Positions 1 through 34,450 of a DNA stretch of 34,450 nucleotides are shown piece after piece. Source of the stretch: Actinomycetota bacterium (GTDB lineage: Bacteria > Actinomycetota > Actinomycetes > Streptosporangiales > Streptosporangiaceae); the NCBI GenBank assembly GCA_021324595.1, contig JAJPIV010000006.1, positions 1 through 34,450 of the forward strand. Reading direction: 5' to 3'. A program made the position numbers and the translations under genes. The notes beneath the pieces were generated by a model that worked only from the letters and a program-made list of their open reading frames with translations, was not told the origin of the DNA and did not search any database. Positions within the stretch are counted from its first letter, which is position 1; every line of letters starts with the position of its first letter.

Positions 1-104
1 AGCAGGATGTGCTCGGTCCCGATGTAGTTGTGGTTCAGCATCCTGGCCTCCTCCTGCGCCAGGACCACAACCCGCCGAGCCCGGTCGGTGAACCTCTCGA
101 ACAT
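1..104 (-). CDS. clpC: ClpC, Clp protease ATP-binding subunit (N-terminal fragment)
   Basis: Only the first 34 codons are present; the gene runs off the left edge. The reverse strand reads [20 protein letters not shown] and then [15 protein letters not shown], the start of the Clp N-domain of actinobacterial ClpC. ClpC is the AAA+ unfoldase that feeds substrates to the ClpP peptidase in the cytoplasm. The ATG at 104 is preceded by a purine-rich ribosome binding site (GGAGGGAG) about 8 bases upstream, which supports this start. The AAA+ domains lie outside the window. Identification is by recognised N-terminal sequence; it is very unlikely to be anything other than ClpC, though a ClpA/ClpB paralogue cannot be formally excluded from 34 residues. 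Confidence 0.93.
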
Positions 105-288
105 CTCGCGCTCCCTCCGCGCAGCGGCAGCCAGCGCGGCACCCGCCCGGAACGCGGGCAGGCGCCGGGCCGGTACGGGACCGGGCCGCGTCGCGTGGCA
201 TCAGCCGTGCCTTTCACCATAGCTCGCGCGGGCCGCGGCCCATTCGCCGCGCCATTCCGGCGGGCCGCGCATGTCCAGGTGAACTGCC

Positions 289-1416
289 TCAGCCGGCCGG
301 CGCGGGCAGCCGGCCTGCCATGCCGAGCACGGCGACGCCCGGCCTGGTTCCCGCCCGCGCCAGATCCCCGGCCCGCCAGGTCTGGCCCGCCAGGTAGACG
401 TCAAGGAAGTCGGTGGTGACCCTGGCCACCAGCGGCTCGGGCGCGGCGTGGCCCTCGTAGGGCGAGAAGTGATCCGCGCCGATCAGGTCCAGGTAGTACC
501 GCACGCCGGTCCGGTCGGCGAGGTAGAGCTGGACGCTGGCGGCCGGCGGGTTCCACGTGTCGTCGGTACCCTGCACGAACAGGATCGGCGGGGTGCCGGG
601 CGGGAAGTAGCGCCCGCCGAACGGCGGCCACTCCGCGCCGGACAGGATCAGCGCGGCCCGCACCAGGCCGTCGCGGCAGCAGGTGTTCGCCGCCACCGCC
701 GCGGCCGCGTCACCTCCGTCGGAGTGCCCGGCGACCGCAATCCGGGACGGGTCGATGAGCCCGGAGAGCGCGCCCGACCGCCGGGCGCTGGCGGACAGCA
801 GGCCACCGATCACCGCGGCCAGGTCGGCGGGCTGGTTGATGAGATCGGCCTCGTCGGGTGCCGCGACCCCGCAGTGCGTCCTCGGGAACTCGACGGCCGC
901 CACGACGTAGCCCGCGCTCGCCCAGGCGCGCAGCAGGGCCGAGTAGCTCGACCGGCACTGCAGGTAGCCGGGAGCGAAGACGACGAGGGGGAACGGGCCG
1001 CGGGAGTACTCGCCCGAGGCGACCTGAGCGGCCGGGACCACGGGGTAACGGACCAGCGTGGGAAGCTCACGGTCCCCCGCCGCCGGCCGCGACCGGTCGG
1101 TGAACGTGACCGACCGCCTCGCCACGCGGTACCTGCCGATCGCGCCGACCGGCGGGCGCGACGGCCGCGGTCGGGGGCTCCCCCGGTGACCGCCGTGGCC
1201 TCCCGCCCTCCCGCCCGGGCCGGATCCCGGCCCCGCCGCCGGGTGTCCCGCGGCGGCCGGCAGCACGCCGGCCACGGCCAGCGCCGCGGCGATGATCACC
1301 GCAGCGCCGGCCAGCCCGGCGGGCAGGGCGACCGCCGCGACGGCGCGCCGCCGACGGGAGGCGGCCCGCCGGGAAGAGGCGGCCCGCCGGGAATCCGCGT
1401 GACCCGCCGTGCGCAC
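289..1416 (-). CDS. Secreted or membrane-anchored alpha/beta hydrolase
   Basis: An alpha/beta-hydrolase fold protein of about 375 residues, resembling the dienelactone hydrolase / chlorophyllase / cutinase-like esterase group. An Arg-rich start is followed by a hydrophobic segment (about residues 26-52), then a Gly/Pro/Arg-rich linker, so the enzyme is probably exported or membrane-anchored. The nucleophile elbow GHSDGG places Ser at about 232; Asp in QGTDDTWNP (about 285) and His in GADHFSPY (about 316) complete a plausible triad. Cysteines in FAPGYLQCR, RTHCG and ANTCCRDG fit an extracytoplasmic enzyme. The frame is open to a GTG at 1440, but a GGGAGG ribosome binding site sits about 11 bases before the GTG at 1416, which I prefer. 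The substrate is unknown. The N-terminus contains a short duplicated SRRAAS. Confidence 0.82.
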   Translation of the reverse strand: MRTAGHADSRRAASSRRAASRRRRAVAAVALPAGLAGAAVIIAAALAVAGVLPAAAGHPAAGPGSGPGGRAGGHGGHRGSPRPRPSRPPVGAIGRYRVARRSVTFTDRSRPAAGDRELPTLVRYPVVPAAQVASGEYSRGPFPLVVFAPGYLQCRSSYSALLRAWASAGYVVAAVEFPRTHCGVAAPDEADLINQPADLAAVIGGLLSASARRSGALSGLIDPSRIAVAGHSDGGDAAAAVAANTCCRDGLVRAALILSGAEWPPFGGRYFPPGTPPILFVQGTDDTWNPPAASVQLYLADRTGVRYYLDLIGADHFSPYEGHAAPEPLVARVTTDFLDVYLAGQTWRAGDLARAGTRPGVAVLGMAGRLPAPAG

Positions 1417-1520
1417 CCGGAAATGGTACCTCCCCCCCACAAGCGCGGCGGGCGGAAGCCTTACTCACTTCTTAACCGGATCTGAAGCGGCGCTAGGCGC
1501 TTCCTTAGGACGCATGTTGC

Positions 1521-1526
1521 TAGCCT
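1521..1526 (+). promoter_or_regulatory. -10 box for a leaderless methyltransferase mRNA
   Basis: TAGCCT lies 6 bases before the GTG at 1533, which would place transcription start on or next to the start codon. No Shine-Dalgarno sequence is seen before that GTG. The -35 region is not well conserved. Confidence 0.5.
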
Positions 1527-1532
1527 GGCCGG

Positions 1533-2381
1533 GTGACAGATTCCGAGGTGAGCAGCGACAAAGCAGTCCGCCAGGAGGCCGCGGATTACATGGCCCTCCG
1601 CCAGTCCGCGCCGGGCCCGCTGCCCGGACCGGGTGTCCCGCGCCCGGCGCCGCCCAGTGCCGCCGGGCGGCTCGGCCGGCTCGCGACGACCTCGGCGGTC
1701 CGCAGCCAGCGCCGGGTCTGGTCCCGCCGGGTCGACAGCTGGGACCACCACACCCCGTCCGGCCTGGAGAAGGTGACGGCCGCCGTGCTCGCCCACGCCA
1801 CCGCCGGCCCGGGCGACCAGGTGGTCGATCTCGGATGCGGGACGGGCCAGCTGAGCCTGCCGCTGGCCGAGCGCGGCGCGCGCGTCCTCGCGGTCGACGT
1901 GAGCCCCGCGATGGTCGCCCGCCTGGAGGAGAAGGCCAGGGAGCGCTCCCTGCTGGGCCTGGAGGGCCTGGCGGCCCCGATCGAGAGCCTCTCGCTCCCG
2001 GCGGGAAGCGTCGACCTGGTCGTGTCCAGCTACGCCCTCCACCATCTGCGCGACGCCGACAAGGAACGCCTGGTCGCGACCGCCTACCACTGGCTGCGCC
2101 CGGGCGGCACGCTGCTGATCGCCGACATGATGTTCGGCCGCGGCGGCACCAGGCAGGACCGGGTCATCATCAAGTCGAAGGTCAAGGCCCTGGCCAGCAA
2201 GGGGATCGGCGGCTGGTGGCGGATCGCCAAGAACGCCTACCGCTACCTCGTGCGGGTCCAGGAGCGCCCGGTGTCGATCACCGCGTGGACCTCGATGCTG
2301 GGGCAGGCCGGGTTCACGTCCATCACCGCCTCGTCGATCGTGGCCGAGGCGGGCCTGGTCTGCGGCCGACGGCCGGCCTAG
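1533..2381 (+). CDS. Class I SAM-dependent methyltransferase
   Basis: A 282-residue protein with a Rossmann methyltransferase core. Motif I is VVDLGCGTGQ (97-106), the acidic end of strand 2 is AVDVSPAM (Asp122), and HHLRDADKERLV followed by WLRPGGTLLIADMM are post-motif elements typical of the UbiE/Methyltransf_11 group. About 60 residues of Pro/Arg-rich sequence precede the domain. The C-terminal FTSITASSIVAEAGLVCGRRPA is a typical closing strand pair. The start is the GTG at 1533: the -10 box TAGCCT is 6 bases upstream and no ribosome binding site is visible, which suggests leaderless translation. The acceptor substrate cannot be told. It is convergent with serS. Confidence 0.85.
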   Translation: MTDSEVSSDKAVRQEAADYMALRQSAPGPLPGPGVPRPAPPSAAGRLGRLATTSAVRSQRRVWSRRVDSWDHHTPSGLEKVTAAVLAHATAGPGDQVVDLGCGTGQLSLPLAERGARVLAVDVSPAMVARLEEKARERSLLGLEGLAAPIESLSLPAGSVDLVVSSYALHHLRDADKERLVATAYHWLRPGGTLLIADMMFGRGGTRQDRVIIKSKVKALASKGIGGWWRIAKNAYRYLVRVQERPVSITAWTSMLGQAGFTSITASSIVAEAGLVCGRRPA

Positions 2382-2386
2382 CGGGC

Positions 2387-2534
2387 GGCGGCCCTGGCCG
2401 CCCTCCCCTGGCCGCCGTCCGGGTGGCCTGCTGCCCCTGGTCCGGGGGCGGCCCCGGCCGCCGTGGTGAACTGGACCTGTCGGGTCTCGTCGGCTGCGTC
2501 TGCGGCGGGCGGCCCCGGCCGCCGTGGTGAACTG
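2387..2534. repeat. Three regularly spaced GC hairpins between convergent genes
   Basis: The same hairpin, GGCGGCC-N2-GGCCGCC, occurs at 2387-2402, 2447-2462 and 2508-2523, with starts 60 and 61 bases apart. The last two are parts of a 28-base perfect direct repeat (2446-2473 and 2507-2534) that also includes GTGGTGAACTG. The array fills the 178-base gap between the methyltransferase stop and the serS stop, so it may act as a bidirectional terminator. There is no U-tract. It could also be a small intergenic repeat family. Confidence 0.7.
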
Positions 2535-2559
2535 TCCCGGGCAGTCCAGGCCGGGCGGC

Positions 2560-3798
2560 TCAGGCCCGGCCGATCGCGGCGGGCGCGCCGAACCTGGTGA
2601 GCACCTCGGGGACGGCGACCCTGCCGCCCTCGTCCTGGAAGTTCTCCATGATCGCCAGGAGCGCCCGCGCGGTCGCGCCGGTCCCGTTCAGCGTGTGCAC
2701 GAACTCCAGCCGCCCCTCCCGGCGGAACCTGATGTTCAGCCGGCGGGCCTGGTAGTCGGTCGTGTTCGAGCACGAGGTGATCTCCCGGTACCTCCCCTGG
2801 GCGGGAAACCAGGCTTCGATGTCATACTTCTTCGCCGCCGACGCGCCAAGGTCCCCGACCGCGATGTTCATCACGCGGTAAGGCAGGCCCAATTCCCGGG
2901 CAATCTCCTCTTCATGCGCGAGCAGTTCCTCGTGAATGTCCCGTGACTGCTCGGGCAGGCAGAAGACGTACATCTCGACCTTGTCGAACTGGTGCACCCG
3001 GAACATGCCCCGGGTGTCCTTGCCCGCCGCCCCCGCCTCACGCCGGAAGTTCGTCGTGTATCCGGCGTACCTGGCCGGCAGGTCGGACTCCTCCAGCCGC
3101 TCGTCCATGTGCAGCCCGGCCAGCGCCACCTCGGACGTGCCCGTGAGGTACAGCTCGTCCTTCTCCAGCAGGTACAGGTTCGATTCCTCGGTGGGCAGGA
3201 AGCCGGTCCCGAACATCGCCCGCTCGCCGACCAGCACCGGCGGCAGCACCGGCAGGAACCCCTTGCCGGCCAGCGTGCGCAGCACGAACTGGTAGAGCGC
3301 CAGCTCGGTCATCGCCACGTCGCCGATCCGGTAGGCAAAGCGCGAGCCGGAGAGCCGCGCCGCCCTGGCCACGTCGATCCAGCCCCGTGGCGAGCCGAGC
3401 TCAAGGTGATCCCTGGGGGTAAACCCGAACGCCGGCGGCTCGCCCCAGGTCCGCACCAGCTGCGCGTCCTGCTCGTCCATGCCGTCGGCCGCGGTCGGGT
3501 CGGGCAGGTTCGGGATGCGCGCGAGCAGCTCGTCCCGGCGGCGCGCCGCCTCCGCCTGGTCGGCGAGGGCCTTGTCGATCCGCGCCGCCAGGGCCTTGAG
3601 ATGCTCCAGCTCCCGCGGCCCGGGCCGTCCCTTGGAGGCTCGCTTCTGCTCGGCCCGCAGGGCCTCGGCCCGCTCGGTGTGCTCGCGCCAGCTCGCGTCC
3701 GCGGCCAGCAGCGCGTCGAAGTCCGCCGCCGCGCCCCGCCGGGCGAGCGCGGCCCGGAAGCCGCCGGGATCGCGGCGTGCGGCCTTCAGGTCGATCAC
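2560..3798 (-). CDS. serS: Seryl-tRNA synthetase
   Basis: A full-length 412-residue class II aminoacyl-tRNA synthetase that charges tRNA-Ser with serine. The N-terminal helical arm (about 1-110) is rich in charged heptads, as expected for the tRNA-binding coiled coil. The TSE loop is at about 221-223, motif 2 TTNFRREAGAAGKDTRG at 248-264, FRVHQFDKVEM at 266-276, the REITSCSNTTDYQARR segment at 338-353, and motif 3 NGTGATARALLAIMENFQ at 371-388. The start is a GTG at 3798; TAGAAT lies 7 bases upstream and no ribosome binding site is seen, so the mRNA is probably leaderless. The upstream EamA transporter gene stops only 10 bases away on the same strand. Confidence 0.97.
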   Translation of the reverse strand: MIDLKAARRDPGGFRAALARRGAAADFDALLAADASWREHTERAEALRAEQKRASKGRPGPRELEHLKALAARIDKALADQAEAARRRDELLARIPNLPDPTAADGMDEQDAQLVRTWGEPPAFGFTPRDHLELGSPRGWIDVARAARLSGSRFAYRIGDVAMTELALYQFVLRTLAGKGFLPVLPPVLVGERAMFGTGFLPTEESNLYLLEKDELYLTGTSEVALAGLHMDERLEESDLPARYAGYTTNFRREAGAAGKDTRGMFRVHQFDKVEMYVFCLPEQSRDIHEELLAHEEEIARELGLPYRVMNIAVGDLGASAAKKYDIEAWFPAQGRYREITSCSNTTDYQARRLNIRFRREGRLEFVHTLNGTGATARALLAIMENFQDEGGRVAVPEVLTRFGAPAAIGRA

Positions 3799-3805
3799 CC
3801 ACGCG

Positions 3806-3811
3806 ATTCTA
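3806..3811 (-). promoter_or_regulatory. -10 box of serS, overlapping the upstream stop codon
   Basis: On the minus strand TAGAAT lies 7 bases before the serS GTG. Its first three bases (TAG, 3811-3809) are also the stop codon of the EamA transporter gene, so the promoter and the end of the upstream gene are superimposed. Confidence 0.55.
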
Positions 3812-4804
3812 GCCCTGCCCGGTGCCGTGGCGGCCCGGAAGTCCCGGCGCCTCAGGGACGACCCCCGGCCCGGCGGCCCGGGCCGGCAAGGCGGCCCGGT
3901 CCGGCAGGGCGGCGGCCGGAGCGCCCGGGCCAGGCAGCCTGGCGGGCCGGGTCGCCAGCACCGAGCCGGCCAGGATCGTCGCGAACGCGATCAGCATCAG
4001 CGGGGTGACCCGCTCGCCGAGCACGCTCACCCCGAGCAGCACCGCGACCGCCGGGTTGATGTAGGTGATCACGCTGGCCCTGGCCGGGCCGGCGTCGGCG
4101 ATCAGCCGGAAGAAGATCAGGAACGCGGCCGCGGTGCAGATCACCCCCAGGCCGGCCAGTGACGCCAGGACCTGCGGCGGCGGGACCGCGGATGGCCAGC
4201 GCAGGGCCGCGAACGGCGCGTAGGCGACCGTGGCCAGCGCCAGGCATGCGGCGGTCACCCCGAGCGGCGGGACCTCCGCGAGCTTGCGGTTCGCGATCAG
4301 CGGGCCGGTCGCGTAGCAGACCGCGACGAACAGCACCTCGCCGACCGCCCGCCCGGTGCCGCTCGTCACGCCGGAGCCGGCCAGGTCCGGGCCCGCCAGC
4401 AGCGCGACGCCGCCGAGCCCGATCAGCAGCCCGGCCCACCGCAGCGGCCCCGGCCGGTCGCCGGTGCCGGTCAGCAGGCTGAGCACGGCCACGATGATCG
4501 GCACCGATGCCACGAGCAGGCCGGCGAGCGAGCTGCTGATGCCCAGCTCGGCCTCGGGGAGCACGAACCACGGCAGGATGATCTCGACGAGGGCGAACGC
4601 GACCACCCACGGCAGGACCGGTCGCAGCGCCGCGAGCTGGCCGCGCCGGACAGCCACGGGCAGCAGCAGGACCGCGCCGATGGCGACCCGGGCGAAGACG
4701 AGCACGGCGACCGGCACCCCGCCGACCGCGACCTTGATGAGCAGGTACGGCACGCCCCAGATCAGGCTCATCGCCGCGAACATCGCCCAGCCCCGCCGGC
4801 TCAC
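3809..4804 (-). CDS. EamA/DMT-family transporter (RhaT/YdcZ-like)
   Basis: A 331-residue integral membrane protein of the drug/metabolite transporter superfamily, with about ten hydrophobic segments and two EamA repeats. The first repeat starts at SRRGWAMFAAMSLIWGVPYL; the second contains the typical PLIANRKLAEVPPLGVTAACLALATVAY and ends with PARASVITYINPAVAVLLGVSVLGE. The reading frame is open far upstream, but the GTG at 4804 has a clear GGGAGGAG ribosome binding site 8 bases before it (4811-4820) and begins exactly where homologous proteins start. A low-complexity Pro/Ala/Gly tail follows the last helix. The transported compound is unknown; family members export amino acids or metabolites. 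The gene is divergent from lnt1 and immediately upstream of serS. Confidence 0.85.
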   Translation of the reverse strand: MSRRGWAMFAAMSLIWGVPYLLIKVAVGGVPVAVLVFARVAIGAVLLLPVAVRRGQLAALRPVLPWVVAFALVEIILPWFVLPEAELGISSSLAGLLVASVPIIVAVLSLLTGTGDRPGPLRWAGLLIGLGGVALLAGPDLAGSGVTSGTGRAVGEVLFVAVCYATGPLIANRKLAEVPPLGVTAACLALATVAYAPFAALRWPSAVPPPQVLASLAGLGVICTAAAFLIFFRLIADAGPARASVITYINPAVAVLLGVSVLGERVTPLMLIAFATILAGSVLATRPARLPGPGAPAAALPDRAALPARAAGPGVVPEAPGLPGRHGTGQG

Positions 4805-4842
4805 CGCCCGCTCCTCCCTGTCCCCGGTGACGACCCATTCCG

Positions 4843-4864
4843 GGGGCGCGTTATTCCGCGCCCC
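4843..4864. promoter_or_regulatory. Perfect inverted repeat in the EamA/lnt divergent region
   Basis: GGGGCGCG-TTATTC-CGCGCCCC is a perfect 8-base inverted repeat with an AT-rich 6-base centre, 39 bases before the EamA start and 45 bases before lnt1. It stands out in the 105-base divergent intergenic region and is a candidate operator for either gene. No known regulator is recognised. Confidence 0.45.
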
Positions 4865-4909
4865 TGCCGTGCAGCCTGGCGGCGCGGCTACGCTCGCAAC
4901 CGCACCATC

Positions 4910-6658
4910 ATGCGGAACGAACCGCCGGAGCACTCGTTGCACCTCAGCCAGACCGCCCGGGGACCGGGCGGCGGGCGGCGGCGCCCGGCGCCGGCGCCCG
5001 CCCGCCGGGCGATCTCGGGCGCGGCCGGCGCGCTCCGCTCCGCTCGCCTGCCGGGCTGGCCGGCGGCGGGTCTCGCGGCAGCCGGCGGGCTCTGCCTGGC
5101 CGCGGCGTTCCCGCCGGCCGGCCTGTGGCCGCTGGCCATGGCCGGGCCGGCACTGCTGGCTTTGGCTGTGCGCGGCCAGGGCTGGCGGGCCACGTGCGGG
5201 CTTGCCATGGCGTTCGCGCTCGCGTTCTACGTGCCGCTGCTGTCCTGGCTGATCAACGTCGCCTGGTATGCGTGGACGGCCCTGGCCGTCGCCGAGTCGG
5301 TCATCTTCGCCGTGATCGCGCTCGGCCTGCGGCCGCTGCTGCGGGTGCGGGCCTGGCCGCTCGGCCTGGCCGGCTGGTGGGTGGCGCAGGAGGCGGTCCG
5401 CGACCGGTGGCCCTACGGCGGGGTGCCGTGGGGCAGGGTGGCGATGAGCCAGGCCGGCGCGCCGACCGCCGGGTGGGCCGCGATCGGGGGCCCGCCGTTC
5501 GTGACGTTCGCGGTCGTGCTGGCCGGAGGCTGCCTGGCCTACCTGGTGGTCGCCGTGGCCGGATGGCGGCGCGGGCAGCGGGGCGCCGGGCCCGGCCAGC
5601 CCCCGGCTGCCTCCCGCCGCGGGGCCGTGCGGCGGGCACTTTCCCCGGCCCTCGCCGTGGCCGCGATCGGCGCCTGCCTCGCCGGGAACCTCGCCTGGCG
5701 GTGGGCGCCGGGCCCGGGGCCGACGGCCGTGGTCGCCGCCGTCCAGGGCGACGTGCCGCACGCGCGGAACCTGCCCGATCAGCTCCGCGCGACCACCGTC
5801 ACCGACAATCACGCGGCGGCGACGATCGCGTTCGCCCGCCAGGTCCGCGCGGGCCGGAGGCCGGCCCCCGGCCTGGTGATCTGGCCGGAGAACTCCACCG
5901 ACATCGACCCGAGCCTGTCACCGCCCACCTACCGCACGATCGCCGCGGCCGTCGCCGCGATCGACCGCCCCGTCCTCGTCGGCGCCGTGCTCCAGGATCC
6001 GGTGCGCAACGCCGGGCAGCTGTGGCTCCCCGGCCGGGGGCCGGTCCAGGTCTACGTCAAGCGCAAGCTGGTGCCGTTCGGCGAGGTCATCCCCATGCGG
6101 GGGCTGCTGGAGACGTTCACCTCGCTGCCCTCGCTCCAGCCGGTGAACTTCACCCCCGGCCACCGCGCGGTGGTCTTCCGGATCGGCCGGATCAGGCTCG
6201 GCGACGTGATCTGCTGGGAGGTCGGCTTCGACAGCCTCGTCAGGTCCGAGGTGCTGGCGGGGGCGAACCTGCTGGCCGAGCAGACCAACGACGCGGACTT
6301 CGAGCTCGACGGCCAGCTCGGCGAGACGCTCCAGCAGCTCGCGATGGCCAGGATCGACGCGATCACGACGGGGCGAGCCGTGGTCGTGGCCTCGACCACC
6401 GGCGTGAGCGCGGTCATCGCGCCCGATGGCGTGGTGCTCGCCCGGACCGGCACCTGGCGCCGTGCCGTGCTCGACATGCGGGTGCCGCTGGCCTCCGGGC
6501 TGACCCCGGCCGACCGGGCCGGGAGCTGGCCGGAGCTGGTGATCGCGTTCGCCGCAGCGCTCGCCGCGCTGTGGTCCGCCGTGGCGCCCCGGGCACGGCG
6601 GCGGCGCCGGGCCGCAGTTGCGGGCCGGGCGGTTCGCGTGCCAGGTTGGCATATGTGA
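4910..6658 (+). CDS. lnt: Apolipoprotein N-acyltransferase, first copy
   Basis: A 582-residue Lnt that transfers an acyl chain from a phospholipid to the N-terminal diacylglyceryl-Cys of lipoproteins at the outer face of the membrane. About 40 disordered residues precede a membrane domain of several helices (about 50-265), followed by a nitrilase-type domain. The catalytic triad is visible: Glu327 in VIWPENSTD, Lys384 in YVKRKLVPFGE and Cys435 in VICWEVGFD. A last membrane helix lies at about 541-559. A short leader is implied by TACGCT at 4889-4894, 15 bases before the ATG; there is no clear Shine-Dalgarno sequence. The stop overlaps the start of the second Lnt by 4 bases (GTGA), so the two are probably translationally coupled. 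Confidence 0.93.
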   Translation: MRNEPPEHSLHLSQTARGPGGGRRRPAPAPARRAISGAAGALRSARLPGWPAAGLAAAGGLCLAAAFPPAGLWPLAMAGPALLALAVRGQGWRATCGLAMAFALAFYVPLLSWLINVAWYAWTALAVAESVIFAVIALGLRPLLRVRAWPLGLAGWWVAQEAVRDRWPYGGVPWGRVAMSQAGAPTAGWAAIGGPPFVTFAVVLAGGCLAYLVVAVAGWRRGQRGAGPGQPPAASRRGAVRRALSPALAVAAIGACLAGNLAWRWAPGPGPTAVVAAVQGDVPHARNLPDQLRATTVTDNHAAATIAFARQVRAGRRPAPGLVIWPENSTDIDPSLSPPTYRTIAAAVAAIDRPVLVGAVLQDPVRNAGQLWLPGRGPVQVYVKRKLVPFGEVIPMRGLLETFTSLPSLQPVNFTPGHRAVVFRIGRIRLGDVICWEVGFDSLVRSEVLAGANLLAEQTNDADFELDGQLGETLQQLAMARIDAITTGRAVVVASTTGVSAVIAPDGVVLARTGTWRRAVLDMRVPLASGLTPADRAGSWPELVIAFAAALAALWSAVAPRARRRRRAAVAGRAVRVPGWHM

Positions 6659-8403
6659 CCACGCGGGTCGTCCTCGCCGAGGTCCCGGTCCGGCGTCACC
6701 GGCCGCGCGGCCTCTGGCGTGCCCTGACCCGCCCGGCGCGCTGGGCGGCGCTGCTGGCCGGCGCGGTGCCTGTGCTCGCCTTCCCGGACGTGAACGCCGA
6801 GTTCCTGGCCTGGTTCGGGCTGGTGCCCGGGCTGCTGCTGATCCGCCGCTCCCCGGCCGGGCGCGAGGCCGCGGTGCGGGGCTGGTGGCTGGGCGCCGGT
6901 TACCTGCTGGCCGCGCTGTACTGGCTGGTCCCGAACATCGGCCCGGCCCTGCTGCTCGTCGCGGTCGTGCTCGGCGCGCCGTGGGCGGGCCTGGGATACG
7001 CCGCCTGGCGCCTGCTCCGCCCGCCGGGGCCCGGATTCCGCCAGGCCCTGGCCGCGCTGCTGGTGCTGCCGGGCTGCTGGGTGGTCGGCGAATGGCTCAG
7101 GTCCTGGCAGGGGATCGGCGGGCCATGGGCGGTGCTCGGGGCCAGCCAGTGGCAGCACCCGGTGGTGCTCGCCCTCGCGGCGGTGGGCGGCGTCTGGCTG
7201 ATCAGCTTCGTTCTCGTGGCCGCGAATGCGGGGCTGACCGCCGCGATCACCGGCGCGGGGATGCCGGCGCGGGCCGTCGGCGCCGCGGGGGCGCTGCTCG
7301 CCGTCGCCGCCGGGCCGGCCGCGTTCGCGCTGACCTCGGCCGAGTACTCGGTCCCGCCCGCCGGTCACCTGTCCCTCGCGCTGGTCCAGCCCGGCCTGGA
7401 GACCGGCCGCCCGCCGATCGCGACCGTGAACGAGGGGGAACGGCTGACGCTCGCGATCCGCGGCGCCGGACTGATCGTCTGGGGGGAGAGCAGCGTCGGC
7501 TTCGACCTGTACGCCGATCACGCGCTGCTGCGCCGCCTGATGCGCCTGTCCGCCGCCGTCGGGACGCAGCTGCTGGTCAGCCAGGACGCCCTGAGCCCGG
7601 CCGGCGCGAAGTCCAAGGTCGCCGTCCTGATCGGCCCGCACGGCATCGAGGGCACGTACACCAAGTCGCGGCTGGTGCCGTTCGGCGAGTACATACCGTT
7701 GCGCCCGGTCCTTGGCTGGCTGGCCGACATCAGCCGGGCGGCCCCGGTCAACATGGTCCCCGGCCACGGCGCGAAGGTGCTGCATGCGACGCTGCCCGGC
7801 GGGCGGCGGCTCGGCTTCGGGGTGCTCATCTGCTTCGAGTCCACGTTCCCTGACATGTCGCGGTACGACGCCGACCACGGCGCGCAGGTGCTGATTTACC
7901 AGACGTCCGACTCCACGTTCCAGCAGAGCTGGGCGCCGCAGCAGCACGCCTCGCTCGCGGCGGTCCGGGCCGCCGAGGCCGGCCGGCCGGCCGTGCAGGC
8001 CGCGCTGACCGGTGACACCGCGGCCTTCGACGCCCGCGGGCGGCAGCTCGCGTGGCTGGGGACCTCGGACCGCGGGGTCGTCCGCGTCCGCCTCGCCCTG
8101 CCGCCCGCGTCGGTCAGGACGCCGTTCGACCGCTACGGGGACACCGTCCCGGCGGCCGCGATCGCCATCGTCGTCGTGGCCGCCCTGGCCCGGCTGAACG
8201 TGCCCCGCCTGGCCCGTCGCGGCCGGTTCCCGTGGCGCCCGCCGTCCGCTGGAGGCAACCGCGTTCCCGGGCGTGGCAAAGACGAATTAAGCACTCCGGC
8301 GCCCGGGGCATACTGGGGGAAGGCCGGGGTACCTGCGCGGATGGACGCGCGGGTCCGTCTCGCGCGGGTACGGCGCCGCCACGCCCCGGAGAACGGCGCC
8401 TGA
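6655..8403 (+). CDS. lnt: Apolipoprotein N-acyltransferase, second copy
   Basis: A second, divergent Lnt, 582 residues, starting at a GTG that overlaps the stop of the first copy (GTGA). It has the same layout: N-terminal membrane helices (about 30-225), a nitrilase domain and a C-terminal helix (about 500-513). The triad is present: Glu278 in LIVWGESSVGFD, Lys337 in TYTKSRLVPFGEYIPL and Cys393 in VLICFESTFPD. Both copies should therefore be active. Streptomycetes are known to carry two lnt genes, so paralogy is expected, but the direct 4-base overlap indicates co-expression. After the last helix an unusual basic, low-complexity tail of about 70 residues extends to the stop. The L,D-transpeptidase gene begins 37 bases later. 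Confidence 0.93.
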   Translation: MTTRVVLAEVPVRRHRPRGLWRALTRPARWAALLAGAVPVLAFPDVNAEFLAWFGLVPGLLLIRRSPAGREAAVRGWWLGAGYLLAALYWLVPNIGPALLLVAVVLGAPWAGLGYAAWRLLRPPGPGFRQALAALLVLPGCWVVGEWLRSWQGIGGPWAVLGASQWQHPVVLALAAVGGVWLISFVLVAANAGLTAAITGAGMPARAVGAAGALLAVAAGPAAFALTSAEYSVPPAGHLSLALVQPGLETGRPPIATVNEGERLTLAIRGAGLIVWGESSVGFDLYADHALLRRLMRLSAAVGTQLLVSQDALSPAGAKSKVAVLIGPHGIEGTYTKSRLVPFGEYIPLRPVLGWLADISRAAPVNMVPGHGAKVLHATLPGGRRLGFGVLICFESTFPDMSRYDADHGAQVLIYQTSDSTFQQSWAPQQHASLAAVRAAEAGRPAVQAALTGDTAAFDARGRQLAWLGTSDRGVVRVRLALPPASVRTPFDRYGDTVPAAAIAIVVVAALARLNVPRLARRGRFPWRPPSAGGNRVPGRGKDELSTPAPGAYWGKAGVPARMDARVRLARVRRRHAPENGA

Positions 8404-8440
8404 CCGGACCAGCGGGAACGGACCGGGGCAGGAGGTCAGC

Positions 8441-9697
8441 GTGCTGCCGAACGACTCCCGAGCCCGGGCCGCGCTCCGCTGCCTGGCGGTGCTGGGCACC
8501 GCCGCGCTGGCCGCGACGGCCTGCCAGGGCGCCCCGCACGGCGGCGCCGGGGCAGCGCCGCGCACGCCATCGGTGCGGATCGCGATCACCCCGGCCCCCG
8601 GCGCCACCGGGGTGGCGCCCGGCAGCGGGATCACGGTCACGGCGTCCGGCGGCAGGCTCACCAGCGTGCGCGTCAGCGATGATCAGGTCGCCGGCGCGTT
8701 CAACGCGGCCAGGACGCGGTGGCAGAGCACCTGGGCGCTCCCGGTGGACCGGACGCTGACGGTCACCGCGACGGCATCCGGCCCGGCCGGGCGCCCGGTC
8801 ACGCGGGCGAGCACGTTCCGCACCCTGCGGCCGTCGCGGACCTTCACCACGATGATCTTCGAAGGCTACCGGCAGACCTACGGCGTGGGCATGCCGATCA
8901 TCCTGGACTTCAGCCGGCCGATCAGGAACCGGGCCGCAGTCGAGCGGTCCCTGCAGATCACCACGTCCAAGCCGGTGGTCGGCACGTGGTACTGGGACGG
9001 GGACCAGACCGTGGTCTTCCGTACCCGCGACTACTGGCCGCCTCACACGTCGGTCAGCTTCGCCGGCCACCTCGACGGGGTGGAGGGGGCGCCCGGCGTG
9101 TACGGGGTGCATGACCTCACCCAGCAGTTCAGCATCGGCGAGTCGCTGATCGTCGTCGCCAGCGCCAGCAACCACCACATGCGGCTGTACCGGGACGGCA
9201 GGCTGATCCGGTACTGGCCGATCAGCACCGGCCGGTCGGGCGACGACACGCCCGACGGGACGTACCTGACGATCGAGAAGGCGAACCCCACGCTGATGAC
9301 CGGCCCGGGTTACTCGCTGGAGGTCCCGTGGTCGGTCAGGTTCACCTGGACCGGCGACTATCTCCACGACGCCTACTGGTCGGTCGGCGAGCAGGGGTTC
9401 GTGAACGTCAGCCACGGATGCGTGAACATGGCCCCCGCCGACGCCGAGTACTACTACAAGCTCGCCGTGCCCGGCGACCCGGTCACGATCACCGGCAGCC
9501 CCAAGGCGGGCACCTGGGACAACGGCTGGACGGAGTGGTTCCTGAGCTGGGGGCAGCTGCTCCGGGGCAGCGCGCTGCACGAGGCGGTGCTCGCCGGTCC
9601 CGGCGGGAGCACGTTCGTGAACCCGGCGGCGATCCCGGCATCCACCGCGACCGCCCCCCTGTACACCGCCAGCCCCGGGAACTCCCGGGCGAGCTGA
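8441..9697 (+). CDS. L,D-transpeptidase with Ig-like domains, probable lipoprotein
   Basis: A 418-residue YkuD-family L,D-transpeptidase, which forms 3-3 cross-links in peptidoglycan. The N-terminal signal ends at LAATAC with Cys28 as a probable lipidation site; the lipobox is non-canonical. Residues about 42-230 form two Ig-like/BIG domains, as in mycobacterial Ldt enzymes, and residues about 232-352 form the YkuD domain. The catalytic motif is SHGCVNM with Cys327, and His309 (YLHDAYW) is upstream at the usual distance. A C-terminal extension (DNGWTEWFLSW) matches the post-catalytic motif of this subfamily. The GTG start has an AGGAGGT ribosome binding site 4 bases upstream (8430-8436). Directly following two Lnt genes, it is a plausible Lnt substrate. 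Confidence 0.92.
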   Translation: MLPNDSRARAALRCLAVLGTAALAATACQGAPHGGAGAAPRTPSVRIAITPAPGATGVAPGSGITVTASGGRLTSVRVSDDQVAGAFNAARTRWQSTWALPVDRTLTVTATASGPAGRPVTRASTFRTLRPSRTFTTMIFEGYRQTYGVGMPIILDFSRPIRNRAAVERSLQITTSKPVVGTWYWDGDQTVVFRTRDYWPPHTSVSFAGHLDGVEGAPGVYGVHDLTQQFSIGESLIVVASASNHHMRLYRDGRLIRYWPISTGRSGDDTPDGTYLTIEKANPTLMTGPGYSLEVPWSVRFTWTGDYLHDAYWSVGEQGFVNVSHGCVNMAPADAEYYYKLAVPGDPVTITGSPKAGTWDNGWTEWFLSWGQLLRGSALHEAVLAGPGGSTFVNPAAIPASTATAPLYTASPGNSRAS

Positions 9698-9731
9698 CCC
9701 GCCCCGCGCGCCGGGCGGGCGCGCTGACCGC

Positions 9732-9770
9732 GTGAGCTGGCTCACTTTCCCGCCGATCCGGGATGGCGGG
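9732..9770. terminator. Two adjacent inverted repeats after the L,D-transpeptidase gene
   Basis: GTGAGC-TG-GCTCAC (9732-9745) is followed at once by CCCGCC-G-ATCC-G-GGAT-GGCGGG (9749-9770), a 10-base-pair stem with one bulge. They lie 35 bases after the stop and may end the lnt-ldt transcript. No U-tract follows, so a regulatory role is also possible. Confidence 0.4.
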
Positions 9771-10028
9771 CTCGCGCGCGCGGCGTTCGGTATGAGTGAC
9801 CCCCCGCCGGGGAACGGGCCAACCCCCTGGCGGCCGGCGCCTCGCACGGGCGGCCGGCTCCGCCGGGCCCGCGTTCCCGCGTGCCATCCGCGCTGAACCG
9901 GACGCGCGGCGCGGGCCGATGCCCGCGGACGGCCGGCCGGCCCGCCCGGGCCGGCCGGCCGGGGCGCCGGCTTGATCTCATCCTCCGCGGCGGCCGGCCG
10001 GCGGCGGGTCGGCATGCGAAGGACGCTC
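9771..10028. other. Intergenic sequence before the lysozyme-like gene
   Basis: Together with 9698-9770 this makes about 330 bases without a credible gene. The open frames here have GC-rich low-complexity translations with no recognisable motif. Only the hairpins at 9732-9770 and the ribosome binding site at 10018-10023 were recognised. Confidence 0.5.
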
Positions 10029-10853
10029 ATGACCCGTGCCTCACACGTCACCGGATCCCCCCGCGCCTGCCGCGCCCGCCTGATGGCCGCCCGGGCCGCC
10101 TGGCGAGGCCGGCTGCGCGCCGCGCGCGCGCTGATCGCAGGCGGGCCGGCGGCAGCGGCCGCCGTGACGGTGCTGGCCGGGACGGTGCTGGCAGTGGTGC
10201 TGGCCGGGACGGTGCTCACGGCCGGCCAGGCGCGCCCGGCCGGCCGCGGCCGCGCCGTCCCGGCGGGCCGGGACGTGGGCTCCGGGCGGGCCGCCGGGAC
10301 GGCCCGCGGCCCGCGCCGCGCGGGCCGCCCGGCCGGCTGGGCGCGGGTCAGCGCGCTCGTGGCGGCCCGCACCGATCCGCGGCCCGGTCGCGGCCCGCTG
10401 CCCGCCGCCGACCGCCTGCTTCCGGTCGGCACCAGCGGCCCTCAGCAGCGGCTGCCGATCACGCCCGAGCGCTGGCGCAACGCCGAGGCGATCGTCCGGC
10501 AGGTGCTCGCCATGCACATGGGCCTGCGCGCGGCGGTGATCGCGGTGGCCACGGCGATGCAGGAATCCGGCCTGGTCAACGTCGGATACGGCACGTCGGG
10601 CTCGCTGGGCCTGTTCCAGCAGCAGCCGTCCATGGGCTGGGGCACCGCGGCGCAGATCATGCGCCCGTCCCATGCCGCGGCGGCCTTCCTCGGCGCCCTG
10701 CGCGCCTATGCGGCGGGCAACCCGGGCTGGGCCCGCCAGCCGCTGTGGATGCCGGCCCAGGGCGTGCAGAGGTCGGGGTTCCCGTACGCGTACGCCAGGT
10801 GGGAGGCGCAGGCCGCCGACCTGGTCAGGGCCATCACCAGGCACCTGATCTGA
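10029..10853 (+). CDS. Membrane-anchored lysozyme-like (transglycosylase-type) protein
   Basis: A 274-residue protein whose C-terminal half (about 145-274) resembles the lysozyme-like domain of actinobacterial cell-wall proteins: AIVRQVLAMHMGLRAAVIAVATAMQES, then SLGLFQQQPSMGWGTAAQIM. The Glu of ATAMQESGL (about 179) is the likely catalytic acid by analogy. A single hydrophobic segment (about 40-65) contains a duplicated VLAGTVL unit and would anchor or export the protein; an Arg/Gly/Pro-rich linker follows. The ATG at 10029 has GAAGGA 5 bases upstream; in-frame ATGs at 9972 and 10014 lack a comparable site. Activity on peptidoglycan is inferred, not shown. It lies between the L,D-transpeptidase and DedA genes in an envelope-related neighbourhood. 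Confidence 0.72.
   Translation: MTRASHVTGSPRACRARLMAARAAWRGRLRAARALIAGGPAAAAAVTVLAGTVLAVVLAGTVLTAGQARPAGRGRAVPAGRDVGSGRAAGTARGPRRAGRPAGWARVSALVAARTDPRPGRGPLPAADRLLPVGTSGPQQRLPITPERWRNAEAIVRQVLAMHMGLRAAVIAVATAMQESGLVNVGYGTSGSLGLFQQQPSMGWGTAAQIMRPSHAAAAFLGALRAYAAGNPGWARQPLWMPAQGVQRSGFPYAYARWEAQAADLVRAITRHLI
10170..10216 (+). repeat. In-frame 27-base duplication in the membrane segment
   Basis: A 20-base sequence beginning GTGCTGGCCGGG occurs at 10170-10189 and again at 10197-10216, 27 bases apart. In the protein it gives VLAGTVL twice, nine residues apart, inside the hydrophobic anchor of the lysozyme-like protein. Confidence 0.7.
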
Positions 10854-10927
10854 CCCGGGGGCCGCGCCAATCGTTCAGGAGTGGCTAATTTCGGCTCGCG
10901 GTGGCCGGCGCGGTGCCGCCGATGCTG

Positions 10928-10933
10928 TAGAAC
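10928..10933 (+). promoter_or_regulatory. -10 box for a leaderless dedA mRNA
   Basis: TAGAAC is 7 bases before the ATG at 10941; no ribosome binding site precedes that ATG. This spacing decides the start in favour of 10941 over the upstream in-frame codon at 10881. Confidence 0.55.
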
Positions 10934-10940
10934 AGTCGTC

Positions 10941-11642
10941 ATGGTGCACTTCCTGACCAGCGTGATGACGAGCCACGGGTACCTGGCCTTGATCATCTTT
11001 GCCTTCATCGAGGCCGCCTGCATCCCGATCTCGTCCGAGGCGACCTTCGCGTTCGCGGGCGTCATCGCGGCGATGCCGCACAGCAGGTTCAGCCTCATCG
11101 CCGTGATCGTCATCGGCACGCTGGCGGAGATGGCGGGCTCGCTGTTCTCCTACGCGGTCGGCCGCCGCGGCGGGCGCCACCTGCTGGACCGCTACGGCAG
11201 GTGGGTCCTGGTCACCCGGTCCGACCTGGACCGCGCCGAGCGGTTCTTCGCCGGGCGCGGCTCGTGGGCGGTGCTGGTCGCGCGCGCGCTGCCGGTGGTG
11301 CGCACGTTCGCGTCCTTCGCCGCCGGGGTGGTCGAGATCCCGGCGGTCCCGTTCACCATCTTCAGCCTGCTCGGCACGGTGGCCTGGGCGACCGGGCTGT
11401 CCCTGCTCGGCTACAACCTCGGGGACGCGGTCACGAGGTTCTTCCACTCGTTCTCGGTGATCGGCGTGGCGCTCGTGGTGCTGTTCCTCGCCGCGCTGGT
11501 CGCCCACCGGATCCACGCGATCAGGAAGGACGCCGCCGCGGGCCGCGCGGGCGACCGCTCGCCGGGCGAGTACGTCCCGGCCAGCGCGCCCGCCCGCACC
11601 GGGCGCGGCGGGGCGCACCGCGGCAACGGCCGGGGGAACTAG
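10941..11642 (+). CDS. DedA/VTT-domain membrane protein
   Basis: A 233-residue polytopic membrane protein of the DedA (SNARE-associated/VTT) family. FIEAACIPISSEATFAFAGVI near the N-terminus and the GRRGGRHLLDRYGRWVLV, ERFFAGRGSWAVLVARALPVVRTFASFAAGV blocks are the family core: the re-entrant E..IP segment and the G..Rx(6)R/P motif. Some DedA proteins act as undecaprenyl-phosphate or phospholipid flippases, which would fit the peptidoglycan genes before it, but the substrate here is unknown. The C-terminal 40 residues are basic and cytoplasmic-looking. The ATG at 10941 is supported by a -10 box at leaderless spacing and by the position where homologues start. Confidence 0.88.
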   Translation: MVHFLTSVMTSHGYLALIIFAFIEAACIPISSEATFAFAGVIAAMPHSRFSLIAVIVIGTLAEMAGSLFSYAVGRRGGRHLLDRYGRWVLVTRSDLDRAERFFAGRGSWAVLVARALPVVRTFASFAAGVVEIPAVPFTIFSLLGTVAWATGLSLLGYNLGDAVTRFFHSFSVIGVALVVLFLAALVAHRIHAIRKDAAAGRAGDRSPGEYVPASAPARTGRGGAHRGNGRGN

Positions 11643-11696
11643 CCGCCGGGACGCGCCAGGCCGATGGCGCCGGGCCCGCGGCCATGCGCCGGCCGG

Positions 11697-12947
11697 TCAG
11701 CCGGTGAGCGCCTGGTAGACGAGCTGGCGCAGCCGGGGCCGGATGGGGTGCGCGCTGGAGGGCAGCAGCTGGGTGAAGAACGACACCGTCAGGCCGGTGG
11801 CGGGATCGACGAAGAACGCCGTGCTCGCCGCGCCGCCCCAGGAGAACTCCCCCTCGCTGCCCAGCGTCCGCCCCGGCACCGCGTCGAGCAGCACCGCGAA
11901 GCCGAGCCCGAATCCCACGCCGCGGAACGGCGCCTCCGCGAACAGCGGCCGGCCGAACGCCTCCAGGTCCGCTCCCCCCGGCAGGTGGTTGCGGGTCATG
12001 TAGGCGACGGTCCGCGGGCCGAGCAGCCTGACCCCGTCGAGCTCCCCGGCCGGGCTTTCCGGCGCGGGCAGCAGCATCGACGTGAACCTGTGGTAGTCGG
12101 CGGCCGTCGAGACCAGGCCTCCCCCGCCGCTGAGCATCGCCGGCCGGCGCCGCGCCACCGCGCCCATCTGGCCCATCCGCACCGCCGTGCGCCCCGCGCC
12201 GACGGTGTAAAGGGCGGCCAGCCGGCCGCGGTCGGCGTCGTCCAGCCAGAAACCGGTCTCGGTCATGCCCAGCGGCCCGAAGACGCGGCGGGCGAGGAAC
12301 TCGTCGAGTCCCATCCCCGACGCGACCTCCACCACCCGGCCGAGGACGTCGGTGGAGACCGAGTAGTTCCACTCGGTGCCGGGCTGGAACAGCAGCGGCA
12401 TGCCCGCCCACAGGTCGCAGCAGGCGGCCAGGCTGGCGCCGCGCGGCGTCCCCCACTCGAAGCCGGCCGCCCGGTACATCGCGTCCACCGGGTGGGCCCG
12501 GTGGAAGCCGTAGGTCAGCCCCGAGGTGTGGGTGAGCAGGTGCCAGATCCGCACCGGCTCGGTCGCGGGCACGGTCACCGGCCGGATGTCGGAGCCGCCG
12601 GCGAACACCCGGGCCCCGGCGAAGGACGGGATGAACGCGCTGACCGGGTCGGTCAGCTCGAACGCCCCCTCCTCGTAGAGCATCATCGCCGCCACCGAGG
12701 TGACCGGCTTGGTCATCGAGTAGATCCGCCAGATCGTGTCGGCCTCCACCGGCAGCCCGGCCTCGCGGTCCCGGCTGCCGTAGGCCGCCACGTAGGCCAG
12801 CCGGCCGTGCCTGGCGACCGTGATCAGCCAGCCGGGCAGCCGGCCGTCGTCGACGAACTGCCGGAAGTGCCGGGAGAGCCGGCCCAGCCGGACCGGATCG
12901 AGGCCGACCTGCGCCGGCTCCACCTCGGGACTGAGTCCGCCCACCAC
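11697..12947 (-). CDS. Serine beta-lactamase-like hydrolase / esterase (class C fold)
   Basis: A cytoplasmic-looking 416-residue protein of the beta-lactamase class C / EstB / penicillin-binding-protein-like family. The nucleophile motif SxxK is SMTK (Ser77, Lys80) within TIWRIYSMTKPVTSVAAMML, and the tyrosine motif is in GTEWNYSVSTDVLGRVVE. HLLTHTSGLTYGF and the C-terminal FSWGGAASTAFFVDP, the usual KTG-like position, match the esterase branch. No signal peptide is visible, which is typical of esterases rather than secreted lactamases. The frame is open upstream to 13325, but AAGGG lies 5 bases before the GTG at 12947 and TATACC at 12989-12984 would give a leader of about 30 bases. Natural substrate unknown. 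Convergent with dedA. Confidence 0.85.
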   Translation of the reverse strand: MVGGLSPEVEPAQVGLDPVRLGRLSRHFRQFVDDGRLPGWLITVARHGRLAYVAAYGSRDREAGLPVEADTIWRIYSMTKPVTSVAAMMLYEEGAFELTDPVSAFIPSFAGARVFAGGSDIRPVTVPATEPVRIWHLLTHTSGLTYGFHRAHPVDAMYRAAGFEWGTPRGASLAACCDLWAGMPLLFQPGTEWNYSVSTDVLGRVVEVASGMGLDEFLARRVFGPLGMTETGFWLDDADRGRLAALYTVGAGRTAVRMGQMGAVARRRPAMLSGGGGLVSTAADYHRFTSMLLPAPESPAGELDGVRLLGPRTVAYMTRNHLPGGADLEAFGRPLFAEAPFRGVGFGLGFAVLLDAVPGRTLGSEGEFSWGGAASTAFFVDPATGLTVSFFTQLLPSSAHPIRPRLRQLVYQALTG

Positions 12948-12983
12948 GACCGCCCTTGCCGCCCGGAACACGCCGCCAGTCCA

Positions 12984-12989
12984 GGTATA
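12984..12989 (-). promoter_or_regulatory. -10 box of the serine hydrolase gene
   Basis: TATACC on the minus strand predicts transcription start near 12977 and a leader of about 30 bases containing the AAGGG ribosome binding site before the GTG at 12947. Confidence 0.45.
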
Positions 12990-13026
12990 GCCTGCCGGCG
13001 GCCCGTCCCGGAAGGGCCGGGGCGCG

Positions 13027-13061
13027 GCGGTGCCCCCGGCGCGCGTCGCCGGGGGCACCGC
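13027..13061 (-). terminator. Strong 15-base-pair hairpin after the sialidase-like gene
   Basis: GCGGTGCCCCCGGCG and CGCCGGGGGCACCGC form a perfect 15-base-pair stem with a 5-base loop, starting 16 bases after the stop codon at 13078. It separates the sialidase-like gene from the promoter of the next gene on the same strand. It has no U-tract, as is common for actinobacterial terminators. Confidence 0.8.
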
Positions 13062-13077
13062 GCGGGCCCGCGGGCGC

Positions 13078-14874
13078 TCAGCCCGCCGGCAGGTGCGCCT
13101 CGTACGGCTGCGGCACCCCGCTCCTGCCATCCGACCAGGCGATGTAGAACGTGCCGCCCACGTACGGCCAGCTACCGGTCGCCGACACGCTCGCGTCGAT
13201 GTAGTCGCCGAAGTTCGGCGTGATGTCGGAGTTGGCGATGAGCCAGTCCGAGCCGGCGCTGGTGATCCGGACGTTGGCGGGCGTGCGGTCGGCCAGCGGG
13301 CTGACCCCGACCGCGGCCATGACATTCGTGGACGCGGTGGCGGTGCCGGCGCGGGAGTACCAGGCCACGTCGAGCAGGCCGTCCCCGCTCGCCATCCGCA
13401 CCGCGGGCATGAACGTCATGCCGCCGCCGTGCGGCTGGTCGAGCGTGACCGGCACGGGCTGCACCCGGGCCAGCGAGCCGAGCCGGAAGCTCTCCATGAG
13501 GGCGTCCCCGTCGGCGTGGTGCCGTGCGTCGTTCCACACCATGCTGACCGTGCCGTACCGGCCGCTCACCGCGATCCTGGGGAAGTCGTTGGCCGGGAAC
13601 CGGTTGTAGCCGGGCAGGAACGCCGCGTCCAGCGAGTACACCCGGACGAAGGCCCGGCCGGCCGGGTGGGCGCACGGCGACGCCGGGGTGATGGTCAGGC
13701 AGCCCTTCGGGATCCGGGCGATCACGTCCCTGGTCTGGTGCCGGAACCCGAAGCAGTTGGGGTCGAGGATGTTCGTCGCCCAGTTGTACTCGTAGGCCAC
13801 GTACAGCGCGCCGGTCCCGACGTTGACCGCGGGGTAGGAGCCCTCGTTCTCGCAGCCCCGGCTCCGGTCGGCCGAGGCCACGGTGAAGTAGGGCTTGCCG
13901 ACGTACCTGCCCTGCTTGGCCGGCCCCTGGAGCTTCAGCGGGGTGCCGGTCTCGCAGGCCGGCGCCGCCGGGCGCACCAGGCTGCACGCCGACAGGTCCT
14001 CGGGGTTGCCCTGGTGGAAGATCGGGAACTCGCTGTAGGTGACGTACAGCCTGGCCCGCGCGGGGTCGATCGCGATGAAGTCCTTGTCGAGGAAGCTGCA
14101 GAAGCTGACGGACCTGGCAGGGATGAAGCACTCCTTGCTGCTGGCCGCGATCACCGGGCCATGGCAGCGCAGCCGCGCCGACGAGCCCGAGCCGCTCGCC
14201 CGGCAGGCGTCGAACGCGATGTAGGACGGCCCGGTGCCGGTCCGCGAGTCATACAGGCTGGAGATGTAGAAGTAGGTCGCGCCGTGCACCTGGTAGGCGG
14301 CGACGGCGGGGTCGCCCTCGAACACGTCCTTCCGGCACAGCGGGTTGGGCAGCCCCCCGAGGTCGGTGAACGACCGGCCGCCGTCGGCCGAGAACCCCAG
14401 GCCCGTCCCCTCGGCCTTGTTGTCCCTGGCGGTGCAGGTGGAGGCGAACGAGGTCGAGTCGTTCCACGCCTCGACGACGTACCGGCCTGCTGCGGCGACC
14501 GAGGTCTCGGACTGCCCGTAGAGCCGCGCCCCGGCGGGGCTGACGTCCTCGGCCGGGTTCGCCGCGTCCACGTTCCGCGGCACCCCGGCGGTGCCCGGCC
14601 CGGCGCCGCCGGACGGCTGGCCGCCGACGGTCGGCTGCTCGCCGAAGCAGAACATCTGCGCCCCGGCCGAGGCCTGGTACCGCTTGCCGAGCCCCTGGCA
14701 GAACGGATTGCCCGCGGCCAGGCCGGTCCTGCCGCCGCCCGGGCCGATCGCGCGGGCGCCCGCGGGCACGGCCGGCAAGGCCGTGCCCGCCTGCGCCGCC
14801 GGCCCGAGGGCCGGGAGCGCAGGCACCAGGATGGCCGCGCCAGCCGCCACCGTGAACCACCATCCGCGCCGCAT
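13078..14874 (-). CDS. Secreted sialidase/BNR-repeat-like protein
   Basis: A 598-residue exported protein. The signal peptide RRGWWFTVAAGAAILVPALP is followed by an AQA-type cleavage region at about 27. The mature part is beta-rich, with an Asp-box (FSADGGRSFTDLG) typical of sialidase/BNR propellers and repeated segments such as YVVEAWNDSTSF, FIAIDPARARLYVTYSEF and VSMVWNDARHHADGD. About a dozen cysteines fit an extracellular protein. The catalytic arginine triad of true sialidases is not evident, so a non-sialidase propeller is equally likely. The ATG at 14874 has GGAAGGAGG 6 bases upstream, which fixes the start. A strong hairpin follows the stop. Substrate unknown. Confidence 0.8.
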   Translation of the reverse strand: MRRGWWFTVAAGAAILVPALPALGPAAQAGTALPAVPAGARAIGPGGGRTGLAAGNPFCQGLGKRYQASAGAQMFCFGEQPTVGGQPSGGAGPGTAGVPRNVDAANPAEDVSPAGARLYGQSETSVAAAGRYVVEAWNDSTSFASTCTARDNKAEGTGLGFSADGGRSFTDLGGLPNPLCRKDVFEGDPAVAAYQVHGATYFYISSLYDSRTGTGPSYIAFDACRASGSGSSARLRCHGPVIAASSKECFIPARSVSFCSFLDKDFIAIDPARARLYVTYSEFPIFHQGNPEDLSACSLVRPAAPACETGTPLKLQGPAKQGRYVGKPYFTVASADRSRGCENEGSYPAVNVGTGALYVAYEYNWATNILDPNCFGFRHQTRDVIARIPKGCLTITPASPCAHPAGRAFVRVYSLDAAFLPGYNRFPANDFPRIAVSGRYGTVSMVWNDARHHADGDALMESFRLGSLARVQPVPVTLDQPHGGGMTFMPAVRMASGDGLLDVAWYSRAGTATASTNVMAAVGVSPLADRTPANVRITSAGSDWLIANSDITPNFGDYIDASVSATGSWPYVGGTFYIAWSDGRSGVPQPYEAHLPAG

Positions 14875-14939
14875 ACGCGGCCTCCTTCCGCACGATGAGC
14901 ACCATCGCCGGGCAAGCAGCCGAACCGCCCGGCATGACA

Positions 14940-14949
14940 TGTCCGGACA
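14940..14949. promoter_or_regulatory. Palindrome upstream of the sialidase-like gene
   Basis: TGTCCGGACA is a perfect 10-base palindrome 66 bases before the start codon; ATCATGAT (14962-14969) is another a few bases further away. They lie in the 213-base gap between two minus-strand genes and could be regulator binding sites. No regulator is recognised. Confidence 0.3.
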
Positions 14950-15087
14950 ACGGCCGTCCCGATCATGATGTACCTATCGACGGCCCGCGCGGGCATCTCG
15001 TTGCGGGAAATGGCGAAATTCATCCGATCGTTGCATGGCCGTGATGGCCGGGCCGGTGACTGCGGCCCCCGGGAGCACGGGCCCTGG

Positions 15088-15894
15088 TCAGCCCGGCAGC
15101 GGGAACCGCCGGCGGGCCTCGTACAGGACGATCCCGGCCGCGACTGCGAGGTTGAGCGACTCGGCGGTCCCGGTCATCGGGATGCGCAGCCGGGTCTGGC
15201 CGGCGGCGAGCAGCCCGGCGGGCAGCCCGGCGCCCTCGCTGCCGAGCAGGATCGCCAGCGGCAGCCGCAGCGGCGCCTCCCAGAGCGTGCCCGGTCCCCT
15301 CGCCGAGGTGACCGCGAGCGTGACCCCGCCCGACTGGCACCAGCCGAGGAACTCCTCCGCGGCTTGCGCGGCCACGACCGGCACGCCGAACACCGCCCCC
15401 ATCGACGCCTTGACCGCCGCGGGGTCGAACGGGTCGGTGCACCGGCCGACCAGGATCACCCCGCGCGCCCCCGCCGCGTCCGCGGTGCGGATGATCGTGC
15501 CGAGGTTGCCCGGGTTCGCGATCTCATGCAGGGCGACGACCACCGAATCGGGCCGCACCGCCAGGGAGGCGAGCCCGGGCGTCCGGCCCCGGACGATCGC
15601 CGCGACCCCCGACGGCCCGTCCCGGTCGGCGATCCGGGTGAACAGCTCCTCCGACAGGCGCGCGACCGGCACGCCGCGCTCCTCCTGCCCCGCCACCATC
15701 GTCGCGGCCGGCTCGCGCAGCAGGCCGGGGGCGACGATCAGCACCTCGATGTCGGCGCCTGCCTCCACGGCCTGCCAGACCGGCTGCGCGCCGCGGACCA
15801 CGAATGCGCCCTCCCGCCGCCGGTGCCGCCGGTCGCCGAGCATCCGCACGCGCTTGATCAGCGGGTTCGCCGCGCTGGTGATGATCTGCGCCAT
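15088..15894 (-). CDS. TrmH/SpoU-family RNA 2'-O-methyltransferase
   Basis: A 268-residue SPOUT methyltransferase that methylates a ribose 2'-OH in rRNA or tRNA. The N-terminal RNA-binding region (ITSAANPLIKRVRMLGDRRHRRREGAFVVRG) is the SpoU substrate-binding domain. The three SPOUT motifs follow: NPGNLGTIIRTADAAG, ILLGSEGAGLP and PMTGTAESLNLAVAAGIVLYE. The ATG at 15894 has GGAGG 4 bases upstream. The target nucleotide cannot be assigned; many actinobacterial relatives are annotated as 23S rRNA methyltransferases, and a resistance role is possible but not shown. It diverges from the glycosidase gene and shares its -10 region. Confidence 0.92.
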   Translation of the reverse strand: MAQIITSAANPLIKRVRMLGDRRHRRREGAFVVRGAQPVWQAVEAGADIEVLIVAPGLLREPAATMVAGQEERGVPVARLSEELFTRIADRDGPSGVAAIVRGRTPGLASLAVRPDSVVVALHEIANPGNLGTIIRTADAAGARGVILVGRCTDPFDPAAVKASMGAVFGVPVVAAQAAEEFLGWCQSGGVTLAVTSARGPGTLWEAPLRLPLAILLGSEGAGLPAGLLAAGQTRLRIPMTGTAESLNLAVAAGIVLYEARRRFPLPG

Positions 15895-15942
15895 GGATCC
15901 TCCGCCCGTGCCGGGACCGGCCCGCCCCGTGCCGGGCCCTCC

Positions 15943-15950
15943 CCTATAGT
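15943..15950. promoter_or_regulatory. Shared bidirectional -10 box
   Basis: CCTATAGT reads TATAGT on the plus strand, 7 bases before the glycosidase GTG, and TATAGG on the minus strand, where it would start a leader of about 40 bases containing the GGAGG site of the RNA methyltransferase. The palindromic core CTATAG serves both directions. Confidence 0.5.
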
Positions 15951-15957
15951 GGCCGCG

Positions 15958-18639
15958 GTGAACCCAGAGCGCGCGCGGGTGGCCGCCTTCGGCAGGCTGG
16001 AGTACGGGCTCCGCCAGGCAGGGGACTGGTACCGCTGGGGGCCGTACGTGAGCGAGCGGCAGTGGGGGACGGTCCGCGAGGACTACAGCGCCGACGGCGA
16101 TGCCTGGGGCTACCTGCCGCACGACCACGCGCGCTCGCGCGCCTACCGGTGGGGAGAGGACGGCCTGGCCGGGTTCTGCGACATCGAGCAGCGGCTGTGC
16201 CTGGGCCTGGCCCTGTGGAACGGCCGGGACCCGATCCTCAAGGAGCGGCTGTTCGGCCTGGGCAACCGCGAGGGCAACCACGGTGAGGACGTCAAGGAGT
16301 ACTGGTGGTACCTGGACGCGGTGCCCAGCCACGCCTGGAACCGCTGGCGTTACCACTACCCGCGGTCCGAGTTCCCCTACGGCGAGCTGATCGCGCGGAA
16401 CGCGGCGCGCGACCGGACCGAGCCCGAGTACGAGCTGGCCGACACCGGGATCTTCGACGACGGACGGTACTGGGTCGTCGAGGTGTGCTACGCCAAGGCC
16501 GACCCGGACGACATCTGCGTGCGCGTCCAGGTCACCAACGCCGGGCCGGACCCGGCCGGGCTGCACGTGCTGCCCACGGCGTGGTTCCGCAACACCTGGT
16601 CCTGGCGGCCCGGCGCCGGCCGGCCGCGCCTGGCCGCGGCGCCCGGGGGCCCGCCGGGCTGCGCGGCGGTCGCCATCGGCCACCCCTTCCTTGGCGAGCT
16701 TGAGCTCCTCGCGGGCGCGGGGCCGGACGGCGCCCTGCCCGAGCTGCTCTTCTGCGAGAACGAGACGAACACCGCGCGGCTGTTCGGGACCGGGCCGCTC
16801 ACCCCCTACCCGAAGGACGGGATCGGGGACCATGTGCTGCACGGCGCGCCGACCGTCAACCCCGAGCGGTCCGGCACCAAGTGCGCCGCCTGGTACCGGC
16901 TCACCCTGGGCGGCGGCGAGTCCGCCGAGCTGCGGCTGCGGCTGCGGCCGGCGGGCAGGGGGGCGACGCCGTCCCCGCTCGGGGCGGACCACGCGCAGGT
17001 CATGCGGGACCGCCTCGCGGAGGCGGACGCGTTCTACTCCGGCCTGACCCCGGACGGGGCAAGCGCGGACGAGGCGCTGATCCTGCGGCAGGCGTTCGCC
17101 GGGCTGCTGTGGTCCAAGCAGTTCTACCACTACGACGTCGCGCGGTGGCTGGACGGCGACCCGGCGTTCCCGCCCCCGCCGGCCCGGCGCCTCACCGGGC
17201 GGAACAGCCGCTGGCGCGGCTTCGACGCGTTCGACATCCTGTCCATGCCAGACAAGTGGGAGTACCCGTGGTTCGCGGCCTGGGACCTGGCGTTCCACTG
17301 CGTGGCGCTGGCCCACGTGGACCCCGCGTTCGCCAAGTACCAGCTCATCCTGCTGTGCCGGGAGTGGTTCCAGCATCCCAGCGGCGCGCTGCCCGCCTAC
17401 GAGTGGGACTTCTCGGACGTGAACCCGCCGGTGCAGGCGTGGGCCGCGCTGGAGGTGTTCGCGGTGGACGGCGGCCGCGACATCGACTTCCTGTCCCGCG
17501 TGTTCGACAAGCTGCTGGTCAACTTCACCTGGTGGGTGAACCGGGAGGACGCCGAGGGCAACAACCTGTTCGAGGGAGGGTTCCTCGGCCTGGACAACAT
17601 CGGGCCCATCGACCGCTCGCACCTTCCGGTGGGCGGCGTCCTGGAGCAGTCGGACGCGACCGGCTGGATGGGCTTCTTCGCGTTGGCGATGGCCTCGATC
17701 GCGCTCGTGCTGCACCGCTCCGGCCAGCGGCCCGCGACCGACCTGGTGATGAAGTTCCTCGAGCACTTCGCGGCGATCCGGCAGGCGCTGGACTCGCTCG
17801 GCCTGTGGGACGAGGCGGACGGGATGTACTTCGACCGGCTGGTCACGCCCGGCGGCCAGGCCGTGCCGGTCCGGGTCCGCTCGGTAGCCGGGATGATCCC
17901 CGCCCTGGCGGTGGGCATCGTGGACTCGGAGGCGATCGCGGGGGCGCTGGCGGTCGGCAAGCGCTTCGCCGGGTTCCTGGCCGCGCAGGACCCGGCCGGC
18001 CTGCCCAGCCGCGGCGAGCCCGGCCGGGAGCGGCTGCTGCTGAGCCTGGCCGGGCCGGGGAAGCTGGCCAGGCTGCTCGCCCGCCTGTTCGACGAGTCCG
18101 AGTTCCTCTCCCCGCACGGGCTGCGGTCGCTGTCGGCGTGGCACCGCGACCACCCGTTCACGATCGAGGTCGAGGGGTACCGTGCCTCGATCGGCTATGA
18201 GCCCGGCGAGTCCACCACGCCGCTGTTCGGCGGCAACTCGAACTGGCGGGGGCCGGTCTGGTTCCCGGTGAACTACCTGGTGATCAGCGCGCTGCGGCGA
18301 TACCACGCCTTCTACGGCGATGAGCTGACGGTCGAGTACCCGACCGGGTCGGGCCGCCGGCTGACCCTCGCCCAGGTCGCCGATGACCTGTCCGGGCGGC
18401 TGATCGCGCTGTTCGCCCGCGGGCCGGACGGCAGGCGGCCCTGCCTCGGCGGCCACCCGCTGCTGTCCCGGCCAGGCTGGCGGGACAACCTGGCGTTCGG
18501 GGAGTACTTCCACGGCGACACCGGAGCGGCGCTGGGCGCCTCGCACCAGACCGGATGGACCGCGCTGGTCGCCGACCTCATCTGGCGCCGCGGCGGCGCG
18601 CCCGGGGCGGCGGTGCCGCCCGCGCCCCCCGCGTCCTGA
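15958..18639 (+). CDS. MGH1/GH63-like glycoside hydrolase
   Basis: A large 893-residue protein resembling the actinobacterial 'glucosidase' group of the GH63/MGH1 clan, (alpha/alpha)6-barrel enzymes that include mannosylglycerate and glucosylglycerate hydrolases. The N-terminus ([32 protein letters not shown]) is a beta-sandwich start. The catalytic barrel carries [38 protein letters not shown] (about 479-496, the usual general-acid region) and [18 protein letters not shown] (about 756-773). No signal peptide is seen, so it acts inside the cell, perhaps on alpha-linked glucosides or mannosylglycerate-like solutes. The GTG start is leaderless: TATAGT is 7 bases upstream. The stop is one base from the stop of the convergent helicase. 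Confidence 0.83.
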
Positions 18640-18640
18640 G

Positions 18641-20356
18641 TCACCAGCGGCGGATCGCCTCGATCCTGGCCCGGATCTGAGCCGCGCTGGCCCGGGCGAG
18701 CGGCGGCCCCCCGCAGCGGCGGCGGAGCTCGGCGTGAATGGCCGCGTAGGGCTGGCCGGTGCGGTGGTGCCAGGCGGCGATCAGCGCGTTCAGCTCCCGG
18801 CGCAGCGCGGCCGCCATCTGCTCCGGCCCGGCGTGCCGCGCGGCGCCGGCGGCCCCGTCCGGGCTCGCCGCAGATCCCGGACGTCGCCGGCGCGCCTGCT
18901 CGGCGTGGCGCTGCCGCAGCAGCAGCGCGACCTGCTCGGGCTCGAGCAGGCCCGGGATGCCGAGGAAGTCCTCGTCCTCGGGCGAGGCGCCGAACTCGCC
19001 GCCGTCGTACAGGACCCGGTCGAAGCGGGCGGTGGACTCCAGGGCGCGGAACGGGGGCCCGTCCAGCGCGCCGGGGTGGTCGCGGCGCCGCCGCGCCTCC
19101 TGCCACGCGCGCTCGTCCTGGTCCTGCGAAGGCGGGCCGAGCACGTGGTCGCGCTCGGCCTCGATCTCGGCCGCGTGGCCGAGCAGCACCGGGACCGAGG
19201 GCAGGAACACCGAAGCCGTCTCGCCGCGCCGCCGCGCCCGGACGAACCGGCCGACCGCCTGGGCGAAGAACAGGGCCGTGCTCACGCTCGTCGCGTACAC
19301 GCCGACGGCCAGGCGGGGGATGTCCACCCCCTCGGACACCATCCGGACCGCGACCATCCACCGGTCCGCGGACCGGGCGAACGCGCCGATCTTCGCGCTG
19401 GCCGACGGGTCATCGGAGAGCACGACGACGGGCCGCTCGCTGGTGAGGCGGCGGAGCACCGCCGCGTAGGCGCGGGCGTCCTCGCGATCGCCGGCGATCA
19501 CCAGCCCGGCGGCATCCGGCATCGCCTTGCGGACCTCGGCCAGCCGGCGGTCGGCGGCCTCCATGACCCGCGCGATCCACTCGCCGCCCGGGTCCAGCGC
19601 CGTGCGCCACGCCTGGGCCTGCACGCCGGCGGTCGTCGGCTCGCCGAGCGACCCGGCCAGCTCGGCGCCCGCCCGGGTCCGCCAGCGCATCTGCCCCGAG
19701 TAGGCAAGGAAGATCACCGGGCGGACCACCCCGTCGGCCAGCGCCGCGCCGTACCCGTAGGTGTAGTCGGCTGCGCTGCGGCGCGCCCCGCCGGCCTCGG
19801 GGAGATACGTCACGAACGGGATCGGGTTCGCGTCGCTGCGAAACGGCGTCCCGGTCATCGCCAGCCGCCGCCTGGCCGGGGCGAACGCCTCCCGGATCGC
19901 CTCGCCCCAGGAGAGCGCGTCGCCGGCGTGGTGGATCTCGTCGAGGATCACCAGGGTCCGCCGCAGCTCGGTGCGCCTGCGGTGCAGCGCCGGGTGGGAG
20001 GCGACCTGCGCGTAGGTCGCGGCGACGCCGGCGTAATCGGCCGATGCGGCGCCCTGCGCGTTCCGGTAAGCCGGGTCGAGCGCGATCCCGAACCGCCGCG
20101 CGGCGGCCGCCCACTGGTGCTTGAGGTGCTCGGTCGGGGTGACCACGGTCACCGCGGCGACCTCGCGGCTGGCGAGCAGCTCGGCCGCGATCGTGAGCGC
20201 GCACGCGGTCTTGCCCGCCCCAGGGGTCGCGACCAGCAGGAAGTCCCGGCGCTGCGCCGCGAAGTAGCGCCCGCAGGCCTCCCGCTGCCACGGGCGCAGG
20301 CCAGCCAGCCGGGCGTGGCGCGCGGGCGGGGAGGCGGCGGGTGCGCGGGCGCTCAC
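18641..20356 (-). CDS. DEAH-type superfamily 2 helicase
   Basis: A 571-residue helicase of the ResIII/UvrB-like superfamily 2. Motif I is ATPGAGKT (about 43-50), motif II is LDEIH (about 138-142), motif III is AMTGTPF (about 166-172), motif V is SEGVDIPRL (about 341-349) and motif VI is QAVGRFVRARR (about 366-376). It starts with LRPWQREACGRYF, the Q-motif-like entry. The last 130 residues are Arg/Glu-rich without a recognised domain; the C-terminus IRARIEAIRRW is a short helix. It acts on nucleic acid using ATP, but its role is unknown; no nuclease or methylase partner is adjacent. The GTG start is 9 bases after TAGCCT (20371-20366), so the mRNA has a very short leader. Confidence 0.9.
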   Translation of the reverse strand: MSARAPAASPPARHARLAGLRPWQREACGRYFAAQRRDFLLVATPGAGKTACALTIAAELLASREVAAVTVVTPTEHLKHQWAAAARRFGIALDPAYRNAQGAASADYAGVAATYAQVASHPALHRRRTELRRTLVILDEIHHAGDALSWGEAIREAFAPARRRLAMTGTPFRSDANPIPFVTYLPEAGGARRSAADYTYGYGAALADGVVRPVIFLAYSGQMRWRTRAGAELAGSLGEPTTAGVQAQAWRTALDPGGEWIARVMEAADRRLAEVRKAMPDAAGLVIAGDREDARAYAAVLRRLTSERPVVVLSDDPSASAKIGAFARSADRWMVAVRMVSEGVDIPRLAVGVYATSVSTALFFAQAVGRFVRARRRGETASVFLPSVPVLLGHAAEIEAERDHVLGPPSQDQDERAWQEARRRRDHPGALDGPPFRALESTARFDRVLYDGGEFGASPEDEDFLGIPGLLEPEQVALLLRQRHAEQARRRRPGSAASPDGAAGAARHAGPEQMAAALRRELNALIAAWHHRTGQPYAAIHAELRRRCGGPPLARASAAQIRARIEAIRRW

Positions 20357-20365
20357 GAGCGCAAC

Positions 20366-20371
20366 AGGCTA
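20366..20371 (-). promoter_or_regulatory. -10 box of the helicase gene
   Basis: TAGCCT on the minus strand lies 9 bases before the GTG at 20356; no ribosome binding site is seen in the short interval, so translation is probably leaderless or nearly so. Confidence 0.45.
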
Positions 20372-20642
20372 CCAGCGGCCGGCGGACCCGCGTCCTGCGT
20401 CAGGGCGTGCTGCGTAGATGAGAGCGCCCGCCGCCCCGCCAGGCCGGCCAGGCGGACTGGCCGGCGCCGCCGCCGAGCAGCTTCCGCCGGGCGATCTCGC
20501 GGTGCGGGCGTCGTCGCGCCGGTCGGTGCTCGTCACCGGCGGCCTGATGGTGATCCCGACCTGCCCGGGCAATGCCGTCCGGCCCTGCGCCGGCCCGGGG
20601 AATCCCGGACAATGGCGCGGGGAACGGCGTGCCCGGGAGCGT

Positions 20643-20648
20643 TAGGAT
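20643..20648 (+). promoter_or_regulatory. -10 box of the histidine kinase operon
   Basis: TAGGAT lies 5 bases before the ATG at 20654, consistent with a leaderless transcript. The other 270 bases between this and the helicase promoter hold no recognised element or gene. Confidence 0.45.
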
Positions 20649-20653
20649 TGCTC

Positions 20654-21862
20654 ATGGAATCCGCCCGGCCCCGGTCGGCGCGGGAGGGCGCGCGGGCCGC
20701 GACGGCGAGCAGCCCGGGCGCTGGCGGGGCCGGCATCTGGCCGATGCGGCCCGCGCTGGCCAGGATGGCCGGGGTCCTGCGCGCCGCCACCACGGCGGCG
20801 GCCGTTGTCGCGGCGCTGCTGGGTGGCGGAGGGCCGGTCACCTGGCCGTGGCTGGCGTCGGCGGTCGCGGCGGTGACCGCCTGGACGGCCGCGTACCTGG
20901 TGGTCGGATGGACTCGCGGCCTGCGGCCCTGGCTGGTCGCCGTGGACCTGCTCGGCGCCGCGGCGATCGGGCTCGGGCTCGGGCACCTGGTGCCCCCGGC
21001 GGCGGTCGGCGGGACCGCGAACTGGGCGGGCCTGTACGCCGGAATGGCCGTCATCGCCGCTCAGCTCGCGGGCGTGCCGGCCCTGTCGCTTCCCGGTGCG
21101 CTGCTGGTCACGGCAGGCTACGTGGCCGGCTCCCGGCTCGCCCACGCTCCGGGCGGCGGAGGGTACGGCGCCGCCCTGTTCGCAGTCCAGGCCGTGGTCG
21201 GCTCGGCGGTCATGGCCGTCGCGCTGCGCGCCGAGCGCGCCGCTTCCCGGGCCTTCGCCGACCTGGAGCGCGCGCGGGCCGCTGACGCCGTCTCCGCGGC
21301 CCGCCGGGCCGACGAGCGCGCCCAGCTACGGATGATCCACAACGGCCCGCTGACCACGCTCACCATGGCCCTGCACGCCGGGGCGGGGCCGCCCAGCGCG
21401 GTGCTCCGGGCACGGGCGGGTGCGGCGCTTCGGTCACTGCCGCCCACCGCGGCCGTGCACGCTGCCGCGGGGGAGCCGGCCAGGCCGGCGCGTCTCGACA
21501 GGAGGCTGGCTCAAACCCTGGTGTGGTACCAGCCGCCGCTGCAGGTGTCGGCCCGCCTGAGCCCCTGCTCGGTGCCGGCTGAGGTCGCGGAGGCGTTCGC
21601 CGCGGCAGCCGCCGAGGCGCTGGAGAATACCGCCCGGCACGCCGCATGCGTCCACGTGGCGGTCGAACTCGCCGACACCGGGCGGCACGTCAGCGTGACG
21701 GTGGCTGACCAGGGGCGCGGGTTCGATCCGGCTCGCCGCCCGCCCGGCTTCGGCCTGCGCGAGGACGTCGCCGGGCGGATGGCGGCCGTCGGCGGCACCG
21801 CGGCGGTGCGGTCCGGGCCAGGGCGGGGAACCGTGGTGCACCTCGGGTGGGCTCGTGCCTGA
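20654..21862 (+). CDS. Membrane sensor histidine kinase (NarL/DesK type)
   Basis: A 402-residue kinase. Several membrane helices lie between about 38 and 192, with no large extracellular domain, followed by a coiled-coil linker (RAASRAFADLERARAADAVSAARRADE). The dimerisation/phospho-acceptor region is LRMIHNGPLTTLTMALHAG with His229, the HisKA_3-like pattern. The ATPase domain has the N-box EALENTARHA (321-330), DQGRGFDP (352-359, G1) and GFGLREDVAGRMAAVGGTAAVRSGPGRGT (365-393, G2). All key residues are present, so it should phosphorylate its partner regulator. The signal is unknown. It is the first gene of three overlapping ones: the next begins 8 bases before this stop codon. Confidence 0.88.
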   Translation: MESARPRSAREGARAATASSPGAGGAGIWPMRPALARMAGVLRAATTAAAVVAALLGGGGPVTWPWLASAVAAVTAWTAAYLVVGWTRGLRPWLVAVDLLGAAAIGLGLGHLVPPAAVGGTANWAGLYAGMAVIAAQLAGVPALSLPGALLVTAGYVAGSRLAHAPGGGGYGAALFAVQAVVGSAVMAVALRAERAASRAFADLERARAADAVSAARRADERAQLRMIHNGPLTTLTMALHAGAGPPSAVLRARAGAALRSLPPTAAVHAAAGEPARPARLDRRLAQTLVWYQPPLQVSARLSPCSVPAEVAEAFAAAAAEALENTARHAACVHVAVELADTGRHVSVTVADQGRGFDPARRPPGFGLREDVAGRMAAVGGTAAVRSGPGRGTVVHLGWARA

Positions 21863-22988
21863 CCGCCCCGCGGCCAGCGTCGCCGAGCGCTACGACCGGG
21901 CCGGCCTGCTGGCGGCGGTCGTGGTGATGGCGGGATGGCACGCCGGGTTCCTGCTGCCGATCGTGATCGCAACCTGGCTGCGCTACGGTCCGTGGGCATC
22001 CTGCGCCGCGGTGTGGCTTGCCTACGCGGCGACCGGGACGGCCAGCGCGGTGGTCCTGCTGCGCGGTCGCGGGCATGGCCCGGCGCTGCCGCTCGCCGCG
22101 TGCCCGGTGCTGCTGGCCGGGGTGGTGACCGGCGGGCTCGCCCAGCCGGCCGGCTTCTTCGGGTCGCCCAACTGGCCGTTCGTCACGGCCGCCTTCTTCG
22201 CCCTCGTCGCGATGTGGCGGCGCGGAATCGCCGCGCTGAGCGCGTTCCTGGCGGCGAACGCGATCGCGGGACTGGGCGTGCTCATCGCGCTCGGCCAGAC
22301 GGACCGCGTGAGCATCGCCCGGTTCGTCGGGCTGTGCGGCGGCGGAGCGCTGCCCCTCACGCTCTTCGCGGGAAGCAAGCTGGTCACCGCGATGGCCGGG
22401 CGCGCCGCGAGCATCCGGGAGGAGCTGGCGAGCGCGCGAGTCGCCGAGCAGGCCGCCGAGGCGGTGCAGGAGGACCGCAGGTCGCGGTACGAGACGATCC
22501 GCGGAACCGTGACCGGCCTCCTGCGGGGCCTGGCCGACGGCCAGCTCGACCCGGCGGAGCCAGCCACCCGGCAGCGGATCGCGGTGGCGGTCAGCAGGCT
22601 GCGCCGGTACCTGGTGGAGACCGACGACGTTCCTGACCCGCTCTCGCACGAGCTGCGCGCCTGCGCCGACGCGGCGGAGCGGCACGGCGTCGCGGTGGAC
22701 CTCGCGGCTCCGGCTGGGCAGGTCCCGCACCTTCCGGTGGAGGTCAGGCGGGCGCTCACCGAGCCGATCATCACGGTCCTGGCCGCCGCGGCCACCCGCG
22801 CCCGGGTCACGGTCGTGGCCTCGCCGGACCACGTGGCCGTCGCGATCCTGGCCGACGCGAGCCTGACGGGAGCCGATCGCGACGCCCTGGCATCGGGCCC
22901 GGGCGGCGCGGCCGAGGTCAGCGTGGATGAGGAGGGAGGGCTGCTGTGGGCACAAGCCCAGTGGACCGGCGCACGCGCGTCGCCGTGA
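21855..22988 (+). CDS. Degenerate histidine-kinase-like membrane protein
   Basis: A 377-residue protein with about six hydrophobic helices (about 17-175) and a kinase-like cytoplasmic part. Its layout copies the preceding kinase: linker RVAEQAAEAVQEDRRSRYETIRGTVTGLL then an ATPase-like segment EVRRALTEPIITVLAAAATRARVTVVASPDHVAVAILADASL. However, the phospho-acceptor His is replaced (YETIRGTV), and neither the N-box Asn nor the DxGxG glycine motifs are visible. It therefore looks like a pseudokinase or a sensory partner. Its GTG start overlaps the end of the kinase by 8 bases, and its own end overlaps the regulator by 43 bases, so the three are translated together. Confidence 0.75.
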   Translation: MPDRPAASVAERYDRAGLLAAVVVMAGWHAGFLLPIVIATWLRYGPWASCAAVWLAYAATGTASAVVLLRGRGHGPALPLAACPVLLAGVVTGGLAQPAGFFGSPNWPFVTAAFFALVAMWRRGIAALSAFLAANAIAGLGVLIALGQTDRVSIARFVGLCGGGALPLTLFAGSKLVTAMAGRAASIREELASARVAEQAAEAVQEDRRSRYETIRGTVTGLLRGLADGQLDPAEPATRQRIAVAVSRLRRYLVETDDVPDPLSHELRACADAAERHGVAVDLAAPAGQVPHLPVEVRRALTEPIITVLAAAATRARVTVVASPDHVAVAILADASLTGADRDALASGPGGAAEVSVDEEGGLLWAQAQWTGARASP

Positions 22989-23650
22989 TCGAGGACCAGG
23001 ACGTGGTCATCGAAGGTGTCCGGGCCTGGATCGCCGCCGACCCCCAGCGCCGGGCCGTGGTCGCGGCGGCCGGTGACTCCATCGACGAGGTCCTGGCCGG
23101 ACCAGGCGGCGACGCCGACGTGATCGTGCTCGACCTGGAGCTCGGCGGCGACCTGATGACCGGCCGGGTCGCCGCGCTCAGCGACGCCGGGCGGCGGGTG
23201 GTCGTCTTCTCTGTGCACGTCAGGCCGGTGATCGTGGATTCGGTGATGCGGGCCGGGGCATGCGCGTTCCTGGACAAGCGGACCGAGCGCGACCAGTTCG
23301 TTGACACGATCGTCGCGGTGGCGCGCGACCGGCCGGCGGTGACCCCGTCGATGGCGGGCGGCCTGCTTCACGCGGCTCGGCTCTCCGATCGAGAGAGGCA
23401 AGCGCTGCAGCACCTGTTCCAGGGTATGGATCACGCGTCGATCGCCCGGCGGCTGCGCAAGCCGACCGGGGAGGCCGTCAGCCCGGCGACGGTCAAGCAG
23501 TACATCGGGCGGGCCAGGGCAAAGTACGCCGCGGCCGGGCGGCCGTGCCGGTCCAACTACGCGCTGCTCGCGCGCTGCATCGAGGACGGGCTGATCAGGC
23601 CGGAGGAGATCAGCGACTACCGGTCCGCGGCGCGGCGCGTGCCGCCGTGA
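22946..23650 (+). CDS. LuxR/NarL-type response regulator
   Basis: A 234-residue regulator. The receiver domain (about 11-128) has acidic residues IEDQ (16-17), phospho-acceptor Asp63 in VIVLDLELGG, Ser89 in VVFSVH and Lys111 in FLDKRTERD. The DNA-binding domain (about 145-210) begins LSDRERQALQHLFQGMDHASIARRL and ends ATVKQYIGRARAKYAAAG; a 7-residue insertion (KPTGEAV) sits in the turn between the two helices, which is unusual. The GTG start lies inside the kinase-like gene, with GGAGGG 5 bases upstream. It is the expected partner of the kinase at 20654. Its target genes are unknown. Confidence 0.88.
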   Translation: MGTSPVDRRTRVAVIEDQDVVIEGVRAWIAADPQRRAVVAAAGDSIDEVLAGPGGDADVIVLDLELGGDLMTGRVAALSDAGRRVVVFSVHVRPVIVDSVMRAGACAFLDKRTERDQFVDTIVAVARDRPAVTPSMAGGLLHAARLSDRERQALQHLFQGMDHASIARRLRKPTGEAVSPATVKQYIGRARAKYAAAGRPCRSNYALLARCIEDGLIRPEEISDYRSAARRVPP

Positions 23651-23764
23651 CCTGCGGCCGCGGGGCCGGCGGCAGGCGCGCGGCACCGGCTGACCCCCGC
23701 GCAGCGGTCATGCGCGACCGGGAGCCCGCGGGCAGGCTGGTGGCCGAACCGAAGGAGGTCCGCC

Positions 23765-24271
23765 ATGACGATGATGCCCCCGCCGCCGACGGAGCAGCCC
23801 GAGCGCCAGCGCCAGACCCAGCGCCCGTGCCCCCACTGCGCTTACCCGCTCACTGCCCAGCCTTGCGAGAACTGCGGATGGGAGCCCGGCCTCGTGCCCG
23901 TCGCGGTGACCGAGACGCCGCAGGGGACGCTGACCAGCTTCGCCGCGGAGAAGCGGCACCGCGTCAAGCTGACGCTGGGGGTGCTCTCCTGCGTCCTCGG
24001 CGTGATGCTGCTGATGGGCGGCATCGCCGGAGGCGCGCCATTCAATGCCGCCGAAGGAGTCATCATGGGCCTCGTCGCGCTCGCCGCCGGGATCACGACG
24101 CTCAAGGTCACCCGCGCCGGGCGGGTGTGGTGGGGCCTGTCGGGAAGAGACAAGCTCCTGGCCGCGCCCGGGCTGGTCTTCGGCGGGTTCCTCGCGCTGA
24201 GCGTCATCCCGGCGGTGCTGATGGTCTGGCTGATGTTCGCGATCATGCCCAGGCCCGGCCGGGACTTCTGA
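23765..24271 (+). CDS. Small zinc-ribbon membrane protein
   Basis: A 168-residue protein of unknown function. The N-terminus carries two CxxC knuckles, CPHC (22-25) and CENC (34-37), forming a compact zinc ribbon in the cytoplasm. Three hydrophobic segments follow (about 69-90, 96-113 and 131-161). The ATG has a perfect AAGGAGGT ribosome binding site 5 bases upstream (23752-23759), which fixes the start. It comes 114 bases after the response regulator on the same strand, so it may be a target or a co-transcribed partner, but nothing in the sequence proves that. It converges with the P1 peptidase gene over a long hairpin. Confidence 0.72.
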   Translation: MTMMPPPPTEQPERQRQTQRPCPHCAYPLTAQPCENCGWEPGLVPVAVTETPQGTLTSFAAEKRHRVKLTLGVLSCVLGVMLLMGGIAGGAPFNAAEGVIMGLVALAAGITTLKVTRAGRVWWGLSGRDKLLAAPGLVFGGFLALSVIPAVLMVWLMFAIMPRPGRDF

Positions 24272-24283
24272 CCACCAGGCCGC

Positions 24284-24327
24284 CTGCTCGCCGCCGCCGC
24301 TCAGGCCCGCCCGGCGGCGGCGAGCAG
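24284..24327. terminator. 16-base-pair bidirectional hairpin
   Basis: CTGCTCGCCGCCGCCG (24284-24299) and CGGCGGCGGCGAGCAG (24312-24327) form a perfect 16-base-pair stem with a 12-base loop. It lies between the zinc-ribbon gene and the convergent peptidase gene; the peptidase stop codon is in the loop and one arm is within its coding sequence. It may terminate both transcripts. Confidence 0.75.
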
Positions 24328-25386
24328 CTCCCTGACCCGCCCGGCGGGCAGCGCGCGGGAGACGTGGCCGTCCCGGCCGGTGACCGTCGGAGCGGCGAGC
24401 ATGCTGTTCAGCACGGCCTCCTCGGTCGCCTCCACGACAGCGGCGAACAGCGGGTCCAGGCCGGCCCCGGTGACCGGGGAGCCCCCTGGGGGGCGGCCCC
24501 GCGGTGCCCGCAGCCCGGTCGCCATCGCGAGGAAGATCTCACCGCTGCCGTGGCGGGCGACCGATCCGGCCCGGGCGAGCCCGAGCCCCGCCCTCCTGGC
24601 CAGGCGGGAGCAGGCGGAGGAGTCGAGCGGCGCGTCGGTGATCACGACCGTGACGCACGACCCGCCGGCCGGCGGCAGGGGGACGCCGGCCGGCGCGGGA
24701 GGCAGGAGCCGGCCCACCGGGACGCCGTCGACCGTCAGCCGCTCCTGCTCGCCGAAGTTGGCGAGCACGAGCACCCCGACGACGTGCCCGGACGGGACGA
24801 GGCGGGAGGACGTCCCGATCCCGCCCTTGAACCCCAGGCAGCTCATCCCCGTGCCGGCCCCCACCGCGCCCTCCCCGGGCACCACGCCGCGTCCGGCGCT
24901 CGCCCGAGCCGCCGCCAGGGCCAGCCGCACGTCGTCCCGGCTGACCTGCATGCGCCGGGATTCGGACAGGAAGCTGTCGTCGCACTCGGCCACGACCGGG
25001 ATGATCACCTCCTCCGTCCCGATCCCGGGGTCCTCCGCGATCAGCAGCTCGCACGCGGCGTCGTAGACGCGCCCGACCTGCATGGTCGAGGTGAGGAAGA
25101 CCGGCGTCTCGACCAGGCCCCACTCGGCGGCGGACAGGAACCCGGTGCACTCCCCCGCCCCGTTCAGCACCGCGCCGCCGGCCGGGACCGGATCGCGGAA
25201 CAGGTTCCCGCCCGGGTCGATCACGGTGACGCCGGTCCTGGCCACGCCGCGCCCGGCCGGCGGCGGCTCCTCGTCCCGCCAGACGGTCGCGTGCCCGACT
25301 CCCACGCCGGGGACGTCCGTGATCGACGCCGTCGGCCCGGCGGGCAGCAGGCCGATGGTGATGCCCAGATCGGCGGTCCGCGCCAT
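24301..25386 (-). CDS. P1-family peptidase (DmpA/BapA-like aminopeptidase)
   Basis: A 361-residue Ntn-hydrolase of the S58 (DmpA) family, which releases N-terminal D- or beta-amino acids from small peptides. The protein begins TASITDVPGVGVGHATVWRDE; NLFRDPVPAGGAVLNGAGECTG and GMSCLGFKGGIGTSSRLV are family blocks. The auto-cleavage site is probably Gly242-Ser243 in AGGSCVTVVITDAPL, which would give an alpha and a beta chain as in DmpA. The ARRAGLGLARAGSVARHGSGEIFLAM segment follows as expected. No signal peptide is seen, so it is cytoplasmic. The ATG at 25386 is preceded by GAGGA about 8 bases upstream. It diverges from pcaB over a 41-base gap. Substrate unknown. Confidence 0.88.
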   Translation of the reverse strand: MARTADLGITIGLLPAGPTASITDVPGVGVGHATVWRDEEPPPAGRGVARTGVTVIDPGGNLFRDPVPAGGAVLNGAGECTGFLSAAEWGLVETPVFLTSTMQVGRVYDAACELLIAEDPGIGTEEVIIPVVAECDDSFLSESRRMQVSRDDVRLALAAARASAGRGVVPGEGAVGAGTGMSCLGFKGGIGTSSRLVPSGHVVGVLVLANFGEQERLTVDGVPVGRLLPPAPAGVPLPPAGGSCVTVVITDAPLDSSACSRLARRAGLGLARAGSVARHGSGEIFLAMATGLRAPRGRPPGGSPVTGAGLDPLFAAVVEATEEAVLNSMLAAPTVTGRDGHVSRALPAGRVRELLAAAGRA

Positions 25387-25427
25387 CCCCCCATCCTCGC
25401 AGGCGCGGGCAGGGCGATCATGGACCC

Positions 25428-26816
25428 ATGACCGGGCTGGAGTTGTTCGGCGGGCTGTTCGGGCGGGGCGGGGCGGACGCCGGTGACCGGGCGTGGCTGC
25501 AGGCGATGCTGGACGCCGAGGCGGCCCTCGCCCGCGCGGCCGAGCGCGCCGGGCTGGCACCGCCCGGGTCCGGAGCCGCGGTCACCGCCGTGGCGCGCGC
25601 CGAGCTCTTCGACGGCGCGGCCCTGGCCCGGCAGGCCGCGCAGGCGGGGAACCCGGTCCCGGCGCTGGTCAGGGCCCTGACCGCGGCGCTGCCGGCCGAG
25701 GCCGCCGGGGCCGCGCAGGCGGTCCACGCAGGCGCCACCAGCCAGGACATCATCGACACCGCGGCGATGCTGGTCGCCGCGCGGTCCACCGGCGCGATCC
25801 TCTCGGACCTCGCCACGGCCGCGGGGCACGCGGCCCGGCTGGCCGGCGAGCACGCCGGGACGGTGATGGCCGGCCGCACCCTGCTCCAGCAGGCCGTCCC
25901 GGTGACCTTCGGCCTGGTCGCCGCGGGCTGGCTGACCGCGATCGACGAGGCGAGGGCCGGCCTGCACCGGGTCCGCACCCAGCGCCTGGCGGTGCAGTTC
26001 GGCGGCGCGGCGGGCACGCTCGCCTCCCTCGGCCGGTCCGGCCCCGCCATCGCGGAGCTGCTCGCCGAGGAGCTCGGGCTGGCGGTCCCGGTGCTGCCCT
26101 GGCACACCGACCGGCTGCGGATCCTCGAGCTGGCCGCCGCGCTCGCCGGGGCCTGCGCCGCGCTCGGCAAGGTCGCCAGGGACGTCACCCTGCTCGCCCA
26201 GACCGAGGTGGGCGAGGCCGCCGAGGCCCTCGCCGGCGGCCGCGGCGGCTCGTCGGCGATGCCGCACAAGCAGAACCCGGTCGCCTCGGTCGTGCTCCTG
26301 GGCTGCGCCAAGCGCGCCCCGGGCCTGCTCGGCACGCTTGCCGCGGCCGCCGAGCAGGAGCACCAGCGCGCGGCCGGCGCCTGGCACGCCGAGTGGGAGC
26401 CGCTGTCCGACCTGCTGCGCCTCACCGGCTCGGCCGCCGCCTGGGGCGCGGACCTGCTGTCCGGCCTGCGGGTGGACGAGGCGAGGATGCGCGCCAACCT
26501 CGCGTCGGCCCGCGGCCTGCCCCTCGCGGAGAACCTGGCCGCCCTGCTCGCCCCCGCCCTCGGCCGCCTGGCCGCCCACGACCTGGTCGCCGCGGCGAGC
26601 AGGCGAGCCGCCCTGGGCCGCACCGGGCTGGCCGAGGCCCTGCTGGACGACGAGGACGCGGCGGCGGCGCTGCGCGGCGCGGGCCTGGGGCGCGAGCAGG
26701 TCGAGGCGGCCCTGCGGCCGGAGTCCTACCTGGGCGCCGCCGCCGAGTTCACCCGCCGCGCCCTGGCCGCCCACGCCGAGCGGGACGCCGCGCTGGCCCG
26801 CGTGGCCGGCCCGTAG
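25428..26816 (+). CDS. pcaB: 3-Carboxy-cis,cis-muconate cycloisomerase
   Basis: A 462-residue fumarase/aspartase-superfamily enzyme that converts beta-carboxy-muconate to gamma-carboxymuconolactone, the step after protocatechuate ring cleavage. The family signature GGSSAMPHKQNPVASVV lies at about 276-292. Also conserved are VHAGATSQDIIDTAAM and EHQRAAGAWHAEWEPLSDLLRLTGSA, the latter a strong match to PcaB rather than to adenylosuccinate lyase or fumarase. It starts at an ATG with no clear ribosome binding site; GATCAT lies 6 bases upstream and may be a weak -10 box. The stop codon TAG is part of the -10 box of the next gene. The gene opens the pca block. Confidence 0.93.
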   Translation: MTGLELFGGLFGRGGADAGDRAWLQAMLDAEAALARAAERAGLAPPGSGAAVTAVARAELFDGAALARQAAQAGNPVPALVRALTAALPAEAAGAAQAVHAGATSQDIIDTAAMLVAARSTGAILSDLATAAGHAARLAGEHAGTVMAGRTLLQQAVPVTFGLVAAGWLTAIDEARAGLHRVRTQRLAVQFGGAAGTLASLGRSGPAIAELLAEELGLAVPVLPWHTDRLRILELAAALAGACAALGKVARDVTLLAQTEVGEAAEALAGGRGGSSAMPHKQNPVASVVLLGCAKRAPGLLGTLAAAAEQEHQRAAGAWHAEWEPLSDLLRLTGSAAAWGADLLSGLRVDEARMRANLASARGLPLAENLAALLAPALGRLAAHDLVAAASRRAALGRTGLAEALLDDEDAAAALRGAGLGREQVEAALRPESYLGAAAEFTRRALAAHAERDAALARVAGP

Positions 26817-26819
26817 GGT
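26814..26819 (+). promoter_or_regulatory. -10 box of pcaC, overlapping the pcaB stop codon
   Basis: TAGGGT includes the TAG stop of pcaB (26814-26816) and lies 6 bases before the pcaC ATG, so pcaC can have its own leaderless transcript although it follows pcaB closely. This mirrors the arrangement at serS. Confidence 0.5.
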
Positions 26820-26825
26820 TCCCGC

Positions 26826-27206
26826 ATGAGCACCGATGACGAGCGCAGGGCCGCCGGCATGGCCGTCCGCCGCCAGGTCCTCGGCGACGAGCACGTCGAC
26901 CGGGCGACCGCGAGCGCGACGGAGTTCACCGGGCCGTTTCAGGACTTCATCACCCGCTACGCCTGGGGCGAGGTCTGGTCCCGCCCGGGCCTGACCCGCG
27001 CCGAGCGCAGCATGATCACGATCACGGCCCTGGCGGCGCTCGGCCGGGACTCCGAGCTCGCCATGCACGTGCGGGCGGCGCGGCGCAACGGGCTCACCCC
27101 GGACCAGATCCGCGAGGTGCTGCTCCAGGTCGCCGTCTACGCCGGGGTCCCGGCCGCCAACCACGCGTTCACGATCGCCGCCGGGGTCCTCGCCGAGGCT
27201 CCGTAG
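26826..27206 (+). CDS. pcaC: 4-Carboxymuconolactone decarboxylase
   Basis: A 126-residue CMD-family protein that decarboxylates gamma-carboxymuconolactone to the beta-ketoadipate enol-lactone. TGPFQDFITRYAWGEVWSRPGL is typical of PcaC. The core RAERSMITITALAALGRDSELAMHVRAARRNGL and QVAVYAGVPAANHAFTIAAGVL are conserved in the CMD family. Length is that of a stand-alone enzyme; in many actinobacteria this domain is fused to the lactonase as PcaL, whereas here pcaD is separate. The ATG follows a -10 box at 6 bases and has no ribosome binding site. It is 10 bases after pcaB. Confidence 0.93.
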   Translation: MSTDDERRAAGMAVRRQVLGDEHVDRATASATEFTGPFQDFITRYAWGEVWSRPGLTRAERSMITITALAALGRDSELAMHVRAARRNGLTPDQIREVLLQVAVYAGVPAANHAFTIAAGVLAEAP

Positions 27207-27215
27207 ACCGCACAG

Positions 27216-27244
27216 TTGTTCACTAGGCGCCCTAACGATATCGT
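27216..27244 (+). promoter_or_regulatory. Promoter of the pcaI operon
   Basis: TTGTTC (27216-27221) and TATCGT (27239-27244) are separated by 17 bases and look like a housekeeping-type promoter with transcription start near 27251. An AGGAGGGG ribosome binding site follows at 27261-27268 before the TTG at 27279. Confidence 0.5.
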
Positions 27245-27245
27245 T
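27234..27245. promoter_or_regulatory. Palindromic operator candidate over the pcaI -10 box
   Basis: AACGATATCGTT is a perfect 12-base palindrome that covers the -10 box of the pcaI promoter. A repressor bound here would block RNA polymerase. The IclR-family gene at 31093 is the natural candidate, since IclR regulators often control pca genes and bind short palindromes, but binding is an inference. Confidence 0.5.
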
Positions 27246-27278
27246 TCGGTAACCGCGGCGAGGAGGGGCTGGTGCGGG

Positions 27279-28010
27279 TTGGCTGAGATCGTGTCGCTGG
27301 CCGAGGCCGTGGCCGCGGCCATCGGCGACGGGGACACCGTGGCGATGGAGGGCTTCACGCACCTGATCCCGCACGCCGCCGGGCACGAGGTGATCAGGCA
27401 GGGCCTGCGGGACCTCACCCTGGTCAGGATGACGCCCGACATCATCTACGACCAGCTGATCGGCGCCGGGTGCGCCCGCAAGCTGGTGTTCTCCTGGGCC
27501 GGCAACCCGGGCGTGGGCTCCCTTCACCGCTTCCGCGACGCCGTCGAGCACGGCTGGCCGGTGCCGCTGGAGATCGAGGAGCACAGCCACGCCGGCATGG
27601 CGAACCGGTACGCGGCGGGAGCGGCCGGCCTGCCGTTCGCGGTGATGCGGGGATACCGGGGAACGAGCCTGGCCAGCCAGACGGCCGGGGTGGCCGAGGT
27701 CACCTGCCCGTTCACCGGCGAGGTGCTCACCGCCGTCTCGGCGCTCCGCCCCGACGTGGCGGTGATCCACGCCCAGCGCGCCGACCGGGCGGGCAACGTC
27801 CAGTTCTGGGGCATCACCGGAGTGCAGAAGGAGGCCGTCCTGGCCTCCGCGCGCTCGGTGGTCACGGTCGAGGAGATCGTGGACGAGCTCGACCCGCGGC
27901 CCAACGCGGTGGTGCTCCCCTCCTGGGTGGTCGGCTGGGTGGCGCTGGCCCCGGGCGGAGCGCACCCGTCCTACGCCCTGGGCTACTCGGCCAGGGACAA
28001 TGACTTCTAA
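27279..28010 (+). CDS. pcaI: 3-Oxoadipate CoA-transferase subunit A, prematurely stopped
   Basis: A 243-residue alpha subunit of a family I CoA-transferase that, with subunit B, moves CoA from succinyl-CoA to beta-ketoadipate. Recognisable blocks include DTVAMEGFTHLIPHAAGHEVIRQG, LVRMTPDIIYDQLIGAGCARKLVFSW, EEHSHAGMANRYAAGAAGLPFAVMRGY and ITGVQKEAVLASARSVVTVEEIVDEL. The frame ends at TAA (28008-28010) after SARDNDF, yet the same frame continues without further stops for 34 codons reading VAWDAISRDRDRFAAWLDEH, which is the family's normal C-terminus. The stop therefore looks like a nonsense change from TAC or TAT. The start is TTG at 27279 with AGGAGG 12 bases upstream; a GTG at 27291 is an alternative. 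The pcaI name relies on context. Confidence 0.85.
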   Translation: MAEIVSLAEAVAAAIGDGDTVAMEGFTHLIPHAAGHEVIRQGLRDLTLVRMTPDIIYDQLIGAGCARKLVFSWAGNPGVGSLHRFRDAVEHGWPVPLEIEEHSHAGMANRYAAGAAGLPFAVMRGYRGTSLASQTAGVAEVTCPFTGEVLTAVSALRPDVAVIHAQRADRAGNVQFWGITGVQKEAVLASARSVVTVEEIVDELDPRPNAVVLPSWVVGWVALAPGGAHPSYALGYSARDNDF

Positions 28011-28115
28011 GTGGCGTGGGACGCGATCAGCCGGGACCGGGACAGGTTCGCCGCATGGCTGGACGAGCACGTGTACCGGCGCCCGGCCCTGGCGAGCGCG
28101 GAGGAGGCCCGGTGA
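28011..28115 (+). pseudogene. Detached C-terminal end of pcaI after the in-frame stop
   Basis: Thirty-four codons in frame with pcaI encode VAWDAISRDRDRFAAWLDEH followed by VYRRPALASAEEAR and end at TGA (28113-28115). That stop overlaps the pcaJ GTG (28112) by 4 bases, the same GTGA or ATGA coupling used at the other gene borders of this operon. This is what is expected if the original pcaI ended here. A GTG directly after the TAA could allow re-initiation, but no ribosome binding site is close. Confidence 0.75.
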
Positions 28116-28918
28116 GCTACACGTCCGACGAGATGATGACGGTCACGGCCGCCCGGACCCTGCGCAACGGCATGACCTGCTTCGTCGGGATCGGGCTGCC
28201 GAGCGAGGCCGCGAACCTGGCCCGCCGCACCCACGCCCCGGGCCTGGTGCTGATCTACGAGTCCGGCACGATCGGAGCCAAGCCGAGCGCCCTGCCCCTG
28301 TCGATCGGCGACGGCATCCTCGCCGAGACCGCCGACTGCGTGGTGAGCGTCCCGGAGATCTTCAACTACTGGCTCCAGCCGGGCCGGATCGACGTGGGCT
28401 TCCTCGGGGCCGCCCAGGTCGACCGGTTCGGCAACATCAACACCACCGCGATCGGCGGCGACTACGGCGCGCCCCGGGTCCGCCTGCCCGGCGCGGGCGG
28501 CGCCCCCGAGATCGCCGCGGCCTGCCGGGAGGTGACGATCGTGCTGCGGCAGTCGCCGCGTTCCTTCGTCGGGCGGGTGGACTTCGTCACCTCGGTGGGA
28601 TTCGGCGACGGCCCGGGCAGCCGGGAGCGGCTGGGCCTGACCGGGCACGGCCCCCGGCGGGTCATCACCGACCTTGGCGTGCTCGAGCCCGACCCGCGGA
28701 CCTGCGAGCTCGTGCTGACCGGCGTCTACCCCGGGGTCACGGTCCCCCAGGTGCGCGAGGGCACCGGCTGGGACCTGCGCGTCTCCGCCGGCCTGGCGAC
28801 GGTCCCGCCGCCCACCGACGCCGAGCTGGCGGCGCTCCGCGAGCTGCGCGCCGCGGGCCAGCATCACCCCCGATCAGCAACCGCAGGGAGTAGCCAGATG
28901 ACCGGAGCCATCCGATGA
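28112..28918 (+). CDS. pcaJ: 3-Oxoadipate CoA-transferase subunit B
   Basis: A 268-residue beta subunit. The catalytic glutamate is in LIYESGTIGAKP (Glu50), the ESG form used by the glutaconate-CoA-transferase-like branch rather than the SENG form of classic proteobacterial PcaJ. FVGIGLPSEAANLARRTHAP, GFLGAAQVDRFGNINTTAIGG and RVDFVTSVGFGDGP are family blocks. The GTG start overlaps the end of the extended pcaI frame by 4 bases, and the stop overlaps pcaH by 4 bases (ATGA), so it is translationally coupled on both sides. Substrate assignment to beta-ketoadipate comes from the surrounding pca genes. Confidence 0.9.
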   Translation: MSYTSDEMMTVTAARTLRNGMTCFVGIGLPSEAANLARRTHAPGLVLIYESGTIGAKPSALPLSIGDGILAETADCVVSVPEIFNYWLQPGRIDVGFLGAAQVDRFGNINTTAIGGDYGAPRVRLPGAGGAPEIAAACREVTIVLRQSPRSFVGRVDFVTSVGFGDGPGSRERLGLTGHGPRRVITDLGVLEPDPRTCELVLTGVYPGVTVPQVREGTGWDLRVSAGLATVPPPTDAELAALRELRAAGQHHPRSATAGSSQMTGAIR

Positions 28919-29664
28919 CCGCCGACCTGCGCCCGCCCGCGGGCGGGCGCCTGATCCTGCCCGGCTACCAGCGCCCGGCGGGCGTCCACCCGCCGCTGGA
29001 CTCACCCGAGTACCGGTCCTCGCGGCAGCGCGCCCCGCTGCGCCCGCTCGTGCCGCTGCCGCACGCGCTCACCGAGGTGACCGGGCCCCTGCTGGGCAGC
29101 GAGCGGGTGACCCCCGCCGACTCGGACCTGACCACCCGGCACGCCGGCGAGCCGCTCGGCGAGCGCATCATCGTGACCGGCCGGGTGCTCGACTCCGGCG
29201 GCCGGCCCGTGCCGGACACGCTGGTGGAGATCTGGCAGGCCAACGCGGCCGGGCGCTACCGTCATCAGGTCGACGACCACCCGGCCCCGCTGGACCCGAA
29301 CTTCGACGGCGCCGGCCGCTGCCTCACCGACTCGCTGGGCCGGTTCCGGTTCGTCACGATCAAGCCGGGCGCGTACCCGTGGCGGAACCACCTCAACGCC
29401 TGGCGGCCGGCGCACATCCACTTCTCGCTCTTCGGCCGCGCGTTCACCCAGCGCCTGGTGACCCAGATGTACTTCCCGGGCGACCCGCTCTTCCGGTACG
29501 ACCCGATCTTCAACTCGATCCCCGACGCTAAGGCCCGCCAGCGGCTGATCGCCACCTTCGACATGGACCTGACCGAGCCGGAGTGGGCGCTCGGCTACAG
29601 CTGGGACATCGTCCTGCGCGGACGGGAGGCGACCGTGTTCGAGAACGCCGGGGAGGGACGGTGA
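28915..29664 (+). CDS. pcaH: Protocatechuate 3,4-dioxygenase beta subunit
   Basis: A 249-residue intradiol dioxygenase subunit that carries the ferric iron and cleaves protocatechuate to beta-carboxy-cis,cis-muconate. The N-terminal PcaH domain begins PPLDSPEYRSSRQRAPLRPLVPLPHALTEVTGP. The four iron ligands are visible: Tyr115 in AGRYRH, Tyr154 in GAYPWRN, and His167 and His169 in RPAHIHFSLFG. GRVLDSGGRPVPDTLVEIWQANAAGRY is the intradiol signature. Length is normal. The ATG overlaps the pcaJ stop by 4 bases and the stop overlaps pcaG by 4 bases. Confidence 0.97.
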   Translation: MTADLRPPAGGRLILPGYQRPAGVHPPLDSPEYRSSRQRAPLRPLVPLPHALTEVTGPLLGSERVTPADSDLTTRHAGEPLGERIIVTGRVLDSGGRPVPDTLVEIWQANAAGRYRHQVDDHPAPLDPNFDGAGRCLTDSLGRFRFVTIKPGAYPWRNHLNAWRPAHIHFSLFGRAFTQRLVTQMYFPGDPLFRYDPIFNSIPDAKARQRLIATFDMDLTEPEWALGYSWDIVLRGREATVFENAGEGR

Positions 29665-30236
29665 GCGCGCAGGGCCTGCCCGTGACGCCGTCGCAGACGG
29701 TCGGGCCATACCTGGCGATCGGGCTGCCCTGGGAGGACGGGCCGTTCGTGGTTCCCGAGGGCACGCCGGGCGCGTTCGCCATCAGCGGCGTGGTGACCGA
29801 CGGGGACGGCGCGCCGGTGCCCGACGCGCTGATCGAGACCTGGCAGGCCGACCCGGACGGCCGGTTCGCCCACCCGGACGACCCGCGCGGGCCCGCCGCG
29901 CCGGCCGTCCCCGGCTTCCGGGGCTTCGGCCGGTGCCCCACCGACGGGCAGGGCAGGTACCGGATCGTGACCGTCCGCCCCGGGCCGCTGCCGGACCCGG
30001 GCGGCGGCACCGAGGCGCCGCACCTGGACGTGTCGGTGTTCGCGCGCGGGCTGCTCAACCGCGTGGTGACCAGGATCTACTTCCCCGACGAGGAGGCGGC
30101 CAACGCCGCCGACCCGGTGCTGGCCGCGGTCGAGCCCGGGCGCCGGGACACGCTGGTCGCGGTCGCCGAGCCCGGCGGGTTCCGGTTCGACATCAGGCTG
30201 CGGGGCGACCGCGAGACCGTGTTCTTCGATGTCTGA
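29661..30236 (+). CDS. pcaG: Protocatechuate 3,4-dioxygenase alpha subunit
   Basis: A 191-residue alpha subunit, structurally related to PcaH but lacking the iron ligands, which forms the heteromeric dioxygenase with it. LPVTPSQTVGPYLAIGLPWE is the typical PcaG opening, followed by GVVTDGDGAPVPDALIETWQADPDGRF and FRGFGRCPTDGQGRYRIVTVRPGP. LNRVVTRIYFPDEEAANAADPVL is the usual PcaG end region. At the iron-ligand positions it has HLDVSVFARG in place of HIHF. GTG start in a GTGA overlap with pcaH; the stop overlaps pcaD by 8 bases. Confidence 0.96.
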   Translation: MSAQGLPVTPSQTVGPYLAIGLPWEDGPFVVPEGTPGAFAISGVVTDGDGAPVPDALIETWQADPDGRFAHPDDPRGPAAPAVPGFRGFGRCPTDGQGRYRIVTVRPGPLPDPGGGTEAPHLDVSVFARGLLNRVVTRIYFPDEEAANAADPVLAAVEPGRRDTLVAVAEPGGFRFDIRLRGDRETVFFDV

Positions 30237-31056
30237 CGCTCCGGCCGCGGCGCCGGGCGCCGCGGCCCGGAGCCCGCGGGTCATGCCGCTGGCCGCGGCC
30301 ATCGACGGCGCCAGCGGGCCGGTGCTGATGCTCGGCAACTCGCTGGGCACGTCCCGCGCCCTCTGGAACCGCCAGGTCCCGGCCCTCGCCCGGCGGTTCC
30401 GCGTGCTGCGCTTCGAACTGCCCGGGCACGGCGGGGCGGCGGCCGAGCCCGGCCCGTACTCCATTGACGACCTCGGCGCGAGCGCGGTGGCGGTGCTCGA
30501 CTCGCTCGGCATCGAGCGCGCCGCCTACTGCGGGGTCTCGCTCGGCGGCATGATCGGGATGTGGATCGCCTCGCGCCACCCGGACCGGATCACCGCGCTC
30601 GGCCTGATCTGCACGTCGGCGTGGCTGCCGCCGGCCTCCGCATGGCTGGCCAGGGCGGGCGCGGTCCGGTCCGGCGGGATGGCCCCGGTCGTCGACCAGG
30701 TCGTCGCCCGCTGGTTCACCCCGGCCTACGCCGCGCGCGCGCCGGGCGTGCGGGCCGCGTTCGCCGACGGGCTCGGGCGCACCGACCCGGAGGGGTACGC
30801 GGCGTGCTGCGAGGCGATCGCGGGCCTGGACCTGCGTCCCCGGCTGGCTTCCATCACCGCGCCGACCCTGGTGATCGCCGGGTCCGAGGACCCGGCCACG
30901 CCTCCCGCGCACGGAGCGGCCATCGCCGCGGCGATCCCGCGGGCCCGGCTCGCGGTCGTGCGGGGGGCGGCGCACCTGGCGAACGTGTCCGCCGCGGCCG
31001 AGGTGACCGCCGCGCTGCTCGGCTTGCTCACGGGGGCGGACGGCGCGCGGCGGTAG
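30229..31056 (+). CDS. pcaD: 3-Oxoadipate enol-lactonase
   Basis: A 275-residue alpha/beta hydrolase that opens the beta-ketoadipate enol-lactone. The nucleophile elbow is CGVSLGGMIG with Ser104; the acid is probably in AGSEDPATPP and the base in GAAHLANVS. LMLGNSLGTSRALWNRQVPAL at the N-terminus and RFELPGHGGA are typical of PcaD. It is a free enzyme rather than the C-terminal half of a PcaL fusion. The ATG lies 8 bases inside pcaG, so it belongs to the same coupled string. About 17 extra N-terminal residues are Ala/Pro-rich. The regulator gene begins 36 bases after the stop. Confidence 0.92.
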   Translation: MSDAPAAAPGAAARSPRVMPLAAAIDGASGPVLMLGNSLGTSRALWNRQVPALARRFRVLRFELPGHGGAAAEPGPYSIDDLGASAVAVLDSLGIERAAYCGVSLGGMIGMWIASRHPDRITALGLICTSAWLPPASAWLARAGAVRSGGMAPVVDQVVARWFTPAYAARAPGVRAAFADGLGRTDPEGYAACCEAIAGLDLRPRLASITAPTLVIAGSEDPATPPAHGAAIAAAIPRARLAVVRGAAHLANVSAAAEVTAALLGLLTGADGARR

Positions 31057-31078
31057 CGGCGCACCCGGTGCCCGGCGC

Positions 31079-31084
31079 TACGAT
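31079..31084 (+). promoter_or_regulatory. -10 box of the IclR-family gene
   Basis: TACGAT lies 8 bases before the ATG at 31093 and only 2 before the ATG at 31087, which favours the second as the start of a leaderless mRNA separate from the pca string. Confidence 0.45.
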
Positions 31085-31092
31085 TCATGGAG

Positions 31093-31938
31093 ATGAGAAC
31101 CTCCGGGCGCACAGCGAACGTCTCCGGGGGCCCGGCGGTCGCCGCCGCGGCCCGGGAGGGCGGCCAGGCGCGCGACAGCGACTTCGTGCAGTCACTGGAC
31201 CGCGGGCTGGCCGTGATCCGGGCATTCGGCCCCGACCGGGAGCGGCTGAGCCTGAGCGAGGTCGCCCGGGCCACCGGCCTGACCAGGGCGGCGGCCCGGC
31301 GCTTCCTGCTCACCCTGGTCAGGCTCGGGTACGTGCGCAGCGACGGCCGGGAGTTCTCGCTCCGGCCGAGGGTCCTCGAGCTCGGCTACGCGTACCTCTC
31401 GGGCCTGGCCATGCCCGAGATCGCGGCGCCGCACCTGGAGGAGCTCGTGGCGAAGCTGCACGAATCCTCCTCGATCTCGGTGCTCGACGGGCACCACATC
31501 GTCTACGTGGCCAGGGTCTCGACCAAGCGGATCATGACGGTCTCGATCTCGGTCGGCACCAGGTTCCCGGCGTTCGCGACCTCGATGGGCCGGGTGCTGC
31601 TCGCGGGCATGAGCGAGGAGGAGCTCGAGCGCTACCTGTCCGAGGCCACCTTCGAGGCGCTCACCCCCAACACCGTCACCGACCCCGCCGAGCTGAGGAC
31701 AATCGTGCGGAAGGTCGCCGAGCAGGGCTACGCGATCGTCGACCAGGAGCTTGAGGAGGGCCTGCGGGCGATCGCCGCCCCGATCAGGAACGCGGCGGGC
31801 GCCGTCATCGCCGCGATCAACGTGTCAGCGCATGCCAGCCGGGCCAGCGCGGAGAAGATGACGACCGAGCTGCTGCCCGCGCTGCTGGAGACCGCCCGCC
31901 AGATCGAGGCGGATCTGAAGGCGCAGGGCGCGGCCTGA
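31093..31938 (+). CDS. pcaR: IclR-family regulator, probable pca regulator
   Basis: A 281-residue IclR-type transcription factor. The winged helix-turn-helix (about 30-92) reads FVQSLDRGLAVIRAFG, LSLSEVARATGLTRAAARRFLLTLVRLGYV and ends at FSLRPRVLELGYAYLSG. The effector domain follows, with IAAPHLEELVAKLHESSSISVLDG, ISVGTRFPAFATSMGRVLLAG and GYAIVDQELEEGLRAIAAPIRN, the pattern of the PcaR/PobR subgroup. It lies at the end of the pca string, so it probably controls it in response to a pathway acid. An ATG two codons upstream (31087) is possible. The palindromes at 27234 and 32112 are possible binding sites. Confidence 0.88.
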   Translation: MRTSGRTANVSGGPAVAAAAREGGQARDSDFVQSLDRGLAVIRAFGPDRERLSLSEVARATGLTRAAARRFLLTLVRLGYVRSDGREFSLRPRVLELGYAYLSGLAMPEIAAPHLEELVAKLHESSSISVLDGHHIVYVARVSTKRIMTVSISVGTRFPAFATSMGRVLLAGMSEEELERYLSEATFEALTPNTVTDPAELRTIVRKVAEQGYAIVDQELEEGLRAIAAPIRNAAGAVIAAINVSAHASRASAEKMTTELLPALLETARQIEADLKAQGAA

Positions 31939-31983
31939 CCCGGTGCCGGCCCCCGATGCCCGGCGCGCGGCCTGACCGGTGCC
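31928..31983 (+). repeat. Imperfect direct repeat at the end of the regulator gene
   Basis: GCGCGGCCTGACCCGGTGCC (31928-31947) recurs as GCGCGGCCTGACCGGTGCC (31965-31983), 37 bases apart and differing by one deleted C. The first copy contains the stop codon of the regulator gene. Confidence 0.6.
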
Positions 31984-32037
31984 TGGAGTCGGCTGCGCGC
32001 CCGGGCGTCCGGCCAGGCCGCCGGCAGCCCGTCCGTC

Positions 32038-32055
32038 ACCGGGGAACGCCCCGGT
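32038..32055. terminator. Hairpin between regulator and ABC importer genes
   Basis: ACCGGGG-AACG-CCCCGGT is a perfect 7-base-pair stem with a 4-base loop, 99 bases after the regulator stop and 19 bases before the -35 box of the importer promoter. It would insulate the two transcripts. There is no U-tract. Confidence 0.5.
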
Positions 32056-32074
32056 CGTCCCCGGTTCATGGCCG

Positions 32075-32104
32075 TTGACACCCGGGCGAAACGCTGATTA
32101 AGTT
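32075..32104 (+). promoter_or_regulatory. Promoter of the ABC importer operon
   Basis: A consensus TTGACA (32075-32080) and TAAGTT (32099-32104) are 18 bases apart. Transcription would begin near 32111, leaving a leader of about 125 bases before the ATG at 32236. This is the best sigma-70-like promoter in the window. Confidence 0.65.
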
Positions 32105-32111
32105 CTGCATT

Positions 32112-32127
32112 GCGTATGGTAGTACGC
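32112..32127. promoter_or_regulatory. Operator candidate at the importer transcription start
   Basis: GCGTA-TGGTAG-TACGC is a 5-base inverted repeat placed directly at the predicted transcription start, a common repressor position. The leader also holds the 12-base palindrome CCGGCATGCCGG (32153-32164). The neighbouring IclR-family protein could bind here, but this is inference. Confidence 0.45.
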
Positions 32128-32235
32128 CAAGCGAACACCTGCGGTACCTGTCCCGGCATGCCGGCGGCTCAGCGAGGCGCCCGCCGGCACGTCGCTCGCC
32201 GGCGACCCGCGGGCGCTGAGTCTCGGAGGAATCGT

Positions 32236-33597
32236 ATGGACCGTCAGGAACAAGCGGACCACAGGCCGCCGGCCAGCCAGCCGATCGCCCGGCGCTCCCT
32301 GCTGAGGGGCATCGGGGCCGGGGCCTTCGCGATGGGGGCCGGGGGGATCGTGAGCGCCTGCAGCGGTGGCCTCAAGGGCGCGGGGCCGGTCAGCAAGGGC
32401 GGCACGATCAACATCGGCTTCGTCACCCCGCTCACCGGGCCGCTGGCCGGATTCGCATCCGGCGACCGGTACGTGCTCAGCAAGATCAGGGCAACCTCGG
32501 TCTACTCGAAGGGCATGCGGATCGGCGGCAAGCTGTACAAGGTCAACATCATCCCGATGGACAGCCAGTCCGATCCGACCACCGCCGGGCAGGTCGCCAA
32601 CCAGCTGATCTTGTCGAACAAGGTGGACATGATCGTCACCACGTCCACCCCGGAGACCACCAACCCGGTCGCGGTGGCCGCGCAGCGGCACGCCACTCCC
32701 TGCCTGTCCACGGTCGTGCCATGGGAGTCCTGGTACGCCGGCCTAGGCGGCAACCCGGTCAATCCAACCCAGGCGTTCCAGTACTGCACGATGTTCTTTT
32801 TCGGCCTGAAGGAGTTTCAGGGCTGCTTCGTCCCGATGTGGAACCGGATCCCGAACGACCACGAGGTCGCGTGCATGTACCCGAACGACACCGACGGCAC
32901 CGCGTTCCGCGAGGGATTCGAGCCCCTGATCAAGGCCTCGGGCTACAAGGTCGTCGACGGCGGCGCCTACGCGGACGGCACCACCAGCTACACCTCGATG
33001 ATCTCCGACTTCATCGCGCACAGGTGCCAGATCTACTCCAACGCGCCGCTGCCGCCCGACTTCAACACCTTCTGGAAGCAGGCGGTCCAGCAGGGCTTCA
33101 AGCCGAGGCTGGCCACGGTCGCCAAGGTGCTGCTGTTCCCGTCGGACGCCGAGGCGCTGACCCCGGCGCCGTACAACATCGCGACCGACTCGTGGTGGGG
33201 ACCGTACCTGCCGTACACCTCCAGCCTGACCGGCGAGTCGGCGAGCGACCTGGCCAACGGCTACCAGGCGGCGACCGGGAACGAGTGGGTGCAGTCGATC
33301 GGGTCGAGCTACTCGCTGTTCGAGGTCGCCTACGAGGCGTTCAAGTCGGTCAGTGACCCGCACGACCACGCCGAGGTGGCGGACGCCCTGCACCACGTGA
33401 GCTACTCCGGCATCAGCGGGCCGCTGAACTTCGCGAACGGCCCCGCGCCCGGCGTGGGCATCGTCAAGCCGCTCGGCGTGCAGTGGAAGAAGACCAGCGG
33501 CGGCAAGTTCCCGCTGGAGATGCTCGTGGTCGACAACTCGCTCAACCCGGATGTGAAGATCCAGGCACCGCTCGAGCCGACCTTCCCGTTCAAGTGA
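32236..33597 (+). CDS. ABC transporter substrate-binding lipoprotein (LivK-like), Tat-exported
   Basis: A 453-residue binding protein of the branched-chain amino acid (Peripla_BP_6) type. The signal has a twin-arginine motif (ARRSLLRG) and a lipobox VSAC with Cys42, so it is folded in the cytoplasm, exported by Tat and lipidated; the Lnt enzymes at 4910-8403 could then N-acylate it. The mature domain starts INIGFVTPLTGPLAGFASGD, with VNIIPMDSQSDPTTAGQVANQLI and VDMIVTTSTPETTNPVAVAA typical of the family. The ATG has GGAGGA 5 bases upstream. Family members near aromatic pathways often import aromatic acids; uptake of protocatechuate or a precursor is inferred from the adjacent pca genes. The permease genes are probably beyond the window. 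Confidence 0.9.
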   Translation: MDRQEQADHRPPASQPIARRSLLRGIGAGAFAMGAGGIVSACSGGLKGAGPVSKGGTINIGFVTPLTGPLAGFASGDRYVLSKIRATSVYSKGMRIGGKLYKVNIIPMDSQSDPTTAGQVANQLILSNKVDMIVTTSTPETTNPVAVAAQRHATPCLSTVVPWESWYAGLGGNPVNPTQAFQYCTMFFFGLKEFQGCFVPMWNRIPNDHEVACMYPNDTDGTAFREGFEPLIKASGYKVVDGGAYADGTTSYTSMISDFIAHRCQIYSNAPLPPDFNTFWKQAVQQGFKPRLATVAKVLLFPSDAEALTPAPYNIATDSWWGPYLPYTSSLTGESASDLANGYQAATGNEWVQSIGSSYSLFEVAYEAFKSVSDPHDHAEVADALHHVSYSGISGPLNFANGPAPGVGIVKPLGVQWKKTSGGKFPLEMLVVDNSLNPDVKIQAPLEPTFPFK

Positions 33598-33620
33598 CGG
33601 CCCGGCCGCAGGGACGATGA

Positions 33621-34450
33621 GTGACTGAGACCGGCACGGCCCTGCTGGAGCTGTCGGACCTGTCCAAGAGCTTCGGCAGGGTCGTCGTCGCGGACCGGCT
33701 GAGCCTGCGGATCGGGGCGGGCGACCTGGTGGGCATCGTCGGGCCGAACGGAGCCGGCAAGACCAGCCTGTTCGGGCTGATCGGCGGCCAGCTGGCGCCG
33801 GACGGCGGCGAGATAGCCTTCGCGGGGACGGCAATCACCAGGCTCGACGCCGCCGCGCGCTGCCGCATGGGCATCGGCCGCACCTTCCAGGTGCCCCGGC
33901 CGTTCGCGGGCATGACCGTGTTCGAGAACGTGCTGGTCGCCGCGCAGCAGGGCGCCGGGCTGGCGCGCCGGGCCAGCTACGCCACCGCGGCGGACGTGCT
34001 CGACCGGACCGGCCTGGCGGCACTGGCGAACACGCCAGCCGAGCGGCTCGGCCTGCTCCAGCGCAAGCGCCTCGAGATGGCCAGGGCGCTGGCCAGCGGC
34101 CCGCGGCTGCTGCTGCTCGACGAGGTCGCCGGCGGCCTCACCGACCTGGAGGTGGACGAGCTCGTCCGGATCGTCCGCTCGGTCCACGGCCAGGGCATCG
34201 CGATCATCTGGATCGAGCACGTGGTGCACGCGCTCGCCCGCACCGTGAGCAGGCTCATCTGCCTGGCGGGCGGATCGGTCATCGGCGATGGGGAGCCCGG
34301 CGCCGTGCTGGCCGAGCCGGCCGTCCGCGAGGTGTTCCTCGGAACCGAGGTGAGCACGTCGCTGCTCGGCATCGGCCCGCCGGGCCAGGCCGCATCACCG
34401 GGCCAGGCCGCATCACCGGGCCAGGCCGCATCACCGGGCCAGGCCGCATC
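33621..34450 (+). CDS. LivG-like ABC transporter ATPase (runs off the window)
   Basis: At least 276 residues; no stop before the window ends. Walker A GPNGAGKT (41-48), Q-loop RTFQ (87-90), Walker B LLLLDE (163-168) and H-loop IEHVVH (His200) are present. The signature is LGLLQ (143-147, in LGLLQRKRLEMARAL) instead of LSGGQ; I believe this is a subgroup trait, since the rest is intact. The C-terminal GEPGAVLAEPAVREVFLG is the usual LivG end, so the normal protein would stop at about 250. Instead a hexapeptide repeat PGQAAS begins at residue 254. The GTG has AGGGA 6 bases upstream. It is 23 bases after the binding protein. The repeat may link to a second domain. Confidence 0.9.
   Translation, partial: MTETGTALLELSDLSKSFGRVVVADRLSLRIGAGDLVGIVGPNGAGKTSLFGLIGGQLAPDGGEIAFAGTAITRLDAAARCRMGIGRTFQVPRPFAGMTVFENVLVAAQQGAGLARRASYATAADVLDRTGLAALANTPAERLGLLQRKRLEMARALASGPRLLLLDEVAGGLTDLEVDELVRIVRSVHGQGIAIIWIEHVVHALARTVSRLICLAGGSVIGDGEPGAVLAEPAVREVFLGTEVSTSLLGIGPPGQAASPGQAASPGQAASPGQAA
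34380..34450 (+). repeat. 18-base tandem repeat in the ATPase gene, at the window edge
   Basis: The unit CCGGGCCAGGCCGCATCA is repeated perfectly at 34380, 34398 and 34416, with a fourth copy (34434-34450) cut by the window end. It is in frame and encodes PGQAAS each time. The true copy number is not visible. Perfect identity suggests recent expansion or slippage. Confidence 0.9.

Follow-up and report, generated by a model that had tools for sequence, protein, structure and literature searches.

A private in-frame TAA in the CoA-transferase subunit A gene of an actinomycete pca operon, probably a wrong base in a draft genome

The stretch of DNA analysed here ("the window"; 34,450 nucleotides) is the entire contig C69 of a draft actinomycete genome (4,086,512 bases in 168 contigs, 96.93% complete with 4.08% contamination) and raises the question of why one gene in an otherwise intact operon for protocatechuate breakdown, encoding a CoA-transferase subunit A, is cut by a TAA 34 codons before the end of its frame. 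We argue below that this stop is probably a wrong base in the draft consensus, due to sequencing or assembly error, in an otherwise ordinary and intact gene.

The interrupted gene and its operon

The features of the locus, all on the forward strand, are as follows.

25428..26816, +, pcaB, 3-carboxy-cis,cis-muconate cycloisomerase, intact (TIGR02426 354.2 bits, cut-off 355.75)
26826..27206, +, pcaC, 4-carboxymuconolactone decarboxylase, intact (TIGR02425 over cut-off)
27279..28010, +, cut frame of CoA-transferase subunit A, pcaI by operon context (TTG start, 243 codons, TAA; PF01144 78.6 bits)
28008..28010, +, in-frame TAA (Tyr in 109/109 non-self loci)
28011..28115, +, same-frame continuation, the conserved C-terminal tail of subunit A (34 codons and TGA)
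28112..28918, +, CoA-transferase subunit B, pcaJ by context, with a GTG start in a GTGA overlap (PF01144 140.6 bits)
28915..29664, +, pcaH, protocatechuate 3,4-dioxygenase beta subunit, intact (TIGR02422 over cut-off)
29661..30236, +, pcaG, protocatechuate 3,4-dioxygenase alpha subunit, intact (TIGR02423 over cut-off)
30229..31056, +, pcaD, 3-oxoadipate enol-lactonase, intact (TIGR02427 over cut-off)
31087..31938, +, PcaR/PcaU-type regulator, intact (TIGR02431 over cut-off)

Directly after the TAA the subunit A frame resumes as VAWDAISRDRDRFAAWLDEH and stays open to the TGA at 28113–28115, which overlaps the GTG of subunit B (28112) as GTGA, confirming the view of the first-pass annotation that the stop interrupts a longer gene. 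Its remark that this junction resembles the operon's other gene borders is true only in part: pcaJ and pcaH share an ATGA, pcaH and pcaG a GTGA, and pcaG and pcaD overlap by 8 bases, whereas gaps of 9 and 72 bases separate pcaB from pcaC and pcaC from pcaI. The latter gap contains a perfect 12-base palindrome, AACGATATCGTT (27234–27245), the surroundings of which are kept as CGATATCGTTTCGG in three same-genus relatives and as GATATCGTTTCGG in the fourth. This palindrome, which is absent from two Micromonospora sequences, may serve the PcaR-type regulator as an operator or belong to a promoter.

The neighbours of subunit A are open frames spanning nearly all of their respective family profiles, and their order (pcaB, pcaC, A, B, pcaH, pcaG, pcaD, PcaR-type regulator) places the two subunits where the CoA-transferase of a pca operon is found. 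Subunit A itself is a family I CoA-transferase by its PF01144 score (gathering cut-off 23). Against the PcaI/ScoA model TIGR02429, it reaches only 51.6 bits as cut and 51.0 bits when read through (cut-off 128.5), and subunit B obtains 41 bits against the pcaJ-type model TIGR02428 (cut-off 243.55). The best match among solved structures is 1poi_A, the subunit A of glutaconate CoA-transferase, and 5mzw_A, an AibA-type subunit A, is also among the nearest chains; both alignments span the tail. The name pcaI therefore rests on operon context, from which a 3-oxoadipate:succinyl-CoA transferase activity can be predicted. Both subunits are of the CoA-transferase type seen in actinobacterial pca operons, which is closer by sequence to glutaconate CoA-transferase and would be missed in annotation by the NCBIfam models for PcaI and PcaJ.

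The stop column and the tail among relatives

We compared 111 loci carrying the subunit A gene, two of which are the window itself, leaving 109 non-self loci. The loci were drawn from the genomes of 100 relatives, in which 30 were retained (the window included), and from the best 80 of 565 contig matches, so that the sample represents the closest relatives rather than the whole family. Every non-self locus has tyrosine at the stop column (109/109; TAC in 91 and TAT in 8 of the 99 distinct coding sequences), and the TAA is therefore private to the present genome. The gene is otherwise intact, and the earlier proposal that a single base change from TAC or TAT accounts for the stop is well supported. 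In none of the 109 loci does the protein end at SARDNDF, an outcome that would have spoken against an interrupted gene. Instead, the relatives' frames continue for 20 to 57 codons past the tyrosine (median 28) and 90 of the 99 distinct sequences end in an ATGA, GTGA or TTGA overlap as at 28112–28115. The subunit A frame of the window opens with TTG (27279–27281); the 99 distinct relatives have ATG (68), GTG (21), TTG (5) or another codon (5) at this position.

The tail itself also bears out the view of the first-pass annotation that the downstream codons resemble the family C-terminus, and a lack of family similarity was looked for and not found. Residues W247, D248, R254, F257 and W260 are 100% conserved across the 99 distinct sequences, though the commonest residue per column accounts on average for 72% of sequences in the tail compared to 85% in the core. 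Relative to the closest relative (L003), codons 245–267 differ by 6 synonymous and 2 non-synonymous changes and codons 2–243 by 74 and 25, so that the tail does not look decayed in this comparison. A tail that still appears conserved implies that the stop either arose very recently or is not real. When the read-through protein was modelled as a monomer with AlphaFold2 (34 sequences; mean pLDDT 82.4), residues 241–251 and 254–265 formed helices (block pLDDT 74–87), and the TAA would remove most of the former and all of the latter. No second subunit A was detected in the assembly at E<=0.001.

Other mid-gene stops in the draft genome

The named records that lie nearest to this genome come from metagenome bins, under the labels Streptosporangiales, Streptosporangiaceae or just Actinomycetes/Actinobacteria bacterium, and it is presumably a metagenome bin as well. 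The window and contig C63 of the same genome share 71 identical bases, at the end of the former (34380–34450) and the beginning of the latter. An overlap of this kind is what k-mer assemblers leave and suggests a short-read assembly, and C63 may follow C69.

A scan of 410,920 bases of the genome against genes called in relatives covered 130,635 bases and flagged 22 in-frame stops. Two lie in well-matched genes and were counted (pcaI, and rbfA on contig C10). The other 20 were set aside by eye as match ends, poorly matching flanks or shadow frames, including one on the minus strand of L153 (15721) with a single relative. With codon-usage gene calls, no frameshifts were found in the 130,635 bases covered. 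Earlier disruption scans against relatives had been flooded by antisense-frame matches, and frameshift candidates on L150 (four, then two, with one relative each) disappeared once the comparison was restricted to codon-usage gene calls.

A second scan required no relatives and searched for stops inside frames whose codon bias is strong both before and after the stop. It returned 11 candidates in 1,046,098 bases of the genome (a 26% sample), of which we read four as mid-gene stops, a lower bound given that the scan sees only stops with such flanks. Besides pcaI, these are the following.

L151 19345, −, mid-gene stop in rbfA (contig C10; seen in both scans; intact in the same genus)
L356 16432, −, mid-gene stop in purL (contig C27; only copy at E<=1e-30; intact in the same genus)
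L338 3181, −, mid-gene stop in an mmdA/acyl-CoA carboxylase-like gene (contig C51; intact in the same genus)

The carboxylase-like gene has two more distant paralogues in the genome (43% and 37%). Among the candidates dropped, PaaA|PaaB proved to be the junction of two families, a natural TAG|GTG without a gap, and downstream of the MshB|next gene junction no family was recognised. The rplE|rpsN, YraN|comM, regulator|kinase and Trm112-like start candidates are presumably junctions, and an ambiguous candidate on the minus strand of L144 (9608) was dropped before counting. The TAA in pcaI is private to one assembly and accompanied by three similar private stops in a 26% sample, the pattern expected of an assembly or sequencing artefact. 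Applied to the relatives' DNA (169 loci, 635,476 distinct 40-mers), the same scan gave four hits and no clear mid-gene stop; three of these look like junctions and one (L275) is ambiguous. The contrast between four stops in 1,042,621 distinct 40-mers of the genome and no clear one in the relatives' 635,476 is not significant by itself, as all four would fall in the genome's own share by chance with a probability of about 0.15.

The four stops also share a class of base change. Same-genus relatives have TAC, GAG/GAA, TCG and GAG/GAA at the four sites, so that each stop fits a single G:C to T:A change, a class comprising 49.8% of all single-base routes to a stop in 710 called genes. Finding all four in this class has a p value of 0.061 at equal rates, falling to 0.009 with transitions three times faster and to 0.0025 with transitions five times faster, which we regard as weak evidence. 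All four also lie at CpG (p 0.12), though this means little given that 59% of such routes do so. A loss of MutY or Fpg was considered and rejected, as both the MutY-like and the Fpg frames are free of stops. The MutY-like hits are below the model cut-off in all 5 members of the genus and Fpg is over its cut-off; a repair-deficient lineage is thus not indicated.

Wrong base, real mutation or recoding

Wrong consensus bases would account for a stop confined to one genome, for a tail without decay, and for further stops in housekeeping genes that share its class of change. One base class recurring in several housekeeping genes is what wrong bases would be expected to produce and is difficult to reconcile with a living population. 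Points against the error reading are that loss of rbfA is tolerable in some bacteria and that the comparison with relatives' genes showed no frameshift. The simplest chemistry would be oxidised guanine in the sequencing library, giving rise to C to A and G to T errors, and we infer that the organism's own DNA lacks the TAA. One study attributes C:G to A:T errors to shearing (PMC5521083). Among the causes that the first-pass annotation had left open, the pattern across the draft favours error over real mutation, if not decisively, while readthrough and re-initiation find no support.

The strongest competitor, which we consider possible but clearly less likely, is a real and very recent nonsense mutation, either fixed or carried by one strain whose variant entered the assembly. 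The base is, after all, present in the assembly, one change suffices, and the gene belongs to a dispensable catabolic pathway of which the seven other pca genes are intact, as a recent loss would leave them. With most of two modelled C-terminal helices gone and no second subunit A to replace them, such a mutation would probably disable the CoA-transferase step of protocatechuate breakdown. It would leave unexplained the same-class stops in single-copy purL, in rbfA and in the carboxylase-like gene, and the tail is without decay, as it would also be if the mutation were very young. An improbable extension would have the lineage collecting real G:C to T:A nonsense alleles, as a mutator or as a population exposed to oxidative stress and only weakly selected; if true, pcaI, rbfA, purL and the carboxylase-like gene would have been caught early, before decay.

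Even less probable is that ribosomes read through the TAA, or start afresh at the GTG next to it (TAAGTG), so that a full or a split subunit A is made. The conserved tail and the GTG adjoining the stop fit this idea, and the paaA|paaB junction is a natural precedent for a gapless restart in this genome. However, none of the 41 tRNA genes found in this incomplete genome, where a further one may have gone unseen, has the anticodon TTA, CTA or TCA, and TAA and TAG are ordinary stops here, closing 27 and 174 of the 710 called genes. Furthermore, none of the 109 relatives has a stop at the column, so that there is no conserved readthrough signal, and the residues that relatives have at the four stops differ (Tyr, Glu, Ser, Glu). 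With no stop-reading tRNA gene among the 41 and such mixed replaced residues, we also rejected code reassignment and a suppressor tRNA. A weak tRNA-like gene on contig C7 (L169 205–278, minus strand, 41.5 bits) was called as a tRNA-Phe with the unusual anticodon AAA.

That the protein naturally ends at residue 243, with the 34 codons beyond the stop no part of it, is hardly credible: the PF01144 and TIGR02429 matches do stop at residues 218–219, read-through adds no score and conservation is on average lower in the tail than in the core, but no non-self locus ends there, five tail residues are invariant, the shortest tail after the tyrosine has 20 codons, and the alignments to 1poi_A and 5mzw_A extend through it.

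The wrong-base reading has practical consequences. At face value, the draft would be annotated as lacking complete protocatechuate breakdown or purine synthesis through single bases, and a count of mid-gene stops together with their class of change would be a cheap quality check for drafts.

In its isolated stops, its intact conserved genes and their occurrence several times per draft, the case resembles the spurious internal-stop pseudogenes described by Cooley and Wright 2024 (PMC11017572), according to which many such pseudogenes arise from assembly, the problem is worse at low coverage and high coverage is needed; the cause was tested there by reassembly and simulation, while here we infer it. 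Among solved structures, 1poi_A and 5mzw_A are the nearest chains and align through the tail, yet they are distant by sequence, and the substrate is predicted here from the operon alone. The gene also resembles the subunit A of other actinobacterial pca operons, with which it shares its PF01144 domain, its place between pcaC and subunit B, its tail and its junction with subunit B, and from which it differs by the cut at codon 244 in the present assembly only.
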